A DNA stretch of 64,000 nt from Halosegnis marinus. GTDB taxonomy: Archaea; Halobacteriota; Halobacteria; Halobacteriales; Haloarculaceae. Of this stretch, positions 1-64,000 are shown one piece after another. The stretch lies in the NCBI RefSeq assembly GCF_029338355.1, contig NZ_CP119802.1, positions 1,798,001 to 1,862,000 on the forward strand. The letters are read 5' to 3'. The translations under genes and the position numbers were made by a program. A model generated the notes under the pieces. It made no database searches, was not told the origin of the DNA, and saw nothing but the letters and a program-made list of their open reading frames with translations. How positions within the stretch are numbered: position 1 is the stretch's first letter; the number at the start of each line of letters is the position of its first letter.

Positions 1-100
1 CCCCGACGAAACCGAGGCGTGGCGCTGTCGCTCCTGCGGACAGTACTTCTGGAAGGGGTCACACTGGGACCGCGTGGAGGAGACGCTCGCCGGGCTCTAG
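1..100 (+). CDS. C-terminal end of a Mut7-C RNase domain protein (partial)
   Basis: The window opens inside a gene whose last 32 codons are read from position 2 to the TAG at 98-100. The tail contains CRSCGQYFWKGSHWDRV, the typical end of the Mut7-C (DUF82) RNase domain: second half of a zinc ribbon followed by the conserved W-K-G-S-H-W segment. Mut7-C is a PIN-fold RNase domain common in archaea; its substrate is not established. The upstream part is outside the window, so length and start are unknown. The stop codon overlaps the stop of the convergent membrane protein gene in one shared CTAG (97-100). Confidence 0.8.
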   Translation, partial: PDETEAWRCRSCGQYFWKGSHWDRVEETLAGL

Positions 101-1005
101 TCGGTGTTGGGCCGCCACTCGGAGCAGGCGTCCATGTCGTCCATGACCTCCTCGTGGAGGCCGCAGTACGGCGCGAGGCCGTCGTCGGTGCGGACGTAGC
201 TGAACTCGCTGCAGTTGCCGCAGTAGGCGTCGTCGGGGCGCGGGCCGGAGCGCGAGCGGCCCGCGTCCGACTCCGTCGCCCCGCGGTTCGGGCGCGTGGA
301 GACGCGGTCCGGGCCGGCGGGGGCGGACTCGGTGGAGGAGGAGGTCGTCGGCTCGCTCATCGTCGTCACCTCCGCGCCGCCATCGGAGACGGTGGAGGCG
401 TCGGGGCCGTTCGTCTGGGTCGGGGTGTTGCCGTCCGGCGTCTCGCCGAGCAGGCCGATGCCGCCGAGCCCCTGCCGGAGGCGGTCGTTCGACACCTCGA
501 CGACGCGGGTCTTCCCCTCCTTCGTCACCTCGAGGCGGACGGTACCGCCGGGGTCGTTGCGCGCCTTGAAGTTCGCGACGGCGACGAACAGACACCAGAA
601 CGTCGTGATGACGCCGACGAAGTAGACGGCGGTCACGGGAAGGGTGTAGTCGGTCGGCATCCCGAACCAGTTGCTCGGGTAGACGGCGACGAAGGCGACG
701 ACGCCGACGAGCGCGACGGCCGCGCCGAGCCACCCGGCCGCGCGGATGCGCCACGACGCCTTCGGGAGGACGGTCATCCCCCCGAGGAAGACGGCGGGCA
801 GGCCCACGCCGGCGAGGACGCCGGCCAGTTCGCGCGCGCCGAACTTCGAGAGGCCGAGGACGCCGCCGCCGCCGGCGGACGTCCCGACGACGATGCCGAC
901 GACGGTCAGGACGGCGCCGACCCCGAACAGCCCGACCCCCGCGTACAGCCGGCGGAGGTCGGCCCCGCCGGCGCCTCCCTCGTAGACCTCCGTGAGGCTG
1001 GTCAT
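97..1005 (-). CDS. Four-helix membrane protein with disordered linker and Cys-containing C-terminus; possible CdpA (FtsZ membrane anchor)
   Basis: The 302-residue protein has four hydrophobic segments in about the first 145 residues, then a short folded region (NFKARNDPGGTVRLEVTKEG...), a roughly 90-residue low-complexity Thr/Ser/Pro/Gly/Asp linker, and a conserved-looking C-terminus with Cys pairs (YCGNCSEFSYV...YCGLHEEV...CSEW). It resembles the haloarchaeal DUF7139-type family. This architecture recalls CdpA of Haloferax volcanii, described as a transmembrane anchor for FtsZ at midcell; that identity comes from memory of the architecture and is tentative. If correct, it would act in division-ring assembly at the cytoplasmic face. 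It starts at ATG 1005 and converges on the Mut7-C gene with a 4-bp overlap. Confidence 0.75.
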   Translation of the reverse strand: MTSLTEVYEGGAGGADLRRLYAGVGLFGVGAVLTVVGIVVGTSAGGGGVLGLSKFGARELAGVLAGVGLPAVFLGGMTVLPKASWRIRAAGWLGAAVALVGVVAFVAVYPSNWFGMPTDYTLPVTAVYFVGVITTFWCLFVAVANFKARNDPGGTVRLEVTKEGKTRVVEVSNDRLRQGLGGIGLLGETPDGNTPTQTNGPDASTVSDGGAEVTTMSEPTTSSSTESAPAGPDRVSTRPNRGATESDAGRSRSGPRPDDAYCGNCSEFSYVRTDDGLAPYCGLHEEVMDDMDACSEWRPNTD

Positions 1006-1111
1006 ACTGCCTCTTTCCGCCCTCTCGACAAAAAACTGTGTCAGACGCCCGTCCGACGCGCGGGGAAGTGTATGAAAAAGGCCTTAACGGCGCCCCGGGT
1101 GGTTCAGAGCC

Positions 1112-2080
1112 ATGAAGGCAGTCGTCCTCGCGGGCGGGTACGCGACCCGTCTGTGGCCCATCACCCGCCACCGCCCGAAGATGCTCCTCCCCGTCGGCGA
1201 CTCGACCGTCATCGACCGCATCTTCGCGGAATTGGAGGCGGACGACCGCATCGACGAGGTGTTCGTCTCCACGAACGAGGCGTTCGCCGAGGAGTTCGAG
1301 GCGTATCTGGCCGACTCCGCGTTCGAGAAGCCCGTCCTCTCGGTCGAGGACACGACGGAGGAGGACGAGAAGTTCGGCGTCGTCGGCGCGCTGGCCCAGC
1401 TGGTCGCGAGGGAGGGAATCGACGACGACCTCGTGGTCGTCGCGGGCGACAACCTCATCGGCTTCGATGTGGCCGACTTCGTGGACTTCTTCGAGGCGAA
1501 GGGCGGGCCGACCCTCGCGGCGTACGACGTGGGCTCGCTCGACAAGGCCTCCTCGTACGGCGTCATCGACACGGAGGGCGACCGCGTCGTCGATTTCCGG
1601 GAGAAGCCGGCCCAGCCGCCGAGCACGCTCGTCTCCATCGCCTGCTACGGCTTCCCCCGCGAGGCGCTCCGCTTCGAGGAGTACCTCGCGGACGGCAACA
1701 ACCCCGACGAGCCGGGGTGGTTCGTCCAGTGGCTCGTCGAACACGACGAGGTGTACGCCTTCCCGTTCGACGAGGCGTGGTTCGACATCGGCACGCCCGA
1801 GTCGTACCTGGAGGCCGTCGCGTGGACGCTCGACGGCGGGACGCTCGTCGCCGACGACGCCGAGGTGTCGGGATCGACGCTCGGGGCGAACGTCCACGTG
1901 ATGTCCGGCGCGCGCGTCGTCGACTCGACGCTGGAGGACACCGTCGTGTTCCCGAACGCGACGGTCGTCGACTGCGAGATACACGACTCCATCGTCGACG
2001 AGGAGGCCCGCGTCGAGAACATCGACCTCGCGGGCGCGCTGTTGGGTGCCCACTCGCAGCTGACGAACGGCGCGGACTGA
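1112..2080 (+). CDS. Sugar-phosphate nucleotidyltransferase (NDP-sugar synthase)
   Basis: The 322-residue protein begins MKAVVLAGGYATRLWPIT followed by RPKMLLPVG, the nucleotide-binding signature of the glucose-1-phosphate thymidylyl/uridylyltransferase superfamily. Downstream are the VVVAGDNL metal-site segment, the FREKP sugar-binding motif and FDIGTPESYLEA. The last 70 or so residues form short hexapeptide-like repeats (left-handed beta helix). It likely makes an NDP-activated hexose for glycosylation or polysaccharide synthesis; the base and sugar cannot be read from sequence. A TATA-like CCTTAAC at 1082-1088 lies about 27 nt before the ATG, fitting a leaderless mRNA. It appears to be monocistronic. 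Confidence 0.88.
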   Translation: MKAVVLAGGYATRLWPITRHRPKMLLPVGDSTVIDRIFAELEADDRIDEVFVSTNEAFAEEFEAYLADSAFEKPVLSVEDTTEEDEKFGVVGALAQLVAREGIDDDLVVVAGDNLIGFDVADFVDFFEAKGGPTLAAYDVGSLDKASSYGVIDTEGDRVVDFREKPAQPPSTLVSIACYGFPREALRFEEYLADGNNPDEPGWFVQWLVEHDEVYAFPFDEAWFDIGTPESYLEAVAWTLDGGTLVADDAEVSGSTLGANVHVMSGARVVDSTLEDTVVFPNATVVDCEIHDSIVDEEARVENIDLAGALLGAHSQLTNGAD

Positions 2081-2170
2081 CCGCGGGGCGACACGACAAG
2101 GCGAGCTTTCCGCCCGTAGGCGGCCTATTACTTTCCGCTCACGGCGCCTCACCCGGAGCGAGGTGTAACA

Positions 2171-2437
2171 ATGCAAACCGAAGGCCGTCTCCGGGTCAAC
2201 GCCGTGGACTGGATATCGCTCGTGCTCGTCATCGTCGGGGCCATCAACTGGGGTCTCGTCGGCATCGGCGAGTTCCTGGAGGCCAACTGGAACGTCGTGA
2301 ACCTCCTCCTCGGCTCCGTGCCGACGCTGGAGTTCCTCGTGTACGTCCTGGTGGGTCTCGCGGGCATCTACGAGCTGTACTTCGCGTACCAGCTCTACAG
2401 CGCCCGGGGCACGCCCAGCAGCCGGACCACGCAGTAA
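2171..2437 (+). CDS. DUF378 family small membrane protein
   Basis: The 88-residue protein has two hydrophobic helices. The first contains VDWISLVLVIVGAINWGLVG, the hallmark of DUF378; the second is followed by a short polar tail. Function is unknown across the family; such proteins are probably small integral membrane proteins. A CTATTAC element at 2125-2131 is the likely core promoter, leaving a leader of about 15 nt. It converges on dph6 with 39 bp between stops, and a T-rich run lies in that gap. Confidence 0.85.
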   Translation: MQTEGRLRVNAVDWISLVLVIVGAINWGLVGIGEFLEANWNVVNLLLGSVPTLEFLVYVLVGLAGIYELYFAYQLYSARGTPSSRTTQ

Positions 2438-2465
2438 CGCCCGGCGGCCCGCGCCGCCGTTCCGC

Positions 2466-2479
2466 TTTCGTTTTTCCTA
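2466..2479 (+). terminator. T-rich tract after the DUF378 gene
   Basis: TTTCGTTTTTCCTA lies 29-42 nt after the DUF378 stop in an otherwise GC-rich gap between convergent genes. Archaeal intrinsic and FttA-assisted termination use U-rich tracts, so this is a plausible terminator for the plus-strand transcript. It is an inference from base composition only. Confidence 0.4.
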
Positions 2480-3196
2480 CTCCGCCAGCCGCGCGTCCGT
2501 GACCTCGATGTGGCCCCGGTCGCCCGCCCACACGGTGTCGTACGTCAGTTCGATGCGGCGGGCCATGTGCGGCCCGTCGGTCACGAACGTCTCGAACTCC
2601 CCGCCCTCGCCGAGGAGGTGGACGCCGTACTCCTCGTTGAGGGCTTCGAGGTCGGCGAGCGCGTCGGCGTCGAGCGTCCGGCCGAGCCACGACTCGTCGA
2701 GCCCGTAGGCCGCGACCTGCACGATGCGTATCTCGAAGCCCGCGTCGAGCATCGCGTCGGCGAGCGCTCGGGGCTCGCGCTGCCACAGCGGGGCGAACAG
2801 CTCCGCGTCGAGCCGGTCGCACATCGCCTCGATGCGCGAGGTCTGGTACTCGCTCTCGACGGCGCCGGCCGTGACGCCGCCGATACCGCCCCACTCGTCG
2901 GCGAGCGATTCGAGGGCGCGCTCCAGCGGTTCGAGCTCCCGGTCGCCCTGCGCGCCCGACTCCGCGGCCTCGTCCGCGGCGAAGTCGCCGGGCGAAACGT
3001 CGAGCAGGTCGATGCCGATGGACTCGGCTGCCAGCCCCGCGAGATGCGTCGCCGGGGTGTGGTACATGTAGGAATCGCCCTCGGGGTGGACGGTGACGAG
3101 CCGCTCGACGGGGTGGCCGGCTTCGAGCGCGCGGTACAGCGCCCACGAGGAGTCCTTCCCCCCGGAGAAGAGGCTCACCCACGGATACTCGGTCAT
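2477..3196 (-). CDS. dph6: Diphthine--ammonia ligase
   Basis: The 239-residue protein carries the PP-loop SGGKDS at residues 11-16 and the family pattern of adenine-nucleotide alpha-hydrolases (YMYHTPATHLAGLAAESIGI; GGIGGVTAGAVESEYQTSRIE; LLGEGGEFETFVTDGP). Dph6 catalyses the ATP-dependent amidation of diphthine on elongation factor 2, the last step of diphthamide synthesis. Length and motif order match archaeal Dph6 of 220-240 residues. The start is the ATG at 3196. It is convergent with the DUF378 gene and lies in the same direction as the DUF373 gene upstream (50 bp gap). The only uncertainty is the usual family ambiguity between Dph6 and other PP-loop amidating enzymes. Confidence 0.88.
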   Translation of the reverse strand: MTEYPWVSLFSGGKDSSWALYRALEAGHPVERLVTVHPEGDSYMYHTPATHLAGLAAESIGIDLLDVSPGDFAADEAAESGAQGDRELEPLERALESLADEWGGIGGVTAGAVESEYQTSRIEAMCDRLDAELFAPLWQREPRALADAMLDAGFEIRIVQVAAYGLDESWLGRTLDADALADLEALNEEYGVHLLGEGGEFETFVTDGPHMARRIELTYDTVWAGDRGHIEVTDARLAE

Positions 3197-3245
3197 TGTC
3201 CGCCGTAGCCGTCGCCCCGACTTACCGCTGACGGGTCGCGCCGCC

Positions 3246-4370
3246 TCACGGGCTCTGCAGGTCGGCGGGTATCTCGCGGCCGGCGACGTAGGAGGCGAAC
3301 ACCACCCCGCCGACGGAGACGACGAGGCTCGCGAAGACGAAGAGGGCGAGCCGTTCGAGCCCGCCGAGCGGGAAGGCGGCCACCGTCACCGGGCCGAGGG
3401 TGAGTTCGGGGATACGGGCGACGCCGATCTCGCCGCCGCGTTCGAGGAAGTAGGCCGCGAAGCCGCGGACGACGAGGCCGACCGCCGCGACGCCGAAGGG
3501 GAGATTGAGGAGCGCGGAGCGGACCCCCTCGTCGGCGAGCAGTTCGTCCGCGAGCCGGCCCGTCGAGGCCGCGAGCGCCGCGGTCGTCAGCCACGGGACG
3601 GCCTCGAAGACGAACCGCATCGCCGAGAGGAACACGCCGGCGTCGCTCGCGGCGTTGGCCGCGACGGCGCCGACGAACGCGCCCACGAGCGCCAGCCCCG
3701 CGCCGACGACGTAGGTGACGAGCGACACCTGCCCGGAGTAGAACGCCTCCCGCACGGTGCCGGGTATCTCGGCCACGACGTCGTCCACGCCGAGCCCCTT
3801 GTACAGCAGGAAGACGCCGAGCGCGGCGACGACGGCCGCGACGGCCAGCGCCACCGAGTCGGCGAGCAGCAACAGGACCGGGAAGGCGAGCATCGTCGCG
3901 CCCAGCGGCACGAGCACCGTCGAGCGCAGTTCCTCGTCGGCGAGGAACTGCTTGAGCAGGTAGTAGGTGGACTCGATGTCGTGGCTCTGGCGGACGACCA
4001 CCCGGTCCACGGCGTCGACGCGGAGCCGGGACTCCACGATGGGGACGAGCCGCTCGGCCTCCGCGCTCGCGACGACGACAACGGCCGAGTCGGGGTTCAG
4101 CCGCTCGACGATGTCGTCCAGCCCGCGCGCGACCGCCCGGTCCGCGCGGACGGCGTCGCCCGCGCCCGACACCACGGCCACCTCCGCGGGTTCGTTCTCG
4201 TCGCGCAGGTCGCGCGCCACCTTCAGCGCCTCCAGCATCGAGTTCACCCGGGAGTCGCCGGGGTCGTCGATACCTACGTCGGTGACGAGCGCGCGGACCG
4301 CCTCCCAGCCGACGACCGGCTCGTCGGCCAGGCCGCCGTCCCGGTCCACACACACGACCAGCGTTGTCAC
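3246..4370 (-). CDS. DUF373 family membrane protein
   Basis: The protein begins VTTLVVCVDRDGG and has an N-terminal soluble domain of about 150 residues with alternating strands and helices (AEVAVVSGAGD; SAVVVVASAEAERLVPIVESR), then five or more hydrophobic segments. This is the DUF373 architecture found throughout Euryarchaeota; its function is unknown. I place the start at GTG 4370 rather than the in-frame TTG at 4397 because family members begin M-T-T-L-V-V-C-V-D-R and because ACTTTTGTC at about 4393-4401 (minus strand) sits near -27 of this GTG, whereas the TTG lies inside that TATA element. The sppA-like gene ends 40 bp upstream. Confidence 0.85.
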   Translation of the reverse strand: MTTLVVCVDRDGGLADEPVVGWEAVRALVTDVGIDDPGDSRVNSMLEALKVARDLRDENEPAEVAVVSGAGDAVRADRAVARGLDDIVERLNPDSAVVVVASAEAERLVPIVESRLRVDAVDRVVVRQSHDIESTYYLLKQFLADEELRSTVLVPLGATMLAFPVLLLLADSVALAVAAVVAALGVFLLYKGLGVDDVVAEIPGTVREAFYSGQVSLVTYVVGAGLALVGAFVGAVAANAASDAGVFLSAMRFVFEAVPWLTTAALAASTGRLADELLADEGVRSALLNLPFGVAAVGLVVRGFAAYFLERGGEIGVARIPELTLGPVTVAAFPLGGLERLALFVFASLVVSVGGVVFASYVAGREIPADLQSP

Positions 4371-4410
4371 GTCGGAAGGGAAACCGCCGCGGGACAAAAG
4401 TCTTCAGCCG

Positions 4411-5403
4411 TCAGAGCCGGAAATCCGCGTCGCCGTCCACGGTGTCCGCGACGCCGCGCCCGAACGCGTACGCCAGCGAGGCCGCCCCGCCCCGGAGGCG
4501 CGCGAGCGGCCCCTGTGCCGGCGAGAACTCCGCGACGCCGACCTCGGTACCGAGCCGGTCTTCGAGCATCGCCTCCACGTCGTCGCGGGTGCCGAGCTCG
4601 TCCACGAGCCCGTTGTCGCGCGCCTCGCCGCCGAGGTACACCTTCGCGTCGGTCGAGCGGACGAACTCGGGGTCCAGCCCGCGCCCCTCCGCGACCACGT
4701 CCACGAACTCCTCGTAGTAGCCGTCGATGATGCCCTGCAGGTACTCGCGGTCGTCGTCCTCCATCTCGGCGAAGGGGACGCCCGCCTCCTTGTACTCGCC
4801 GGCGGTGAACTGCTCGTAGGAGACGCCCACCTTGTCGAGCAGCTCCGTGGCGGTGAAGCGGGAGCCGCGGACGCCGATGGAGCCGACGATGCTCCCCTCG
4901 CGCGCCCACAGCTCGTCGCAGGCGCTGGCTATCCAGTAGCCGCCGGAGGCGCACACGTCGGTCGCGTACGCGACGGTCGGGCCGTCGAACCGCTCGGCGG
5001 CGAGCCGGATGTCGTCGGACGGCACGACCTGCCCGCCCGGCGTGTTGAGCTTCACGACGAGCGCCTCGACGTTCGGGTCGTCGTTCGCGCGGTCGAGCTG
5101 GTCGACCACCGCGTCCGCGCCGGTGCCGCCGGGGTCGGTCGGGAGGCCGCCGCCCCCGCCGTCGCGGGTGATGGGCCCCTCGACCGCGACTTCCGCGACG
5201 TTGTAGTCGGGGAACCACGAGGCCGCGAGGTTGCCGGCGAGTCGGACCGCGGCGACGAGCGCGGCGAGCACGAGCAGGACGCCGAGCAGGTCCGCGAGGT
5301 TCCCCGGGTACTCGACGAACAGGAGCCAGCCGGCGACCGCCGCGACGACGAGCGCGACCGCGAGCACGACGACGCGGCCGACGGTATCCGATGTGTCGTT
5401 CAT
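4411..5403 (-). CDS. sppA: Signal peptide peptidase SppA-type (S49) membrane protease
   Basis: The 330-residue protein has two N-terminal hydrophobic segments (residues about 10-30 and 38-60) and an S49 protease domain. The Ser nucleophile is in CASGGYWIAS (Ser153) and the general-base Lys in AGEYKEAG (Lys205). LNTPGGQV and SIVGSIGV, the oxyanion and substrate strand motifs, are present. Short S49 enzymes of this size work as oligomers with the active site outside the membrane and degrade membrane-released signal peptides or other hydrophobic peptides. Start is ATG 5403. The DUF373 membrane protein follows 40 bp downstream on the same strand but has its own TATA-like element. Confidence 0.87.
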   Translation of the reverse strand: MNDTSDTVGRVVVLAVALVVAAVAGWLLFVEYPGNLADLLGVLLVLAALVAAVRLAGNLAASWFPDYNVAEVAVEGPITRDGGGGGLPTDPGGTGADAVVDQLDRANDDPNVEALVVKLNTPGGQVVPSDDIRLAAERFDGPTVAYATDVCASGGYWIASACDELWAREGSIVGSIGVRGSRFTATELLDKVGVSYEQFTAGEYKEAGVPFAEMEDDDREYLQGIIDGYYEEFVDVVAEGRGLDPEFVRSTDAKVYLGGEARDNGLVDELGTRDDVEAMLEDRLGTEVGVAEFSPAQGPLARLRGGAASLAYAFGRGVADTVDGDADFRL

Positions 5404-5494
5404 ACCCCGCGTGGGGAGCGCCGGCGGATAAATCCGACCCCGCGACGGTGCGGCCGCTCGCGGGCGGCGGAAAACGTGGAAAAGTCGCGTGCGA

Positions 5495-6385
5495 TTACAG
5501 CAGGCCGGTCTTCTGCAGCTTCATCAGGTCCTCGGTGTCGAGCGTCTCGCCGTCCTGGAAGGCCTGGTATATCTCCTCGGCCTCCTCGCGGGCCTCGGCC
5601 TCCTTCTCCTCGCGGGCCTCGCGCTTCTCGGACTCCTCCTCCTCGTCCAGCTCGCGCAGACGCTTCTGGACGCGGACGAAGTCCTCGTGGTGGCGGTCGG
5701 CGGCCTCCTGGGCGTCGACGAACTGCTCGTGCCACTCGTCGGCCTCGTCGCGGATCTCGTCGGCCTCGCGGTAGGCCTCGATCATCTGGTTGTGGTGCTC
5801 CTGGGCCTCGTCCGCGAGCTCCGTCACCTTCTGGTGGTGCTCGGACGCCTGCGCGCGGACCTCCTGGGCCTTCTCCTTGAGCTCCTCCAGCTCGCCCGAC
5901 TGGTCGAGCTTCTCCTTGCGCTCGGAGAGCTTCTCGCGCTTCTCCTCGATCTCCTCGATGAGTTCGCGCTCGTCCTCGGTCGAGAGCACCTCGGTCTGCT
6001 GTTTGAACTCGAGGTCCTCGATCTCCTCCTTGAGCTGCTCGACGGACTTCCCCTCGTTCAGTTCGAGGTCGTCCTTGAGCTGGTCGACCTTGTCGAACAG
6101 CTCGTTGGCCTTGGCGTTGAGCTCGTTTCGCTTCTCCTTGTGCTCCTGGACCTGCTCGTTGAGCTCGTCGCGCTTCTCGCGGTGCTCCTGTGCCTCGTCC
6201 ACCTTCTCCCGCGTCTTGGCGTTGAACTCGTCGCGCTTGGAGGCGCGCTCGGAGGCCATCTGGTTCAGGTCGTTCCGTCGGTCACGGAGCTGACCCGCCT
6301 TCTTGATGAGCTGGCCTTTGTTGTCGGTTTCGAGTTCTTCGTCGGTGAGCGGTACGTTCTTGCTGTCTTCAATACTGTCTGCCAT
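5495..6385 (-). CDS. Conserved archaeal coiled-coil protein (COG1340-type)
   Basis: The 296-residue protein is almost entirely heptad-patterned Glu/Lys/Arg/Gln/Leu sequence, for example LRDRRNDLNQ, EHREKRDELNEQ and EELKEKAQEVRAQASEHHQK, with no enzymatic motif. It matches the archaeal coiled-coil family COG1340, sometimes misannotated as a phosphoserine phosphatase. Highly charged coiled coils of this type are predicted to be structural or scaffold proteins; no function is established. It starts at ATG 6385 and ends with LMKLQKTGLL. A TATA-like CTTTTAAGT (minus strand, 6537-6545) would give a leader of about 125 nt, unusually long for this genome. Confidence 0.82.
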   Translation of the reverse strand: MADSIEDSKNVPLTDEELETDNKGQLIKKAGQLRDRRNDLNQMASERASKRDEFNAKTREKVDEAQEHREKRDELNEQVQEHKEKRNELNAKANELFDKVDQLKDDLELNEGKSVEQLKEEIEDLEFKQQTEVLSTEDERELIEEIEEKREKLSERKEKLDQSGELEELKEKAQEVRAQASEHHQKVTELADEAQEHHNQMIEAYREADEIRDEADEWHEQFVDAQEAADRHHEDFVRVQKRLRELDEEEESEKREAREEKEAEAREEAEEIYQAFQDGETLDTEDLMKLQKTGLL

Positions 6386-6685
6386 GGTTACGATCTATGC
6401 CATTACCGCTCCGAGCGCAGCATCGGCTTCTCGGAAGAAAGCTACCGTCCGGACAAGCGGTTTCCCTGTCATTCTGGTCGGCGAGCGATGCTGAACGCCG
6501 GAGGCGTTCTGGTAGTAACGGGTACAGTAGCCGGTTACTTAAAAGTTTCCGAGGCCGGGACGGCTGGAAACGGCTAGCACGGCCCCTGTCCTGCCACGTT
6601 AGTGATTACCAAGCTCCGCGGGGGACGTATAAAGAACTCGGCCCGAAAGCCGCGCGCTCAAGTCGCCGGCCACTCGAAGGGTGGT
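6386..6685. promoter_or_regulatory. Divergent promoter region with long leader and small inverted repeat
   Basis: This 300-bp gap separates the coiled-coil gene (minus) from the DUF371 gene (plus) and is richer in A/T than its surroundings. On the plus strand TATAAAG at 6628-6634 predicts a leader of about 29 nt. On the minus strand CTTTTAAGT (6537-6545) is the best TATA, about 125 nt upstream of the start. Just upstream of it are inverted arms GTTTCC (6545-6550) and GGAAAC (6566-6571). A 25-codon open frame (6472 down to 6395) lies in the minus-strand leader, but its codons lack the GC-rich third positions of real genes here. No RNA gene is recognisable. Confidence 0.5.
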
Positions 6686-7099
6686 ATGGAGGAAGTCGTC
6701 CGCGCGCGCGGCCACGAGAACGTCACCGCCGAGCACGCGAGCACGTGGGAACTGACGAGCGACGACTGGCTCACGCCGGCCGGCGACTGTATCCTCGCCG
6801 TCGAAACCGACCGCGTCCCCGCCGACTTCGACGCCGAGTTCGTCGCCGCCTGTCGCGACGCCGACGCGACCGTCGAGGCCACGCTCCGCGCTGACGGCCA
6901 CGAACAGGTCGTCACCGGGTCGGGCCACCCGGACCTCACCTTCGACGGCGAGCGCTCGTTCGTCGCGCGCACGAGCGACTACGTGGACGACCGGACCGTC
7001 ATGGTGGGCGCCGACACCGCCGCCGAGGGGTTCGACCGCGAGTTCGTCGCCGCGCTCGCCGACGGCGCCGACCTGGAGTGCGTCTTCCGGGTGGCGTAG
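6686..7099 (+). CDS. DUF371 domain protein
   Basis: The 137-residue protein starts MEEVVRARGHENVTAEHAST and continues WELTSDDWLTPAGDCILAV, the opening of DUF371, an archaeal beta-rich domain of unknown function. GHPDLTFDGERSFVARTSDY and DDRTVMVGADTAA near the C-terminus are also typical. I choose ATG 6686, where family homology begins, and reject the longer in-frame ATG at 6602, which precedes the TATA box TATAAAG (6628-6634). endonuclease III follows 30 bp downstream on the same strand with its own TATA-like element. Confidence 0.85.
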   Translation: MEEVVRARGHENVTAEHASTWELTSDDWLTPAGDCILAVETDRVPADFDAEFVAACRDADATVEATLRADGHEQVVTGSGHPDLTFDGERSFVARTSDYVDDRTVMVGADTAAEGFDREFVAALADGADLECVFRVA

Positions 7100-7129
7100 C
7101 CCCTTACGCGAAGCCGTCCAAGGGTAGGT

Positions 7130-7933
7130 ATGGACGAACCGAGCGAGAACATCTCCGGCGGCGACGCGGGCGGCGGCGTCCCCGCCGACTTCGAGTCGAG
7201 CGACCCGGGAACGCGCGCCGAGGCGTTCGTGGACCGACTGGGCGACAGCTACTGGCGGAAGGCGTACGGCGGCCAGCCGGCCTTCGAGTGTCTGGTCCGG
7301 ACCGTCCTCTCACAGAACACCTCGGACAAGGCGAGCCAGCCGGCCCACGACGCGCTGATGGCGCGGTACGGCGGCGACGACCTCGCCGAATCGCTCGCGG
7401 CGGCCGACGTGGACGCCCTCGCCGAGACCATCTCCGGTGCCGGCCTCTACAACGTGAAATCGAAGCGCCTCGTCGCGCTCGCGGACCGCGTGCGCGAGGC
7501 GTACGGGGGCGCAGCGGGCTTCGACGACTTCGTCCGGGAGTCCGACCCGCAGGTGGTGCGCGACGCCCTGCTCGACATGGACGGCGTCGGCCCCAAGACG
7601 GCGGACTGCGTGCTCCTCTTCGCCGGCGGTCGCGGCGGGGTGTTTCCCGTGGACACGCACGTCCACCGCATCGCCCGCCGCGTCGGACTCGCGCCGGCCG
7701 ACGCGGACCACGAGGCGGTGCGCGAGGCGCTCGAACGCGAGGTCCCCGCCGACAAGTGCGGCTTCGGTCACACCGCGACCATCCAGTTCGGCCGCGAGTA
7801 CTGCACCGCGCGCTCACCCGCGTGTCTCGACGACCCCGACGCGTGTCCCATGGGCGACCTCTGCGAGCAGGTCGGGGTCTACCCGGAGACCGGCGAGGTC
7901 GTGGACCCGAGCGACGCGCCCGAGGCTCACTGA
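7130..7933 (+). CDS. nth: Endonuclease III (DNA glycosylase/AP lyase)
   Basis: The 267-residue enzyme removes oxidised pyrimidines and cleaves the abasic site in base excision repair. It has the helix-hairpin-helix LLDMDGVGPKTADCVL with catalytic Lys156, the catalytic Asp175 in FPVDTHVHRIARR, and four C-terminal Fe-S Cys residues (225, 232, 239, 245). Their spacing is C-X6-C-X6-C-X5-C rather than the classical C-X6-C-X2-C-X5-C, a four-residue insertion. The first 30 residues are an acidic, Gly-rich extension without homology to the fold. A CTTACG element at about 7103-7108 supports a leaderless start at ATG 7130. Confidence 0.92.
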   Translation: MDEPSENISGGDAGGGVPADFESSDPGTRAEAFVDRLGDSYWRKAYGGQPAFECLVRTVLSQNTSDKASQPAHDALMARYGGDDLAESLAAADVDALAETISGAGLYNVKSKRLVALADRVREAYGGAAGFDDFVRESDPQVVRDALLDMDGVGPKTADCVLLFAGGRGGVFPVDTHVHRIARRVGLAPADADHEAVREALEREVPADKCGFGHTATIQFGREYCTARSPACLDDPDACPMGDLCEQVGVYPETGEVVDPSDAPEAH

Positions 7934-7993
7934 GACGCGAACCGGGCGGCCGACGGCGCGGGGAGTCGCGGGAAAACAGGAAGGAACGAGCGG

Positions 7994-9916
7994 CTACTTG
8001 AACCGGAACGTCTCCAGGTTCTTGGGCGCGAACGTCCGCATGTTGAACTCGTGGTACAGCGCCGAGGAGAAGTCCTGTACCGAGGACTCGTCGCCGTGGA
8101 CACACAGTACCTTCTCGGGCCGGGGGTTCATCGTGCGGACGAAGTTCTCCAGCCCCTGCCGGTCGGCGTGGCCGGAGAAGCCGTCCACGGTCTTCACGTC
8201 CATCTCCAGCGTGAGCGTGCCCGAGCGCGACCCGCGGTCGCCGCTCATCGGGACCTCGTCCCAGCCGTTCTGGATGCGCCGTCCCAGGGTTCCCTGCGCC
8301 TGGTAGCCGACGAACACCATGCGGTTGTTCGGGTCGGGACCGAAGTGGCGGAGCCACGACATGATGGGGCCGCCGGTGACCATCCCCGACGTCGAGAGGA
8401 CGATACACGGGTCGCCGTCGGCGACGTCCTGGCGCTCCTCCTCGCCGCCGTCGATGTGGTTGAACTGCTCGGCGAGGAAGGGGTTGGCGTCCTCGTGGAA
8501 GATGCGGTCGCGCAGGTCGTCGCGGAGGTACTCGGGGTAGGTCGTGTGGATGGCCGTCGCCTCCCAGATCATCCCGTCGAGGTGGACGGGCATCTCGGGG
8601 ATGTCGCCCTTGCGCATCGCCTCCTCCAGGACGAGCATTATCTCCTGTGAGCGCCCGACGGCGAACGCCGGGATGACGACCTTCCCGTCGCGCTCGTAGG
8701 TCTCGTTGATGACCTCCTTCAGCTTGCGCTCGGAGTCCTCCTGGTCGGTCTGGTAGTCGTTTCTCCCCCCATAGGTCGATTCCATCACGAGCGTCTCGAC
8801 GCGGGGGAACTCGTTGACCGCGCCGTTGAAGAGGCGCGTGTCGTCGTAGTGGATGTCGCCGGAGAAGGCCACGTTGTAGAGGCCGTCGCCGATGTGGAAG
8901 TGGCTCACCGCGGAGCCGAGGATGTGGCCGGCGTTGTGCATCGTGAGCTTCACGTCCGGCGCGATGTCCGTCACGTCGCCGTACTCGATGGGGATGCAGT
9001 GCTTGATGGCCTCGCGGACCATCTCGGAGCCGTACGGGGGATTGCGGCCCTCCTTGGCCGCCACGTCGAGGTAGTCGAGCGTGAGCAGGCCCATCAGGTC
9101 GCGGGTCGGCTCGGTACAGTAGATGGGGCCGTCGTAGCCGTACTTGAACAGCAGCGGGATGAGCGCGGAGTGGTCGAGGTGGGCGTGCGTGAGCACGACC
9201 GCGTCGATGGTGTTCGCGCCCGCGCCGAGCGCCTCCGGCACCTGCAGGTAGGGCACCTCGCCCTCGGCGCCGGGCTTGTCGCCGCAGTCGACGAGGATGC
9301 GCGTCTCGGGCGTCGAGACGATGAAGGAGGCGCGGCCGACCTCGCGACAGCAGCCGAGCGTCGTGATGCGCACCCACTCGTCGTCGGACATCTCCTCGCG
9401 GTGTATCTGCCGGCCGATGCGTTCGAGGATGTCCCGGCGCTCGTCGCGCTCCTGTTTCAGGAAGTTCCGGACGTTCGAGACCGTGGAGGACTCGATGGGC
9501 GGGGTGCGGACGACCTCGGGGGTCCAGCCGACGGCGCGCGTTATCTCGCGGAGGGTGGAGCCGTGACGGCCGATGACCATCCCCGGCTTCTGGGCCTCGA
9601 TGACCACCTCGCCGGTGTCGGCGTGGAAGTCGAGGTCGGTGACGCCCGCCTCCTCCGGGATGATGTCGCGGACCTGTTCCTCGGCCTCGCGCGGGTGCGA
9701 GAGCACGTCCGGGTCCGGGCGCACGGTGATGCGCTTCCTGAGCTTGGAGGCCAGCCGCCGCACCAGGTCGCCGTCGCTGGCGAACTCCTTGGGGTCGCGG
9801 GTGTACACCACCAGCTCCGGACCCTCGTAGGTCACGTCCGAGATGGTGATGTCGGCCGGGACTTCCTCCTCTATCTCTGCTTGTAGGTCGTCGAGTTGCC
9901 GCTCTACTGCGCTCAT
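7994..9916 (-). CDS. fttA: Beta-CASP ribonuclease aCPSF1 / transcription termination factor FttA
   Basis: The 640-residue protein is the archaeal CPSF73 orthologue. Residues 1-140 or so form KH-type RNA-binding domains (PGMVIGRHGSTLREIT, a GxxG loop at about 115-120). The metallo-beta-lactamase core has THAHLDHS (His244, His246, Asp248, His249), GHILGSA, SGDIHYDD and the beta-CASP motifs (VIPAFAVGRSQE, STSGMVTGG, GFSGHADRQ). Known members bind U-rich RNA 3' ends, cleave them and terminate transcription as 5'-3' exo/endonucleases that chase RNA polymerase. Start ATG 9916 and length match the family. It is separated by 196 bp from a divergent gene of unknown function. Confidence 0.95.
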   Translation of the reverse strand: MSAVERQLDDLQAEIEEEVPADITISDVTYEGPELVVYTRDPKEFASDGDLVRRLASKLRKRITVRPDPDVLSHPREAEEQVRDIIPEEAGVTDLDFHADTGEVVIEAQKPGMVIGRHGSTLREITRAVGWTPEVVRTPPIESSTVSNVRNFLKQERDERRDILERIGRQIHREEMSDDEWVRITTLGCCREVGRASFIVSTPETRILVDCGDKPGAEGEVPYLQVPEALGAGANTIDAVVLTHAHLDHSALIPLLFKYGYDGPIYCTEPTRDLMGLLTLDYLDVAAKEGRNPPYGSEMVREAIKHCIPIEYGDVTDIAPDVKLTMHNAGHILGSAVSHFHIGDGLYNVAFSGDIHYDDTRLFNGAVNEFPRVETLVMESTYGGRNDYQTDQEDSERKLKEVINETYERDGKVVIPAFAVGRSQEIMLVLEEAMRKGDIPEMPVHLDGMIWEATAIHTTYPEYLRDDLRDRIFHEDANPFLAEQFNHIDGGEEERQDVADGDPCIVLSTSGMVTGGPIMSWLRHFGPDPNNRMVFVGYQAQGTLGRRIQNGWDEVPMSGDRGSRSGTLTLEMDVKTVDGFSGHADRQGLENFVRTMNPRPEKVLCVHGDESSVQDFSSALYHEFNMRTFAPKNLETFRFK

Positions 9917-10112
9917 ATGTCGTAATGGGGTTCCGGCGTGTCGCGCGGCGCTCGGGGCCGGTCCCTCCGCGACGCACGCGCTGTGACAGGACTCATACTA
10001 TGTGGGTCAAAGAGCCGCCTCGCCCGGCGACTGCGGGACAGCGTACCGGAAAACCCGCTTACCCCGGGATACACCGCTGTCTCTATAAAAGGCTTCGCAA
10101 ACATCACGTGGT

Positions 10113-10592
10113 ATGCACCTCACGCCGGCGGCCGTGGCGGCCGAGCGCGACCGCGTCCGCGACAACGACCGTATCGTCCCGCTCATCAACGACACCCGCG
10201 ACACGCTCGCCGACCTGTTCGCGACGGAGGTGGGCCACGTCACGCGCGACGAGTATCGCCGGGAGGTGGACGCGGTGTTCGCGGACGGCGACGTGGCCGT
10301 CAACGTCGCGGCGCTCGCGGGCCTGCTGCGGGACCTCGACGTGGAGGGGGACTACCCCGGGTTCGTCGTGGACGAGGTGCTCGGGCGCGAACTCGCCGCC
10401 ACGGTCGCCGGCGGCCGACCGCTCTCGCTGCTCGCGGAGGCGACCTTTCACGTCGCGGACGTCCACACGCACGGGGACCCCGATGACCCCGCGGGCCGCG
10501 ACGACCTCGACGCCGCGCTCGCCGCGGGCTTCCAGACGCGCCTGCCGGGCTGGGCGTGGACGGAGACGGAGAGCCCCTTCGCCGTCCGCTGA
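10113..10592 (+). CDS. Haloarchaeal hypothetical protein
   Basis: I do not recognise this 159-residue acidic protein. It is predicted to be soluble and mostly helical, with no signal peptide, Cys pairs or known catalytic motif. Segments such as DRIVPLINDTRDTLADLFATEVGHVTRDEYRREVDAVF look like amphipathic helices and the C-terminus is Trp-containing (PGWAWTETESPFAVR). TATAAAA at 10084-10090 places the transcription start at or next to ATG 10113, so it is probably a strongly transcribed leaderless gene. The AzlC gene follows 47 bp downstream but has its own promoter-like element. Confidence 0.75.
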   Translation: MHLTPAAVAAERDRVRDNDRIVPLINDTRDTLADLFATEVGHVTRDEYRREVDAVFADGDVAVNVAALAGLLRDLDVEGDYPGFVVDEVLGRELAATVAGGRPLSLLAEATFHVADVHTHGDPDDPAGRDDLDAALAAGFQTRLPGWAWTETESPFAVR

Positions 10593-10639
10593 CTGTCGCG
10601 AGCGCAAGCCTTCTTGCCGCCGCTCTCGGAGCCGTTCGT

Positions 10640-11338
10640 GTGACCCTCCGTGACGACTTCCTGGCCGGCGTCCGCGACGTGGCCCCGGTGCTGCTCGGCA
10701 TCGTCCCGTTCGGGCTCGTCGCGGGCGCGGCCGCCGTGGAGGCGGGCCTCACCGGGGCGCAGGCGGTCGGCCTCTCGGTCGTCGTCTTCGCGGGCGCGTC
10801 CCAGCTCGCGGCCATCGACCTGCTCGGCGACGGCGCGCCGCTGGCCGTCGTCGTCGGCACCGTCGTCGTGGTGAACCTCCGGATGGTGATGTACTCCGCC
10901 TCCATCGCACCCCACTTCCGCGACCTCGCCGCCCGCTGGAAGGCGCTCGTCGCCTACCTGCTCACCGACCAGGCGTACGCCATGTCGCTGACGCGCTTCC
11001 GCGAGAACGGCGTCTCCCGGCGCGGTTACTACCTCGGCGTCGCCGCCCCGCTGTGGGTCGTCTGGCAGATCTGCACCGTCGTCGGCGTCGTGGTCGGCGC
11101 GCGGGTGCCGGCGTGGCTCCCGCTCGACTTCGCGCTCCCGCTCGTCTTCCTCGCGCTGCTCGTCCCCGCCGTCGAGGACGCGGGCACCGCCGCCGCGGCG
11201 CTCGTCGGCGGCACCCTCGCCACCGTCGGCGCGGGCCTCCCGTACGAACTCGGCCTGCCGCTCGGGGCGGTGTGTGGCGTGCTCGCGGGGCTGCTCGCCG
11301 CGCCCGTCGGCCGCGCGCTCGGGGGTGTCCGCCGGTGA
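10640..11338 (+). CDS. azlC: AzlC family branched-chain amino acid exporter large subunit
   Basis: The 232-residue membrane protein has the AzlC signature at its start (DDFLAGVRDVAPVLLGIVPFGLVAGAAA) and FAGASQLAAIDLL, VNLRMVMYSAS and YLLTDQAYAMSL further on, with about seven hydrophobic segments. AzlC and AzlD together export branched-chain amino acids and their analogues. I start at GTG 10640: the upstream ATG 10556 would overlap the previous gene by 37 bp, while CTTCTTG at about 10611-10617 fits a TATA at -27 of the GTG. Its TGA overlaps the GTG of azlD in GTGA (11335-11338), so the two subunits are translationally coupled. Confidence 0.88.
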   Translation: MTLRDDFLAGVRDVAPVLLGIVPFGLVAGAAAVEAGLTGAQAVGLSVVVFAGASQLAAIDLLGDGAPLAVVVGTVVVVNLRMVMYSASIAPHFRDLAARWKALVAYLLTDQAYAMSLTRFRENGVSRRGYYLGVAAPLWVVWQICTVVGVVVGARVPAWLPLDFALPLVFLALLVPAVEDAGTAAAALVGGTLATVGAGLPYELGLPLGAVCGVLAGLLAAPVGRALGGVRR

Positions 11339-11697
11339 CCGCGACGGACGCCGTCGTCTGGGCCGCCGTCGCGCTCGGGGGAGTCGCTACCTTCGCCGTG
11401 CGCGCGTCGTTCGTCTTTCTCTACGAGCGGCTTGACATCCCCGAACTCGCGGAGCGCGCGCTCGGCTACGTCCCCGCCGCGGTGCTGGCCGCGCTCGTCG
11501 TTCCCGCCGTGTTGACCCTCGACGGGGTGCCCGTCGCCGAGGCCGGCCTGCCGCCGGCCGAGGCCCTCCGGACCCTGCTCGGGAGCGACCGCGTGCTCGC
11601 CGCGGGCGTCGCGGCCGTCGTCGCCTACTACACCGAGGACGTGCTCGCCACCATCGTCGTCGGGATGGGGGTGCTGCTCGCGCTCGGGGCGGTGTGA
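11335..11697 (+). CDS. azlD: AzlD family small subunit of branched-chain amino acid exporter
   Basis: The 120-residue protein reads from GTG 11335 (VTATDAVVWAAVALGGVATFAVRAS) and has four hydrophobic helices. RASFVFL, ALGYVPAAVLAALVVP and YYTEDVLATIVVGM match AzlD. It is the small partner of AzlC in the exporter and is produced from the same transcript through a 4-bp stop/start overlap. No separate promoter is visible. Confidence 0.87.
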   Translation: MTATDAVVWAAVALGGVATFAVRASFVFLYERLDIPELAERALGYVPAAVLAALVVPAVLTLDGVPVAEAGLPPAEALRTLLGSDRVLAAGVAAVVAYYTEDVLATIVVGMGVLLALGAV

Positions 11698-11773
11698 GGA
11701 ATCGAATACGGTTTCTCTCCCACTCAATCGTAATTGCCAGCGGTTTCTTATCGGGGCCTCACGTACTCCGGCC

Positions 11774-12001
11774 ATGGCCATCCGTTCGCGGCTCCGCGCG
11801 CCCCTGCAGGACCGCAAGCGCGCCGTCGTCAAGACGGCCTGCTACCGGGTCGTGATGGTGCTCGTCTCGGTGACGGTCGCGTATCTGGTCGTCGGCGACG
11901 CGACGGACGCGCTCTCCATCGGCCTCCTGACGAACGTCGTGAAGACGCTCACCTACTACGGCTACGAGCGGCTGTGGGACCGCATCGCGTGGGGCGTCTG
12001 A
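11774..12001 (+). CDS. DUF2061 family small membrane protein
   Basis: The 75-residue protein has a basic N-terminus, then KTACYRVVMVLVSVTVAYLVVGD and IGLLTNVVKTLTYYGYERLW, the two-helix pattern of DUF2061, a family of unknown function in bacteria and haloarchaea. TTCTTAT at 11743-11749 lies about 28 nt before ATG 11774, consistent with a leaderless mRNA. Its TGA (11999-12001) directly abuts the stop of the convergent histidine kinase gene (12002). Confidence 0.85.
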   Translation: MAIRSRLRAPLQDRKRAVVKTACYRVVMVLVSVTVAYLVVGDATDALSIGLLTNVVKTLTYYGYERLWDRIAWGV

Positions 12002-13441
12002 CTACGCCGGCTCGAAGACGAACCGCGCGCCGGGGTCGGCGTCCTCGACCGAGACGCGCCAGCCGTGGCGACGCGCGACCCGGCGCACGATGGCGAGGCC
12101 GAACCCCGTCCCGCCCTCGTCGCCGTACCCCATCTCGAAAACGGACTCGCGCTCGGGCTCCGGGATGCCCGACCCGTCGTCCTCGACGTAGAACCCCTCC
12201 TCGGCGGGGCCGACGGTGACCGTCGGCTCCGGGCCGGCGTGCTCGGCGGCGTTCGTGTAGAGGTTCTGGAACAGCTGTCGGAGGCGCACGGGGTCGGCCT
12301 CCAGGGTGTACTCCCCCTCGACCACGAGGTCGCCCTCGACGGCGGTCGTCGTCCACGCCTCGCGCGCCACGGCCGTCAGCGAGACCGGCTCCGTGTCCTG
12401 TGCTCCGCGGTCGGCCCGGAGGCCGTCGAGCATCCCGCCGACCAGCGACTCGACGCGGTCGAGCGCGGCGGCCGCGGCGTCGAGGTGGTCGTCGTCGGGG
12501 TGTGCCTCGCGGGCCAGTTCGACGCGCCCGGCCGCCACGGACAGGGGGCTCCGCAGGTCGTGGCTCACGACGCTCGCGAACTCGTCGAGCTGTTCGTTGT
12601 CCGCGCGGAGCGTCTCCGTGTGTTCCTGCAACCGGGCCTCGCGGTCCTTGTACGCGGTCACGTCGGTGGCGACGCCGACGACCCGCGCCGGCCCCGTGTC
12701 GTCGGTCACCAGCGCGGGGCTGTCGCGCACCCACCGCACCGACCCGTCCGGACGGACGACCCGGTACTCGTGCTCGTCGGGAACGTCGCCGTCCCGGTCG
12801 TCGGCCCGGACGACGGCTCGGAACACCTCCGCGACCGCCTCGCGGTCGTCCTCGTGGACGGTCGCCGCCACCTCGTCGAGGCCGTCGACGTCGTAGAGGA
12901 ACGAGCGGGGGCGGCCCCACAGCGTCTCGAACTCCGGACTGACGTACGCGTACCGCTCCTCGTGGAGGTCGTACACCCAGACGACGGCGTCGATGCGCTC
13001 CGCGAGCGTCCGGAACATCGCCTCGTTGCGCCGGAGGGCCGCCCTCGTCTCCACCCGGTCGGACACGTCGCGGACCACGCCGGCGAACAGCCGCTCGTCC
13101 CGGTCGGTCACCTCGGTGAACGAGACGGAGACGGGGACCTCGTGGCCCGACGCGTGGCGCGCCGGGAACTCGACGCCCGACCAGTCGATGGTGCGCTCGC
13201 CCGTCTCCAGGTACCGTTCGAACGCCCGATCGTGGCGCGGCTCCAGTCCGCCGGGGACGATTTCCGTCACCGGCTCGCCGACGACGGCCTCCGTGTCGTA
13301 GCCGAGCAGGTCGCCGAACGCGTCGTTGACGTACCGTATCGTCCCCTCCGTGTCGATGGTGACGACCGCGTCGGGGAGCGTGGCCACGAGCGCGGCGGCG
13401 GCGTCCGGAGCCGCGGCCGCGTCGTGTTCCTTCTCCGCCAT
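12002..13441 (-). CDS. PAS domain sensor histidine kinase
   Basis: The 479-residue protein has two PAS/PAC modules (about residues 15-130 and 136-270), a HisKA dimerisation helix with the phospho-acceptor His294 in ASVVSHDLRSPLS, and a HATPase domain with the N box (LFQNLYTNAAEH), G1 (DDGSGIP) and G2 (GTGFGLAIVRR). No transmembrane segment or signal peptide is present, so it is probably a cytoplasmic sensor like many haloarchaeal PAS kinases; ligand and partner are unknown and no response regulator is adjacent. I start at ATG 13441 because TTAATC at about 13467-13472 is at -27; an upstream extension to 13672 has no PAS homology and overlaps promoter sequence. Confidence 0.88.
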   Translation of the reverse strand: MAEKEHDAAAAPDAAAALVATLPDAVVTIDTEGTIRYVNDAFGDLLGYDTEAVVGEPVTEIVPGGLEPRHDRAFERYLETGERTIDWSGVEFPARHASGHEVPVSVSFTEVTDRDERLFAGVVRDVSDRVETRAALRRNEAMFRTLAERIDAVVWVYDLHEERYAYVSPEFETLWGRPRSFLYDVDGLDEVAATVHEDDREAVAEVFRAVVRADDRDGDVPDEHEYRVVRPDGSVRWVRDSPALVTDDTGPARVVGVATDVTAYKDREARLQEHTETLRADNEQLDEFASVVSHDLRSPLSVAAGRVELAREAHPDDDHLDAAAAALDRVESLVGGMLDGLRADRGAQDTEPVSLTAVAREAWTTTAVEGDLVVEGEYTLEADPVRLRQLFQNLYTNAAEHAGPEPTVTVGPAEEGFYVEDDGSGIPEPERESVFEMGYGDEGGTGFGLAIVRRVARRHGWRVSVEDADPGARFVFEPA

Positions 13442-13680
13442 TACGCGCAGTTGTCGGCCGACCGCGATTAACATTGTGGGTGAATACCAAGAAGCCCGTG
13501 ACACCGTGGCACACGCGACCGACGGAGCTACGTCCCCGGGGTGGAACGGACACGTATGGACGACCGCCTCCGCGCCGCCGTCCGCCACCGCCGCCCGCCG
13601 GGTGGCGCGTAGCCACCCCCCTCTCTCCCCCGCGACCGGAAACGCACCGTGTTTAAGCACCGACTGAGACACGACTAACC

Positions 13681-15144
13681 ATGAGCGACAGCGAGCAGGA
13701 GCAGGAGCTCGGTATCACCGAGCAGAAGGAGTACAGCCCCGGAAAGTGGTACGCGGAGGTCGTCCAGAAGGCGGGTCTCGCCGACTACGCGCCGATGGGC
13801 GGGTTCATCGTCGTCCGGCCGCGCGGCTACGCGCTGTGGGAGCGCCTGCAGGCGAACCTCGACGGCTGGTTCAAGGAGACGGGCGTGGACAACGCCTACT
13901 TCCCGATGATGATCCCCGAGTCGTACCTCGAACGCGAGTCGGACATCGTCGAGGGGTTCGACCCCGAGGTGGCGTGGGTCACCCACGGCGGCCACGAGGA
14001 ACTGGAGGAGCGGCTGGCGATTCGCCCCACCTCGGAGTCCATCATCACGCCGTACATGGCCCAGTGGACCCGGTCGCACCGCGACCTCCCCCTCCGCCTG
14101 AACCAGTGGTGTTCGGTCGTGCGCTGGGAGGCGACGGACACGAAGCCGTTCTTCCGCACGAAGGAGTTCCTCTGGCAGGAGGGCCACACCGCCCACCGAA
14201 CGGAGGACGAGGCGTGGGAGGAGACGATGACGCGGCTCGACCAGTACCACCGGCTCTACGAGGACGTCCTCGCCATGCCCGGGATGAAGGGCCGCAAGCC
14301 CGAGCACGACAAGTTCCCCGGCGGCGACACGACCACGACCGTCGAGGCGCTGATGCCCGACGGGAAGTCGCTGCAGGCGGGGACGAGCCACTACCTCGGC
14401 ACCGGCTTCGCGGAGGCGTACGACCTCACCTACCGCGACGAGGACGAGAACGAGAAGGTCGCCCACACGACCTCGTGGGGACTCTCGTGGCGCGCGCTCG
14501 GCGGGCTCATCATGACCCACTCGGACGACCAGGGGCTCGTGCTCCCCCCGACGGTCGCCCCCGAGCAGGTCGTCGTCGTCCCCATCTGGCAGGAGGACAC
14601 CCGCGAGGAGGTGCTCGACTACTGCGAGGAGCTGTACGCGGAACTGGAGGACGCGGGCGTCCGCACCGTCCTCGACGACCGCGACGAGCGCAACCCCGGG
14701 TTCAAGTTCAACGAGTGGGAGCTGAAGGGGACCCCCGTCCGCATCGAGGTCGGCCCCAACGAGGTCGCGGACGGCGAGGCCACGCTGGTCCACCGCCCGG
14801 ACGGCGAGAACGTCGTCGCCGACCGCGAGGGCATCGTCGAGTCGGTCGAGGACGCGCTCGACACGGTGTACGCGAAGCTGTACGCGGCCGCCGAGGAGAT
14901 CCTGGAGGAGAACGTCCGGGAGGCGCACGGCCGCTCGGAGATACTCGGCACCATCGGCCAGCACGGCGGCTACGTGAAGACCGGCTGGTGCGGCGACGAG
15001 GCGTGCGAGGCCGAGATCAAGGAGCAGATATCGGCGGAGATAGTCATGCTCCCGCTCGACGAGGAGCAGGAGCCCGTCCACGACACCTGCGGCGTCTGTG
15101 ACGACCCCGCCGAGGAGACCGCGTACTTCGCGAAGAACTACTGA
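13681..15144 (+). CDS. proS: Prolyl-tRNA synthetase (archaeal/eukaryotic type)
   Basis: The 487-residue enzyme attaches proline to tRNA-Pro. It shows class II motifs: GGFIVVRPRGYALWERLQ, IRPTSESIITPYMAQWTRSHRDLP, QWCSVVRWE, FRTKEFLWQEGHTAH and TSWGLSWRALGGLIMTHSDD, followed by an anticodon-binding domain (VVVVPIWQEDTREEV) and a C-terminal Cys-rich module (GWCGDEACEAEIKEQ...CGVCDDPAEETAYFAKNY) typical of the archaeal form. TTTAAG at 13652-13657 lies at about -27 of ATG 13681, indicating a leaderless, strongly expressed gene. Confidence 0.95.
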   Translation: MSDSEQEQELGITEQKEYSPGKWYAEVVQKAGLADYAPMGGFIVVRPRGYALWERLQANLDGWFKETGVDNAYFPMMIPESYLERESDIVEGFDPEVAWVTHGGHEELEERLAIRPTSESIITPYMAQWTRSHRDLPLRLNQWCSVVRWEATDTKPFFRTKEFLWQEGHTAHRTEDEAWEETMTRLDQYHRLYEDVLAMPGMKGRKPEHDKFPGGDTTTTVEALMPDGKSLQAGTSHYLGTGFAEAYDLTYRDEDENEKVAHTTSWGLSWRALGGLIMTHSDDQGLVLPPTVAPEQVVVVPIWQEDTREEVLDYCEELYAELEDAGVRTVLDDRDERNPGFKFNEWELKGTPVRIEVGPNEVADGEATLVHRPDGENVVADREGIVESVEDALDTVYAKLYAAAEEILEENVREAHGRSEILGTIGQHGGYVKTGWCGDEACEAEIKEQISAEIVMLPLDEEQEPVHDTCGVCDDPAEETAYFAKNY

Positions 15145-15278
15145 GCGGGGCCGCCCGCCCGGCTCCCGACCCGAACGCGTCCTGCGACGGATTCTGACGT
15201 TCGGGCCACGAACCGCGTGATTTCACGACACGCGGGCTGTTACCAAGATTCAAGTGGTCCGGTCGGCAGTATCGGCGT

Positions 15279-15728
15279 GTGAACCGCAGGGAGTACATCA
15301 AAGGTCTCGGTGTCGGGACGGCGACCGTGACGCTCGCCGGCTGTAGCGGCGGCGGAAACAACGGCGACGACGGCGGCGGAACCGCCACCCCGGCCGGGCC
15401 GGACGCCCGTGACTACATCGAGGTCACGGGTCACGAGTTCTCCACGGGCGACGACGGTCGGGTGAGCATCGACGTCTCGTACAGCAACATCAGCGGCGGC
15501 GAGGTGACGCGGATGATCCTCGCCAGTTCGCTGTTCGCCGGGGACGAGGAGGTCGCGGTCGACCGGGCGCGCCTCCTGCAGGTGGAGGAGGGCGCGGAGG
15601 CGACGGAGACGCTCACCTACGGCTCCGTGGACCGCCTCGACGAGGTGGACGGCTACACCATCACCGTGACCATCGACTCCGCGGACGGGTCGCCCTCGCA
15701 CACCTACGAGTACGACGGGTCCCCCTGA
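15279..15728 (+). CDS. Predicted Tat lipoprotein, FxLYD-like
   Basis: The 149-residue protein starts at GTG 15279 with NRREYIKGLGVGTATVTLAGC: twin arginine, short hydrophobic stretch and the lipobox TLAGC, so it should be Tat-exported and lipid-anchored. After a Gly/Asp/Thr linker comes a beta-rich domain (ISVSYSN-like DVSYSNISGGEVTRMIL; ETLTYGSVDRLDEVDGYTITV) that resembles FxLYD-type sandwich domains; that match is by pattern only. Function unknown. A TTCAAG element at about 15249-15254 precedes the start by 25-30 nt. A T-run (15746-15749) follows the stop. Confidence 0.78.
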   Translation: MNRREYIKGLGVGTATVTLAGCSGGGNNGDDGGGTATPAGPDARDYIEVTGHEFSTGDDGRVSIDVSYSNISGGEVTRMILASSLFAGDEEVAVDRARLLQVEEGAEATETLTYGSVDRLDEVDGYTITVTIDSADGSPSHTYEYDGSP

Positions 15729-15744
15729 GCGCGCGACGGCCGCG

Positions 15745-15753
15745 CTTTTCTCG
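15745..15753 (+). terminator. Short T tract after the Tat lipoprotein gene
   Basis: CTTTTCTCG lies 17 nt after the TGA, between the lipoprotein gene and the gltB operator. It is a weak terminator candidate judged only by local pyrimidine richness. Confidence 0.25.
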
Positions 15754-15759
15754 AAGGTG

Positions 15760-15777
15760 CATAATATGTGTATTATG
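15760..15777. promoter_or_regulatory. Palindromic operator candidate upstream of gltB
   Basis: CATAAT-ATGTGT-ATTATG is an inverted repeat with perfect 6-bp arms and AT-rich composition in a GC-rich genome. It is centred about 38 bp upstream of the gltB TATA-like element CATAAG (15804-15809) and 64 bp upstream of the start, the position expected for an activator or a repressor in haloarchaea. An Lrp/AsnC-type or nitrogen-responsive regulator is a reasonable guess for a glutamate synthase promoter, but the binder is unknown. Confidence 0.5.
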
Positions 15778-15832
15778 TACCCTTACCCTTTGAGGGGAAG
15801 TGTCATAAGCGGCTGAGTGGCACGGTACGGTA

Positions 15833-18800
15833 ATGTCTGAGCGCACGCCGGGCGACGCGAGCGGTATGCTCGCCGACCCCGAGGACCACCGGGCGAACTG
15901 CGGGGTCGGCGTCGTCTTCGACCTCGACGGCGACCGAACCCACGGGCCGGTCGCCGACGGCATCGAACTGCTCGCGAACCTCGAACACCGCGGTACCACG
16001 GGTGCCGACGAGAACACGGGCGACGGGGCGGGCATCCTCCTGCAGATCCCCGACGAGTTCTACCGCGATATCCTCGACGTCGACCTGCCGCCGGCCCGCG
16101 AGTACGCCGTCGGCTCCGTCTTCCTCCCGCCCGCCGAGGCCGAGGCCGCCGGCATCCGCGAGGTCCTCGACGACGAACTCGCGGCCCGCGGGCTGGAGAC
16201 GCTGACGTGGCGCGAGGTCCCCACCGACAACGCCGAGTTGGGCCCGACCGCTCTCGACTCCGAGCCCCGCATCGAACAGGTGTTCGTCGCGCCCGACGGC
16301 GACCTCGCCGGCGACGCCTTCGACCGCCGGCTCTACGAGGCCCGCCGCGCCGCCGAGAAGCGCGTCGAGCGCGAGTCGCCGCCGGGCGGCGCGCGCTTCT
16401 ACGTCCCCTCGCTCGACCGCAAGACCGTCGTCTACAAGGGCCTGCTCAAGGCCGACCAGCTCGCCGGCTACTTCCCCGAACTCTCCGACGAGCGGATGGC
16501 GACGACGTTCGCCATGGTCCACGCCCGCTTCTCGACGAACACGCTCGGCGCGTGGCACCTCGCCCACCCGTACCGCAACATCATCCACAACGGCGAGTTC
16601 AACACCATCAAGGGGAACGTCAACTGGATGCGCGCCCGGGAGACCGACGTCGCGCACGACGACCTCGACGTCGAGACGGTCGAGCCCATCATCGACGACC
16701 CGGACCAGTCCGACACCGCGAGCGTGGACAACGCGCTCGAACTGCTGATGCAGGGCGGCCGGGAACTCCCCCACGCCCTCCGGATGCTCATCCCCGAGGC
16801 CTGGCGCGGGGAGGCGAACAGGGTACCGGAGGAGCGCCGCGAGTGGTACGACTACCACGCCTCGCTCGTCGAGCCGTGGGACGGCCCGGCGCTCGTCTGT
16901 GCCACGGACGGCGACCGCATCGGCGCGGTGCTCGACCGCAACGGCCTCCGACCCTGTCGCTACGACGTGCTCTCGAACGGGACGCTCGTGATGGCCTCCG
17001 AGGCCGGCGCGCTCGACCACGACCCCGCGGACATCGAGGAGCGCGGCCGCCTCTCGCCCGGTCAGCTGTTCCTCGTCGACCCCGAGGAGGGCCGCGTCGT
17101 CCCCGACGACGAGGTGTTCGACTCGCTCACCGACGACAAGTACGGCGAGTGGGTCCGCGGCCAGCAGGTCCGGCTCGACGACCTCGCCGCGCACGACGAC
17201 CACGAGCGACACGGGGAGTCCGACGCCCTCCGGGCCCGACAGGCGCTGTTCGGCTACACCCACGACTCGCTCGACCACCTCGTGGAGCCGATGGCGCGCG
17301 ACGGGAAGGACCCCGTCGGTTCGATGGGCGACGACACGCCCCTCTCCGTGCTCTCCGAGTTCGACCGCCCGCTGTTCTCCTACTTCAAACAGCTGTTCGC
17401 GCAGGTGTCGAACCCGCCGCTCGACTACATCCGCGAGGAACTCGTCACCTCGATGGAGACGCGGCTGGGCCACCAGCGGAACCTCCTCGACGAGACGCCG
17501 GAACACGCGAAGCAGGTCGTCGCGGAGTCGCCCGTCCTCACCGACGGGGAGACGGCGGCGCTGAAGGACCTCGACGGCGGCGACGACGTGAACGGCCTCT
17601 CGACCGCGGTGGTGGACATCACCTACGACCCGGACACCGACCTCGAACACGCCGTCCGGAGCGCCCGGATGGACGCGACCGTCGCGGCACAGGACCACGA
17701 CGTGGTCGTCCTCTCCGACCGGAACGCCGGGAAGGACCGGCTGCCGATTCCGGCGCTGCTCGCGGTCGGGGGGGTCCACCACCACCTCGTCCGCAACGGC
17801 CTCCGGAACCGGGTCGAGATAGTGCTCGAATCGGGCGAACCGCGCGAGGTCCACCACGTCGCCGCGTGTCTCGGCTACGGCGCGGGCGCGGTGAACCCCT
17901 ACCTCGCCTACGAGAGCGTCGCCGACATGGTCGCCGGCCCGGACGGGGCCGACGAGGAGGCGGCGCTCGCGGCCTACGTCGGTGCGCTGGAGGACGGCGT
18001 CCTCAAGACGATGGCCAAGATGGGCATCTCGACGGTGGAGAGCTACCAGGGCGCGCAGATATTCGAGGCCGTCGGCCTCGACTCCGACTTCGTCGCCGAG
18101 TACTTCGAGGGGACGCCCGCCCGCACGGAGGGCATCACCATCGACGACCTCGAACGCGACCTGCGGAACCGCCACGCAGTCGCCTTCGACCGCACGGACG
18201 AGGTCGAACTCGAACACCAGGGCGAGTACGGCCACCGCTCCTCGGGCGTCTTCCACGAGTGGAACCCGAGCACGGTCGGCACGCTCCAGCAGGCCGTCCG
18301 CGAGGGCGACTACGCCAAGTACCGCGAGTTCGCGGAGATGATGAACGACCAGACCGAGCGGCTCCAGACGCTTCGGGGCCTGCTCGAACTCGACTCCGAC
18401 CGCGACCCGATTCCGGTCGAGGAGGTCGAACCCGTCGAGTCGGTCGTGAAGCGGTTCGCCACCGCACCCATGTCGCTCGGGTCGCTCTCGCCGGAGGCCC
18501 ACGAGAACAACGCCGTCGCGATGAACCGCCTCGGCGCGAAGTCCGGGACCGGCGAGGGGGGCGAACCGCCCGAGCGGTTCGACACCGAGAAGGAGTGTAG
18601 CGTCAAGCAGGTCGCCTCGGGCCGCTTCGGCGTCACCTCGGAGTACCTCGCGAACGCCGAGGAGATACAGATAAAGATGGCACAGGGGTCGAAGCCCGGC
18701 GAGGGCGGCCACCTCCCCGGCGAGAAGGTGAACGAGATGATCGCCCACGTCCGCTTCTCGACGCCGGGCGTCGGCCTCATCTCGCCGCCGCCGCTGCACG

Positions 18801-20380
18801 ACATCTACTCCATCGAGGACCTCAAACAGCTGATTCACGACCTGAAGGCCGCGAACCCCGAGGCCGACATCAACGTGAAACTGGTCGCGGAGGCCGGCAT
18901 CGGCACCATCGCGGCCGGCGTCGCGAAGGCGAACGCCGACGTGGTCCACGTCTCCGGCCACTCCGGGGGCACGGGGGCCTCCCCGAAGACCAGCATCAAG
19001 AACGCGGGCCTGCCGTGGGAACTCGGCCTCTCGGAGGCGAACCAGATGCTCCGGGCGACGGACCTGCGCTCGCGCATCCGCGTCAGCGTCGACGGCGGGA
19101 TGAAGACGGGCCGCGACGTGGCCGTCGCCGCCCTGCTCGGCGCCGAGGAGTACGTGTTCGGCACCGCGCCGCTCGTCACCTCCGGCTGTGTGATGGCCCG
19201 GCAGTGCCACGAGAACACCTGCCCGGTCGGCGTCGCCACCCAGCGCGGCGTCCTCCGCGAGCGGTTCCCCGGCCAGCCGGACCACGTGGTGAACTACATG
19301 ACGTTCATCGCGCAGGAACTCCGCGAGATCATGGCCGAGATGGGGTACACGAGCGTCGAGGAGTTCGTGGGCCGCGCGGAACACCTCCGCCAGCGCGACG
19401 ACGTCGAGCAGGAGAAGGCGCGGAAGCTCGACCTCTCCTCGGTCATCGCGCCCGCGCCGGGCGACCGGCGGACGAAGACGGAGCCGCAGACCCACGAGGT
19501 GGACGGCCTGCTCGACCACGCGCTGCTCGACGAGGCGGGCGACGCCGTCGCCCACGGCGACCCGGTCCACATCGACCGCGACATCGCCAACAGCGACCGC
19601 GCGGTCGGCGCGCTGCTGTCGAACCGTATCTCCCACGAACACGGCGGCGCGGGCCTCCCGGACGGCACGATAAGCGTCGACTTCACCGGCACCGCGGGCC
19701 AGAGCTTCGGCGCGTTCCTCGCGCCGGGCGTCACGATGCGGCTCACCGGCTCCGGCAACGACTACGTCGGCAAGGGCCTCTCCGGCGGGCGGGTCGTCGT
19801 CAACACGCCGAACGACGCCCCCTACGAGCCGGAGAAGAACATCCTCATCGGCAACGTCGCGCTGTACGGCGGCACCCGCGGCGAGGCGTACGTCAACGGG
19901 ATGGCCGGCGAGCGCTTCGCCGTCCGCAACTCCGGCGTGAAGGCCGTCGTCGAGAGCGTCGGCGACCACGGCTGTGAGTACATGACCGGCGGCGTCGTCG
20001 CCGTCCTCGGCGAGACGGGGAAGAACTTCGCCGCCGGGATGTCCGGCGGGGTCGCCTACGTCCTCGACCGCGAGGGCGACTTCGGCGAGAAGGTGAACCG
20101 CGGGATGGTCTCCGTGACGGAGGAACTCGACGAGCGCGACCGCGCGATGCTCCGGCGGCTGGTCGAGAACCACGTCGCCCACACCGGCTCCGACCGCGGC
20201 CAGTACGTCCTCGACCACTGGGAGGACGAACTCGACCGCGTCGTGAAGGTGATGCCCGACGCCTACGCCGAGGTGCTGGCCGAGGGCGCGGACGACGTGC
20301 GCGAGGAACTGCCCGCGCGCCCGGACGCCGCGGCCCGCGCGGGCGGCGAGGACGCGGGCGTGGTCTCCGGCGACGACTGA
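15833..20380 (+). CDS. gltB: Glutamate synthase, large subunit
   Basis: The 1515-residue enzyme transfers the amide of glutamine to 2-oxoglutarate to give two glutamates. The N-terminal Ntn amidotransferase begins at Cys23 (ANCGVGVVFD), so a 22-residue propeptide must be removed. The central and FMN-binding domains follow (MSLGSLSPEAHENNAVAMNRLG; SGHSGGTGASPKTSIKNAGLPWE) with the 3Fe-4S Cys cluster CVMARQCHENTCPVGVATQ, then the GXGXG beta-helix domain (LTGSGNDYVGKGLSGGRVVV). Length is standard for GltB. No small subunit gene is adjacent, so ferredoxin or a distant GltD must supply electrons. CATAAG (15804-15809) fits the core promoter. Confidence 0.95.
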   Translation: MSERTPGDASGMLADPEDHRANCGVGVVFDLDGDRTHGPVADGIELLANLEHRGTTGADENTGDGAGILLQIPDEFYRDILDVDLPPAREYAVGSVFLPPAEAEAAGIREVLDDELAARGLETLTWREVPTDNAELGPTALDSEPRIEQVFVAPDGDLAGDAFDRRLYEARRAAEKRVERESPPGGARFYVPSLDRKTVVYKGLLKADQLAGYFPELSDERMATTFAMVHARFSTNTLGAWHLAHPYRNIIHNGEFNTIKGNVNWMRARETDVAHDDLDVETVEPIIDDPDQSDTASVDNALELLMQGGRELPHALRMLIPEAWRGEANRVPEERREWYDYHASLVEPWDGPALVCATDGDRIGAVLDRNGLRPCRYDVLSNGTLVMASEAGALDHDPADIEERGRLSPGQLFLVDPEEGRVVPDDEVFDSLTDDKYGEWVRGQQVRLDDLAAHDDHERHGESDALRARQALFGYTHDSLDHLVEPMARDGKDPVGSMGDDTPLSVLSEFDRPLFSYFKQLFAQVSNPPLDYIREELVTSMETRLGHQRNLLDETPEHAKQVVAESPVLTDGETAALKDLDGGDDVNGLSTAVVDITYDPDTDLEHAVRSARMDATVAAQDHDVVVLSDRNAGKDRLPIPALLAVGGVHHHLVRNGLRNRVEIVLESGEPREVHHVAACLGYGAGAVNPYLAYESVADMVAGPDGADEEAALAAYVGALEDGVLKTMAKMGISTVESYQGAQIFEAVGLDSDFVAEYFEGTPARTEGITIDDLERDLRNRHAVAFDRTDEVELEHQGEYGHRSSGVFHEWNPSTVGTLQQAVREGDYAKYREFAEMMNDQTERLQTLRGLLELDSDRDPIPVEEVEPVESVVKRFATAPMSLGSLSPEAHENNAVAMNRLGAKSGTGEGGEPPERFDTEKECSVKQVASGRFGVTSEYLANAEEIQIKMAQGSKPGEGGHLPGEKVNEMIAHVRFSTPGVGLISPPPLHDIYSIEDLKQLIHDLKAANPEADINVKLVAEAGIGTIAAGVAKANADVVHVSGHSGGTGASPKTSIKNAGLPWELGLSEANQMLRATDLRSRIRVSVDGGMKTGRDVAVAALLGAEEYVFGTAPLVTSGCVMARQCHENTCPVGVATQRGVLRERFPGQPDHVVNYMTFIAQELREIMAEMGYTSVEEFVGRAEHLRQRDDVEQEKARKLDLSSVIAPAPGDRRTKTEPQTHEVDGLLDHALLDEAGDAVAHGDPVHIDRDIANSDRAVGALLSNRISHEHGGAGLPDGTISVDFTGTAGQSFGAFLAPGVTMRLTGSGNDYVGKGLSGGRVVVNTPNDAPYEPEKNILIGNVALYGGTRGEAYVNGMAGERFAVRNSGVKAVVESVGDHGCEYMTGGVVAVLGETGKNFAAGMSGGVAYVLDREGDFGEKVNRGMVSVTEELDERDRAMLRRLVENHVAHTGSDRGQYVLDHWEDELDRVVKVMPDAYAEVLAEGADDVREELPARPDAAARAGGEDAGVVSGDD

Positions 20381-20419
20381 GACCGAAAACCCCTATCGCC
20401 CCCCGCCCCGAGTGCGGGT

Positions 20420-21412
20420 ATGACAGACACGGCGCTGATACTCGGCGGCACCCGCTTCATCGGCCGCCACACCGTCGAGGAGTTCCTCGACGCCGGCTAC
20501 GAGGTAACCGTCTTCAACCGCGGCAACCACGAGAACCCCTTCGCGGACCACGACGACGTCGCCCACTTCGAGGGCGACCGCACGGAGGAGGGAAAGCTCC
20601 GCCTCGCCGCCGAGCGCGTGGATCCCGACGTCGTCATCGACTGCGTCGCCTACCACCCGAAGGACGTGCGCGTCGCGACCGACGTGTTCGCGGACGTGGA
20701 CGCCTACGTCTACATCTCCTCGGGCGCGAGCTACGGGGCCGAGCGCGTTCCGAAGCGCGAGGACGAGACGCCGCTGTGTGAGTGTACGGCGGAGCAGGCG
20801 ACCGACGACTCCGCCGAGAGCTACGGCCCGCGGAAGGCGGAGGGCGACCGCGCCGTCTTCGCCGCCGCGGAGGACGGGGTCAACGCGATGGCCGTCCGCC
20901 CGCCCGTCGTCTACGGCCCGCACGACTACACGGAGCGGTTCGACTACTGGGTCGACCGCGTCGACAACCACGACGAGGTGGTCGTCCCCGGGGACGGGAC
21001 GAACCTCTGGCACCTCGTCTACGCGGGCGACGTGGCCTCGGGCCTGCGCGTCGTCGCCGAGGAGGGGGAGGCCGGCGAGGCGTACAACGTCGGCGACGGC
21101 CACGCCCCCACCCGCGGCGAGTGGGTGGACCTGCTGGCCGACGCGCTCGACACGGAGGTCGAGGTGGCGTACGCCGGGCCGAACGAACTCGCGGCCGCGG
21201 ACCTCGAACTCACCGACTTCCCGCTCTATCGCGAGTACCCGCACCTGCTGGAGACGGCGAAGATACGGCGGCTGGGCTGGGAGCCGACCCCGCACGACGA
21301 GACGCTCGCGGCGACGGTCGAGGAACACCGCGAGTCCGACCGGACGGGCCGCGAGAACGGCCCCTCGCGCGAGGCCGAGGAGCGCGTCCTCGGCGTGCTG
21401 GAGACGCTATAG
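20420..21412 (+). CDS. NAD-dependent epimerase/dehydratase (extended SDR)
   Basis: The 330-residue protein begins TALILGGTRFIGRHTVEEFLDAGYEV, a Rossmann GGxxxIG dinucleotide motif, and has DCVAYHP, YVYISSGASYG, a YGPRKAEGDRAVF active-site Tyr-x3-Lys-like segment (Y-G-P-R-K) and RPPVVYGPHDYTERF. It resembles CSP41-like extended SDRs that act on nucleotide sugars; substrate unknown. It follows gltB by 39 bp. The TAG (21410-21412) forms the palindrome CTATAG with the stop of the convergent hydrolase (21407-21409). Confidence 0.85.
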   Translation: MTDTALILGGTRFIGRHTVEEFLDAGYEVTVFNRGNHENPFADHDDVAHFEGDRTEEGKLRLAAERVDPDVVIDCVAYHPKDVRVATDVFADVDAYVYISSGASYGAERVPKREDETPLCECTAEQATDDSAESYGPRKAEGDRAVFAAAEDGVNAMAVRPPVVYGPHDYTERFDYWVDRVDNHDEVVVPGDGTNLWHLVYAGDVASGLRVVAEEGEAGEAYNVGDGHAPTRGEWVDLLADALDTEVEVAYAGPNELAAADLELTDFPLYREYPHLLETAKIRRLGWEPTPHDETLAATVEEHRESDRTGRENGPSREAEERVLGVLETL

Positions 21413-22225
21413 CGCGCCGTCGAGGAAGTCGCGCAGCGCCCCGACCACGAACTCCGGGGCATCGACCATCGAGACGTGGCCCGCGTCCGGTATCACCCGC
21501 AGGTCGCCGTCCAGCCGCTCGGCCATGAACCGGGCGTGGCGGCGCACTTGCGGTATCTCGTACTCGCCGTAGAGGTGACACGACGGCGCGGTCACGGCGT
21601 CGTAGTCCACCTCCACGTCGTAGTAGTTCGCGACCGCGTCGTCCAGTTTCCGCCGCTCGTCGGCGGTCATCGCCGGCACGTCGTCGCCGTGGCGCTCGTG
21701 GACGCGCTCGATGGCTTCGATATCTCCCTTCCCGCGCTCGTCGAAGCGCCACGCGTCCACCCGCCGGAGCGCGCGCTCCACGCGCTCGCGACCGACGACG
21801 GGGCCGAGCGCGTCCACCAGCGCGGGCCGGTAGCTCTCGACGCGTTCGCCGAGCGAGAGCGGCTCGGGCACCTCCCCGCCGAGGGTGGCGAACGCCCCCG
21901 GGTCGTAGCGGGCCGCGTGGACGAGCGCGACGTAGCCGCCGAGCGAGTGGCCGACGACGGCGGGCCGCTCGCAGTCGAGCGCGTCGGCGAGCGCGCGGAC
22001 GTCCTCGGCGTACAGCGCCACGGAGTAGTCGTCGCGGTCGGTCGGGCCGGTGCGGCCGTGGCCCCGGAGGTCCGGCACCACGAGGCGGTACTCATCGGCG
22101 AGCGGCGCGGCGAGTTCGCGCCAGAGCCGGCCGTCCATCCCCGCGCCGTGGAGGAGGAAGACCGGCGGCCCGTCGCCGACCGTCTCGTAGTACGTCTCGA
22201 CGCCGTTCGCCGCGACGGTGGGCAT
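21407..22225 (-). CDS. Alpha/beta hydrolase
   Basis: The 272-residue protein is a classical alpha/beta hydrolase: oxyanion motif FLLHGAGMDGRLW, nucleophile elbow VVGHSLGGY (Ser94), and C-terminal DAGHVSMVDAPE with His250 as the general base; PDLRGHGRTG is also typical. The cap domain (residues about 120-200) is charged. Substrate cannot be read. It starts at ATG 22225, divergent from egsA with 87 bp between starts, and overlaps the convergent SDR gene by 6 bp at its 3' end. Confidence 0.86.
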   Translation of the reverse strand: MPTVAANGVETYYETVGDGPPVFLLHGAGMDGRLWRELAAPLADEYRLVVPDLRGHGRTGPTDRDDYSVALYAEDVRALADALDCERPAVVGHSLGGYVALVHAARYDPGAFATLGGEVPEPLSLGERVESYRPALVDALGPVVGRERVERALRRVDAWRFDERGKGDIEAIERVHERHGDDVPAMTADERRKLDDAVANYYDVEVDYDAVTAPSCHLYGEYEIPQVRRHARFMAERLDGDLRVIPDAGHVSMVDAPEFVVGALRDFLDGAL

Positions 22226-22312
22226 GGCGGCGGTTCGCGGCGCCCCGGTATGAACCCTCGCGACTCCGCCGCGGCGGACAACTGTTTTCCCGCCCCCCCG
22301 CGACGCGGGAGT

Positions 22313-23371
22313 ATGTTCGAGAAGTCGACGTGGATAAAGCTCCCGCGCAACGTCGTCGTGGGTCACGGCGTGCTCGACCGCGCGGCCGAGGCCGTCTCGG
22401 AGCTGTACCTCGACGGGCGGCCGCTCATCGTCACGTCGCCGACGCCCGACGACATCGCCGGCGAGCGCCTGCGCAAGCAGTTCGCCGAGGCCGGCTTCGA
22501 CCCCGTCACGGTCGTCGTGGAGGAGGCCCGCTTCAGCGTCGTCGAGGAGGTCATCGCGACCGCCCGCGCGGAGGAGGCCGGCTTCCTCGTCGGGCTGGGC
22601 GGCGGCAAGCCCATCGACATCGGGAAGATGGCGGCCGACGAGCTGGGCGTCGGCTTCGTCTCCGTGCCGACCGCGGCGAGCCACGACGGCATCGTCTCCG
22701 GGCGCGGCTCCGTCCCCGAGGGTGACACGCGCCACTCGGTCGCCGCGGACCCGCCGCTGGCCGTCGTCGCGGACACGGAGATAATCGCGCGCTCGCCGTG
22801 GCGGCTCACCACCGCGGGCTGTGCGGACATCATCTCCAACTACACCGCGGTGAAGGACTGGCAGCTGGCCCACCGGCTGAAGAACGTCGAGTACAGCGAG
22901 TACGCGGGGGCGCTCTCGCAGATGACCGCGGAGATGCTCGTCGCGCGCGCCGGTTCCATCAAGCGCGAACTGGAGGAGTCGGCGTGGGTCGTCACGAAGG
23001 CGCTCGTCTCCTCGGGGGTCGCCATGTCCATCGCGGACTCCTCGCGGCCCGCCTCGGGCGCGGAACACCTCATCAGCCACCAGCTCGACCGCATCGCGCC
23101 CGACCCGGCGCTCCACGGCCACCAGGTCGGGGTGGCCTCCGTCGTGACCGAGTACCTCCACTCCGGCGACGACGGGGAGTGGACGGACGTGCGCGACGCG
23201 CTCGCGAGCATCGACGCGCCGACGACGGCCGCGGCGCTCGATATCGACGCGGGGACGTTCGTCGAGGCGGTGACGACCGCCCACGGGATACGCGACCGCT
23301 ACACCATCCTCGGCGACGGCGTGAGCGAGGAGGCGGCCGTCGAGGCCGCGACGGTGACGGGCGTTATCTAG
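22313..23371 (+). CDS. egsA: sn-Glycerol-1-phosphate dehydrogenase
   Basis: The 352-residue enzyme reduces dihydroxyacetone phosphate to sn-glycerol-1-phosphate, setting the archaeal stereochemistry of membrane lipids. It shows the NAD(P)-binding GLGGGKPIDIGKMAA, the metal-site segments PTAASHDGIVSGRGSV, ADIISNYTAVKDW, GAEHLISHQLD and LHGHQVGVASV. Length and start MFEKSTWIKLPRNVVVGHG match the family. A TTTTCC element at about 22284-22289 sits at -27 of ATG 22313. Its stop overlaps the convergent Nudix-like gene in CTAG (23368-23371). Confidence 0.95.
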   Translation: MFEKSTWIKLPRNVVVGHGVLDRAAEAVSELYLDGRPLIVTSPTPDDIAGERLRKQFAEAGFDPVTVVVEEARFSVVEEVIATARAEEAGFLVGLGGGKPIDIGKMAADELGVGFVSVPTAASHDGIVSGRGSVPEGDTRHSVAADPPLAVVADTEIIARSPWRLTTAGCADIISNYTAVKDWQLAHRLKNVEYSEYAGALSQMTAEMLVARAGSIKRELEESAWVVTKALVSSGVAMSIADSSRPASGAEHLISHQLDRIAPDPALHGHQVGVASVVTEYLHSGDDGEWTDVRDALASIDAPTTAAALDIDAGTFVEAVTTAHGIRDRYTILGDGVSEEAAVEAATVTGVI

Positions 23372-23832
23372 AGGAGGTCGGCGGGCCCGTCGACGCGCCA
23401 CGCGGCCGGCGGGACGGGTTCGCCGGCCTCGGGCACCGCCGAGAGCCGCAGTTGGAGTTGGTAGGCGGAGGCGTCGGATTCCGCACAGTCGACGCAGACG
23501 ATGGCCGCGCGGTCGAGTCCGGTGAGGGTCGGGCGGACGCCGGTCCGGCGCTCCACGGCCGCACACACCGTCTCCGCGAGCGGCTGACCCGCCCCGACCG
23601 TCGTCGTCGGGCGTTCCCAGCCGCCGCCGTCCCGCTCCTGTATCAGCAGGTGTTCGCCGGCGGCGTTCTCCACCGCGACCTCGGCCAGCGCCGCCCCGCC
23701 AGCGTCGGCGCGCATCCGCTCGAACTCGGCGGGCGCGACGCTCACCGTCGTCTGTCTGATGTCGAACGCGTCGTACGTCCCGCGCAACTGTGCGAGCCGC
23801 GCAGTCACCCGGTCGCGTGTGGCCCCGCCCAT
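23368..23832 (-). CDS. Nudix-fold protein with degenerate Nudix box
   Basis: The 154-residue protein has a Nudix-like core: LLIQERDGGGWERPTTTVGAGQPLAETVCAAVERRTGV aligns with the Nudix region, but the consensus R-E-U-x-E-E-x-G-U is replaced by A-A-V-E-R-R-T-G-V, so the metal-binding glutamates are missing. It may be a non-catalytic nucleotide-binding or regulatory Nudix domain, or may use another metal site. The N-terminus (residues 1-45) is a helical extension. Start ATG 23832. It is convergent with egsA and shares its CTAG stop. Confidence 0.75.
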   Translation of the reverse strand: MGGATRDRVTARLAQLRGTYDAFDIRQTTVSVAPAEFERMRADAGGAALAEVAVENAAGEHLLIQERDGGGWERPTTTVGAGQPLAETVCAAVERRTGVRPTLTGLDRAAIVCVDCAESDASAYQLQLRLSAVPEAGEPVPPAAWRVDGPADLL

Positions 23833-23919
23833 CTACCCGCGACCACCGCCGGACGTCGGATAAATGCCGCCCATCGTTCGTGTCCCCGAGTGCGGAACTA
23901 AATACCCGGTTTCGGCGGC

Positions 23920-25704
23920 TCAGACGTGCTCGTCGAGGAAGTCCGCGACCGCGGAGTACGCCTCCACGCGGTTCTCGCGCTTGGCGATGCCGTGGCCCTC
24001 GTCGTCGAATATCAGCTTCTCGACGGGGACGTGTTCGGCGGCCTCCTCGGCGATCTGTTCGGCCTCGCCGACGGGAACGCGCGGGTCGTTCGCGCCGTGC
24101 ATGACGAACAGCGGCGCGCGGATGCGGTCGGCGCGGTTGAGCGGCGAGATGGATTCGAGGAACTCGCGGTCCTCGGCGAGCGACCCGTACTCCGCCTCGC
24201 GGAGGGCGCGGCGCCAGTCGCCGGTGTTCTCGAGGAAGGTGACGAACGACGCGATGCCGACGATATCGACGCCCGCGGCCCACAGGTCGGGGTACTCGGT
24301 CAGGCAGGCGAGACACATGAAGCCGCCGTAGGAGCCGCCCATCACGACGAGGCGGTCGGAATCCACGGCGCCGCGCGCCGACAGCCACTCGACGCCGGCG
24401 CGGATGTCGCGCACCGAGTCCATCCGCTTCTCCACGTCGTCGAGGTGGGTGTACGCCTTCCCGTACCCCGTCGAGCCGCGGACGTTCGGCTCGAAGTAGC
24501 CGTAGCCCCGGTCGAGGAAGTACTGTTTCACCGCCGAGAAGGAGGGCCGGCGCTGGCTCTCCGGGCCGCCGTGGATGTCCACGATAACCGGCGCTCCTTC
24601 CTCGGGCGCGTCCGCGGGCTCCGTGTAGTAGGCCGGTATCTCCCGGCCGTCGAACGTCTCGAAGCGCACGAGTTCGGACGTGCGGAAGCCCTCGCGGGGG
24701 AGGCCCGCGGTGGCCGCGTCGGTCCACCGCTCGCGGTCGCCCCCGACGGCGAGCGTGTGGACGTTGGCGTTGTCCGCGTCGCTCGTCGCGGTGACGGCGA
24801 ACCGCTCCGCGCCGTCGAAGAAGGAGACGCCGCCCGCGACGCCGTCGGGGAGGTCGGGGAGGTCGCGCTCCGTCAGCGTGAGTCCGTCGTCGCCGAGGTC
24901 CGCGGCCGTGAGGTCGGTGTAGCCGTCGACGTTGCGCGAGTAGACCAGCCGGCCGGTGTCCTCGTCCATCGCCACGCCGTCCACGTTCCACTCGTCGTCC
25001 GCGCGGACGACGTCGAGGTCGCCGTCGGTCGTCAGCCGCGCCAGCGCGAGCGTGTCGCGGTCCTCGTCCGTGACGAGGTAGATGTCCCCGTCGGGCCCCC
25101 ACTGGAGGCTCCCGTAGCGGACGTTCCCCTCGTGGGGCGTGAGGTGGGTGAGTTCGCCCGAATCGAGGTCGAGGGTGTAGGCGTCGTGGTCGAACGACGA
25201 GTGCGCCTCGTGGACCAGCAGGGCGTCGTCGTCGGGGGACCAGCCGGCCAGCGAGAGCCAGCCGTCGCCCTCGTACACGAGGTCGGCCTCGGTCCCCGTC
25301 GCGTCGCGCTCCTGTACGTACACGTCGAAGACGGCGTTGTCCCGGCGGTTCGACGCGAACGCGAACCGGCTCCCGTCCGACGACCAGCCGCCCCAGCGGT
25401 GTTTCGCCTCGGGGTGCTGCGTCCAGTTCGTCACGCTCCCGTCGGGGTCGAGCCGGTAGAGCTGTGCGCGCTCGTTGCCGCCCTCGTCCATGCCGAACGC
25501 GAGCGCGCCGTCCTCGGGGGCGTACTGACAGAAGGAGACGCTCTCGTCGTAGAACGTGCGCTGTGTCGGCCACGCGCCGGGCTCGTCGAGGGTCCATACC
25601 TGCGGCGTCCCGGTCGCGTTGTAGAGGAAGGCGAGCGTCCCGTCCGGGGCCACGGACGCGCCGTGTGCGCTCCGGACGTTGAGGTAGCGTTCTATCCTGC
25701 GCAT
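23920..25704 (-). CDS. S9 family serine peptidase (prolyl oligopeptidase-like)
   Basis: The 594-residue protein has an N-terminal beta-propeller (repeated SxDGxxxAF blades, residues about 1-340) and a C-terminal alpha/beta hydrolase peptidase. The catalytic triad is visible: Ser458 in MGGSYGGF, Asp539 in HGANDPRVP and His570 in DEGHGIAK. FEPNVRGSTGYGKAY and VDIHGGPESQ are S9 hallmarks. No signal peptide is present, so it should act on cytoplasmic oligopeptides as an acylaminoacyl- or dipeptidyl-type peptidase. Start ATG 25704, divergent from a glycosyltransferase gene with 156 bp between. Confidence 0.9.
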   Translation of the reverse strand: MRRIERYLNVRSAHGASVAPDGTLAFLYNATGTPQVWTLDEPGAWPTQRTFYDESVSFCQYAPEDGALAFGMDEGGNERAQLYRLDPDGSVTNWTQHPEAKHRWGGWSSDGSRFAFASNRRDNAVFDVYVQERDATGTEADLVYEGDGWLSLAGWSPDDDALLVHEAHSSFDHDAYTLDLDSGELTHLTPHEGNVRYGSLQWGPDGDIYLVTDEDRDTLALARLTTDGDLDVVRADDEWNVDGVAMDEDTGRLVYSRNVDGYTDLTAADLGDDGLTLTERDLPDLPDGVAGGVSFFDGAERFAVTATSDADNANVHTLAVGGDRERWTDAATAGLPREGFRTSELVRFETFDGREIPAYYTEPADAPEEGAPVIVDIHGGPESQRRPSFSAVKQYFLDRGYGYFEPNVRGSTGYGKAYTHLDDVEKRMDSVRDIRAGVEWLSARGAVDSDRLVVMGGSYGGFMCLACLTEYPDLWAAGVDIVGIASFVTFLENTGDWRRALREAEYGSLAEDREFLESISPLNRADRIRAPLFVMHGANDPRVPVGEAEQIAEEAAEHVPVEKLIFDDEGHGIAKRENRVEAYSAVADFLDEHV

Positions 25705-25860
25705 GTCTCCCGGTGCGACCCGCGGCGTAAAGTCGTTCCGCGCCCCGGTCGCGGGGGTCGCCGCGCCCGCGCCGCCGTCCGCCGTCGGCGTTCGACGGGG
25801 CGGCCGGACCGCCGTGAATCACGGCGGCTTTTAGTACCCGCCGCCCGCGGAACCGACAAT

Positions 25861-26919
25861 ATGCGCGTCGCCGTCGTCGCGTTCGAGACCGTCCACCGGA
25901 GCGACCGGCTGGGCGTCGCGCGGACGGAGGCGCTGGCCCGTGCCCTCTCGCGCCGGGGGCACGACGTGACGGTCTTCTGCACGGAGTGGTGGTTCGGGCC
26001 CGACGCCGGCCCGTGGCGCGTCGACGACGACCTGCGCTACCGGCGCATCGACATCGGGCCGGCGGTCGGCTCGTCGGCCGCGCGGCTCCCGACCCTGCTC
26101 GCGGGGTTCCGCCCGGACGTGGTCCACGCCACGCCCGCGCCCCCCGCGATGCTGCTGTCGGCGCGCGTCGGCGCGGCGCTGGCCCGCGCCCCGCTCGTCT
26201 GCGACTGGTACGGCGACGAGGGGGTCGAGGACTCCCGGCTCGGGGGCGCGGCCCGGCGCGCGCCGGCCCGTGTCCTCGCGCCCTCGCGATACGTCCGGTC
26301 GCGGCTGGCCGAGGCCGGCCTCGCCGAGGAGCGCGTCGAGGTGCTCCCCGAGTTCCTCGACTTCGAGCGGGTGCGCGAAACCGAGCCGCATCCCGACCCC
26401 CCGGACGTGGTCGCCGGCCGGCGGCTCGACGCCGACGCGAACCTCGAATCCCTCTTCCTTGGGCTCGCGGAACTGCGCGAGGACGACTGGACCGCGGCGG
26501 TCGTCGGGGACGGCCCGGCGCGCGCGGAGTTCGAGCGGACCGCGGCCGACCTCCGCATCGACGACCGGGTCCGGTTCGTCGGCGACGTGTCGCGCGAGGA
26601 GCGAATCGCGCTGTACCGCGGCGCGCACACCTTCGTCCACACCGCGCGGCGCGAGCAGTTCGCGACGGAACTCATGTGGGCGCTCGCCTGCGGCTGTGTC
26701 GGCGTCGTGGAGTACCAGAGCGACTCCGCGGCCCACGAACTCGTGGAGGGCCGCGAGCGCGGCTTCCGCGCCACGAGTTCCGAGGAGATAGCCGACGCCG
26801 TCGTCGCCGCCCGCGAGTACGGCCGCCGGACCGTCGACGAGTCGATGGCGCGCTACGACCGCGAGCGCGTGCTCTCCGACCTGCTCGACTGCTACAGGGA
26901 ACTGGGCGCGGGGCTGTGA
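25861..26919 (+). CDS. GT4-type glycosyltransferase
   Basis: The 352-residue protein has the two-Rossmann GT-B pattern: N-terminal MRVAVVAFETVHRSDRLGVARTEALARALSRRGHDV, acceptor-domain end VLAPSRYVRSRLAEAGL, and C-terminal donor domain with VVGDGPARAEFE, VRFVGDVSREERIALYRGA and FATELMWALACGCVGVVEYQSDSAAHELV (the E-x7-E region). It transfers an activated sugar to an unknown acceptor, perhaps in surface glycan assembly. GCTTTTAG at 25828-25835 is at about -27 of ATG 25861. The gene stands alone. Confidence 0.88.
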   Translation: MRVAVVAFETVHRSDRLGVARTEALARALSRRGHDVTVFCTEWWFGPDAGPWRVDDDLRYRRIDIGPAVGSSAARLPTLLAGFRPDVVHATPAPPAMLLSARVGAALARAPLVCDWYGDEGVEDSRLGGAARRAPARVLAPSRYVRSRLAEAGLAEERVEVLPEFLDFERVRETEPHPDPPDVVAGRRLDADANLESLFLGLAELREDDWTAAVVGDGPARAEFERTAADLRIDDRVRFVGDVSREERIALYRGAHTFVHTARREQFATELMWALACGCVGVVEYQSDSAAHELVEGRERGFRATSSEEIADAVVAAREYGRRTVDESMARYDRERVLSDLLDCYRELGAGL

Positions 26920-27010
26920 GTCATCGCTTCCCGTACGACAGGGACTTCGCCTCGTAGAGCCGGTACGGCATCGGGTCCGAGTTTTTCCGTCGTGCCGCCC
27001 CAGGGGGGAT

Positions 27011-27310
27011 ATGGGAGCGATTCCGCCCGACCTCGACCCGGAAGAACTGATGGCGGTGTTCGACACGTCCGACCCCGCGGAGGCGCGCGACGGCTACCTC
27101 GACACCTGTAGCGCGCTCCAGCAGGAACTCGCGCGCGTCCTCCGCGAGGAGGGCGGCGGCACCGTGACCGTCACGACGAGCGAACTCGCGAACCGCGTGT
27201 TCGCGCCGCGGCGAGCGGTCGATATCGCGCTGGAGAACATGGCCGAGGAGGACGGCAGTCCGCTCGTCCCGGGGCGGCGCGCGGAGACGTGGGAGATAAC
27301 CGAGCCCTGA
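27011..27310 (+). CDS. Small acidic hypothetical protein
   Basis: The 99-residue soluble protein is not recognised. An N-terminal PPDLDPEELMAVFDTSDPAEARDGYLDTC segment is followed by helices (ALQQELARVLREEG) and a segment that could be a winged-helix core (VTVTTSELANRVFAPRRAVDIALENMAEEDG). A DNA-binding role is possible but unproven. GTTTTTCC at about 26980-26987 sits near -27 of ATG 27011. It ends 1 bp before the stop of the convergent folCP gene. Confidence 0.72.
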   Translation: MGAIPPDLDPEELMAVFDTSDPAEARDGYLDTCSALQQELARVLREEGGGTVTVTTSELANRVFAPRRAVDIALENMAEEDGSPLVPGRRAETWEITEP

Positions 27311-27311
27311 G

Positions 27312-29741
27312 CTATTCGCCGAACGCGTCGGGGTCGTCGGCCGCCTCGGCGACCCGAACGGCGGCGGCGTTGCCCGCCACGTCGTGGACGCGGACGATGT
27401 CGGCCCCGCGTTCGGCGGCCAGCGCCGTCCCCGCGACGGTGGCCTCGTAGCTCTCCGCGCCCGCCTCGGCGTGGGCGAACAGCGACTTGTGCGAGTGGCC
27501 GACCAGCACCGGACAGCCGAGCGCGCGGAACTCCCCGACGCGGCCGAGCAGTTCGAAGCTCTCGCGGGCCGACTTCCCGAAGCCGATACCGGGGTCCACG
27601 ACGATGCGCGAGCGGTCGAGGCCCGCCTTCTCGGCGAGCAGGACGCGCTCCGTCAGCTGGTCGATGGTGTCCTCGACCACGTCGTCGTACTCGACCTCGG
27701 TGTCGGGGTCCACGGGGGCCTCGACGGAGTGCATCACGACGACCGGCACGTCGTACTCGGCGGCGACCAGCCGCATCTCGGGGTCCTCCAGCCCGGACAC
27801 GTCGTTGAGGATGTCAGCGCCCGCGTCGAGCGCCGCGCGGGCGACGGCCGCCTTCCGGGTATCGACGGAGACGAGCGCGTCGAGGTCGCTCACGGCCTCG
27901 ATGACCGGCTCGATGCGCGCGAGTTCCTCGTCGGCGGGGACCGGGTCCGCGCCGGGGCGGGTCGACTCGCCGCCCACGTCGATGATGTCCGCGCCCGCCG
28001 CGACCATCTCCGCGGCGCGCTCGACGGCGGCCTCGCGGGCCTCGTACTCGCCCCCGTCGTGGAAGGAGTCTGGCGTGACGTTCAGGATGCCCATGACGGC
28101 GGTGCCGTCGTCCCACGGATACCCCGCTTCCGCGGGGGGCGTGCGGATGCCGAGCGCCTCCCGGACGCGCTCGCCGACGCGTTCGAGGCCGTACGGCTGG
28201 CCCTCCAGCTTCCCGACGAGGCGCTTGAACTGCGCGAGCGTGCCCATCAGGACCACGTCGACCGGTTCGCGGTCCTGGCTCGTCAGCCCCGACGTGGCGC
28301 ACTCCCCGCCGAGCGACAGCATCTCCTCCTTCAGGTAGCTCGCCTGCCGGGGACGCACCGTCGTTTTGAGGACGCGGTGGACGCCCTTGCCGCGCATCCG
28401 CCAGACGCCCGCGTCGGTCACGTCGGCGTCGGCGAGGACGGCCTCGGCGGCGTCGAGGTCCGGGACGCGCTTCGGTATCTCCGTCGCGGTCCAGCGGCGG
28501 CGCGCCTCCGCGACGACGAACAGCGAGCCGCAGACGACGACGGCGTCCCCCTCGTCGGCCGCGGCGAGCGCGGTGTCCACGGCGTCGGGGACGTTGCCCG
28601 CGACCGTCGGGTCGGCGAACGACTCGGCGAGCACCTCCGGGCGCTCGGCGCGCTCGAAGTCCGGGCGACAGAGGTAGACGGCGTCGGCCTCGGGGAGCGC
28701 CGCGGCCATCCCCGCGTGGTCCTTGTCGGTCATCGCGCCGAAGACGAGGTGGAGGTCGTCGTACTCGAACTCCGCGAGGGTGTCGGCGAGGCCGGCACAG
28801 CCGCCGGGGTTGTGCGCTCCGTCGAGGACGACGAGCGGGTCGGTCCCCATCGGCTCGAACCGGCCGGGCCAGTGGGCGTTGCGGAAGCCCCGGGCGAGGT
28901 CGGCCGGCGAGGTTTCGACCCCGAGTTCCTCGCCGACCTGCCGGGCGAGCGCGGCCGCGACCCCGGCGTTGCGGGCCTGGTGCGCCCCGAGGAGGGGGAG
29001 CTTCGTGTCCACGCCCCAGTCCGGGCCGACGAGCGAGACGGCCCCTTCGAGCCCCTCGCGGCCCCCGTAGGTCGCTGTCACGTCGGCGTCGTCGCCGCCC
29101 ACGGTAAGCACGTCGCCGGCCTCGTCGCGGATGGCGTCGAGCGCCTCGCCCGTGGCCGCGGTGACGAGCGGCCGGTCGGTCGCCACCTGTGCCTTGTCGC
29201 GGGCGATCTCGGCCTCGGTGTCGCCGAGCAGGTCCGCGTGCTCCATCGTCACCGAGGTGACGGCGCTGGCGACGGGCGAGACGGCGGAGGTGGCGTCGTA
29301 GCGCCCGCCGATGCCGACCTCCAGGACGGCCACGTCGACGTCCTGTCTCGCGAACTCCCACAGCGCCATCCCCGTCACCGTCTCGAAGAAGGTGGGCGAG
29401 GCGCCGGTGCCGCCCCGCTCCGTGACGTACGGCTCGACGGTCTCGACGTACTCCGCGAGGGCGCGCTTCGGCATCTTCCGGCCGTCCACGCGGACCCGCT
29501 CGCGCACGTCGTGGAGGTGCGGCGAGGTGTAGAGCCCCACGTCCAGCCCCGCCTCGCGGAGCGCGCGCTCCAGCAGTCGCGCGGTCGAGCCCTTCCCGTT
29601 GGAGCCGGCGACCTGCACGCAGGCGTAGGCGTCGTCGGGCGAGCCGAGGTGGTCGAGGAGCGCGCGGGTGTGCTCGACCCCCGTGCGCGGCGAGTGCCGC
29701 CGGAGGTCGAACAGCCACGCCGCCGCCTCGTGGTACTGCAT
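27312..29741 (-). CDS. folCP: Folylpolyglutamate/dihydrofolate synthase fused to dihydropteroate synthase
   Basis: This 809-residue protein joins two folate enzymes. Residues 1 to about 420 are a Mur-ligase-type FolC: P-loop VAGSNGKGSTARLL, SPHLHDVRERVRV, EVGIGGRYDAT, HADLLG and VLDGAHNPGG. A middle region of about 90 residues (HRVLKTTVRPRQASYLKEEMLSLGGECATSG) is the extra N-terminal domain seen in archaeal dihydropteroate synthases. The C-terminal FolP barrel carries MGILNVTPDSFHDGG, DVGGESTRPGA, NDVSG, DPGIGFGKS and LVGHSHKS. Such FolC-FolP fusions are known in haloarchaea. It starts at ATG 29741, 47 bp after purNH on the same strand, suggesting one transcript for one-carbon carriers and their users. 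Confidence 0.9.
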   Translation of the reverse strand: MQYHEAAAWLFDLRRHSPRTGVEHTRALLDHLGSPDDAYACVQVAGSNGKGSTARLLERALREAGLDVGLYTSPHLHDVRERVRVDGRKMPKRALAEYVETVEPYVTERGGTGASPTFFETVTGMALWEFARQDVDVAVLEVGIGGRYDATSAVSPVASAVTSVTMEHADLLGDTEAEIARDKAQVATDRPLVTAATGEALDAIRDEAGDVLTVGGDDADVTATYGGREGLEGAVSLVGPDWGVDTKLPLLGAHQARNAGVAAALARQVGEELGVETSPADLARGFRNAHWPGRFEPMGTDPLVVLDGAHNPGGCAGLADTLAEFEYDDLHLVFGAMTDKDHAGMAAALPEADAVYLCRPDFERAERPEVLAESFADPTVAGNVPDAVDTALAAADEGDAVVVCGSLFVVAEARRRWTATEIPKRVPDLDAAEAVLADADVTDAGVWRMRGKGVHRVLKTTVRPRQASYLKEEMLSLGGECATSGLTSQDREPVDVVLMGTLAQFKRLVGKLEGQPYGLERVGERVREALGIRTPPAEAGYPWDDGTAVMGILNVTPDSFHDGGEYEAREAAVERAAEMVAAGADIIDVGGESTRPGADPVPADEELARIEPVIEAVSDLDALVSVDTRKAAVARAALDAGADILNDVSGLEDPEMRLVAAEYDVPVVVMHSVEAPVDPDTEVEYDDVVEDTIDQLTERVLLAEKAGLDRSRIVVDPGIGFGKSARESFELLGRVGEFRALGCPVLVGHSHKSLFAHAEAGAESYEATVAGTALAAERGADIVRVHDVAGNAAAVRVAEAADDPDAFGE

Positions 29742-29788
29742 ACTCGGGAGGTGACTCGGGGTTCGTTTAGGGCTGTCGGAGGCGGCGG

Positions 29789-31360
29789 TCAGTCGTGGCG
29801 GAACGTCCGGTTCCCGGTGAACGCCATCGCCATGCCGTGCTCGTTCGCCGCCTCGATGACGTCCTCGTCGTTGACGCTGCCGCCGGGCTGGATGACGGCC
29901 TCGATGCCCGCCTCCGCGGCCGCCTCGATGCCGTCCGGGAAGGGGAAGAAGGCGTCCGAGGCCATCACCGCGCCCTCGCTGCCCTTCCCCTCGGCGTGTT
30001 CGTCGGCCTTCATGGCCGCGAGGCGGACCGCGTCGACGCGCGACACCTGCCCCATCCCGACGCCGACGGTCTCGGTGCCGTCGGCGAACAGGATGCCGTT
30101 CGACTTCACGTGCTTGAGCACGCGCCACGCGAACAGCATCGTCGCGACCTCCTCGTCGGTCGGGTCGCGCTCCGTGACGAACTCCAGGTCGTCGCGCTCG
30201 GGGGCCCAGAGGTCGCGCTCCTGCACGAGTCGGCCGCCGACGAGCGGCTTCTCGGTCATGCGCTCGGTGCGCGCCGAGAGGTCGCCGACGGCGAGCACGC
30301 GGAGGTTGTCCTTCCCGCACAGCACGTCGAGCGCGGCGTCGGTGTAGGCGGGCGCGACGACGACCTCCTTGAACGAATCGACGACCCGCTCGGCCGTCGC
30401 CGCGTCGCACTCGCGGTTGAGCGCGACGACGCCGCCGAACGCGCTCATCGGGTCCGTGGCGAGCGCGTCGGCGTACGCGTCGGCGAGCGTGTCGGCGGTC
30501 GCACAGCCCGCGGGGTTGGTGTGTTTGATGACCGCGGCCGCCGGCTCGTCGAACTCCTTGATGAGGCCGAGCGCGGCGTCAGCGTCGTTGTAGTTGTTGT
30601 ACGACAGCGCCTTCGCCCCCTCGTTCAGCTGCGGGGCGGTGACGACGTTCGCCTCCTCGACGGCGCGGTCGGCGTACAGCGCGGCGTCCTGGTGGGGGTT
30701 CTCGCCGTAGCGGAGGTCGGCGGCGAACTCCTCGGCCGTGACGCGGCGGGCGGGGAACTCCCCGTCGTCGTCGCCCTCGACCGTGACCTCGCCGTCGGAC
30801 ACCGTCACGCGGCCCTCGGCGAACCAGCGCACGGCGCGGGGGTACGCCTTGAACTCGCCCTCGTAGAGGACGCGCTCCTTCAGCGTGGCCTCGTCGTCCC
30901 CCTCGAAGACCGGGATGGGTTCCTGCGTGACGACGGGGCCGCCGTCGACCGTCTCGTCGACGACGTGGACCGTACACCCGGTCATCCGGACGCCCGCGTC
31001 GAGCGTCTGCTCGTGGGCGTCGAACCCGGGGAACGAGGGGAGCAGCGAGGGGTGGACGTTCAGCGTCGTCGGGGCCTCGTCGAGGAAGTCCTCGGTCAGC
31101 ACGCGCATGTAGCCGTCGAGCAGCAGCAGGTCGAACTCGTAGCCGTCGAGTCGGTCCAGCACGCGGGCCTCGTGGGCCTCGCGCGACTCGCCCTCCTCGC
31201 GGACGGCCACCTCGGCGGCGATGCCGCGCTCGGCCGCGCCCTCGACGACGGGCGCGCCCTCCTCGTTGGCGAGGACGACGGAGAACTCCACCTCCTCGAC
31301 GGTGTCGGCGATGTGCAGGAGGTTCCGGCCGCGGTTCGAGGCCATTCCGGCGACTTGCAT
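29789..31360 (-). CDS. purNH: PurN-PurH fusion: GAR formyltransferase plus AICAR formyltransferase
   Basis: The 523-residue protein begins MQVAGMASNRGRNLLHIAD and has the PurN formyltransferase triad Asn101-x-His103 in NVHPSLLPSFPG and Asp139 in ETVDGGPVVTQ. The second half is the AICAR transformylase domain of PurH (RYGENPHQDAALY, KHTNPAGCA, MSAFGGVVALN, FPFPDGIEAA, QPGGSVND, GNRTFRHD). The N-terminal IMP cyclohydrolase domain of bacterial PurH is absent; in archaea PurO can do that step. Both halves use 10-formyl-tetrahydrofolate in purine synthesis, matching the downstream folCP. Start ATG 31360 with ACTTTG at about 31384-31390 (minus) near -27. Confidence 0.9.
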   Translation of the reverse strand: MQVAGMASNRGRNLLHIADTVEEVEFSVVLANEEGAPVVEGAAERGIAAEVAVREEGESREAHEARVLDRLDGYEFDLLLLDGYMRVLTEDFLDEAPTTLNVHPSLLPSFPGFDAHEQTLDAGVRMTGCTVHVVDETVDGGPVVTQEPIPVFEGDDEATLKERVLYEGEFKAYPRAVRWFAEGRVTVSDGEVTVEGDDDGEFPARRVTAEEFAADLRYGENPHQDAALYADRAVEEANVVTAPQLNEGAKALSYNNYNDADAALGLIKEFDEPAAAVIKHTNPAGCATADTLADAYADALATDPMSAFGGVVALNRECDAATAERVVDSFKEVVVAPAYTDAALDVLCGKDNLRVLAVGDLSARTERMTEKPLVGGRLVQERDLWAPERDDLEFVTERDPTDEEVATMLFAWRVLKHVKSNGILFADGTETVGVGMGQVSRVDAVRLAAMKADEHAEGKGSEGAVMASDAFFPFPDGIEAAAEAGIEAVIQPGGSVNDEDVIEAANEHGMAMAFTGNRTFRHD

Positions 31361-31424
31361 ACGCGAAACCGCGCCCCGGCCGCGCAAAGTAGTTGCGGTC
31401 CGGTCCCGGTCGCTGTGCGCGTCC

Positions 31425-31473
31425 GTGCATACTTCCGCCGTCGATGGTCCGCCACGCGCCGCGTAGTATGCAC
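31425..31473. promoter_or_regulatory. Inverted repeat between purNH and purB
   Basis: Arms GTGCATACT (31425-31433) and AGTATGCAC (31465-31473) are exact reverse complements with centres 40 bp apart, about four helical turns. They sit between the divergent promoters of purNH (TATA-like near 31387, minus) and purB (CTTTGG near 31500). The placement suits one dimeric or looped regulator controlling both purine genes. No regulator is known to me for this site. Confidence 0.5.
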
Positions 31474-31528
31474 ACCCGTGCGTCTCCCGACCGACACGCC
31501 TTTGGCCGCGCTGTGAGCACTCCGGGGT

Positions 31529-32902
31529 ATGACCGACCGACCCGCGCTGGCGGCCGTCTCGCCGCTCGACGGCCGCTACGCCCGGTACACGGAGCCGCTG
31601 GTCGAGTACGCGAGCGAGTCGGCGCTGATGCGCGCCCGCGTCCGCGTCGAGGTCGAGTACCTCCTCGCGCTCGCGGACCTCGCCGACACCGTCGACCTCG
31701 ACCGCACGGAGCGGGAGGACCTGCGCGACGCCTACGAGTCGTTCGACGCCGAGGACGCCGCGATACTCAAGCGGCTCGAAACGGAGGGGTGGAAGGGGTA
31801 CGCCGCGACCAACCACGACGTGAAGGCGGTCGAGTACTTCGTCCGCGAACACGCCCCCGAGCGGGCCCGCTCGCTGATTCACTTCGGCCTGACGAGCGAG
31901 GACGTGAACAACCTCGCCCAGCGCCTGCTCCTCGCCCCCGCCGTCGAAGAGGTGCTCGTGCCCGCGCTGCGCGACCTGCGCGACACGCTCGCCGACACCG
32001 CCCGCGAGCACCGCGACCTCCCGATGCTCGCCCACACGCACGGCCAGCCCGCGACCCCGACGACGTACGGCAAGGAGATGGCCGTCTTCGCGTCGCGGCT
32101 GGGCCGCGCCATCGGCGAGGTGGAGCGCGCGGCCGAGGGGCTGACCGGCAAGCTCGCCGGCGCGTCGGGCACCTACGCCGCCCACCGGGTCGCCTACCCG
32201 GACGTGGACTGGCCCGCCTTCTCGCGGACGTTCGTGGAGTCGCTCGGCCTGCACCACCGCGACCTCTCGACGCAGGTGAACCCCTGCGACGACCTCCAGA
32301 CGCTGTTCGACGCGCTCCGGAACGCGAACAACGTCCTGCTCGACCTCGACCGCGACGTCTGGCTCTACGTCTCCCGGCGCTACCTCGGCCAGGAGGCCGC
32401 CGCGGGCGAGACGGGGTCGTCCACGATGCCGCACAAGGTGAACCCCATCGACTTCGAGAACAGCGAGGGGAACCTCTCGAAGGCGAACTCGGACCTCGTG
32501 TTCCTCGGCGACTACGTCACCACCTCGCGGCTCCAGCGCGACCTCTCGGACTCCACGGTCAAACGGAACATCGGGAGCGCGCTCGCCCACTGTCTCATCG
32601 CCTACGGCAAGACCGCAACGGGGCTGGCGAAGGTCACGCCCAACGAGCAGGTGATGCGCGAGGACCTCGACTCGACCCCGGAGGTCATCGGCGAGGCGGT
32701 CCAGACGATACTCCGCCGGGAGGGCCACGACGACGCCTACGAGCGCGTGAAGGAACTCACCCGCGGCAAGCGCGTCACGCTCGCGGACTTCCGCGACCTG
32801 TTCGACGACCTCGACGTCGACGAGTCCGTCCGCGAGGAACTGCACGCGCTGACGCCGGCGGGCTACACCGGGCTGGCGAGCGACCTCGTGAACGAGCTCT
32901 AG
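31529..32902 (+). CDS. purB: Adenylosuccinate lyase
   Basis: The 457-residue enzyme cleaves SAICAR to AICAR and adenylosuccinate to AMP. The fumarase/aspartase superfamily signature GSSTMPHKVNPIDFENSEGN and the conserved HTHGQPATPTTYGKEMA, HFGLTSEDVNN and LAGASGTYAAH segments are present. It is divergent from purNH, whose product uses AICAR, the product of PurB, so the pair encodes consecutive steps. Start ATG 31529. Its TAG shares CTAG (32899-32902) with the convergent NYN gene. Confidence 0.95.
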   Translation: MTDRPALAAVSPLDGRYARYTEPLVEYASESALMRARVRVEVEYLLALADLADTVDLDRTEREDLRDAYESFDAEDAAILKRLETEGWKGYAATNHDVKAVEYFVREHAPERARSLIHFGLTSEDVNNLAQRLLLAPAVEEVLVPALRDLRDTLADTAREHRDLPMLAHTHGQPATPTTYGKEMAVFASRLGRAIGEVERAAEGLTGKLAGASGTYAAHRVAYPDVDWPAFSRTFVESLGLHHRDLSTQVNPCDDLQTLFDALRNANNVLLDLDRDVWLYVSRRYLGQEAAAGETGSSTMPHKVNPIDFENSEGNLSKANSDLVFLGDYVTTSRLQRDLSDSTVKRNIGSALAHCLIAYGKTATGLAKVTPNEQVMREDLDSTPEVIGEAVQTILRREGHDDAYERVKELTRGKRVTLADFRDLFDDLDVDESVREELHALTPAGYTGLASDLVNEL

Positions 32903-33396
32903 AGCAGGAAGCGGTCCTGTTCCTCGGCCATATCGACGAAGGAGTCGGCCGCGTCGAGCAGGTCCTCCGACGCGGCGTGGCCGAAGGCGAACACCTCGAC
33001 GCGGACCCCCTGGTGGCGCAGGTGCGAGCAGAGCCGCGAGAAGTCGCCGTCGCCCGAACAGAGCGCGACCACGTCGACGTGCTCGCCGAGCGTCACCGCG
33101 TCGAGCGAGATGCCCACGTCCCAGTCGCCCTTCTTCGAGCCGTCGGCGAACGTCTTGATGTCCTTGATCTTCGGCTCGAAGCCGATGTCCTCGATGGCCT
33201 CGAAGAACTCCTCCTCGTTCGGGGAGTCGGCGCGGATGACGTAGGCGATGGCCCGGACGAGTTCCCGCTCGGAGACGGCCGCGTCGAGCAGGGCGGTGTA
33301 GTCGATGTTGCGCGAGTAGAGGCTGTGGGAGGAGTGGTAGAGGTTCTGCGAGTCGGCGAGCACGGCGACCCGCTGGCTCCCGTGGAGCGGTGGCAT
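32899..33396 (-). CDS. NYN domain (LabA-like PIN) protein
   Basis: The 165-residue protein is a small PIN-like nuclease-fold protein: VAVLADSQNLYHSSH near the N-terminus, KKGDWDVGISLDAV in the middle and VALCSGDGDFSRLCSHLRHQGVRVEVF, giving the conserved acidic residues of LabA/DUF88 NYN domains. These are predicted metal-dependent RNases, though many members are untested. I use ATG 33396 (MPPLHGSQRV) rather than the GTG three codons upstream. Convergent overlap with purB by 4 bp. Confidence 0.85.
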   Translation of the reverse strand: MPPLHGSQRVAVLADSQNLYHSSHSLYSRNIDYTALLDAAVSERELVRAIAYVIRADSPNEEEFFEAIEDIGFEPKIKDIKTFADGSKKGDWDVGISLDAVTLGEHVDVVALCSGDGDFSRLCSHLRHQGVRVEVFAFGHAASEDLLDAADSFVDMAEEQDRFLL

Positions 33397-33462
33397 TACC
33401 CCCACTCTCTCGCCTCCCGAGGAAAGCGTGTCGCTCGTGTCACGAGCGACGGTCGTCCGCGG

Positions 33463-33933
33463 CTACTCCGCCGTCTGCCCCGCGTCCTCGACGGGCGTTC
33501 CGGTGAACTCGATGACGCCCATCGACAGCATCATCTCGGTGTAGCCGTGGCTCACCATCCCGTCGACCGTGCCGTCCTCGTCGAGCCGGAGGACGTACAG
33601 CGCGCCCCCCGACACCGACTCGCCGGTCGGTTCGACCTCCCCGGTTTCCCCGGTTCCCGGGTCGGTGTACCGGTAGGGTGCGTCGAACGTCCCCGATAGC
33701 CCGATGTGGGCCGCGTGGCCGTCGTCGCCCTCCCAGACCTCGCGGACCTCGTAGGAGAGGTCCGAGAGGGCGGCGTCGATACGACCCATGCTCTCTATCA
33801 CCTGCTCGCGCGAGTACGTCTCGTCGGAGCCGACGACGTCCAGCTCCGGGGCGAGCATGTCGTTCAGTACCTCCTCGTCGAGCGGTTCGACCCCCTCGTT
33901 CACCAACCGCCGTATGTTCTCCCCCGCTGACAT
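33463..33933 (-). CDS. SnoaL-like (NTF2 fold) ester cyclase-type protein
   Basis: The 156-residue protein has the SnoaL pattern: NIRRLVNEGVEPLDEEVLNDMLAPELDVVG, then SREQVIESMGRIDAALSDLSYEVREVWEGDD and GGALYVLRLDEDGTVDGMVSH. NTF2-fold proteins of this kind range from cyclases to ligand-binding proteins without known activity. The start is ATG 33933, where homology begins; the 33 codons upstream are promoter sequence. A perfect 10-bp palindrome TTCACGTGAA (33956-33965) lies 23-32 bp upstream of the start. Confidence 0.78.
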   Translation of the reverse strand: MSAGENIRRLVNEGVEPLDEEVLNDMLAPELDVVGSDETYSREQVIESMGRIDAALSDLSYEVREVWEGDDGHAAHIGLSGTFDAPYRYTDPGTGETGEVEPTGESVSGGALYVLRLDEDGTVDGMVSHGYTEMMLSMGVIEFTGTPVEDAGQTAE

Positions 33934-33955
33934 ACGGTACGTGGTGTGTTCTCGT

Positions 33956-33965
33956 TTCACGTGAA
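33956..33965. promoter_or_regulatory. Palindrome TTCACGTGAA in the SnoaL-like gene promoter
   Basis: The perfect 10-bp palindrome occupies the TATA/BRE position of the minus-strand gene starting at 33933. A regulator bound here would block the basal transcription factors. Ten-base palindromes arise by chance, so this is weak. Confidence 0.3.
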
Positions 33966-34070
33966 CGTGGGCGAACCCGAAGACCTCGCCCCCACCGCGG
34001 CGACGGCCGACCCCCGTGTCGTGTGTCCACACGCGCTCGCGACGGCGAAAACGGCCGCGTCACACAACGA

Positions 34071-34076
34071 CTAAGT
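34071..34076 (+). promoter_or_regulatory. TATA-like element of the lysine operon leader
   Basis: CTAAGT, preceded by the A-rich CACAACGA, lies 24-29 nt upstream of ATG 34100. There is no TATA-like element or Shine-Dalgarno site in the 30 nt before dapA itself (34256), so this is the best candidate promoter for the whole dapA-lysA operon. Confidence 0.5.
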
Positions 34077-34099
34077 CCGCGCGAGACGGGCGTTCGCGT

Positions 34100-34174
34100 A
34101 TGCCCCTGACCACATCCGGCACGCGGACGGCGAGCGGCCGGTGTGGCGGCGCGTTCTCGAAAGGCAAACCCTGA
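34100..34174 (+). CDS. Candidate 24-residue leader peptide of the lysine operon
   Basis: The short frame runs from ATG 34100 to TGA 34172-34174 and encodes 24 residues ending FSKGKP. Two AAA lysine codons lie four and two codons before the stop; lysine in the neighbouring genes is nearly always AAG. It begins at the predicted transcription start, so it would be translated as a leaderless mRNA, and it ends 81 nt before dapA. This is how a lysine-sensing leader peptide would look. No homologue is known to me, the two Lys codons could be coincidence, and the call rests on position, promoter and codon content. Confidence 0.45.
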   Translation: MPLTTSGTRTASGRCGGAFSKGKP

Positions 34175-34255
34175 GCGGGGCTCCCGGCGGGCGTGGCACC
34201 CCGTCGCGGGCCGTTCCGGGCACCGCCTGCAGACCACCCTTCACCCACCACACAC
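34175..34255 (+). promoter_or_regulatory. GC-rich leader between the leader ORF and dapA
   Basis: The 81 nt after the leader stop are G/C-rich with possible base pairing, for example CGGGG (34176-34180) with CCCCG (34199-34203), then end in a C/A-rich unstructured stretch before the dapA ATG. It could form alternative structures controlled by ribosomes on the leader ORF. There is no T tract, so a transcription terminator is not evident; control of dapA translation is as plausible. The remaining gap upstream (33934-34070) holds only the divergent promoters. Confidence 0.35.
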
Positions 34256-35158
34256 ATGACACACGACCCGTTCGCCGGCGCGATGCCGGCGCTCACGACG
34301 CCGTTCCACGAGGACGGCAGTATCGACTTCGAGACGCTGCGCGAGAACGTCCGGCGCGTCGAGCGCGAGGGCGTCCACGGCGTGGTCCCCGTCGGCACCA
34401 CCGGCGAGTCCGCGACGATGAGCCACGACGAACACGTCGAGGTCATCGAGGCGACCGTCGATGCCGTCGACTCGATTCCCGTGGTCGCCGGCTCCGGCTC
34501 GAACAACACGCAGGAGGCGCTCGACCTCTCGCGGCGCGCGGCCGACGCCGGCGCCGACGGCCTGCTGCTCATCTCGCCGTACTACAACACCCCCGAGCCC
34601 GCGGGCATGGAGGAGCACTTCCGCACCGTCGCCGACGCGGTGGACCTCCCGCAGGTTATCTACAACGTTCCGGGGCGCACGGGGCGCAACATCGCCGTGG
34701 AGACGGCCGAGGCGCTCGCCTCCCACGACAACATCGTCGGCTACAAGGCCGCTTCCGGCGACCTGAACCGGGTCGCGGAGGTCATCGAGCGCACCCGCCA
34801 CGAGGCGTTCGCGGTGCTCTCCGGCGACGACGCGCTCACGCTCCCCATCATGGCGATGGGCGGCCGCGGCTGTATCTCCGTCTCGGCGAACGTCGAGCCG
34901 TCGCGCACGAGCCGGATGGTCGACCTCGCGCTGGACGACGAGTTCGCGGCCGCGCGGGAACTCCACTACGAACTCGGGCCGCTGTTCCGGACCCTGTTCG
35001 TGGAGACGAACCCCATCCCGGTGAAGGAGGCGCAGGCCATCCGCGGCCACATGGACGCGACGATGCGCCCGCCGCTCTCGCGGATGGGCGACGAGAACCG
35101 CGAGCGCCTGCGCGCGGTGCTCGCCGACCTCGACGAAGCGGAGGCGACGGACGCGTGA
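34256..35158 (+). CDS. dapA: 4-hydroxy-tetrahydrodipicolinate synthase
   Basis: The 300-residue TIM-barrel enzyme condenses pyruvate with aspartate semialdehyde, the first step of the diaminopimelate route to lysine. GTTGES (residues 47-52), Tyr136 in VIYNVPGRTG and the Schiff-base Lys164 in VGYKAASGD are all present, as is LLLISPYYNTPEP. First gene of a four-gene operon, its TGA overlaps the GTG of dapB (35155-35158). The start MTHDPFAGAMPALTTPF at ATG 34256 fits the family; no TATA or Shine-Dalgarno site precedes it, which implies a leadered mRNA. Confidence 0.93.
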   Translation: MTHDPFAGAMPALTTPFHEDGSIDFETLRENVRRVEREGVHGVVPVGTTGESATMSHDEHVEVIEATVDAVDSIPVVAGSGSNNTQEALDLSRRAADAGADGLLLISPYYNTPEPAGMEEHFRTVADAVDLPQVIYNVPGRTGRNIAVETAEALASHDNIVGYKAASGDLNRVAEVIERTRHEAFAVLSGDDALTLPIMAMGGRGCISVSANVEPSRTSRMVDLALDDEFAAARELHYELGPLFRTLFVETNPIPVKEAQAIRGHMDATMRPPLSRMGDENRERLRAVLADLDEAEATDA

Positions 35159-35883
35159 GGCTCGCGGTGGCCGGCGCGACCGGGCGCACGGGGAGCGAGG
35201 TGGTCGCCGAGGCGCGCGACCGCGATCACGCGGTCGTCGCCCTCTCGCGCGACCCCGACGAGGGGGAACACGACCTCGCCGACCTCGACGCCGCGCTCGA
35301 CGCCGCCGACGCGCTCGTGGACTTCACGGTGCCCGAGGCCACCCCGGACCACGCGGCCGCGGCGGCCGACGCCGGGGTGCCCTACGTCGTCGGGACGACC
35401 GGGCTGGACGACGAGGCCGAGGCCGCGCTCGACGCCGCGGCCGGGACGGTCCCGGTCCTCGCGGCCTCGAACTTCGCGAAGGGCGTCCAGGCGCTGCTCC
35501 GGGTGGTCCGGGCGGGCGTCGAGGCCCTGCCGGAGTACGACGCCGAACTGACCGAGACGCACCACGACGGGAAGCGCGACGCCCCGTCGGGGACCGCCGT
35601 CTCCCTGCTCGACGCCATCGACGAGGCCCGCGGCGAGGCGCTCGACCGCACCTACGGCCGCGAGGGGGACCACCTCCGCGAGGCCGCCGAGGTCGGCGTC
35701 CACGTCCGCCGGGCCGGGACCGTCCGCGGGGAGCACGAGGTGCTGCTCGCGGGCGACGACGAGGTACTGACGCTGACACACCGCGCCGAGTCGCGCCGGG
35801 TCTTCGCGGCCGGCGCGGTCGACGCCGCCGAACGACTGGCCGACCGCGAGGCCGGCCGCTACGACTTCACCGACGTACTATGA
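35155..35883 (+). CDS. dapB: 4-hydroxy-tetrahydrodipicolinate reductase
   Basis: The 242-residue protein starts at GTG 35155 (RLAVAGATGRTGSEVV), a Rossmann GxxGxxG motif for NAD(P)H. VDFTVPEATPDHA, VVGTTGLDDE, ASNFAKGVQ, the catalytic ETHHDGKRDAPSGTA (His-His and Lys) and RAGTVRGEHEVLLAG define DapB. It reduces the DapA product. It overlaps dapA by GTGA and dapD by ATGA (35880-35883), so translation of the operon is coupled. Confidence 0.93.
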   Translation: MRLAVAGATGRTGSEVVAEARDRDHAVVALSRDPDEGEHDLADLDAALDAADALVDFTVPEATPDHAAAAADAGVPYVVGTTGLDDEAEAALDAAAGTVPVLAASNFAKGVQALLRVVRAGVEALPEYDAELTETHHDGKRDAPSGTAVSLLDAIDEARGEALDRTYGREGDHLREAAEVGVHVRRAGTVRGEHEVLLAGDDEVLTLTHRAESRRVFAAGAVDAAERLADREAGRYDFTDVL

Positions 35884-36698
35884 GCACGCTCGAATCCGAC
35901 GTCCGGGAGCTGTGGAACCGCTACGAGAACGACGAGTCCCCCGACGGGCTCGACACGCTGGACGACTTCCTCGATGCGCTGGAGTCGGGGGGCGTCCGCG
36001 CCGCCGAGAAGCGCGACGGCTCGTGGGAGGCGAACGACTGGGTGAAGCAGGGTATTCTGCTGAACTTCGGGCTGCGCGCCATCGAGGCACACGACCACGG
36101 GGGCGTCGCCTACCACGACGTGCTGCCGCTCCGCGACACCGCGGACCTCCCGGAACGGGGTACGCGAAACACGCCCAACGGAACCGTGGTTCGCCGGGGC
36201 GCGTACGTCGGGAGCGACGCCATCATGATGTCGCCCTCGTTCGTCAACGTGGGCGCGTACGTCGGCGACGGGACGCTCGTGGACTCGTGTGACACCGTCG
36301 GCTCCTGTGCACAGATCGGGTCGGACGTGAAGCTCGGCGCGAACACGCTCGTCGGGGGCGTCCTCGAACCCGTCGAGGACGCGCCGGTCGTCATCGAGGA
36401 CGGCGTCTCGCTCGGCGCGGGCTGTCGGGTCACTTCCGGGTTCGTCGTCGGCGAGAACTCCGTGGTCGGCGAGAACACGCTTCTCACGCCCCGCATCCCG
36501 GTGTACGACCTCGTGGAGGAGGAGGTGCTGTACGGCGAACTGCCGCCGGAGCGCCGCGCCTTCATCCGCTACGTCGAGTCGAGCGTCGGCGACCACGACC
36601 TCTTCGAGGGCGGCGCGTACAAGCCCGCCGTCGTCGCCACCCACGTCGAGGAGGAGACCCTCGAAGCCACCCGCCGGGAGGACGCGCTGCGCGAATGA
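35880..36698 (+). CDS. dapD: 2,3,4,5-tetrahydropyridine-2,6-dicarboxylate N-succinyltransferase
   Basis: The 272-residue protein has an N-terminal helical domain and a left-handed beta helix of hexapeptide repeats (GAYVGSDAIMMSPSFVNVGAY; GTLVDSCDTVGSCAQIG; LGANTLVGGVLEPV), with the DapD-type segments VRRGAYVG and VIEDGVSLGAGCRV. It acylates the DapB product, pointing to the succinylase (or acetylase) branch of DAP synthesis. Starts at ATGA with dapB and ends in ATGA with lysA (36695-36698). Confidence 0.92.
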   Translation: MSTLESDVRELWNRYENDESPDGLDTLDDFLDALESGGVRAAEKRDGSWEANDWVKQGILLNFGLRAIEAHDHGGVAYHDVLPLRDTADLPERGTRNTPNGTVVRRGAYVGSDAIMMSPSFVNVGAYVGDGTLVDSCDTVGSCAQIGSDVKLGANTLVGGVLEPVEDAPVVIEDGVSLGAGCRVTSGFVVGENSVVGENTLLTPRIPVYDLVEEEVLYGELPPERRAFIRYVESSVGDHDLFEGGAYKPAVVATHVEEETLEATRREDALRE

Positions 36699-37933
36699 GC
36701 CACGACTCGCTCCCGGTGAAGCGGCTCGCCGACTGGGACCACGAGCGCCTGCGCGACCTCGCGGCCGAGCACGGCACGCCGCTGTACGTCGCCGACCTCG
36801 ACCGCGTCGCGGCCAACTACCGCCGGTTCGCCGACGCCTTCCCGGACGCCCACGTGATGTACGCCGCGAAGGCACACACGGGGAAGGCCGTCCTCGAAAC
36901 CCTGCTCGACGCGGGCGCGGACATCGAGTGCGCGGCGTGGGGCGAACTCCACCGCGCGATGGCGGCCGGCGCGGACCCGAACACGCTCCAGTACACGGCC
37001 GTCAATCCGCCGGACGCGGACCTCGACCGCGCCGTCGAACTGAGCGAGGAGGCTCCGGGGCTCACGATTACGGGGGGCGCGCGCGACACCTTCGACCGCC
37101 TCGCGGAGCGGGGCTACGACGGGCGCGTCGCCATCCGGGTGAACCCGGGCATCGGCACCGGCCACCACGAGAAGGTCGCCACCGGGAAGGACGCGAAGTT
37201 CGGCATCCCGGCCGAACACGTCGACGAGGTGGCTGCGGATGTCGCGGAGCGGTTCGACCTCGTAGGGATTCACGCTCACATCGGAAGCGGCGTCCTGAAC
37301 GACTCGCTGGACGAGCACTGCCGCGCGGTCGGCCGGGTGGCCGACATCGCGCGCTCGGCGGCCGACGCCGCCGACACGGATCTGGAGTTCGTGGACGTGG
37401 GCGGCGGCTACGGCGTCCCCTACCGCGAGGACGAGGAACCGCTCGACATGCCGGAGGTCGGCGAGCGTATCCGCGAGGCCGTGGGCGACCTCGACGCACA
37501 GTTGAAGCTCGAACCCGGCCGCTACGTCGTCGCGGACGCCGAACTCATCCTGACCGAGGTGAACACGGTGAAGGAGGCCCCCGCCGCGACCGTCGTCGGC
37601 GTCGACGCCTCGCTCGCCACCCTCATCCGGCCCGCGATGTTCGACTCGTATCACCCCATCCGAAACGTCTCCGCGCCCGACCGCGAGCCGCGACCCGTCT
37701 CCGTCGGCGGCCCCTGCTGTACCAGCGCGGACGTGTTCTGTACCGACCGGCCGGTCGCGGAACCGGAGCGCGGCAACCTGCTCGCCATCGGCAACGCCGG
37801 CGCGTACGGCTACGAACTCGCCAGCCAGTTCCACTCGCAGCCGCGGCCCGCGGAGGTCGCGGTCGAGGGCGGCGAGGCGCGCGTCGTCCGCCGGCGCGAG
37901 ACGCTCGACGACGTGACCCGCGTCGAGCGGTAG
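36695..37933 (+). CDS. lysA: Diaminopimelate decarboxylase
   Basis: The 412-residue fold-type III PLP enzyme converts meso-diaminopimelate to lysine. The PLP Lys59 is in HVMYAAKAHTGKA; HIGSGV, DVGGGYGVPY, EPGRYVVADA and PCCTSADVFCTD with the catalytic Cys, and GNAGAYGYELASQFHSQPRP, are typical. It is the last gene of the overlapping operon. Genes for dapE, dapF and an aminotransferase, often linked to this cluster in haloarchaea, are not found here. Confidence 0.94.
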   Translation: MSHDSLPVKRLADWDHERLRDLAAEHGTPLYVADLDRVAANYRRFADAFPDAHVMYAAKAHTGKAVLETLLDAGADIECAAWGELHRAMAAGADPNTLQYTAVNPPDADLDRAVELSEEAPGLTITGGARDTFDRLAERGYDGRVAIRVNPGIGTGHHEKVATGKDAKFGIPAEHVDEVAADVAERFDLVGIHAHIGSGVLNDSLDEHCRAVGRVADIARSAADAADTDLEFVDVGGGYGVPYREDEEPLDMPEVGERIREAVGDLDAQLKLEPGRYVVADAELILTEVNTVKEAPAATVVGVDASLATLIRPAMFDSYHPIRNVSAPDREPRPVSVGGPCCTSADVFCTDRPVAEPERGNLLAIGNAGAYGYELASQFHSQPRPAEVAVEGGEARVVRRRETLDDVTRVER

Positions 37934-37972
37934 GCGCGGGGGCTTTTGACGCACGCGCCCGCAGACGGAGCC

Positions 37973-39052
37973 ATGCCCTCCCCGACGCGTCGGGGCTTCC
38001 TCCGAGCGGCGGCCGGCGCGACCCCTCTCGCCGCGCGGGCGGGCGTCCCCGACTGGCTCGCGGCCGCGGAGACGACCGTCGCGACCCAGAACGTCGGGCT
38101 CGGCGTCCGCCTCTACGACCTCGTTTCGGCCGAGCGCATCGACCCCGACGTGGTGGCCGAGCGGTTCGCGCGCCTGCGCCGGAACGCGCCCGGGGAACGG
38201 ATGGCCGCGCTCGCATCGACGCTCGCGGCGCACGACCCGGCCGTCGTCGGGGTGCAGGAGGCGGCGCTGGTCGAGCGCGACGGCGAGGTCGTCGCGGACT
38301 TCCTCGACGCCCTCGTCGCGGGCTTCGAGGACGCCGGGGCGGACTACCGCGTCGCGGCCGTCTCGGCGAACGCCGACGTGACTCTCCCCGCGAGCACCGG
38401 GAACGGCACCGTCGGGGTGCGCCTCCTCGACCGGGACGCGCTGCTCGTTCGCGACGACGTGGCCGTCGGCGGGACGCGCTCGGGGACCTACGCCGTCAAC
38501 GCCTCGACGGTCGTTGACGGGGAGCGGTTCACCGCGACGCGCGGCTACTGCTTCGCCGACCTGCGGGTTCGGGGTGTGGACGTGACCGCGGGCGCGACCC
38601 ACCTCGCCTCCGCGAACGCGACGATACGCCGGGCGCAGGCGGGCCAACTCCGCGAACGCCTGCCCGACACGGGCGCGACGGTGCTGCTCGCGGACCTCAA
38701 CAGCCGGCCGGAGTCGCCGTCGCCCTCGGCGTACGGCATCCTCGGCGAACGGCTGGGCGACGCGTGGGCGGTCGCCGACGGGGCGGGGCCGACCTGCTGT
38801 CAGTTCGCGCACCTCGGGAACGAGCGGTCCTTCCTCTCGCGGCGGGTCGACTACGTCCTCGTGGGCGGGCCGGCGACGCCGCTCCACGTGTCGCGAACGC
38901 TGACCGACCCCGAGGCCCGCATCGCGGTCGGCGACCGCGAAGTGTGGCCCGCCGACCACGCGGGCGTGGTGGCGCGGCTCCGGGTGGGTCCGGCGCTTTC
39001 CGACCCGCTCGGCGTGGCGCGGGCCGTGGCGGCGCGGCTCTCGGGCGCGTGA
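37973..39052 (+). CDS. Tat-exported endonuclease/exonuclease/phosphatase-fold protein
   Basis: The 359-residue protein opens with the twin-arginine signal PTRRGFLRAAAGATPLAARAG. The mature part is an EEP (DNase I-like) domain: TQNVG, VVGVQEAAL (metal Glu), THLAS, LLADLNSRP (Asp-x-Asn), RRVDYVLVGG and PADHAGVVARL (Asp-His). Substrates of this superfamily include DNA, RNA, phosphoinositides and sphingomyelin, so the target is unknown, but activity should be outside the cell. CTTTTG at about 37943-37948 is the TATA for ATG 37973. It follows lysA by 39 bp and is not related to lysine synthesis. Confidence 0.84.
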   Translation: MPSPTRRGFLRAAAGATPLAARAGVPDWLAAAETTVATQNVGLGVRLYDLVSAERIDPDVVAERFARLRRNAPGERMAALASTLAAHDPAVVGVQEAALVERDGEVVADFLDALVAGFEDAGADYRVAAVSANADVTLPASTGNGTVGVRLLDRDALLVRDDVAVGGTRSGTYAVNASTVVDGERFTATRGYCFADLRVRGVDVTAGATHLASANATIRRAQAGQLRERLPDTGATVLLADLNSRPESPSPSAYGILGERLGDAWAVADGAGPTCCQFAHLGNERSFLSRRVDYVLVGGPATPLHVSRTLTDPEARIAVGDREVWPADHAGVVARLRVGPALSDPLGVARAVAARLSGA

Positions 39053-39093
39053 GAACACGAAAGCCGTATGGCCGGGAGCGCCGACGCCCGGGT

Positions 39094-39597
39094 ATGGACG
39101 CCGACGAACGCCGCGGTCTCGTCACGGTCGCGGACTACCAGTTCGGGCGCGGCGCGGGCGCGGCGCTGTTTCCCGAGGAGGAGGAGCCGCGGGTGCGCCG
39201 GACGAGTTCGGGCCGCCCGGCCCAGATACACGTCGGCGAGGGCTCGGAGGGGCACGCGGCCGACGGCTCGCCCGGCGGCGAACACCTCGTCTCGTACGGC
39301 GAGGACGGCCGCTTCCGGCTGGGGCCGGCGGGCGGCCGACGGCTCTGTGCGGAGCTGCCCGCGCCGGCCGCGCGGGTCGTCGTCGGCGACGAGTCGGAGC
39401 CGTTCGTCCGCGACGGGAAGAACGTCTTCGCGAAGTTCGTCCGCGACGCGGGCGCGGAGCTACGCCCCGGCGACGAGGTGGCCGTGGTCCACGCCGACGG
39501 CGACCTGCTCGCGGTCGGGCGTGCGGAACTCCCCGCGTCGGCGATGGCCGACTTCGGGAGCGGGATGGCGGTGAAGGTGCGCTCGGGGGTGCGGTAG
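39094..39597 (+). CDS. Stand-alone PUA domain protein
   Basis: The 167-residue protein ends in a PUA RNA-binding domain: RVVVGDESEPFVRDGKNVFAKFVRDAGAELRPGDEVAVVHADGDLLAVGRAELPASAM. The N-terminal half (GLVTVADYQFGRGAGAALFP...RRTSSGRPAQIHVGEG) resembles the domain preceding PUA in archaeal tRNA-guanine transglycosylase-related proteins. It probably binds tRNA or rRNA as an accessory modification factor; it has no catalytic motif of its own. Start ATG 39094, 41 bp after the EEP-fold gene. Confidence 0.83.
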   Translation: MDADERRGLVTVADYQFGRGAGAALFPEEEEPRVRRTSSGRPAQIHVGEGSEGHAADGSPGGEHLVSYGEDGRFRLGPAGGRRLCAELPAPAARVVVGDESEPFVRDGKNVFAKFVRDAGAELRPGDEVAVVHADGDLLAVGRAELPASAMADFGSGMAVKVRSGVR

Positions 39598-39633
39598 CGC
39601 GGGGCTTTCCCGTCGTCGGCTCCACCTCCGAGC

Positions 39634-40812
39634 ATGGATCGCCGTTCGTTCGTCGCGCTCGCCGGGGCGGCCGCGGTCGGGCTCGCCGGCTGTACCGACC
39701 GAGCCGCCCCCGCGACCGACACGACCGAAACCGCCGACGGCACCCGCGTGCGCGTCGAGTCCGTCGTCACCGGGCTCTCCTCGCCGTGGGCCGTCGCGCC
39801 GCTCCCGGACGGCCGCGCGCTCGTCACCGAACAGGGGGGGCGCCTCGTCATCGCCGACCCGGAGAGTGGCGAGAGAACCGAGGTGCCGGGCGCGCCCGAG
39901 GTGTTCGCCCGCGGACAGGGCGGCCTGCTCGACGCGACGCTCGCGGCCGACTTCCCCGACTCGCGGCTCGTCTACCTCACCTACTCCGTCTCAGGCGACG
40001 GCGGCTCCAGCACCCGCGTCGGTCGCGGCCGGCTCGACGGCGAGCGACTGGCCGACTTCGAGCCGCTGTACACCGCCCGGCCGTTCGTCCGGTCGTCGGG
40101 CCACTACGGGTCGCGGGTCGTCGACGACGGCGACCACCTCTTCGTCACCGTCGGGGACCGGCAGTTCAAGGACTTCGGCCCGGACCACGTCGGCCAGACG
40201 CTCGACGACGACCTCGGGAGCGTCCTCCGGCTGGGCCGCGACGGGACCGTCCCCGACGACAACCCCTTCGCGGACCGCGAGGGGGCGAGCGACGCCGTCT
40301 ATAGCTACGGCCACCGGAACCCGCAGGGACTCGCCCTGCGCGCGAACGGGGCGCTGTGGGAGTCGGAGTTCGGCGAGCGGGCCGGCGACGAACTGAACGT
40401 CGTCGAGGCCGGGGCGAACTACGGCTGGCCGGTCGCCGACGAGGGGTGCCGGTACGGCACGAACGACCCGGTCGGCGTCCCGCACGACGAGCGCGAGGAC
40501 GTGGTCGGCCCGGTCTACTCGTGGCCCTGCGGCGGCGAGGCCGGCGGCTTCCCGCCCTCCGGGATGACCTTCTACGACGGCGATGCCCTCTCGGCGTGGG
40601 ACGGCGACCTGTTCGTCGGCGGGCTCGCCTCGCAGTACCTCGCGCGGTTCACGGTCGAGGGCGAGGGACAGGACGCGGTCGTGACCGAACGGTCCCCGCT
40701 GCTCGCCGACCGCGGGTGGCGGGTCCGCGACGTGGCCGTCGGCGCCGACGGCGCGCTGCTCGCAGTCGTGGACGCCGGCGACGCGCCGCTGGTCCGGCTC
40801 TCGCCGGCCTGA
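39634..40812 (+). CDS. PQQ-type aldose sugar dehydrogenase, Tat lipoprotein
   Basis: The 392-residue protein has a twin-arginine signal with lipobox (MDRRSFVALAGAAAVGLAGC) and a six-bladed glucose/sorbosone dehydrogenase propeller. GLSSPWAVAPLPDGRALVTEQGGRL, DDGDHLFVTVGD, SYGHRNPQGLALRANGALWESEFG, GANYGWPV and SGMTFYDGDA are family marks, including the Arg-Asn-x-Gln-Gly segment near the PQQ site. It would oxidise sugars at the outer face of the membrane if PQQ is available; not all relatives are confirmed PQQ enzymes. Confidence 0.88.
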   Translation: MDRRSFVALAGAAAVGLAGCTDRAAPATDTTETADGTRVRVESVVTGLSSPWAVAPLPDGRALVTEQGGRLVIADPESGERTEVPGAPEVFARGQGGLLDATLAADFPDSRLVYLTYSVSGDGGSSTRVGRGRLDGERLADFEPLYTARPFVRSSGHYGSRVVDDGDHLFVTVGDRQFKDFGPDHVGQTLDDDLGSVLRLGRDGTVPDDNPFADREGASDAVYSYGHRNPQGLALRANGALWESEFGERAGDELNVVEAGANYGWPVADEGCRYGTNDPVGVPHDEREDVVGPVYSWPCGGEAGGFPPSGMTFYDGDALSAWDGDLFVGGLASQYLARFTVEGEGQDAVVTERSPLLADRGWRVRDVAVGADGALLAVVDAGDAPLVRLSPA

Positions 40813-40875
40813 GGCGGGGCGCGAGCGGGGCCGCGGAAGGGAGCGTTTTTCACCTCGGCGGGCCACGGAGTAGCC

Positions 40876-41268
40876 ATGTTCGGAGGAGGCGGCGGGATGA
40901 ACCCGCGCAAGATGAAGCAGATGATGAACCAGATGGGGATCGACCTCACCGAGATCGACGCCGAGGAGGTCGTCATCCGCACCGCCGACGAGGAGATGGT
41001 GTTCCACGACGCCGAGGTCCAGAAGATGGACGCGCAGGGGCAGGCCACCTACCAGATCGTCGGCGAGCCGGACGTGCGCCCGCGCGGCGAGGGCGGCGCG
41101 CCCGAGGTCGAGGCCGGCGAGGCGGAGGAGGACGAGGACGCGAGCGCCATCCCCGAGTCGGACATCGACATCGTCGCCGGGCGAACCGGCGTCTCGAACG
41201 AGGAGGCGCGCGAGGCGTTGGAGGCGACCGACGGCGACCTCGCGGCGGCCGTCGAGCGGCTGGAGTGA
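40876..41268 (+). CDS. nac: Nascent polypeptide-associated complex protein
   Basis: The 130-residue protein begins with a Gly/Met-rich stretch ([22 protein letters not shown]), then the NAC beta-barrel ([38 protein letters not shown]), an acidic linker and a C-terminal UBA domain ([33 protein letters not shown]). Archaeal NAC homodimers bind ribosomes and emerging chains. Its TGA overlaps the GTG of trmI in GTGA (41265-41268). Confidence 0.94.
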
Positions 41269-41993
41269 GCTACCTCCTCGTCCGCGAGGACCGCGAACAC
41301 CTCCTCGAACCGGGCGACACCCTCGAATCCGACCTCGGCATCTTGGAGGTCCCCGAGGACGTCGAACCGGGCGACACGCTGGAGACCCACATCGGCGAGC
41401 GGTTCGTCGTCCGCGAGCCGCGCGGCCCGGACCTGTTCGACCACCTCGAACGCACCGGCGCGCCGATGATGCCCCGCGACATCGGGCTCGTTCTCGGCCA
41501 ACTCGGGCTCGCGGCGGGCGACCGCGTGCTCGATGCCGGCACCGGAACCGGGATTCTGGCCGCCTACCTCGGACGGCTCGGCGTCGAGGTGACGACCTAC
41601 GAGCGCGACGCGGACTTCGCCGAGGTGGCGCGCGACAATATGGCGACCGCCGGGGTCGCGGACCGCGTCGAGGTTCGGACCGGCGACGTGACCGACGACC
41701 TCGACGCGCTGTCCGACTTCGACGGCCTCACGCTCGACACCGGCGACGCGGCGACCGTCGTTTCGCGCGCGCCCGACCTGCTCGCGCCCGGCGCGCCGCT
41801 CGCGGTCTACTCCCCGTTCGTGGAGTCGTCGCGCGACTGCGTCGAGGCGGCTCGCGACGCCGGCCTCGTGGACGTGGAGACGGTCGAGACCATCCAGCGG
41901 GGGATGGACTTCGACGAGCGCGGCTCCCGGCCCTCGACCCGCGGCGTCGGCCACACCGGCTACCTCACGTTCGCGCGGACGCCCCTGCTGTAG
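41265..41993 (+). CDS. trmI: tRNA (adenine-N1)-methyltransferase TrmI
   Basis: The 242-residue protein starts at GTG 41265 ([26 protein letters not shown]). The N-terminal beta domain is followed by the SAM site [39 protein letters not shown] and [13 protein letters not shown]; the tail [18 protein letters not shown] is typical of archaeal TrmI. It methylates A57/A58 of tRNAs. Coupled to nac by a 4-bp overlap and abutting the convergent stop at 41994. Confidence 0.9.
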
Positions 41994-42524
41994 CTACTCC
42001 ACCGCGCGAATCAGCGAGAGCAGTTCCTCGCGGTACTCCTCCTCGCCGACCTCCGGGTACGCGCCGCCGGCGAGCAGGAAGCCGTCGTCGCGCCACACCG
42101 CGAGCCACCCGGTCACGTCGAGCTGTTCGCCCCCGACCTCGCAGGTCGCACGGACGTTCGAGAGCCGCGCCCTCGCGCCGGAATCGACGCGCAGGGTTCC
42201 CTGTCGGCGCCGGCGCAGCCCCGCGAAGCCCCGGTCGCGGAGGTCGGCGGCGAAGGAGTCCGCGGCCTCGTTCGCCACCGTGGACTCGATGACCCCCTCG
42301 GCGCCCGGCGGGAGCGTCGGGCGGAAGTCGAGCGCCGTGGCGAAGAAGAAGCGCGTCGTCTCGCCGGTTCCCAGCCGCTCGCGGAGCGCGGGGTCCTCGT
42401 ACAGCAGCGTGCGCCCGACGACGCTCGCGACCCCGAGGTCGAACACCGTCTCGGTCGAGCGGTCGGCGCGCTCCCAGCCGCCGTCGTCGAGCGCCCGCTC
42501 GGGGACCGTCGGCCACCGTTCCAT
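41994..42524 (-). CDS. Haloarchaeal hypothetical protein
   Basis: The 176-residue soluble protein is not recognised. It appears alpha/beta with repeated hydrophobic strands (ETVFDLGVASVVGRTLLYED; TTRFFFATALDFRPTLPPG; VTGWLAVWRDDGFLLAGGAYP) and an Arg-rich middle (GLRRRRQGTLRVDSGARARLSNVRATC). No signal peptide or membrane segment is evident. It starts at ATG 42524 and abuts trmI stop to stop. Confidence 0.75.
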   Translation of the reverse strand: MERWPTVPERALDDGGWERADRSTETVFDLGVASVVGRTLLYEDPALRERLGTGETTRFFFATALDFRPTLPPGAEGVIESTVANEAADSFAADLRDRGFAGLRRRRQGTLRVDSGARARLSNVRATCEVGGEQLDVTGWLAVWRDDGFLLAGGAYPEVGEEEYREELLSLIRAVE

Positions 42525-42566
42525 ACCGGGGGCACGGTCGCCCGGGTCAAAAACGGTCGTGCGCGC

Positions 42567-42899
42567 TCAGTTGTCGTCCTCGCGCCACTTCTTGCCGCAC
42601 TCGACGCAGGTGAAGAAGCGCGTCTCCGACTCGTCGGCCGCGCGTATCTGCTTCATCTCGTAGCGCGCGCGCTCGCCGTCGCAGTCCGGGTTCGGACACC
42701 GGGCCTTCGTCGTCGGGCCGATCTCGGTGTCGTCCACCTCGGACATATCGACGGGCCCGCCGTCGTGGTCCTGTCCCTCGGTGGTGGTCATCGCCGCCTC
42801 GGCCGCGGAGTCGCGGAGCTCCTCGTGGCCGCAGGAGCGGCACACCCACGCGTCCCCGTCCGTGTGCATCATCGAGCCGCACTCGTCGCAGAACTGCAT
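42567..42899 (-). CDS. tfs: Transcription factor S (TFIIS/RPB9-like), canonical paralogue
   Basis: The 110-residue protein has an N-terminal zinc ribbon (CDECGSMM...CRSCGHEE) and a C-terminal zinc ribbon (CPNPDCDGERARYEM...FFTCVECGKKW). The tip loop has IRAADES, with the Asp-Glu pair that TFS inserts into the RNA polymerase secondary channel to trigger cleavage of backtracked RNA. TTTATG at about 42928-42933 (minus strand) is at -27 of ATG 42899, so it is leaderless. A second paralogue lacking the acidic pair is encoded 350 bp upstream. Confidence 0.92.
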   Translation of the reverse strand: MQFCDECGSMMHTDGDAWVCRSCGHEELRDSAAEAAMTTTEGQDHDGGPVDMSEVDDTEIGPTTKARCPNPDCDGERARYEMKQIRAADESETRFFTCVECGKKWREDDN

Positions 42900-42945
42900 T
42901 ACTGTCCCCCGTTCGGCGACGGCGCTACATAAACACGGGGATACG

Positions 42946-43200
42946 TCAGGCGTCGCCCTCCGACTGGCCCGGCTCGCCGACGGCCTCGGTCGGGAGCGAG
43001 CCGTACAGCTCCGATTCGAGTTCGCCGGCGTCCGCGAACCGCTCGCTCGGGCAGGCGCGCACCGCGTCGTCCAGGCCGACCTCGCCGTCGGCCAACAGGA
43101 GCGTCACGCCGTCGAACGCCGCGGCCGCGTCGGCCCGGGGGACGGGGTAGTCGAGCGTCGCGAGCAGGTCGGGCAGGTCGGTCAGTTTCCGCTCGGTCAT
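42946..43200 (-). CDS. DUF5789-like small protein
   Basis: The 84-residue acidic protein, with LPDLLATLDYPVPRADAAAAFDGVTL and LDDAVRACPSERFADAGELESELYGSLPTEAVGEPG, resembles the haloarchaeal DUF5789 family of unknown function. It lies between the two TFS genes on the same strand with its own TATA-like GCTATCTCC at about 43224-43232. No catalytic or zinc-binding residues are present (one Cys). Confidence 0.72.
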   Translation of the reverse strand: MTERKLTDLPDLLATLDYPVPRADAAAAFDGVTLLLADGEVGLDDAVRACPSERFADAGELESELYGSLPTEAVGEPGQSEGDA

Positions 43201-43251
43201 AGGCCGGAGTTCGCCGCGCGGGGAGATAGCTTCGACGGCGACCCCGGAGTG

Positions 43252-43569
43252 TCACGCCTCGCGCCACTTGTGGCCGCACGCGACGCAGGTGAACAGCCGG
43301 ACCTCGTAGGAGCCGCCCGGCTTCGGCATCGTCCCGTAGCGGGCGCGGTCGCCGTCGCAGTCCTCCGCGGGACAGTCCTTCGGGACGGCCTCGGCGTCCC
43401 CGTCGCCCTCCCCGACCGCCCGCGAGCGCTCGTCCGTGCGCTGGCCCTCCGTCGTCGTCATTCCCGACTCGTCGGCCGCGTCGCGGGGCGCCTCGTTGCC
43501 GCAGGCGCGACACGTCCACGTCCCGCCCTCGGCGTGCATCATGGAGTCGCACTCGTCACAGAACCGCAT
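43252..43569 (-). CDS. Divergent TFS paralogue without the acidic tip
   Basis: The 105-residue protein keeps both zinc ribbons (CDECDSMM...CRACGNEA; CPAEDCDGDRARYGT...LFTCVACGHKW). The loop that carries Asp-Glu in TFS reads PKPGGSYEV here, so the RNA-cleavage residues are lost. Sulfolobus TFS4, a paralogue lacking the acidic pair, inhibits RNA polymerase; this protein could act likewise, or only bind. The start is ATG 43569, supported by GCTTAAGTG at about 43593-43601 (minus) at -27; the in-frame upstream codons overlap that element. Divergent from the MFS gene. Confidence 0.86.
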   Translation of the reverse strand: MRFCDECDSMMHAEGGTWTCRACGNEAPRDAADESGMTTTEGQRTDERSRAVGEGDGDAEAVPKDCPAEDCDGDRARYGTMPKPGGSYEVRLFTCVACGHKWREA

Positions 43570-43681
43570 CGGTTCGAGTCCACCCGATTCCGACACTTAA
43601 GCGTTCGTACGGCGCGCCGACGCCGGCGGGAGGGGGCGGGTATCGGTCGATTCTTCACGGCGCCGGCCGTCGTTCGGGTAG

Positions 43682-45004
43682 ATGGTTCTCGGGACCGACA
43701 ACCGCGTCCTCGCGCTCGCGTTCGCCCGGATGGCGGACTCGCTCGGCAACTCCTTTCTCGTCATCGTCCTGCCGCTGTACATCGCCTCGGGGGAGATTTC
43801 GCTCGCGGGGTTGGAGGGGTTCTCCACCGAACTGCTCATCGGCGTCGTGCTGTCGCTGTTCGGCCTGCTGAACAGCTCGCTCCAGCCGTTCACCGGGCGG
43901 GCCTCCGACCGCGCCGGCCGCCGGAAGGTGTTCGTCCTCGCGGGGCTGGTCGTCTTCGGCATCGGCTCCTCTATCTACCCGTTCGTCACCTCCTACTGGG
44001 CCGTGCTCGGCGCGCGCGCCCTCCAGGGGGTCGGCGCGGCGCTGACGGTGCCCGTCACGCTCGCGCTGGTGAACGAGTACGCCGACGACGCCGGGCGGGG
44101 CAACAACTTCGGCATCTTCAACACCTTCAGACTCATCGGCTTCGGCTTCGGTCCCATCCTCGCGGGCCTGCTCATCACGGGCGGTATCGCCTCCGAGACG
44201 GTCGTCTCCTACGACGTGTTCGGCGCGACGGTGTCGGGGTTCGACGCCGCCTTCGCCGTCGCGGTGCTCGGCGCCGTCGTCGCGTTCGCGCTCGTCACCG
44301 TGCTCGTCTCCGACCCCGAGCGCGAGGAGGCCGACGCCAGTGACGACCTCTCCATCCGCGTCCGCGGCGAGGACCAGCTGTTCGACCCCGTCTTCGTCGT
44401 CGGCGTCGGCACCTTCTTCATGGCGACCGGCATCGCCGTCTTCGCCACGATACAGGAGGTCATCAACGCCCAGCTCTCGCAGGGGCCGTTCCTCTTCTCC
44501 GTCCAGTTCGCCGCCGTCGTCATCGCGAACGTCCTCTTTCAGGTGCCCATCGGCCGGGCCTCCGACCGGTACGGCCGCCGGCCGTTCCTCGTCGGCGGCT
44601 TCGCCCTGCTCGCGCCCTCGCTCGCGCTTCAGGGGTTCGTCCCGGAGATGGCGGCGGCGCTCCCCGCGACGGTCGCGGGCGTCGGCACCGGCTCGCTGTT
44701 GATGCTCGCCTTCCGGCTCCTGCAGGGCGTCTCGGTCGCGATGGTGTTCGCGCCCGGGCTCGCCGTCGCCGGCGACCTCGCCAAGAAGGGGCAGTCGGGG
44801 ACGACCCTGTCGGTGCTGACGACGGCGTTCGGCTTCGGCATCGCCGCCGGGCCGCTCGTCTCGGGCGTGCTCGTCACCATCGACTTCGCGCTGCCGTTCC
44901 TCGCCGTCGCCGTCCTCGCGGTCGCGGCGCTCGCGCTCACCTACTCGCAGGTGGCCGAGACCGCGCCCGCGCTGACCGGCGCGAGCGCCCCCGCCGACGA
45001 CTAG
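43682..45004 (+). CDS. MFS transporter
   Basis: The 440-residue membrane protein has about 12 hydrophobic helices. The loop 2-3 signature GRASDRAGRRKVFVLAG and its repeat GRASDRYGRRPFLVGGFAL mark the major facilitator superfamily; the charged linker PEREEADASDDLSIRVRGEDQL separates the two halves. It resembles drug/proton antiporters of the 12-helix type, but the substrate cannot be predicted. Its TAG shares CTAG (45001-45004) with the convergent exonuclease gene. Confidence 0.9.
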   Translation: MVLGTDNRVLALAFARMADSLGNSFLVIVLPLYIASGEISLAGLEGFSTELLIGVVLSLFGLLNSSLQPFTGRASDRAGRRKVFVLAGLVVFGIGSSIYPFVTSYWAVLGARALQGVGAALTVPVTLALVNEYADDAGRGNNFGIFNTFRLIGFGFGPILAGLLITGGIASETVVSYDVFGATVSGFDAAFAVAVLGAVVAFALVTVLVSDPEREEADASDDLSIRVRGEDQLFDPVFVVGVGTFFMATGIAVFATIQEVINAQLSQGPFLFSVQFAAVVIANVLFQVPIGRASDRYGRRPFLVGGFALLAPSLALQGFVPEMAAALPATVAGVGTGSLLMLAFRLLQGVSVAMVFAPGLAVAGDLAKKGQSGTTLSVLTTAFGFGIAAGPLVSGVLVTIDFALPFLAVAVLAVAALALTYSQVAETAPALTGASAPADD

Positions 45005-45657
45005 AAGACGCGCTCCGTGCCGGCGTACTCGGGGTCGAAGTCGCGACCCACGTCGGCGTAGTAGAGCGCGAGGTTGGCTTCGAGGTCGGTCACGAGGTAG
45101 TGGTCCACGACCGCGCCGAGTTCCTCCCCCGTGGGCGTCCCGAGCGCGTCGAGGTACGCGGGCCCGAGTTCCCGGCCGAACCGCACGTTCGTCAGCTCCG
45201 CGCCGCGCCACACCGTCCGCGCCGGCTCGATGCCGTAGCTCGACAGGCACGCCTCCAGCGAGGGGTAGTCCTCGCCCGCGGCGCTCGCGCGCACCCGACG
45301 TGGCACCATCAGGTCGAGGTGGTCGCCCGACTCGTGGAGCGCGACCGGGACGGGCTCGCGCCCGAGCGCGGCCATCCGCCCGTCGAGGTAGTCGAGGTCG
45401 TAGCCCGTGCCGTTGTACGAGACGAGCAGGTCCGCCCCGGCGTCCTCGACGGCCGCGACGCCCCGCTCGACCAGCGCGGCCTCGTCGTCCCCCTCGCGCC
45501 GGAGGACCGTGTACTCGGCCGCCCCGGCCGGCGACCCCGGCTCGTGGACGCCGACCCCGACCGCGACGACCTCCCCGTCGGCGGGGCGGACGGACGTGGT
45601 CTCGATGTCGAACGTCGCCACCCGGTCGTGGTCGCCGTCGCTGAAGTCGTACTGCAC
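45001..45657 (-). CDS. Predicted 3'-5' exonuclease, RNase H-like fold
   Basis: The 218-residue protein has Exo I VATFDIETTSV, Exo II LLVSYNGTGYDLDYLDGRM and an Exo III-like VVDHYLVTDLEANLALYY region, with the DHLDLMVPRR segment between them: the pattern of DEDD exonucleases of the RNase_H_2 type. Substrate (DNA or RNA) is not known. Start ATG 45657. Confidence 0.85.
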   Translation of the reverse strand: MQYDFSDGDHDRVATFDIETTSVRPADGEVVAVGVGVHEPGSPAGAAEYTVLRREGDDEAALVERGVAAVEDAGADLLVSYNGTGYDLDYLDGRMAALGREPVPVALHESGDHLDLMVPRRVRASAAGEDYPSLEACLSSYGIEPARTVWRGAELTNVRFGRELGPAYLDALGTPTGEELGAVVDHYLVTDLEANLALYYADVGRDFDPEYAGTERVF

Positions 45658-45718
45658 GGTCGTCGGGCGCCCGCGCCCGGAGTAAAAGCGTCGGTCGCGC
45701 GGCCGTCGCGCGCCCCGG

Positions 45719-46486
45719 CTACTCGAAGTCCGGCTCCCGGTCGTCGAGGAACGCGTTCATCCCCTCCTCCTGGTCCGGGGTGCCGAACAGCGACGACCAC
45801 GTCCGGCGCTCGAAGTCCAGCCCCTCGCGCTGGCCCATCTCGTGGGCCTGATTGATGGCCTCCTTCGCGGCGGCCATGGCGAACCGAGGCTTCTCGGCCA
45901 GCTCCGCCGCCATCTCCGCGACGTGGTCGTCGAGGTCGTCGTGGGCCACCACCTCGCCGACGAGGCCCTGCTCGTAGGCGTCGCTCGCGTCGATGCGGTC
46001 GCCGAACATGACCAGTCGCCGCGCCGTCGCGTCCCCGACGAGGCGGACCAGCCGCTGGGTGCCGCCCCACCCGGGCACGATGCCGAGGTCTATCTCCGTC
46101 TGGCCGATGACGGCCCGCTCGGAGGCGACCCGGAAGTCGCACGCGAGCGCGAGTTCACAGCCGCCGCCGAACGCGTAGCCGTTCACGGCCGCGATGACCG
46201 GCGCGGGGAACTCCTCGACGGCGTTCATGACGGCGTGGCCCGTCCGGCAGTACGCCTCGGCCTCGGCGACGCCCATCTCGGACATCCGCGAGATGTCCGC
46301 GCCGGCGACGAACGCCTTGTCGCCCGCGCCCGTGACGACGAGCGCCCGCGCGTCGCCGCGCGCCTCGTCCAGCGCGTCGCTCACGGCGTCCAGCGTCTCG
46401 CCGTTGAGGGCGTTGAGCCGCTCGGGTCGGTCGATTGTCAGGGTCGCCACGTCGCCGTCGAACGTCAGGTCAACCGTCTCGCTCAT
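45719..46486 (-). CDS. Enoyl-CoA hydratase/isomerase family protein
   Basis: The 255-residue crotonase has the oxyanion-hole segments GDKAFVAGADI and NGYAFGGGCELALACDFRVA and the catalytic Glu region QTEIDLGIVPGWGGTQRL (two Glu positions as in hydratases). It hydrates 2-enoyl-CoA esters in fatty-acid or amino-acid breakdown. No other beta-oxidation genes are nearby. Start ATG 46486; a glycoprotein-like lipoprotein gene is divergent 79 bp away. Confidence 0.9.
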   Translation of the reverse strand: MSETVDLTFDGDVATLTIDRPERLNALNGETLDAVSDALDEARGDARALVVTGAGDKAFVAGADISRMSEMGVAEAEAYCRTGHAVMNAVEEFPAPVIAAVNGYAFGGGCELALACDFRVASERAVIGQTEIDLGIVPGWGGTQRLVRLVGDATARRLVMFGDRIDASDAYEQGLVGEVVAHDDLDDHVAEMAAELAEKPRFAMAAAKEAINQAHEMGQREGLDFERRTWSSLFGTPDQEEGMNAFLDDREPDFE

Positions 46487-46565
46487 GGCCGGGGACTCGC
46501 GGCCCCGCGTCATAAGCCCGCGGGCGAGCCACGAGGCTTTTGCCGGCCCCGACCGCAGCCCGGGT

Positions 46566-47327
46566 ATGCGACGCCCCGTTCTCGCGCTCTGTCTCCTCGT
46601 CCTCCTCGCGGGCTGCTCGCTCGGCGGGACCGACCCCACGGCGACGCCCACGCCGACCGACGAACTCACCCCCGAGAACGCCCCGCCCGGCGTGACCGCC
46701 GACGACGGGACGCTCACGGACCCCGACGCCCTGCTCGCGGCCCACACCGCGCGGCTGAACGAGAGCGGCTTCGTCACCGAGGTGCGGGTGAACGCCACGC
46801 TCGTCAGGAACGGCGAGCCGACCGCCGTGCCGCGCCGACAGGTCGTCCGCGCGGAGGCGGGGCTGGTCGAGTACAACAACACTGTCCTCAATCCGGGCTC
46901 GCGGTTCGACGTGTGGGGCAACACGACGGTGCAGGCCGTCCGGCTGGAGGCCGGCGGCGGCGTCCGCTACGGCAGCGGCGAGCCGCAGGACGCGGCGACC
47001 CTCTCGGGCGAGAACCTCGTGTCGCGCTACCTCTCGGCCGGCGAGTGGACGGTGACGAACACGACGGTCGAGAACGGGACGACGCTCCACACCCTGCGCT
47101 CGACGGGGCTACCAGCGGACCCCGCCGCGGTCCCCGAGAACGCGACCGACGTGCGCGAGTACGGCGCGGTCGTGATAGTCGACGACGAGGGCCGGATACG
47201 CTACTTCGAGGCGCGGGGCGACTACACCGTCGACGGGTACGAGGGGTCGTTCCTCGTGCGCCAGCGGCTCGTTTCGACGGACGCCCCGGCCGTCGAGCGG
47301 CCGGCGTGGGTCGCCGAGGCGCTGTGA
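46566..47327 (+). CDS. Haloarchaeal lipoprotein (DUF7537-like)
   Basis: The 253-residue protein starts MRRPVLALCLLVLLAGCSLGG, a Sec-type signal with lipobox LAGC, then a Thr/Pro linker (DPTATPTPTDELTPENAPPG). The mature domain is beta-rich, has several potential N-glycosylation sequons (NAT, NNT, NTT, NGT) and YNNTVLNPGSRFDVWG; it resembles DUF7537 lipoproteins of haloarchaea. Function unknown; it should be anchored on the outer face of the membrane. Confidence 0.82.
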   Translation: MRRPVLALCLLVLLAGCSLGGTDPTATPTPTDELTPENAPPGVTADDGTLTDPDALLAAHTARLNESGFVTEVRVNATLVRNGEPTAVPRRQVVRAEAGLVEYNNTVLNPGSRFDVWGNTTVQAVRLEAGGGVRYGSGEPQDAATLSGENLVSRYLSAGEWTVTNTTVENGTTLHTLRSTGLPADPAAVPENATDVREYGAVVIVDDEGRIRYFEARGDYTVDGYEGSFLVRQRLVSTDAPAVERPAWVAEAL

Positions 47328-47374
47328 GCCGGGAGTGGCGGGACTTATAACCGACCGTCCCCCACGAGCGTGTA

Positions 47375-48433
47375 ATGCAGCGGGCGACGCCACAGGACTT
47401 CTCCCGGGTGCTCTCCTCGATGTGTACGGAGCCGCACCCCGACGCCCGAGCGGCGGCCGAGCGTTTCCTCGCCACCAACCCCGGCGACCCCGGCACCTAC
47501 GAGAGCGTCGCGGCGCTCGAACGGGAGGTCGTCGCGGGCCTCGGCGACCTCGCCTCGCTCGACGACGCCGCGGGCTACGTCACCTCCGGCGGGACGGAGG
47601 CGAACATCCAGGCCGTCCGCATCGGCCGGAACCGCGCGGCGACGCGCGACCCGAACTTCGTCGTTCCCGACTCCGCGCACTTCTCGTTCCGGAAGGCCGC
47701 GGACGTGCTCGGCGTCGAGATGCGCGTCGCCCCGACCGAGGACGGCGTCGCCGACCTCGACGGCGTCGCGGAACTGATAGACGACGACACGGTCGCCGTC
47801 GTCGGCGTCGCCGGCACCACCGAGTACGGGCGCGTGGACCCCGTGCCCGCGCTCGTGGACGTGGTCGAGGACGAGAACCCCGGCGCGCTCGTCCACGTGG
47901 ACGCGGCGTGGGGCGGCTTCGCGCTCCCCTTCGCCGACTACGCGTGGGACTTCGCGGACGCCGACATCGACACGATGACCATCGACCCGCACAAGATGGG
48001 GCAGGCGGTCGTGCCCGCCGGGGGGCTGTTGGCGCGCGGCCCGGAGCTGCTGGACGAACTGTCCATCGACACGCCGTACCTCGAATCCACCTCGCAGGTG
48101 ACGCTCACCGGGACGCGCTCTGGGGCGGGTGTGGCGAGCGCGGCCGCGGCGCTCGACGCGCTGTGGCCCGACGGCTACCGCGCCCAGTACGAGACGGCGA
48201 CGGCGAACGCCGAGTGGCTCTTCGACCGGCTCACCGACATGGGGTACCCCGTCGTCGAGCCGACGCTCCCGCTCGTCTCCGCGGACCTCGGGACCGAGCG
48301 CATCGAAGCGCTCCGCGAGGCGGGGTGGCGGCTCTCGCGCACGGAGGCCGGCGAGGCGCGGTTCGTGATGCAGCCGCACGTCACCCGCGAAACGCTCCGC
48401 TCCGTCGTCGCCGACCTCCGGCGACTGGAGTGA
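47375..48433 (+). CDS. mfnA: MfnA-type PLP decarboxylase (tyrosine/aspartate decarboxylase)
   Basis: The 352-residue group II PLP decarboxylase carries [13 protein letters not shown], the [19 protein letters not shown] segment, [12 protein letters not shown] and the PLP Lys in DPHKMGQA. In methanogens MfnA makes tyramine for methanofuran, but it also decarboxylates aspartate to beta-alanine; haloarchaea do not make methanofuran, so coenzyme A precursor synthesis is the likelier role. TTATAA at 47345-47350 places the start at ATG 47375. Confidence 0.9.
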
Positions 48434-48476
48434 CGCGAACGGTACGCTTAGGCCGGGGGCGGTCCACGCTCCGGTA

Positions 48477-49034
48477 GTGACCCCGCTCGACCTGCTGTTG
48501 GTCCAGCTCCCCGACATCCACGTCCTCGAGGAGGCCGTAACCGCCGCCCGCGGTCCCCTCGGCCTGGTCATCATCGCGGTGTACTCCTTCCTCATCGCGG
48601 TGGTCCTCCCCCTCCCCAGCGAGATAGTCCTCGCCGCGAACCTCGACCTCGGCATCCCCTACGCCGTCGAACTGACGCTCATCGTGCTCTGTTCGGGGCT
48701 GGGGAAGGCCGCGGGCTCCGTCGTCGCCCTCCGGGTCGGCAACGGCGTGAAGGAGTCCGGCCCGGTCATCGACCTGTTCAGGCGGCTGCCCGTGGACCTG
48801 GTGGCGTGGTCCGAGCGCAAGACCGTCGAACTCGCGCGGGCGTACGGCTACCTCGGCATGGCGGTCGCGCTCTCGGTCCCCTTCTTCCCCGACACCGTCT
48901 CAATCTACGCCTTCTCCGTGCTGGAGGAGGACTACGCGAAGTTCGCCGGCGCGGCGTTCGTCGGCTCCGTCGGCCGGCTCGTCGTCACCATCGTGCTGTT
49001 CGGCCTCGGCTTCACGCTTACCGGCACGCTGTAG
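48477..49034 (+). CDS. DedA/VTT family membrane protein
   Basis: The 185-residue protein starts at GTG 48477 and has four to five hydrophobic segments. VLPLPSEIVLAANLDLG and SGLGKAAGSVVALRVG (the conserved G-x-x-x-G region), with FFPDTVSIYAFSVLEEDY, match the DedA/SNARE-associated (VTT) fold. Such proteins act as lipid or ion transporters/scramblases. CGCTTAGG at about 48446-48453 is at -27. Confidence 0.82.
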   Translation: MTPLDLLLVQLPDIHVLEEAVTAARGPLGLVIIAVYSFLIAVVLPLPSEIVLAANLDLGIPYAVELTLIVLCSGLGKAAGSVVALRVGNGVKESGPVIDLFRRLPVDLVAWSERKTVELARAYGYLGMAVALSVPFFPDTVSIYAFSVLEEDYAKFAGAAFVGSVGRLVVTIVLFGLGFTLTGTL

Positions 49035-49084
49035 GCTACCACCCGGCAATAGCTGTTTATCTCCTCGCACGTCGATTCTCCCCC

Positions 49085-49771
49085 ATGGCGTACAGACGAC
49101 TCTCCAACAGCGTGGTAGTGGGCGCGGCCGTCGCGCTCGTGGGCCTCGTCCTGCTCGCGGACACGACCGGGACGTACGACACCGGGCGGCTGCTTCGGTA
49201 CGCGCCCGTGCTGTTCGTCCTCGCCGGGGCGTACGCGCTCGTCGCCTCCCGGTTCCGGAACTTCTTCGGGCCGGTGTTGCTCATCGTTGTCGCCAGCGCG
49301 GCACAGGCGGTGACGCTCGGCTACGCGACGGTCGGCGAGGTGCTCGCCCTCTGGCCCCTGCTGCTCGTCGCGTTCGGCGCGTCGCTCGCGGTCGGCACCT
49401 ACCGCGGCCGCGCCCGCACTCCGGGCACGGACGCCGCGTTCGTGAACGCGCTCGCCGTCTTCGGCGCGACGGAGAGACGTCCGGTCGGTACCGCCTTCCG
49501 CGGCGCGGACCTCGTCGCCGCGTTCGGCGGCGTCACGCTCGACCTGCGCGACGTGGAGCGACCGACCGACGGCCCCGTCCGCGTCTCGGCGACGGCCGTC
49601 TTCGGCGCGGCCGAGGTGATCGTCCCGCGCGGCTGGAACGTGGAGCTCGACGTGTTGCCCGTGCTGGGCGGCGTCGAGGACTCGCGCCGACGCGACCCGA
49701 CGGACCACGACGAGGTGGACCTCGTCGTCGACGGCTTCGTCGCGTTCGGCGGCGTCGAGCTCTCCGACTGA
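49085..49771 (+). CDS. LiaF-like membrane protein with cell-envelope response domain
   Basis: The 228-residue protein has four hydrophobic helices in its first half and a C-terminal beta-helix of short repeats (ALAVFGATERRPV; LVAAFGGVTLDLRDV; ATAVFGAAEVIVPRGWNVELDVLPVLGGVED), typical of LiaF/DUF2154 cell wall-active antibiotic response proteins. In bacteria LiaF modulates an envelope stress kinase; the archaeal role is unknown. TTTATC at about 49054-49059 is at -27 of ATG 49085. Confidence 0.82.
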   Translation: MAYRRLSNSVVVGAAVALVGLVLLADTTGTYDTGRLLRYAPVLFVLAGAYALVASRFRNFFGPVLLIVVASAAQAVTLGYATVGEVLALWPLLLVAFGASLAVGTYRGRARTPGTDAAFVNALAVFGATERRPVGTAFRGADLVAAFGGVTLDLRDVERPTDGPVRVSATAVFGAAEVIVPRGWNVELDVLPVLGGVEDSRRRDPTDHDEVDLVVDGFVAFGGVELSD

Positions 49772-49949
49772 GACGCGGTCGCACGCCGCGGCAACGCTTT
49801 TGTTCGGCCGCCGACTCGGGCCGGTGTGGCCCGGACGGCGGCCGCTCAGTTCTCGATGCGTCGGTAGCCGCCGCGCCCGGCGGAGCGTCCGGCCCCGTCC
49901 CCTCATACGGGATTCGGCCGGGCGCGAAGCCGGGTGCCCCCGCGCACCG

Positions 49950-50032
49950 TTTTCCGACCGACGACACCGACGCACGATGACGCACACGACCGAACCAGCG
50001 GGGTTTAGTCCCCGCCACGAGGAGGCACAGCC
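49950..50032 (+). promoter_or_regulatory. metG leader: TATA, hairpin and Shine-Dalgarno site
   Basis: The gap 49772-50032 contains no stable gene. Near its end are a TATA-like TTTTCC (49950-49955), a perfect inverted repeat GCGGGG-TTTAGT-CCCCGC (49998-50015), and a strong Shine-Dalgarno GAGGAGG (50019-50025) seven bases before the metG ATG. An in-frame-of-its-own 19-codon ORF starts at ATG 49977 and ends in ATGA overlapping metG. TTTAGT could also be the TATA for a leaderless metG mRNA, so two readings are possible. Confidence 0.45.
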
Positions 50033-52141
50033 ATGACCGACGACGACTTCCCGACCGACGCGCCCGCCGTGGTGACGTGCGGGCTGCCGTACGCGAACGG
50101 CGACCTGCACGTCGGCCACCTGCGGACGTACGTCAGCGGGGACGCGCTCTCCCGCGCGCTCCGACGGCTCGGCCAGGAGACGGCGTTCGTCTCCGGCTCC
50201 GACATGCACGGCACCCCTATCGCCGTCAACGCCGCGAAGGAGGGCGTCTCGCCCGAGGCGTTCGCGCTCGACTACCACGAGCAGTACGGGGCGACGTTCC
50301 CCCGCTTCAACGTCGAGTTCGACAACTACGGCCACACCGACGACGCGACGAACACGGACCTCACCCGCGACTTCGTCCGCTCGTGGGTCGAGCACGACCA
50401 CGTCTTCGAGAAGGAGATACCCGTCGCGTGGGACGCCGAGGAGGACCAGCCCCTGCCGGACCGCTACGTCGAGGGGACCTGCCCGTACTGCGGCGAGCAC
50501 GCCCGCGGCGACGAGTGCGACGAGGGGTGTCAGCGCCACCTCGAACCCGGCGAGATAGAGGACCCCGTCTCGACGCTCACCGGGAACCCGGCCGAGTACC
50601 GCGAGCGCGCCCACAAGTTCCTGCGCCTCGCCGACTTCCAGGAGTACCTGTCGGGCTTCCTCGACCGCCTCGAAGGCACCGACAACGCCCGGAACCAGCC
50701 CCGCGAGTGGGTCGAGGGCGAACTGCAGGACCTCTGTATCACCCGCGACATGGACTGGGGGGTCGACTACCCCGGCGAGGGCGCCGACGACCTCGTCCTC
50801 TACGTCTGGGTGGACGCGCCCATCGAGTACGTCGCGTCCACGAAGCAGTACGCCGAGCGCTCGGACTTCGACTGGGAGGCCGCGTGGAAACTCGGCGGCG
50901 AGGAGCGCCACGGCACCGCGTGGGACGACGACTGGACCGACGACGGGGGCGAACTCGTCCACGTCATCGGGCAGGACATCATCCAGCACCACACCGTGTT
51001 CTGGCCCGCGATGCTGCGCGGAGCCGGTTACAACGAGCCGCGCGCGGTGATGGCCTGCGGCTTCGTCAACCTCGCGGGGGAGGCCTTCTCCACGAGCCGG
51101 AACCGCGCGGTGTGGGCCGACGACTACCTCGACGCCGGCTTCCACCCCGACCTGTTCCGCTACCAGATCATCACCGGCTCCGAGTTCACCGCCGACGTGA
51201 ACTTCTCGTGGGACGCGCTCCAGGAGCGGACGAACAACGACCTCGTTGGCGCGCTCGGCAACTTCGTCTACCGGTCGCTGCTGTTCGCGGAGCGCAACTA
51301 CGGCGGCACCCCCGACGCCGACGTGAGCGACGAGGTCCGCGAACACATCGAGGGGGCCATCGGCGCGGTGCGCGAGGCCGTCAACGACTACTCGGTGCGC
51401 GGGCTGGGCGAGGCGCCCGTGGACCTCGCGCGGTTCGGCAACGAGTACATCCAGCGGAACGAGCCGTGGAAGCTCACCGACGACGACCCCGAGCGCGCGG
51501 CACAGGTCATCCGCGACTGCGTCCAGCTGTCGAAGGCGTGTGCCGTCCTGATGCAGCCGGTGCTCCCCGGCAAGGCCGCCGACCTGTGGGCCCAGCTCGA
51601 CGAGGACGGGAGCGTCCACGACACGACGCTCTCGGACGCGCTCGCGGCCCCCCCGGCCGAGTTCGGCGAGCCCTCGGAGCTGTTCGAGGGCATCGAGGAC
51701 GAGACGGTCGAGGCGCTCAACGAGGAGCTGGCGGCGCGCGCGGAGTCCGCGGAGGAAACCGACAGCGACGAGTCCGAGGGGGACGAGGAGGGCGACGTGA
51801 CCGACCTCGAACCCCTGACGGAGGAGCGCATCGGCTTCGACGACTTCGGCGACCTCGACCTCCGCGTCGGGGAGGTACTGGAGGCCGAGGGCATCGAGGG
51901 GGCCGACGACCTCGCCCGCCTCGAAGTCGATGTCGGCCACGAGGTGCGCCAGATCGTCGCGGGCATCAAGCAGCTCCACGACCTCGACGCCCTCCCGGGC
52001 ACGAAGGTCGTCGTCGTGGCGAACATGGAGCCGGCGGAGCTGTTCGGCGTCGAGTCGAACGGGATGGTGCTGGCCGCGGGCGAGCAGGCCGACCTGCTCA
52101 CCACCCACGGCGACGCGGTGCCGGGCACGAAGGTCCGGTAG
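50033..52141 (+). CDS. metG: Methionyl-tRNA synthetase
   Basis: The 702-residue class I enzyme has the HIGH-like HVGHLRTYV, the zinc knuckle CPYCGEHARGDECDEGCQRHL and the KMSKS-equivalent FSTSRNRAVW, in which the usual first Lys is replaced. The anticodon helical bundle is followed by an acidic linker and a C-terminal Trbp111-type tRNA-binding domain (DFGDLDLRVGEVLEAEGIEGADDLARLEVDVG ending VLAAGEQADLLTT). It starts at ATG 50033 with a Shine-Dalgarno site upstream, unlike most genes here. Confidence 0.95.
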   Translation: MTDDDFPTDAPAVVTCGLPYANGDLHVGHLRTYVSGDALSRALRRLGQETAFVSGSDMHGTPIAVNAAKEGVSPEAFALDYHEQYGATFPRFNVEFDNYGHTDDATNTDLTRDFVRSWVEHDHVFEKEIPVAWDAEEDQPLPDRYVEGTCPYCGEHARGDECDEGCQRHLEPGEIEDPVSTLTGNPAEYRERAHKFLRLADFQEYLSGFLDRLEGTDNARNQPREWVEGELQDLCITRDMDWGVDYPGEGADDLVLYVWVDAPIEYVASTKQYAERSDFDWEAAWKLGGEERHGTAWDDDWTDDGGELVHVIGQDIIQHHTVFWPAMLRGAGYNEPRAVMACGFVNLAGEAFSTSRNRAVWADDYLDAGFHPDLFRYQIITGSEFTADVNFSWDALQERTNNDLVGALGNFVYRSLLFAERNYGGTPDADVSDEVREHIEGAIGAVREAVNDYSVRGLGEAPVDLARFGNEYIQRNEPWKLTDDDPERAAQVIRDCVQLSKACAVLMQPVLPGKAADLWAQLDEDGSVHDTTLSDALAAPPAEFGEPSELFEGIEDETVEALNEELAARAESAEETDSDESEGDEEGDVTDLEPLTEERIGFDDFGDLDLRVGEVLEAEGIEGADDLARLEVDVGHEVRQIVAGIKQLHDLDALPGTKVVVVANMEPAELFGVESNGMVLAAGEQADLLTTHGDAVPGTKVR

Positions 52142-52179
52142 GGCGCGACCCTTTTCCGCCGCCCTCACGAACCACGGGT

Positions 52180-52449
52180 ATGAGCGACCGCGACGACCGG
52201 ACGGACGACCGCCGGGCCGACCCGCCGGGGGCGGACCGCGACCCCTGGGGGGACGACGGCGACGACGGCGACGGGGCCGACGACGCGCCGGGCGCGCTGA
52301 ACGTCGCCACGGAGGGCGAGTCCTTCCTCGGCGAGGAGCCGCCGGACCTCGAACCGCTGACGCCGGGCGAGGTGGACCCCGAGAACGCCTTCTTCGTCGC
52401 GCTGGGCGTCGCCTTCACGCTGTTCGTCGTCGCGACGGTCGTCCTGTAG
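52180..52449 (+). CDS. Small acidic protein with C-terminal membrane anchor
   Basis: The 89-residue protein has a very acidic, Gly/Asp-rich N-terminus, a short conserved-looking stretch (ATEGESFLGEEPPDLEPLTPGEVDPEN) and one C-terminal hydrophobic helix (AFFVALGVAFTLFVVATVVL), so it is likely tail-anchored with its bulk in the cytoplasm. Function unknown. TTTTCC at about 52152-52157 is near -27. It precedes nfeD by 38 bp. Confidence 0.75.
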   Translation: MSDRDDRTDDRRADPPGADRDPWGDDGDDGDGADDAPGALNVATEGESFLGEEPPDLEPLTPGEVDPENAFFVALGVAFTLFVVATVVL

Positions 52450-52487
52450 GGGCCAACCCTTAGGACGCGCCGACCCCTACGGAGGCT

Positions 52488-53063
52488 ATGGTCGAGATAC
52501 TGGGCCTGCCGCTCTCGCTGGTCCTGCTGCTCGTCGGCACGGGGCTGATGGTGGCGGAGGCGCTCGCGCCCGGCGCACACTTCATCGTGGTCGGGTCGGC
52601 GCTCACCGTCGCGGGGCTGGTCGGCCTGCTCGTGAGCCCCTTCCTCGGCCCCCTCACGCCGTTCGTCCTCGCGCTCGTGGTGCTCGTCGCGGGCGGGGCG
52701 ACGCTCGGCGCCTACCGCAAACTCGGCGTCGGGCAGGGTGGCGCGAGCAGCAAGACCTCGGACTCCGACTCGCTGCGCGGGCAGGTCGGCCGCGTCACGG
52801 AGCGGGTGACGGCGTCGGGCGGCGAGGTGAAGCTCGACGACGGCGGCTTCAACCCCTACTACCGCGCCCGGTCGATGGACGGCGAGATCGCCGAGGGCTC
52901 GGAGGTCATCGTCCTCGACCCCGGCGGGGGGAACGTCCTCACCGTCGCCGCGGCGGACGCGAGCGAGGACGAGATAGACCGCGAACTCAGACGCGCCAGG
53001 GAACAGCGGGCCCGCGAGGAGGAGGAGGAGCGCGAGCGCGACGGCGAGTCCGAGGCGGCCTGA
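52488..53063 (+). CDS. nfeD: NfeD family membrane protein
   Basis: The 191-residue protein has three hydrophobic segments, then an OB-fold of the NfeD C-terminus (DSLRGQVGRVTERVTASGGEVKLDDGGFNPYYRARSMDGEIAEGSEVIVLDPGGGNVLTV) and a Glu/Arg-rich tail. NfeD proteins work with the neighbouring stomatin-like protein in membrane microdomain organisation. It is 60 bp before the SPFH gene. Confidence 0.9.
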   Translation: MVEILGLPLSLVLLLVGTGLMVAEALAPGAHFIVVGSALTVAGLVGLLVSPFLGPLTPFVLALVVLVAGGATLGAYRKLGVGQGGASSKTSDSDSLRGQVGRVTERVTASGGEVKLDDGGFNPYYRARSMDGEIAEGSEVIVLDPGGGNVLTVAAADASEDEIDRELRRAREQRAREEEEERERDGESEAA

Positions 53064-53123
53064 CCCCGTCGCCGCCCCCGATTCCGGGGGAACCCTTATC
53101 ATGCGTTTCGCCCTAGTTCGGCT

Positions 53124-54293
53124 ATGCTGGTCCCACTCCAGATTGGCGGGTTGGTCGCGCCCGTCGTAGCCCTCGTACTGCTGACGCTCGCCGTCGTGAC
53201 GGTGTACAAGTCCGTCGTCATCGTCAACGCCTACGAGAAGAAGGCGCTGACGCGGTTCGGCGAGTACCAGAAACTGCTCGAACCGGGGTTCAACCTCGTC
53301 GTGCCGTTCGTCTCCGCGACGTACGCGTTCGACATGCGGACCCAGACGCTCGACGTGCCCCGACAGGAGGCCATCACGCGGGACAACTCGCCCGTCACCG
53401 CCGACGCCGTCGTCTACATCAAGGTGATGGACGCGAAGAAGGCGTTCCTCGAGGTGGACGACTACAAGCGCGCCGTCTCGAACCTCGCGCAGACGACCCT
53501 GCGCGCGGTACTGGGCGACATGGAACTCGACGACACGCTGAACAAGCGTCAGGAGATCAACGCGCGCATCCGCCGCGAACTGGACGAACCCACCGACGAG
53601 TGGGGCGTCCGGGTCGAGAGCGTCGAGGTCCGCGAGGTCAACCCCTCGCAGGACGTCCAGCAGGCGATGGAGCAGCAGACCTCCGCCGAGCGCCGCCGCC
53701 GCGCCATGATTCTGGAGGCGCAGGGTGAGCGCCGCTCCGCCGTCGAGACCGCGGAGGGTGACAAGCAGTCGAACATCATCCGCGCGCAGGGTGAGAAGCA
53801 GTCGCAGATCCTCGAAGCGCAGGGTGACGCCATCTCGACCGTGCTGCGCGCGAAGTCCGCCGAGTCGATGGGCGAGCGCGCCGTCATCGACAAGGGGATG
53901 GAGACGCTCGCGGAGATCGGCACCTCCGACTCCACGACGTTCGTCCTCCCGCAGGAGCTCACGAGCCTCGTCGGCCGCTACGGCAAGCACATGACCGGGT
54001 CCGACGTGAAGGAGACCGAGGGCGTGCTCGACTCGATGGACTTCGACGCCGAGACCCGCGAGATGCTCGGCCTCGACGACATCGAGGAGATACTCGGCCA
54101 GATAGACGCCGACGCCGAGATGGACCTCGAGAAGATGGAGGCCGAGGCGGAGGCCATCAAGGCCGGCGAGGACACGGCCGACATCAAGAGCGCCGACGAG
54201 GTCATCTCCGAGATGGACGCCGACGTGGACGACGAGACGGCCGCGGAGATGCGGGAGGCGATGGACTCCGAGGCGGAAACGGAGACGGAGTAG
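53124..54293 (+). CDS. SPFH domain (stomatin/prohibitin-like) protein
   Basis: The 389-residue protein has one N-terminal membrane segment, the SPFH domain (VVIVNAYEKKALTRFGEYQKLLEPGFNLVVPF; TQTLDVPRQEAITRDNSPVTADAVVYIKVMD; VRVESVEVREVNPSQDVQQAM), a coiled-coil region with tandem EAQGE/ARGE-like repeats (ILEAQGERRSA; IIRAQGEKQSQ; ILEAQGDAIST) and an acidic C-terminal region of about 100 residues. It oligomerises at membranes; with NfeD it forms a conserved pair. Confidence 0.93.
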   Translation: MLVPLQIGGLVAPVVALVLLTLAVVTVYKSVVIVNAYEKKALTRFGEYQKLLEPGFNLVVPFVSATYAFDMRTQTLDVPRQEAITRDNSPVTADAVVYIKVMDAKKAFLEVDDYKRAVSNLAQTTLRAVLGDMELDDTLNKRQEINARIRRELDEPTDEWGVRVESVEVREVNPSQDVQQAMEQQTSAERRRRAMILEAQGERRSAVETAEGDKQSNIIRAQGEKQSQILEAQGDAISTVLRAKSAESMGERAVIDKGMETLAEIGTSDSTTFVLPQELTSLVGRYGKHMTGSDVKETEGVLDSMDFDAETREMLGLDDIEEILGQIDADAEMDLEKMEAEAEAIKAGEDTADIKSADEVISEMDADVDDETAAEMREAMDSEAETETE

Positions 54294-54330
54294 GCGAAGC
54301 GTTTTACCCGGCGACTCCCCACGCTCGCGT

Positions 54331-54936
54331 ATGGACGGCGTCGACGAGAGCAAACGCGCCACGCTGAAGCGCTTCGCCGCCATCGGGGCGGTGTCGCCGC
54401 TGGCGCGCCTCTCCGGCGACGACGCGGGCGACTCGGACGCCCGCGACGCCATTCTCGGCTACCTCTCGACGACGCCCGGCGCGCACTTCTCGAAGCTCCG
54501 CGACGACCTCCGCCTGGGGACGGGCGAGAGCCAACACCACCTCAAGCGCCTCGAACGCGACGGGGCCGTCGAGTCGGTGAAGGACGGCGACTACCGGCGC
54601 TACTTCCCCGCCGGTCGCTTCTCGGCGTTCGAGCGCCGCGCGGTCGGCTACCTCCGGCGGGACACGGCCCGGGGGATGGTGCTCGCGCTGTTGCGCGACC
54701 CGGACGCGACCGGCAAGGAACTCGCCGACCGGCTCGGCGTCTCGCGGCCGACGGTGAGCCGCTACGCGAAGGAGTTGGAGTCGGCCGGACTGCTGGCGCG
54801 CGACGACGGCTACGCGCTCGCGCGCCCGGAGGAACTGCTCGTGCTCGTGGTTCGGTACGCGGACTCGTTCGGCGACGACGCCGCCGCGCTGGCCGACGAC
54901 GCGGCCGACCTCGTCGCCTACGACCCTACAGAGTGA
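54331..54936 (+). CDS. Transcriptional regulator with two winged-helix domains
   Basis: The 201-residue protein has a wHTH at about residues 37-95 (RDAILGYLSTTPGAHFSKLRDDLRLGTGESQHHLKRLERDGAVESVKDG) and a second at about 110-165 (GMVLALLRDPDATGKELADRLGVSRPTVSRYAKELESAGLL). Tandem wHTH proteins of this kind regulate transcription in haloarchaea; targets unknown. The 3' end overlaps the DUF7123 gene by 11 bp in convergent orientation. Confidence 0.87.
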   Translation: MDGVDESKRATLKRFAAIGAVSPLARLSGDDAGDSDARDAILGYLSTTPGAHFSKLRDDLRLGTGESQHHLKRLERDGAVESVKDGDYRRYFPAGRFSAFERRAVGYLRRDTARGMVLALLRDPDATGKELADRLGVSRPTVSRYAKELESAGLLARDDGYALARPEELLVLVVRYADSFGDDAAALADDAADLVAYDPTE

Positions 54937-55168
54937 CCTTCCAGGTCGTCCCCGACGAGTAGCCCCACTTCTCGACGGCCACGTCGAACTCGCCCTCGCG
55001 GATGGCCGTCATGTTCGTGCCGACCTCCTTGGCGGACATGTCGAGCGCGTCGCCGATGAGCCGCGACTTGAAGTAGGTCTTCGTCGCGGCGTTGTCGCGC
55101 AGGTACGCGAGGATGCGCTGCTGTTTGTCGCTCAGGGTCGGGGTCGCGGCCGCCGTGGTGGCGCTCAT
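54926..55168 (-). CDS. DUF7123 family small wHTH-like protein
   Basis: The 80-residue protein has LSDKQQRILAYLRDNAATKTYFKSRLIGDALDMSAKEVGTNM, a compact winged-helix pattern of the haloarchaeal DUF7123 family, ending in EKWGYSSGTTWKVTL. It may bind DNA, but no function is known. An inverted repeat CGTGGGA-CGGAC-TCCCACG (55173-55191) lies directly upstream of the start at 55168. Confidence 0.85.
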   Translation of the reverse strand: MSATTAAATPTLSDKQQRILAYLRDNAATKTYFKSRLIGDALDMSAKEVGTNMTAIREGEFDVAVEKWGYSSGTTWKVTL

Positions 55169-55172
55169 GTCT

Positions 55173-55191
55173 CGTGGGACGGACTCCCACG
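55173..55191. promoter_or_regulatory. Inverted repeat at the DUF7123 gene start
   Basis: CGTGGGA and TCCCACG are perfect 7-bp arms around CGGAC, covering about -5 to -23 of the minus-strand gene, overlapping the expected transcription start just downstream of the TATA-like CCCTTTCCC (about 55193-55201). Repressor site or RNA hairpin are both possible. Confidence 0.4.
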
Positions 55192-55302
55192 GGAAAGGGG
55201 GTTTGGTACGCACGGGTAATCGGTCGCTGTCGTGCGGTTTCGAGTTCGTCGCTCGCCGCGATACCGCGCTGGTCGCCCCGGCTTGGTACGCGAGCGAAAC
55301 GG

Positions 55303-55707
55303 CTACTCGATGACCTCGCCGACCGCGAAGTTGGACTTCACCTCGGTCACCTCTATCTTGACGCGCTCGCCGATCTCGGTGTCCGGGACGATGATGACGT
55401 AGCCCCGCTCGACCCGCGCGATGCCGTCGCCCTGCTTGCCGATGTCCTCTATCTCGACGTAGCGCATCTCGCCGCGCTCCACCGGCGGCTGCGGCCCGTC
55501 GGTCGTCGTCGTCGCGGGGTCGTCGTCCGCCTCCTCGACCTCCGCGGCTTCGCCGTCGCCGGCCGCGATGAGCGCGACGCGGTACGTCTCGCCGGGGTCG
55601 ACCGCGCCCGTCTCTATCTCCCGCTTCGGTATCTCGACCGTGTAGCTCTCGCCGTCGTCCTCGATAGTAGCGCTGAACAGACAGAGGAGTTTGTCGGAAA
55701 TCTCCAT
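55303..55707 (-). CDS. TRAM domain protein
   Basis: The 134-residue protein ends in a TRAM domain (YVEIEDIGKQGDGIARVERGYVIIVPDTEIGERVKIEVTEVKSNFAVGEVI), a beta-barrel RNA-binding module. The N-terminal half starts MEISDKLLCLFSATIED and is followed by an acidic linker. Small archaeal TRAM proteins act as RNA chaperones in cold response in some species. The start is ATG 55707. Confidence 0.88.
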   Translation of the reverse strand: MEISDKLLCLFSATIEDDGESYTVEIPKREIETGAVDPGETYRVALIAAGDGEAAEVEEADDDPATTTTDGPQPPVERGEMRYVEIEDIGKQGDGIARVERGYVIIVPDTEIGERVKIEVTEVKSNFAVGEVIE

Positions 55708-55743
55708 AGACGTACCACGTGTCACGCCGCTCCGATAAATTTC

Positions 55744-56433
55744 TTACCGGGAATCGCCGTCGTTTCCGGCCGTGTAGGGGGTCCCGTCCGCGCGTTTCGC
55801 CCCCTCGGAGTCGTGGACAACGACCTCGCCGGGGCCGGGCGAGACGGACTCGTAGTTGTCGCGGACGCCGACGGCCTCCTCCAACTCCCGGACGGCGCGC
55901 TCTTTCAACGCCGCGGCGAGTTCCTCCGCCTCCGCCCGCGAGATGTCGCGCCCGAGGCCCTCGCACTCGTGTGCGCGGACCATCCCCGCCGAATCGACGG
56001 TCTCCCCCATCGGCTGGGAGGTGCCCCCGAGCGCGACGGAGAAGGGGTAGGTGCGACAGATGAGCGGCCGGTCGTCGTGGACCGTACACGCGCCCTCGCC
56101 GTCGGACTCGGCGTAGAAGGCGCAGTCGCCGCAGGCGTCGGTTTGCAGCGCCCACTCGAACGTCTCGCCCGCCGGCCCGTCGTCGCCCTCGGTCAGGCCG
56201 TACGGCATCGGGCGGGCCACGTCCCGGAAGTCGTAGTCCCCCGCGTCCTGTAGGTCGCGTATCTCGTCGGGGAACACGGTCGCCGTGTGGGGTTCTTCCC
56301 CGTCGTCGCCGTCGGTCGCCTTGCAACAGGCCCCACAGCGGGTACACTCGAAGCCGATGGACTCGACGGCGTCGGCCAGCGCGTCGGTATCGAGCGCGCG
56401 GGCGCGTTCGAGTTCGGCCTCCAGGCTCTCCAT
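55744..56433 (-). CDS. YkgJ family Cys cluster (Fe-S/zinc) protein
   Basis: The 229-residue protein has FECTRCGACCK near residue 29 and a second Cys set (DACGDCAFYAESDGEGACTVHDDRPLICRTYPF), the YkgJ cysteine cluster CxxCxxCC...C, which probably binds an Fe-S cluster or zinc. The rest is acidic and helical (AEAEELAAALKERAVRELEEAVG). Function unknown. Start ATG 56433. Confidence 0.88.
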   Translation of the reverse strand: MESLEAELERARALDTDALADAVESIGFECTRCGACCKATDGDDGEEPHTATVFPDEIRDLQDAGDYDFRDVARPMPYGLTEGDDGPAGETFEWALQTDACGDCAFYAESDGEGACTVHDDRPLICRTYPFSVALGGTSQPMGETVDSAGMVRAHECEGLGRDISRAEAEELAAALKERAVRELEEAVGVRDNYESVSPGPGEVVVHDSEGAKRADGTPYTAGNDGDSR

Positions 56434-56469
56434 ACAGGGGCTTGGGACCGACGCGCAGAAACCTTCCGG

Positions 56470-56871
56470 CTATCCGGAGTGGGCGACGGAGTCGGGTGCG
56501 ATGCGGACGAGCACGCGCTCGCCGTCCTCCTCGCCGTGGTGGGGGTACTCCTCGACGTCCATGTACCGCCGCGCCAGCGCGTCGATGTGCTCGACCGCCC
56601 CCTCGGTGGTGAGTTCCGCCTCGCCGCGCACGGAGAGGTAGCGGTAGCCGTCGTCCGGGTCGGTCATGCTGACGGCGACGCGCGGGTCGTGCCGGATGTT
56701 CTTCTCCTTGCGCCGCCCCCGTGCGGTGTTGACGAGCACTTCCCCGGTGTCCTCGTCGTAGTCCACCCAGACGGGCGTCGTCTGCGGCCCGCCGTCGGGC
56801 ATCAGGGTCGTGACGTGTGCGAAGGTGCGTCGCTCGAACAGGTCGTGGAAGGACTCGGGTATCTCGGCCAT
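56470..56871 (-). CDS. Pyridoxamine 5'-phosphate oxidase-like (PPOX) F420-type protein
   Basis: The 133-residue protein is a split beta-barrel of the PPOX family: HVTTLMPDGGPQTTPVWVDYDEDTGEVLVNTARGRRKEKNIRHDPRVAVSM. TARGRRKEKNI is the cofactor-binding motif of the F420-dependent branch. It may reduce F420-linked substrates; the exact reaction is unknown. Start ATG 56871, divergent from the wHTH gene. Confidence 0.87.
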   Translation of the reverse strand: MAEIPESFHDLFERRTFAHVTTLMPDGGPQTTPVWVDYDEDTGEVLVNTARGRRKEKNIRHDPRVAVSMTDPDDGYRYLSVRGEAELTTEGAVEHIDALARRYMDVEEYPHHGEEDGERVLVRIAPDSVAHSG

Positions 56872-56941
56872 ACCGTCGGGTCGCCCGCCGGCCTCAAAGA
56901 GCCTGCCCCGGCGGCCGCGGCAAGATATGACGGCCGATTTT

Positions 56942-56960
56942 GTATAAGGGTGCCTTATAC
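56942..56960. promoter_or_regulatory. 19-bp perfect inverted repeat upstream of the wHTH regulator
   Basis: GTATAAGG-GTG-CCTTATAC has 8-bp perfect arms. It lies 74 bp before the wHTH start, upstream of the TATA-like ATATAGG (56993-56999), and 71 bp before the divergent PPOX gene start. TATAAG appears on both strands, so it could be the operator of the adjacent wHTH regulator or a pair of opposing core promoters, or both at once. Confidence 0.5.
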
Positions 56961-57033
56961 TCTTGGGGTAGTATGTACTGTTATGACGCACATATAGGGA
57001 ACACTTACCACCCGTGACGGGGTCGTCCGGGGT

Positions 57034-57306
57034 ATGAGCGCGACCACTGAGAAGTCCACGTCCGACACGCCGATGTCGGACCCCGAGTTCCGCGACCGCC
57101 TCCGCGAACTGCCCCCGAGCGCCAAGCTCGTCGCCACCGTCCTCGACGGCTCCAGCCCGCTCTCGCAGGGCCAGCTTGCGGAGGAGTCGCTCCTCCCGGA
57201 CCGGACCGTCCGCTACGCCCTGAACCGGCTGGAGGAGGAGGACCTCGTCGAGTCGCGGTACAGCTTCCACGACGCGCGCAAGCAGGTCTACTTCCTCGCC
57301 AACTAA
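57034..57306 (+). CDS. TrmB/MarR-like winged-helix regulator
   Basis: The 90-residue protein is a single wHTH: LPPSAKLVATVLDGSSPLSQGQLAEESLLPDRTVRYALNRLEEEDLVESRYSFHDARKQVYFL. It resembles short haloarchaeal TrmB/MarR-like regulators related to OxsR, but has no Cys, so it should not be a thiol switch. An inverted repeat lies at 56942-56960. Start ATG 57034; an MBL hydrolase gene follows 25 bp downstream, probably in the same operon. Confidence 0.88.
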   Translation: MSATTEKSTSDTPMSDPEFRDRLRELPPSAKLVATVLDGSSPLSQGQLAEESLLPDRTVRYALNRLEEEDLVESRYSFHDARKQVYFLAN

Positions 57307-57331
57307 GCCGCCGGGGGGCCGACGGTCGACC

Positions 57332-58096
57332 GTGACCGTCACCCGGATTCCCGTACCTCACGACCGCGTCCCGCACGGCGCGGTCAACGCCTACGTCGTC
57401 GAGCGCGGCGGCCGCGCCGTCCTCGTGGACCCGCCCGAGCGCCACCCGGACATCGACGCCGCGGTGCCCGCCGACCTCGACGCCGTCGCCGTCACCCACC
57501 ACCACCCCGACCACGCCGGCGGGGTCGCCCACTACGCCCGCGAGACGGGCGCGACGGTGTGGGGTCGCGCCGGCCGCGAGCGCGCCTTCGAGGCCGCGAC
57601 CGGCGTCGCCCCCGACCGGACCTTCCGGGAGGGAACGGACATCGCCGACACGCTCGCCGTTCTCGACACCCCCGGCCACGCGCCCGAACACGTCGGGTTC
57701 TCGACCCCCGAGGGCCTGCTCGGCGGCGACCTCGCCGTCGCCGAGGGGTCGGTCGCCGTCGCCGCGCCCGAGGGTGACCTGCGGGCGTATCTGACCTCCC
57801 TGCGCCGAGTTCGGACCCGGAGTCCCGACCGCATCTATCCCGGTCACGGCCCCGTCATCGAGGACCCGCGCGCGACCTGTGAACGACTCGTCCGCCACCG
57901 CCTCGACCGCGAGCGGCGGGTGCTGGCCGCGATACGCGAGGGCGCGGACACGCTCGACGCCGTGACCGAGGCGGCCTACGAGAAGGACGTGTCGGCGGTG
58001 TGGGAGATGGCCGTCGCCACCGTCGCGGCCCACGTCGAGAAACTGGCCGTGGAGGGGCGCGTCCGCCGCGACGGCGACCGGGTCCGTCCGACCTGA
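57332..58096 (+). CDS. Metallo-beta-lactamase fold hydrolase
   Basis: The 254-residue protein starts at GTG 57332 and has the metal motif THHHPDHAGG, TPGHAPEHVGFSTPEGLLGGD and the later IYPGHGPVIEDP, a glyoxalase II/LACTB2-like MBL fold. The C-terminal third has a small helical domain (LDAVTEAAYEKDVSAVWEMAVATVAAHVEKLAVEGRVRRDG), typical of LACTB2-type proteins. Substrate unknown. It follows a wHTH regulator with 25 bp. Confidence 0.88.
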   Translation: MTVTRIPVPHDRVPHGAVNAYVVERGGRAVLVDPPERHPDIDAAVPADLDAVAVTHHHPDHAGGVAHYARETGATVWGRAGRERAFEAATGVAPDRTFREGTDIADTLAVLDTPGHAPEHVGFSTPEGLLGGDLAVAEGSVAVAAPEGDLRAYLTSLRRVRTRSPDRIYPGHGPVIEDPRATCERLVRHRLDRERRVLAAIREGADTLDAVTEAAYEKDVSAVWEMAVATVAAHVEKLAVEGRVRRDGDRVRPT

Positions 58097-58141
58097 CGGT
58101 CTTCAATACGTTCTTAAGCGCGCGGGTGGCAGTCGGCGGTA

Positions 58142-58849
58142 GTGAAGGGAGCGGAGTGGTACCAGGCGGACGACGTCGCCGAGGAGTACGAGGACAAGCG
58201 GTTCTCCCGGGGCGGCCGCCTCATCGACCAGCGCGAGAAGGCCGCCGTGATGCGGGCGCTCTCCCCCCTGGAGGGGAAGCGCGTCCTCGAGATAGCCTGC
58301 GGCACCGGTCGGTTCACCGCGATGCTCGCCAGCGAGGGGGCCGACATCGTCGGCCTCGACATCTCCGAGGCGATGCTCCAGCAGGGGCGCACGAAGGCGC
58401 AACGGCTCGGCGTCGACGACCACCTGGAGTTCATGCGCGGGGACGCGGCGCGGCTACCGTTCCCCGACGACCACTTCGACGCGGTGTTCGCGATGCGCTT
58501 CTTCCACCTCGCGGACACCCCGGCCTCGTTCCTCGCGGAGATGGCCCGCGTCTCGAAGTCGCAGGTGTTCTTCGACACGTTCAACCGCTTCTCGACGCGC
58601 TCGCTGTACAACGCCCTCCTCCCGATGGGGTCCCGGCTCTACTCCGAGACGGAGGTGTACCGCCTGCTCGACGGCGCGGGCCTCCAGCTGGAGGGGTCGG
58701 AACACGACTTCGTGCTCCCCTACGGCTTCTACCGGAAGATACCGGACGGCGTCGCGCAGGCGTTCCGTACGGTGGACTCGGCCATCGGCCGGACGCCGCT
58801 CGGTCGCCCGCTCGCCTCGGTGTCGTACTGGGACGTGCGGGTCGCCTGA
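58142..58849 (+). CDS. Class I SAM-dependent methyltransferase
   Basis: The 235-residue protein starts at GTG 58142 (KGAEWYQADDVAEEYEDKRFSRGGRLIDQ). The SAM site VLEIACGTGRFTAMLASEGADIVGLDIS and LPFPDDHFDAVFAMRFFHLAD are typical; the rest is like methyltransferases of the UbiE/COQ5-like group. The substrate is unknown. TTCTTAAG at about 58112-58119 is at -27. Confidence 0.87.
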   Translation: MKGAEWYQADDVAEEYEDKRFSRGGRLIDQREKAAVMRALSPLEGKRVLEIACGTGRFTAMLASEGADIVGLDISEAMLQQGRTKAQRLGVDDHLEFMRGDAARLPFPDDHFDAVFAMRFFHLADTPASFLAEMARVSKSQVFFDTFNRFSTRSLYNALLPMGSRLYSETEVYRLLDGAGLQLEGSEHDFVLPYGFYRKIPDGVAQAFRTVDSAIGRTPLGRPLASVSYWDVRVA

Positions 58850-58906
58850 GGCCGCGAGCGGCCCGCACCGGGGTGTTTTTACCGCTCGGGACTGCTATCG
58901 GGGGGT

Positions 58907-59830
58907 ATGGACGTCTCGGTCGTGGTTCCGACGCTCAATAGCCGCGAGCGGCTCGCGGCGTGTCTCGACGCCCTCGCGGCGGTCGGTCCGACCGAGACCA
59001 TCGTCGTCAACGGCCCCTCCGCGGACGGCACCTCGGGGATGTGTCGCGACCGCGACGACGTGGACGTGCTCGTCGAACTCGACGACCGGAACGTGAACGT
59101 CGCGCGCAACGCGGGGGTCAGCCGGGCCCGCGGCGACGCCGTCGCCTTCGTCTCGCCCGAACACGGCGTCGAGTCGGGCTGGCTCGACGCGCTCCGCGCG
59201 GGACTGGCGGACGCGAGCGCCGTCACCGGCCCCGTTCGGCGCACCCTCGACGTGGGGTGGACCGCGGAGGGGCCGGAGACGCGCACCATCAGCGGGCGGA
59301 ACGTCCACTACGTGAACGGCGGGAACGCCGCGTTCACGGCCGACGCGCTCGCGGCCATCGACGGCTTCGACGAGTACCTCGCCGTCGGCGGCGCGCGCGA
59401 CGCGGCCCACCGGCTGGCGGCGCTCGACCGCACCGTCTCGTGGCTCCCCGACATGGCCGTCTCGCGGGCCGACGACGCCGTCGCCCGGCCCTCGGTGATG
59501 ACCGACGGCGGCGACGGTCCCGACTGGGGGTGGCGCTACCGCTCGCTCGCCTACCGACTGACCAAGAACTACGGCGCGCGACCGACCGTCCTCTACCGCG
59601 TCGGCCGCCACGCCGTCGGCGACGCCGTCGAGGCGGCTCGTGACGTCGTGAGCGGCGACGGCCAGCCCTCGCGGTGGGTCGGTAACGGCCGTGACGTGCT
59701 GCTCGGGTCGGTCGGGGGCGGCTACCGCGGCCTGCGCGCCCGCTGGCGCGACCGCTCGCCGCGGCGCAACCCCGCCGGCCTGTCGGCCCGCACCGACCGC
59801 GCCGTCGCCGTCTACGACCGGCGGGAGTAG
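58907..59830 (+). CDS. GT2-like glycosyltransferase with altered DXD motif
   Basis: The 307-residue protein starts MDVSVVVPTLNSRERLAACLDALAAVGPTETIVVNGPSADGTSG, the GT2 nucleotide-sugar fold, and NVNVARNAGVSRARGDAVAFVSPEHGV. Where GT2 enzymes have Asp-x-Asp, this one reads SPEHG, and the ED-like acceptor motif is GARDAAHRL. It may have changed metal use or be non-catalytic. The C-terminal 100 residues are Arg-rich. GTTTTTACC (58874-58882) is near -27. It precedes the thermosome gene. Confidence 0.8.
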   Translation: MDVSVVVPTLNSRERLAACLDALAAVGPTETIVVNGPSADGTSGMCRDRDDVDVLVELDDRNVNVARNAGVSRARGDAVAFVSPEHGVESGWLDALRAGLADASAVTGPVRRTLDVGWTAEGPETRTISGRNVHYVNGGNAAFTADALAAIDGFDEYLAVGGARDAAHRLAALDRTVSWLPDMAVSRADDAVARPSVMTDGGDGPDWGWRYRSLAYRLTKNYGARPTVLYRVGRHAVGDAVEAARDVVSGDGQPSRWVGNGRDVLLGSVGGGYRGLRARWRDRSPRRNPAGLSARTDRAVAVYDRRE

Positions 59831-59941
59831 GGGGGTCGTCGGACGGTCTGTGGGAACACGCCACACGGCTCTCGTCCGGCGGTTTGGCACGCTCTGTCTC
59901 GATGGATTTATGTAGAAGTGCGGGCCACATATCAGTTGATT

Positions 59942-61522
59942 ATGGCACAACAGCGACGCGCAATGGGAGGCCAGCCCATGTTCATTCTCTCGGAGGACAG
60001 CGAGCGGACGCGCGGCCAGGACGCGCAGTCCTCGAACATTCGCGCCGGGAAGGCGGTCGCGGAGGCCGTACGCACGACGCTCGGCCCGCGCGGCATGGAC
60101 AAGATGCTCGTCTCCGACTCCGGCGACGTCGTCATCACGAACGACGGCGCGACCATTCTGGAGAAGATGGACATCGAGCACCCCGCCGCACAGATGATCG
60201 TCGAGGTCGCCTCCACACAGGAGGAGGAGGTCGGCGACGGCACCACGACGGCCTCGGTGCTCGCGGGCCAGCTGCTCGCGAAGGCCGAGAACCTCCTCGA
60301 GGACGACGTCCACCCGACGACCATCGTCGAGGGGTACCACGAGGCCAGCCGCCTCGCGCTCGAAGCCATCGACGACCTCGTCCTCGACGAGGAGCTCGAC
60401 GACGAGCTGCTCGAATCCGTCGCCGAGTCCTCCATGACCGGGAAGGGGACGGGCGACATCGACGCCGCCTCGCTCGCCGAGACGGTCGTCGGCGCGGTGC
60501 GCCACGCCCGGGCCGACGGGCGCGTCGTCCGCGACGACATCACGGTCCGCACGCAGACGGGCGCCGGCGCCTCCGCGACCGAACTCGTCGAGGGCGTCGT
60601 CCTCGACGAGGAGCCGGTCCACGCCGACATGCCCCGCCGCGTCGAGGACGCGAGCGTCGCCGTGCTCGACCTCGACCTCGACCTCCGCGAGTCCAACATC
60701 GACGCCGAGTACAACGTCACCGACGTCGACCAGCTGACGCAGGCGCTCGACGCCGAGGAGGACGAACTGCGCGGCTACGCCGAGCAGGTCGTCGAGGCCG
60801 GCATCGACGTGGCGTTCGTCACCGGCGACGTGGAGGACCGCGTCGCCTCCCTGCTCGCCAAGGAGGGCGTTCTCGCCGTCGAGAGCGTCTCCGACGACGA
60901 CGCGGGCCGCATCGCCCGCGCGGTCGGCGCGCGCACGGTCGGCTCGCTCAAGGACCTCGAGGAGAGCGACCTCGGCTTCGCCGAGGACATCAGCGTCCAG
61001 AAGTTCGGCGACGACGACCTCACCTTCATCGAGGGCGGCGCGGACGCCGAGACGGTCACCGTCTTCGCCCGCGGCGGCACGGAACACGTCGCCGACGAGC
61101 TGGAGCGCGCGCTCAACGACGCCATCGACGTCGTGACGGCGGCGCTCGACGCGGGCGGTGTCGTCCCCGGCGCCGGCGCGACCGAGATCGCCGTCGCGGA
61201 CCACATCCGCTCGGGCGCGGCCGGCATCGAGGGCCGCAAGCAGCTCGCCGTCGAGGCGTTCGCCGACGCCGTCGACGTGCTGCCGCGCACGCTCGCGGAG
61301 AACACCGGCATGGACCCCATCGACGCGCTCGTGGACCTGCGGAACCGCCACGAGTCCGAGGGCATCGCGGGCCTCATCTCCGAGGGTCAGACCGGCAACG
61401 TCGGCGACCCCGTCGAGGCCGGCATCCTCGACCCCGCGGCCGTCAAGCGCGAGGCCGTCGAGTCGGCCACCGAGGCCGCGACGATGATCGTCCGCATCGA
61501 CGACGTCATCTCCGCGAACTGA
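59942..61522 (+). CDS. thsC: Thermosome (group II chaperonin) subunit without GGM tail
   Basis: The 526-residue subunit folds proteins as a double-ring ATPase in the cytoplasm. [42 protein letters not shown] and [15 protein letters not shown] are present. It ends [11 protein letters not shown]-like (…RIDDVISAN) and lacks the Gly/Met-rich tail of most haloarchaeal subunits, as in Cct3-type subunits. TTTATG (59907-59912) is about 30-35 nt before ATG 59942. Other thermosome genes must lie elsewhere. Confidence 0.92.
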
Positions 61523-61532
61523 GCGGGCTCCG

Positions 61533-61545
61533 TTTCTCCCTTTTC
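61533..61545 (+). terminator. T-rich tract after the thermosome gene
   Basis: TTTCTCCCTTTTC lies 11 nt after the thermosome stop and is the only pyrimidine-rich run in the following gap. A terminator role is inferred only from composition. Confidence 0.4.
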
Positions 61546-61599
61546 ACCGCCCGATAGCCGCGGCTCCGGGCGTCGGCGTCGCCGCGAGAACGAGTTTCC

Positions 61600-61740
61600 C
61601 TACCGGAGGTCCGGCACGAGCGGCGCCTCGACCGGCGACGGACGGCGGCGGCCGCCCTCCCCGTCGGTCACGACACGCGCGTTCGACCGTTCGTCGTCGT
61701 TCGAAACCTCCGGCACCAGCGGCGGACTGCCCTGTTCCAT
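61600..61740 (-). CDS. Unrecognised 46-residue protein divergent from surE
   Basis: A 46-codon frame runs from ATG 61740 to TAG 61600. Codon third positions are GC-rich as in real genes here. The sequence opens MEQGSPPLVPEVSNDDE and closes EAPLVPDLR, so the motif PLVP(E/D) occurs at both ends, around a charged middle. A TATA-like ATATAT (61769-61774) sits about 30 nt upstream. No homologue is known to me. It could bind a partner through the PLVP termini. The rest of the gap 61523-61888 holds only promoters. Confidence 0.55.
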   Translation of the reverse strand: MEQGSPPLVPEVSNDDERSNARVVTDGEGGRRRPSPVEAPLVPDLR

Positions 61741-61767
61741 CACATCACAGGCGTGTGGGGCCATCCG

Positions 61768-61776
61768 TATATATGT
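61768..61776. promoter_or_regulatory. Shared TATA-like element between the 46-residue gene and surE
   Basis: GTATATATG is symmetric enough to act on both strands: about 30 nt before ATG 61740 (minus) and, on the plus strand, giving a start near 61798 and a leader of about 90 nt for surE. It is the most AT-rich stretch in the gap. Confidence 0.45.
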
Positions 61777-61888
61777 AATGGTAGTTCATGTTATTCGCGC
61801 GCCGCCGGCCCACGGGCACCGTCTCCCCCTCACGGCGGCGGTGTCCGGAGTCGCAACGTCCATGCGCGCGCCCTCCCTCGCGTGCGAC

Positions 61889-62662
61889 ATGACCGAACGC
61901 TCGGTTCTCGTGACCAACGACGACGGCATCGACGCCCACGGCATCGGCGCGCTGGCGGACGCGCTCGACCGCGTCGGCGACGTGACCGTCGTCGCGCCCG
62001 CGACGAACCAGTCGTGGGCCGGGCGGGACATGACGTGGCACGCCGGCCCGACCGGCATCGAGGAGACGGAGCGCGGCTACGCCGTCGAGGGGACGCCTTC
62101 GGACGCGGTGGCCGTCGCGCTCTCCGTGCTCGACATCGACCCGGACGTGGTCGTCGCGGGGGTCAACGACGGCATGAACCTCTCGGCGCACATCCTCGAA
62201 CGCTCCGGGACGGTCGGCGCGGCCGTCGAGGCCGCCCACTTCGGCGTGCCGGCGGTGGCCGTCTCCACGGCCGACCACACCGACCCCGCGCCGCCCCACG
62301 AGGACCCGGAGACGTTCGAACTCGCGGCCGAGGCGGGCGCGTTCGTGACCGAGCGCGCGCTCGACTCCGGGGTCTTCGCGGCGGCCGAGTACCTGAACGT
62401 GAACGCCCCGGCCTTCGCCGACGACCCGGAGGTCCACCTCACGCGGCCCGCCCGCGAGTACGCCGTCGAGGCCGACCGGGTCGAGGACGGGGAGGTGGAA
62501 CTGCGCGACGGCGGCTGGGAACGCTTCCTCGACGGCGAGACGCGCGACGACCCCGAGACGGACCGCCACGCCGTCCTCGCGGGGAACGTGAGCGTCACGC
62601 CGATGCGGCTCCCGCGGGCCGCGGACGCCGAGTTCGACCTGAGCGGCTTCGACGCGACCTGA
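61889..62662 (+). CDS. surE: 5'/3'-nucleotidase SurE
   Basis: The 257-residue metal-dependent phosphatase opens MTERSVLVTNDDGIDAHGIGALADAL, with the Asp-Asp metal pair, then ATNQSWAGRDMTWH, GTPSDAVAVAL, VVAGVNDGMNLSAHILERSGTVGAAVEAAHFGVPAVAVS. It removes phosphate from nucleoside monophosphates. I place the start at ATG 61889, where the SurE fold begins; upstream ATGs at 61862 and 61778 would add non-homologous residues. Confidence 0.92.
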   Translation: MTERSVLVTNDDGIDAHGIGALADALDRVGDVTVVAPATNQSWAGRDMTWHAGPTGIEETERGYAVEGTPSDAVAVALSVLDIDPDVVVAGVNDGMNLSAHILERSGTVGAAVEAAHFGVPAVAVSTADHTDPAPPHEDPETFELAAEAGAFVTERALDSGVFAAAEYLNVNAPAFADDPEVHLTRPAREYAVEADRVEDGEVELRDGGWERFLDGETRDDPETDRHAVLAGNVSVTPMRLPRAADAEFDLSGFDAT

Positions 62663-62666
62663 AATC

Positions 62667-64000
62667 CTAGTCCTCGCGGCCGGGCAGTCGCGCGTCGAGC
62701 GCCCGCTCGAACGAGCGCGCCCCGGAGACCATCCGTTCGCCCTCGAAGTAGAGCAGTTCCACGGCGACCACGACGACGGCGACGGCGAGCACGGACCAGA
62801 ACACCTCGCGCTGTGCGGTGTAGAGGTGGAAGACCAGCAGCGGGAAGAACGCCCCCGTGCCGAGGACGCCGACCGCGGGTATCGCGCCGTTGACCCCCTC
62901 CGCGTCGCGCTTCGTGAACGCGATGAACGACATGACGCCGAAGACGACCATGAACGCGAGCGAGCCGAACGAGGTGATGGCGTCGAGCGAGCCGTAGGCG
63001 GTGAAGGCGGCCGCGAGCGCGCCGATGACGAGAAGGGTGCGCTCGGGTGCGCCGTCGGCGTCGGCCGACCCCGCCCGGTCGGGAATCAGCCCGTCCGCGA
63101 GCATCCCCTTGGCGAAGTGAGCCGAGGAGAACAGCGTCCCGTTGATGGCGCTCCCCGTCGAGAACAGCGCGGCGACGGCGACGAAGACGAACCCGAGGCT
63201 CCCGAGGAACGGCTCGACGGCGCGTGCGACGGCGATTTCGGGCTGTCGCCGGATGACGTCGGTCGCCACCGTGCTCGTGACGAGTATCGCCACCATGCTG
63301 TCGATGACGATCGCGCCCACGATGGAGGTGTAGATGGCCTTCGGAATCGTCTCCTCGGGGTCGCGCACGCTCCCGTAGTCGTAGACGAGCAGCTGCCACC
63401 CCTGAAAGGAGACGAACGAGACGGCCGTGGCCGTCACCAGCCCGAGGTCGTCGAGCCGACCGAAGCCGAAGGAGAGCCCGTCGTGGGTCGCACCGTACCA
63501 CAGCCCCCACGCGCTCACGCCGAAGAGGACGACGAGCTTCAGCCCGACGAGCACCTTCTCGGAGGCCCCCGTCGCCCGGGCCCCGACGACGTTGAGCACG
63601 ACGAACAGCGCCACGGCGAACACCGAGTAGGTCGGGCGGAGCGGGAGCGGCACCGCCTCCCGGAGCCACGCCGGGGACAACTCCACGGCGAAGCCGCCGA
63701 ACGCGAACGCGTAGACGGCGATGGCCCCGACGTAGCCGACCAGCAGGGTCCACCCGACCATCCCCGCGGCGTCGCGGTTGCCGAGGAACTGCTCTATCTG
63801 GGTGACCGACCCGCCGTGTTCGTCGCCGAGCTCGTTGAGCTTGATGTAGCTGTACGCCGCGCACATCGAGACGAGGCTCGCCGCCGTGAACGCCAGCCAC
63901 GCGGCGCCCCCGGCGATGGAGACGACGACGCCGAGGACGGAGAACACGCCGCCGCCGATCATCCCCCCGAGGCCGATGGCGGCCGCGCCGGCGAAGCCGA
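62667..64000 (-). CDS. APC family amino acid permease (partial, 5' end outside window)
   Basis: The frame stays open to the window edge: before the internal Met at 63962 it reads GFAGAAAIGLGG, then MIGGGVFSVLGVVVSIAGG, the APC helix 1 motif, so the true start is beyond 64000. The visible 440 or so residues have about 11 hydrophobic helices and SFVSFQGWQLLVYDYGSVRDPEETIPKAI, as in amino acid/polyamine permeases. It ends ARLPGRED, stop at 62667, 4 bp from the convergent surE stop. Substrate unknown; a C-terminal USP domain is not present. Confidence 0.88.
   Translation of the reverse strand, partial: GFAGAAAIGLGGMIGGGVFSVLGVVVSIAGGAAWLAFTAASLVSMCAAYSYIKLNELGDEHGGSVTQIEQFLGNRDAAGMVGWTLLVGYVGAIAVYAFAFGGFAVELSPAWLREAVPLPLRPTYSVFAVALFVVLNVVGARATGASEKVLVGLKLVVLFGVSAWGLWYGATHDGLSFGFGRLDDLGLVTATAVSFVSFQGWQLLVYDYGSVRDPEETIPKAIYTSIVGAIVIDSMVAILVTSTVATDVIRRQPEIAVARAVEPFLGSLGFVFVAVAALFSTGSAINGTLFSSAHFAKGMLADGLIPDRAGSADADGAPERTLLVIGALAAAFTAYGSLDAITSFGSLAFMVVFGVMSFIAFTKRDAEGVNGAIPAVGVLGTGAFFPLLVFHLYTAQREVFWSVLAVAVVVVAVELLYFEGERMVSGARSFERALDARLPGRED

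Follow-up and report, generated by a model that had tools for sequence, protein, structure and literature searches.

The stretch of DNA analysed here (hereafter the window) comprises 64,000 nucleotides of the Halosegnis marinus genome (assembly of 2.8 Mb), whose closest dapA relatives are found in Halobacteria; all coordinates below are positions in this window, on the forward strand. Four open reading frames overlapping by a few bases make up the proposed regulated operon: its first gene dapA (34256..35158), with homologues across the class, dapB (35156..35883), which has a GTG start and overlaps dapA, dapD (35880..36698) and lysA (36695..37933). The names of the last three were taken from an initial reading of the letters and open frames (the sequence-only reading), supplemented by analogy with HVO_1100 for dapB and HVO_1099 for dapD (PMC8305020); the dapB name thus rests on these two sources without a family-library search.

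A TATA-like box, CTAAGT (34071..34076), whose promoter activity is only predicted, precedes a conserved open reading frame of 24 codons plus TGA (uORF, 34100..34174), which encodes MPLTTSGTRTASGRCGGAFSKGKP, starts with an ATG at 34100 that is predicted to be leaderless, and ends with TCG AAA GGC AAA CCC TGA at 34174, 81 nt before the ATG of dapA (34256). The stretch AAA GGC AAA (Lys-Gly-Lys, 34160..34168) contains the proposed control codons, with the two Lys codons at 34160-34162 and 34166-34168, and Lys is found at the same place class-wide. The uORF is followed by a conserved RNA hairpin, GGCUC.CGGCGGGCG(UGG)CACCCCGUCG.GGGCC (34179..34212), which is supported by covariation in an alignment. 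Next come a pyrimidine tract, TTCC, on the 3' side of the hairpin (34214..34217), and an unconserved spacer without a Shine-Dalgarno site (34218..34255), which varies in length among relatives. The CTAAGT box, the 24-codon ORF, its SKGKP-stop end and the 81-nt gap had all been described in the sequence-only reading and were confirmed; the conserved hairpin and the pyrimidine tract behind it had been omitted. The same reading had claimed that dapA lacks a TATA-like box and a Shine-Dalgarno site near its start, and this also held: a Shine-Dalgarno-like 4-mer within 20 nt of the dapA start was absent here and present in only 1/77 related loci, and no A+T-rich box comparable to that of the uORF was found at -33..-20 of dapA, which fits expression from a distant start.

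The upstream regions of about 80 dapA loci, from genera including Halorarius, Halogranum, Natronomonas, Halocatena, Halococcus, Haladaptatus, Halobium, Halorubrum and Halorientalis, were compared, and a uORF was called in 77 of them, with a length of 16-34 codons and either ATG (n = 59) or GTG (n = 18) as start codon. In nearly all 77 loci a TATA-like A/T-rich box was located with its first base ~29 nt upstream of the uORF start, from which a leaderless transcript is predicted. The C-terminal pattern of these leaders was K-x-K-R-x-stop, with a K-R pair close to the end in 72/77, Arg directly after the last Lys in 70/76 and Pro common at the next position. Lys was confined to the C-terminal region in 76/77 of the called uORFs, with 158 Lys among the last 12 residues vs 1 in the 1208 residues before them; in the other two frames the Lys counts were 32 and 38, and shuffles gave a mean of 14. 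The frame used for this count had been picked with the Lys content in view. In a Lys-blind repeat on 73 loci, where the uORF was called from the promoter and the start codon alone, the same stop codon was reached in 64/73 and at least two Lys were present in the last 12 residues in 58/73.

All three stop codons (TGA, TAG and TAA) were used, and AAG replaced AAA in several species, indicating that the amino acid and the stop were kept rather than a string of bases. Substitutions between close pairs were spread evenly over the codon positions of the uORF (263/342/341), and an independent small-protein gene was rejected, as purifying selection did not extend along the whole peptide and only its C-terminal end was kept; drift of the remainder is as expected for a leader peptide. 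The uORF with its Lys end exceeds chance: across the class, the ORF recurs with its Lys codons at the same position. The sequence-only reading had accepted that the lack of such an ORF in related genomes would refute it; a Lys-ended ORF is kept before dapA class-wide, so that the interpretation was not refuted on this ground. Locus L043 (genome G300) retained the ATG of the leader, had no Lys codons and had a doubtful hairpin, possibly a case of lost control. A TGA found within some dapA matches was the ordinary stop of a shorter dapA.

The claim of the sequence-only reading that AAA Lys codons are rare in this genome was also upheld, as the five neighbouring genes contained AAA once and AAG 25 times. 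Across loci, the uORFs used AAA 136 times and AAG 23 times, vs 2 and 102 times, respectively, in dapA. Isoacceptors of tRNA-Lys with the anticodons CTT and TTT are both present in the genome, and AAA would be expected to require the one with TTT; in theory, the sensitivity of such a leader is tuned by which of the synonymous control codons it uses (PMC1183508). The segment upstream of the Lys codons was A/T-rich, and TTT was enriched near the site (31/66 Phe codons vs 25/330 in dapA), suggesting that the preference for AAA involves more than a Lys signal and may in part reflect a local need for A/T.

Single-sequence folding of the window was no better than that of shuffles in this GC-rich DNA, and structure was therefore judged from the alignment only. 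RNAalifold on the 74-sequence alignment returned 11 pairs, 8 of them with compensatory changes. In a 14-pair version of the hairpin, covariation was seen on 11/14 pairs, 89.7% of the cells could pair vs 80.5% in shuffles, and 101 double-change cells were counted vs 33 in shuffles; none of 500 shuffles matched this level of pairing and double changes, and pairing dropped to 45-50% when the partners were slid. One G.U pair and the adjacent C-G pair (alignment A1 columns 116/134 and 117/133) were invariant in 74/74 hairpins, with covarying pairs around them, and the loop was GURGC in most sequences, which probably reflects selection beyond base pairing; recognition of the invariant pairs by a protein is possible. 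Behind the hairpin, positions +3 to +6 were C or T in 75-97% of 73 loci. T runs occurred there in a minority of loci (L009, L061, L048 and L076), and a consistent U-tract terminator was not found behind the hairpin; archaeal termination without a U-tract is conceivable. The spacer from the hairpin to dapA measured 37-146 nt in relatives and was unconserved.

The element that holds its distance to the hairpin is the last Lys codon, whose first base lies a median of 15 nt from it (quartiles 15-17, SD 1.45), vs an SD of 4.6 for the stop codon and 9.1 for the start codon. In three loci (L010, L056 and L081) the ORF extends into the hairpin and the last Lys codon stays in place. With its distance from the last Lys codon fixed, the hairpin would offer a target on which ribosome stalling could act. 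No signal was obtained for a downstream pairing partner of the 3' arm of the hairpin (mean z +0.33), and a four-strand switch based on such a partner was rejected; pairing of the uORF with the 5' arm was strong only in a subset of the sequences.

A covariance model of the leader (R1) was used to screen class genomes, most of the 373 matching ones not being represented in the model. The leader was matched in 373/391 haloarchaeal genomes and 83/86 genera, nearly always as a single copy, and dapA was present in 388/391; the three genomes without dapA were also without a leader match. The only strong copy in the H. marinus genome was at dapA, and further copies of the element ahead of other genes were accordingly rejected. 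A draw of 295 genomes from the phylum yielded a single match outside the class (E 0.004), which is likely a chance hit, and the leader was absent at Marine Group IV type loci (L018-L020 and L022). No match to R1 was obtained in 18/391 class genomes, several of which have dapA. Among those with dapA and no match were G042, G074, G090, G241 and G280 (genus g35), G014, G314 and G317 (genus g22), and families f5 and f11, in which the leader may be lost or merely too diverged.

Mapped leaders of Haloferax (Hfx.) volcanii contain uORFs of 15-31 codons, including those of pheS and of a tryptophan--tRNA ligase gene (PMC4983044, Table 2), for which reason the pheS and trpS leaders were inspected. In about 22/30 haloarchaeal pheS loci (L102-L131) a uORF closed by a Phe cluster (e.g. 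PGFGFFFA-stop) was found, with a T-rich box preceding the start of the ORF. Conserved segments, GGCGAAACCG and GGAACCGNTAACTGAC, were also observed between this ORF and pheS, and most pheS loci of genus g20 had no Phe leader. One trpS paralogue carried a W-R-W or W-Q-W-R-W leader in 9/9 loci (L162-L170), the ORF ending in ...ADS..AA-stop and the Trp codons being flanked by the complementary segments TCCGCTC and GAGCGGA; the other trpS paralogue had no Trp leader. No leader of the same logic was seen before trpC, hisG, leuA or thrC, with some leuA starts being uncertain. That codon and gene correspond at three unlinked places speaks for the sensing of tRNA charging.

On this comparative evidence, and with no data on regulation, the dapA leader is likely to be a lysine-responsive ribosome-mediated attenuator. 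Comparative support extends to the uORF and its Lys-specific end, to the hairpin and its fixed distance from the last Lys codon, and to the association with dapA throughout the class; that the ribosome stalls, which way the response runs and how the off step works are inferred. The proposal of the sequence-only reading, that ribosome stalling at the Lys codons controls dapA, is supported to the same extent, the stalling itself, the response to lysine and the level of output remaining inferences. In the proposed mechanism, transcription would start at or near the uORF start codon, and a ribosome would load on the leaderless 5' end and trail the RNA polymerase. When Lys-tRNA is ample, the ribosome would pass the Lys codons and reach the stop, its leading edge invading the 5' arm of the hairpin; it would then leave the RNA, and most transcripts would end before dapA or would not be usefully expressed. 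When Lys-tRNA is scarce, the ribosome would stall at the Lys codons and the hairpin would form ahead of it, a state that would let the RNA polymerase proceed into dapA-dapB-dapD-lysA.

The geometry of the leader was read against the bacterial ribosome, which covers about 12-13 nt beyond the A-site codon. With such a footprint and a Lys-hairpin spacing of 15-17 nt, a ribosome held at the last Lys codon would end just short of the hairpin and one at the stop codon would intrude into its 5' arm; hairpin formation should therefore be favoured by a stall at Lys. The hairpin is placed in the ON state because the stalled state should be ON for a biosynthetic operon, which is an inference. The output is probably at the level of transcription, i.e. 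control of premature termination, also by inference, and the off step may be either FttA-dependent or hairpin-type termination: a single hairpin assayed in Hfx. volcanii sufficed to terminate 59% of transcripts (PMC7237163), and FttA has a preference for U-rich RNA (PMC11616081), so that either could serve as the off switch. The absence of a conserved mutually exclusive structure and of a uniform U-tract, the TTT enrichment and the 18 genomes without a match count against the attenuator.

The first of the rival explanations holds that the hairpin and the pyrimidine tract form a terminator and that hairpin formation is governed by the ribosome on the uORF. It is favoured by the pyrimidine tract behind the hairpin in nearly all loci, by the T runs in some of them and by the termination obtained with a hairpin alone in the Hfx. 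volcanii test. However, stalling at the last Lys codon would free the hairpin and turn the operon off in lysine shortage, which is the wrong direction for biosynthetic genes, and the U-tract is not uniform, making this explanation unlikely. We also regard as improbable a post-transcriptional effect, in which the stalled ribosome and the hairpin govern dapA translation or mRNA stability. The long dapA leader without a Shine-Dalgarno site and the translational coupling known in Hfx. volcanii (PMC12548453) speak for it; however, a hairpin so far from dapA, across an unconserved spacer, cannot directly hide the dapA start, and it has no downstream pairing partner. An erm-type translational attenuator was rejected on similar grounds, there being no dapA Shine-Dalgarno site and the hairpin lying 37-146 nt away.

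Arrest by the nascent peptide, in which the basic tail K-x-K-R(-P), rather than hungry Lys codons, would hold up the ribosome, with free lysine as a possible ligand, is very unlikely. The frequent Arg and Pro after the last Lys agree with it, and a basic end with Pro-stop could slow release; however, the residues flanking the Lys-Arg core vary widely, unlike those of arrest peptides, which must be fixed; codon reading is suggested by the parallel Phe and Trp leaders, and the codon choice is biased to AAA. Still less likely is a protein- or RNA-binding element with an incidental ORF, for which the invariant pairs and the GURGC loop, exceeding plain pairing, and the A/T-rich segment before the Lys codons could be cited, but which needs neither in-frame Lys with AAG synonyms, nor three types of stop, nor a start at the predicted transcription start, and which has no Rfam match. 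No Rfam family reached the gathering score anywhere in the window, and a lysine riboswitch, a T-box or another Rfam RNA was rejected on this basis. Programmed -1 frameshifting, which uses a slippery heptamer ~5-9 nt before a stem-loop, was likewise rejected: a distance of ~12 nt separates the end of runs such as AAAAAAC from the stem, and a slippery heptamer is missing altogether from many leaders, among them AAAGGCAAA and AAGGCCAAG.

A bolder reading of the attenuator is that haloarchaea own a set of leaderless-uORF attenuators (Lys for dapA, Phe for pheS and Trp for one trpS paralogue), in which the stalled ribosome and the hairpin bar FttA, and FttA rather than an intrinsic terminator ends transcription. 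We lean slightly against this joint claim as a whole. If it is true, leader-peptide attenuation would be known from Archaea for the first time. In the open literature searched, no leader-peptide or ribosome-mediated attenuation in Archaea was found, subscription papers being largely outside that scope. The Hfx. volcanii uORF paper (PMC4983044) does not list dapA in its Table 2, and its sections bearing on uORFs mention neither cognate-codon content nor an attenuation model.

Leader-peptide attenuation is a textbook bacterial mechanism, and the comparative evidence makes it likely that the dapA leader works like bacterial ribosome-mediated attenuation. As in the bacterial trp, his, leu and pheST attenuators (PMC1183508), a short leader ORF with cognate codons is followed directly by an RNA structure, with the control codon about one ribosome half-width upstream. 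Unlike them, it is archaeal, has a predicted leaderless start, concerns lysine and dapA, and shows a single conserved hairpin with neither a conserved competing strand nor a U-tract terminator; strict trp-type membership is not claimed, because the U-tract terminator is absent and the pairing of the uORF with the 5' arm is found in a subset only. Bacteria typically control lysine genes by the lysine riboswitch (L box), which is also a cis-acting leader of lysine genes, whereas the signal of the dapA leader is an ORF, inferred to be translated.

A further parallel is the Rho-linked control of the tnaC type, where a ribosome at the end of the leader could bar the termination factor, as may occur here; in archaea, FttA is regarded as equivalent to Rho (PMC12548453, PMC11616081), and its action at this leader is inferred. 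tnaC senses free tryptophan through its nascent peptide and induces catabolism, whereas the dapA leader serves a biosynthetic operon with plain Lys codons. A class-wide, covarying and codon-matched leader suggests that the coupling of ribosome and RNA polymerase in archaea is tight enough for amino-acid sensing, and it puts attenuation-type control on leaderless mRNAs. Being short and tractable, with the laboratory strain Hfx. volcanii at hand, the dapA leader offers a direct way to probe how coupling, termination and FttA work in Archaea, and with the Phe and Trp leaders it allows three parallel tests of the idea.
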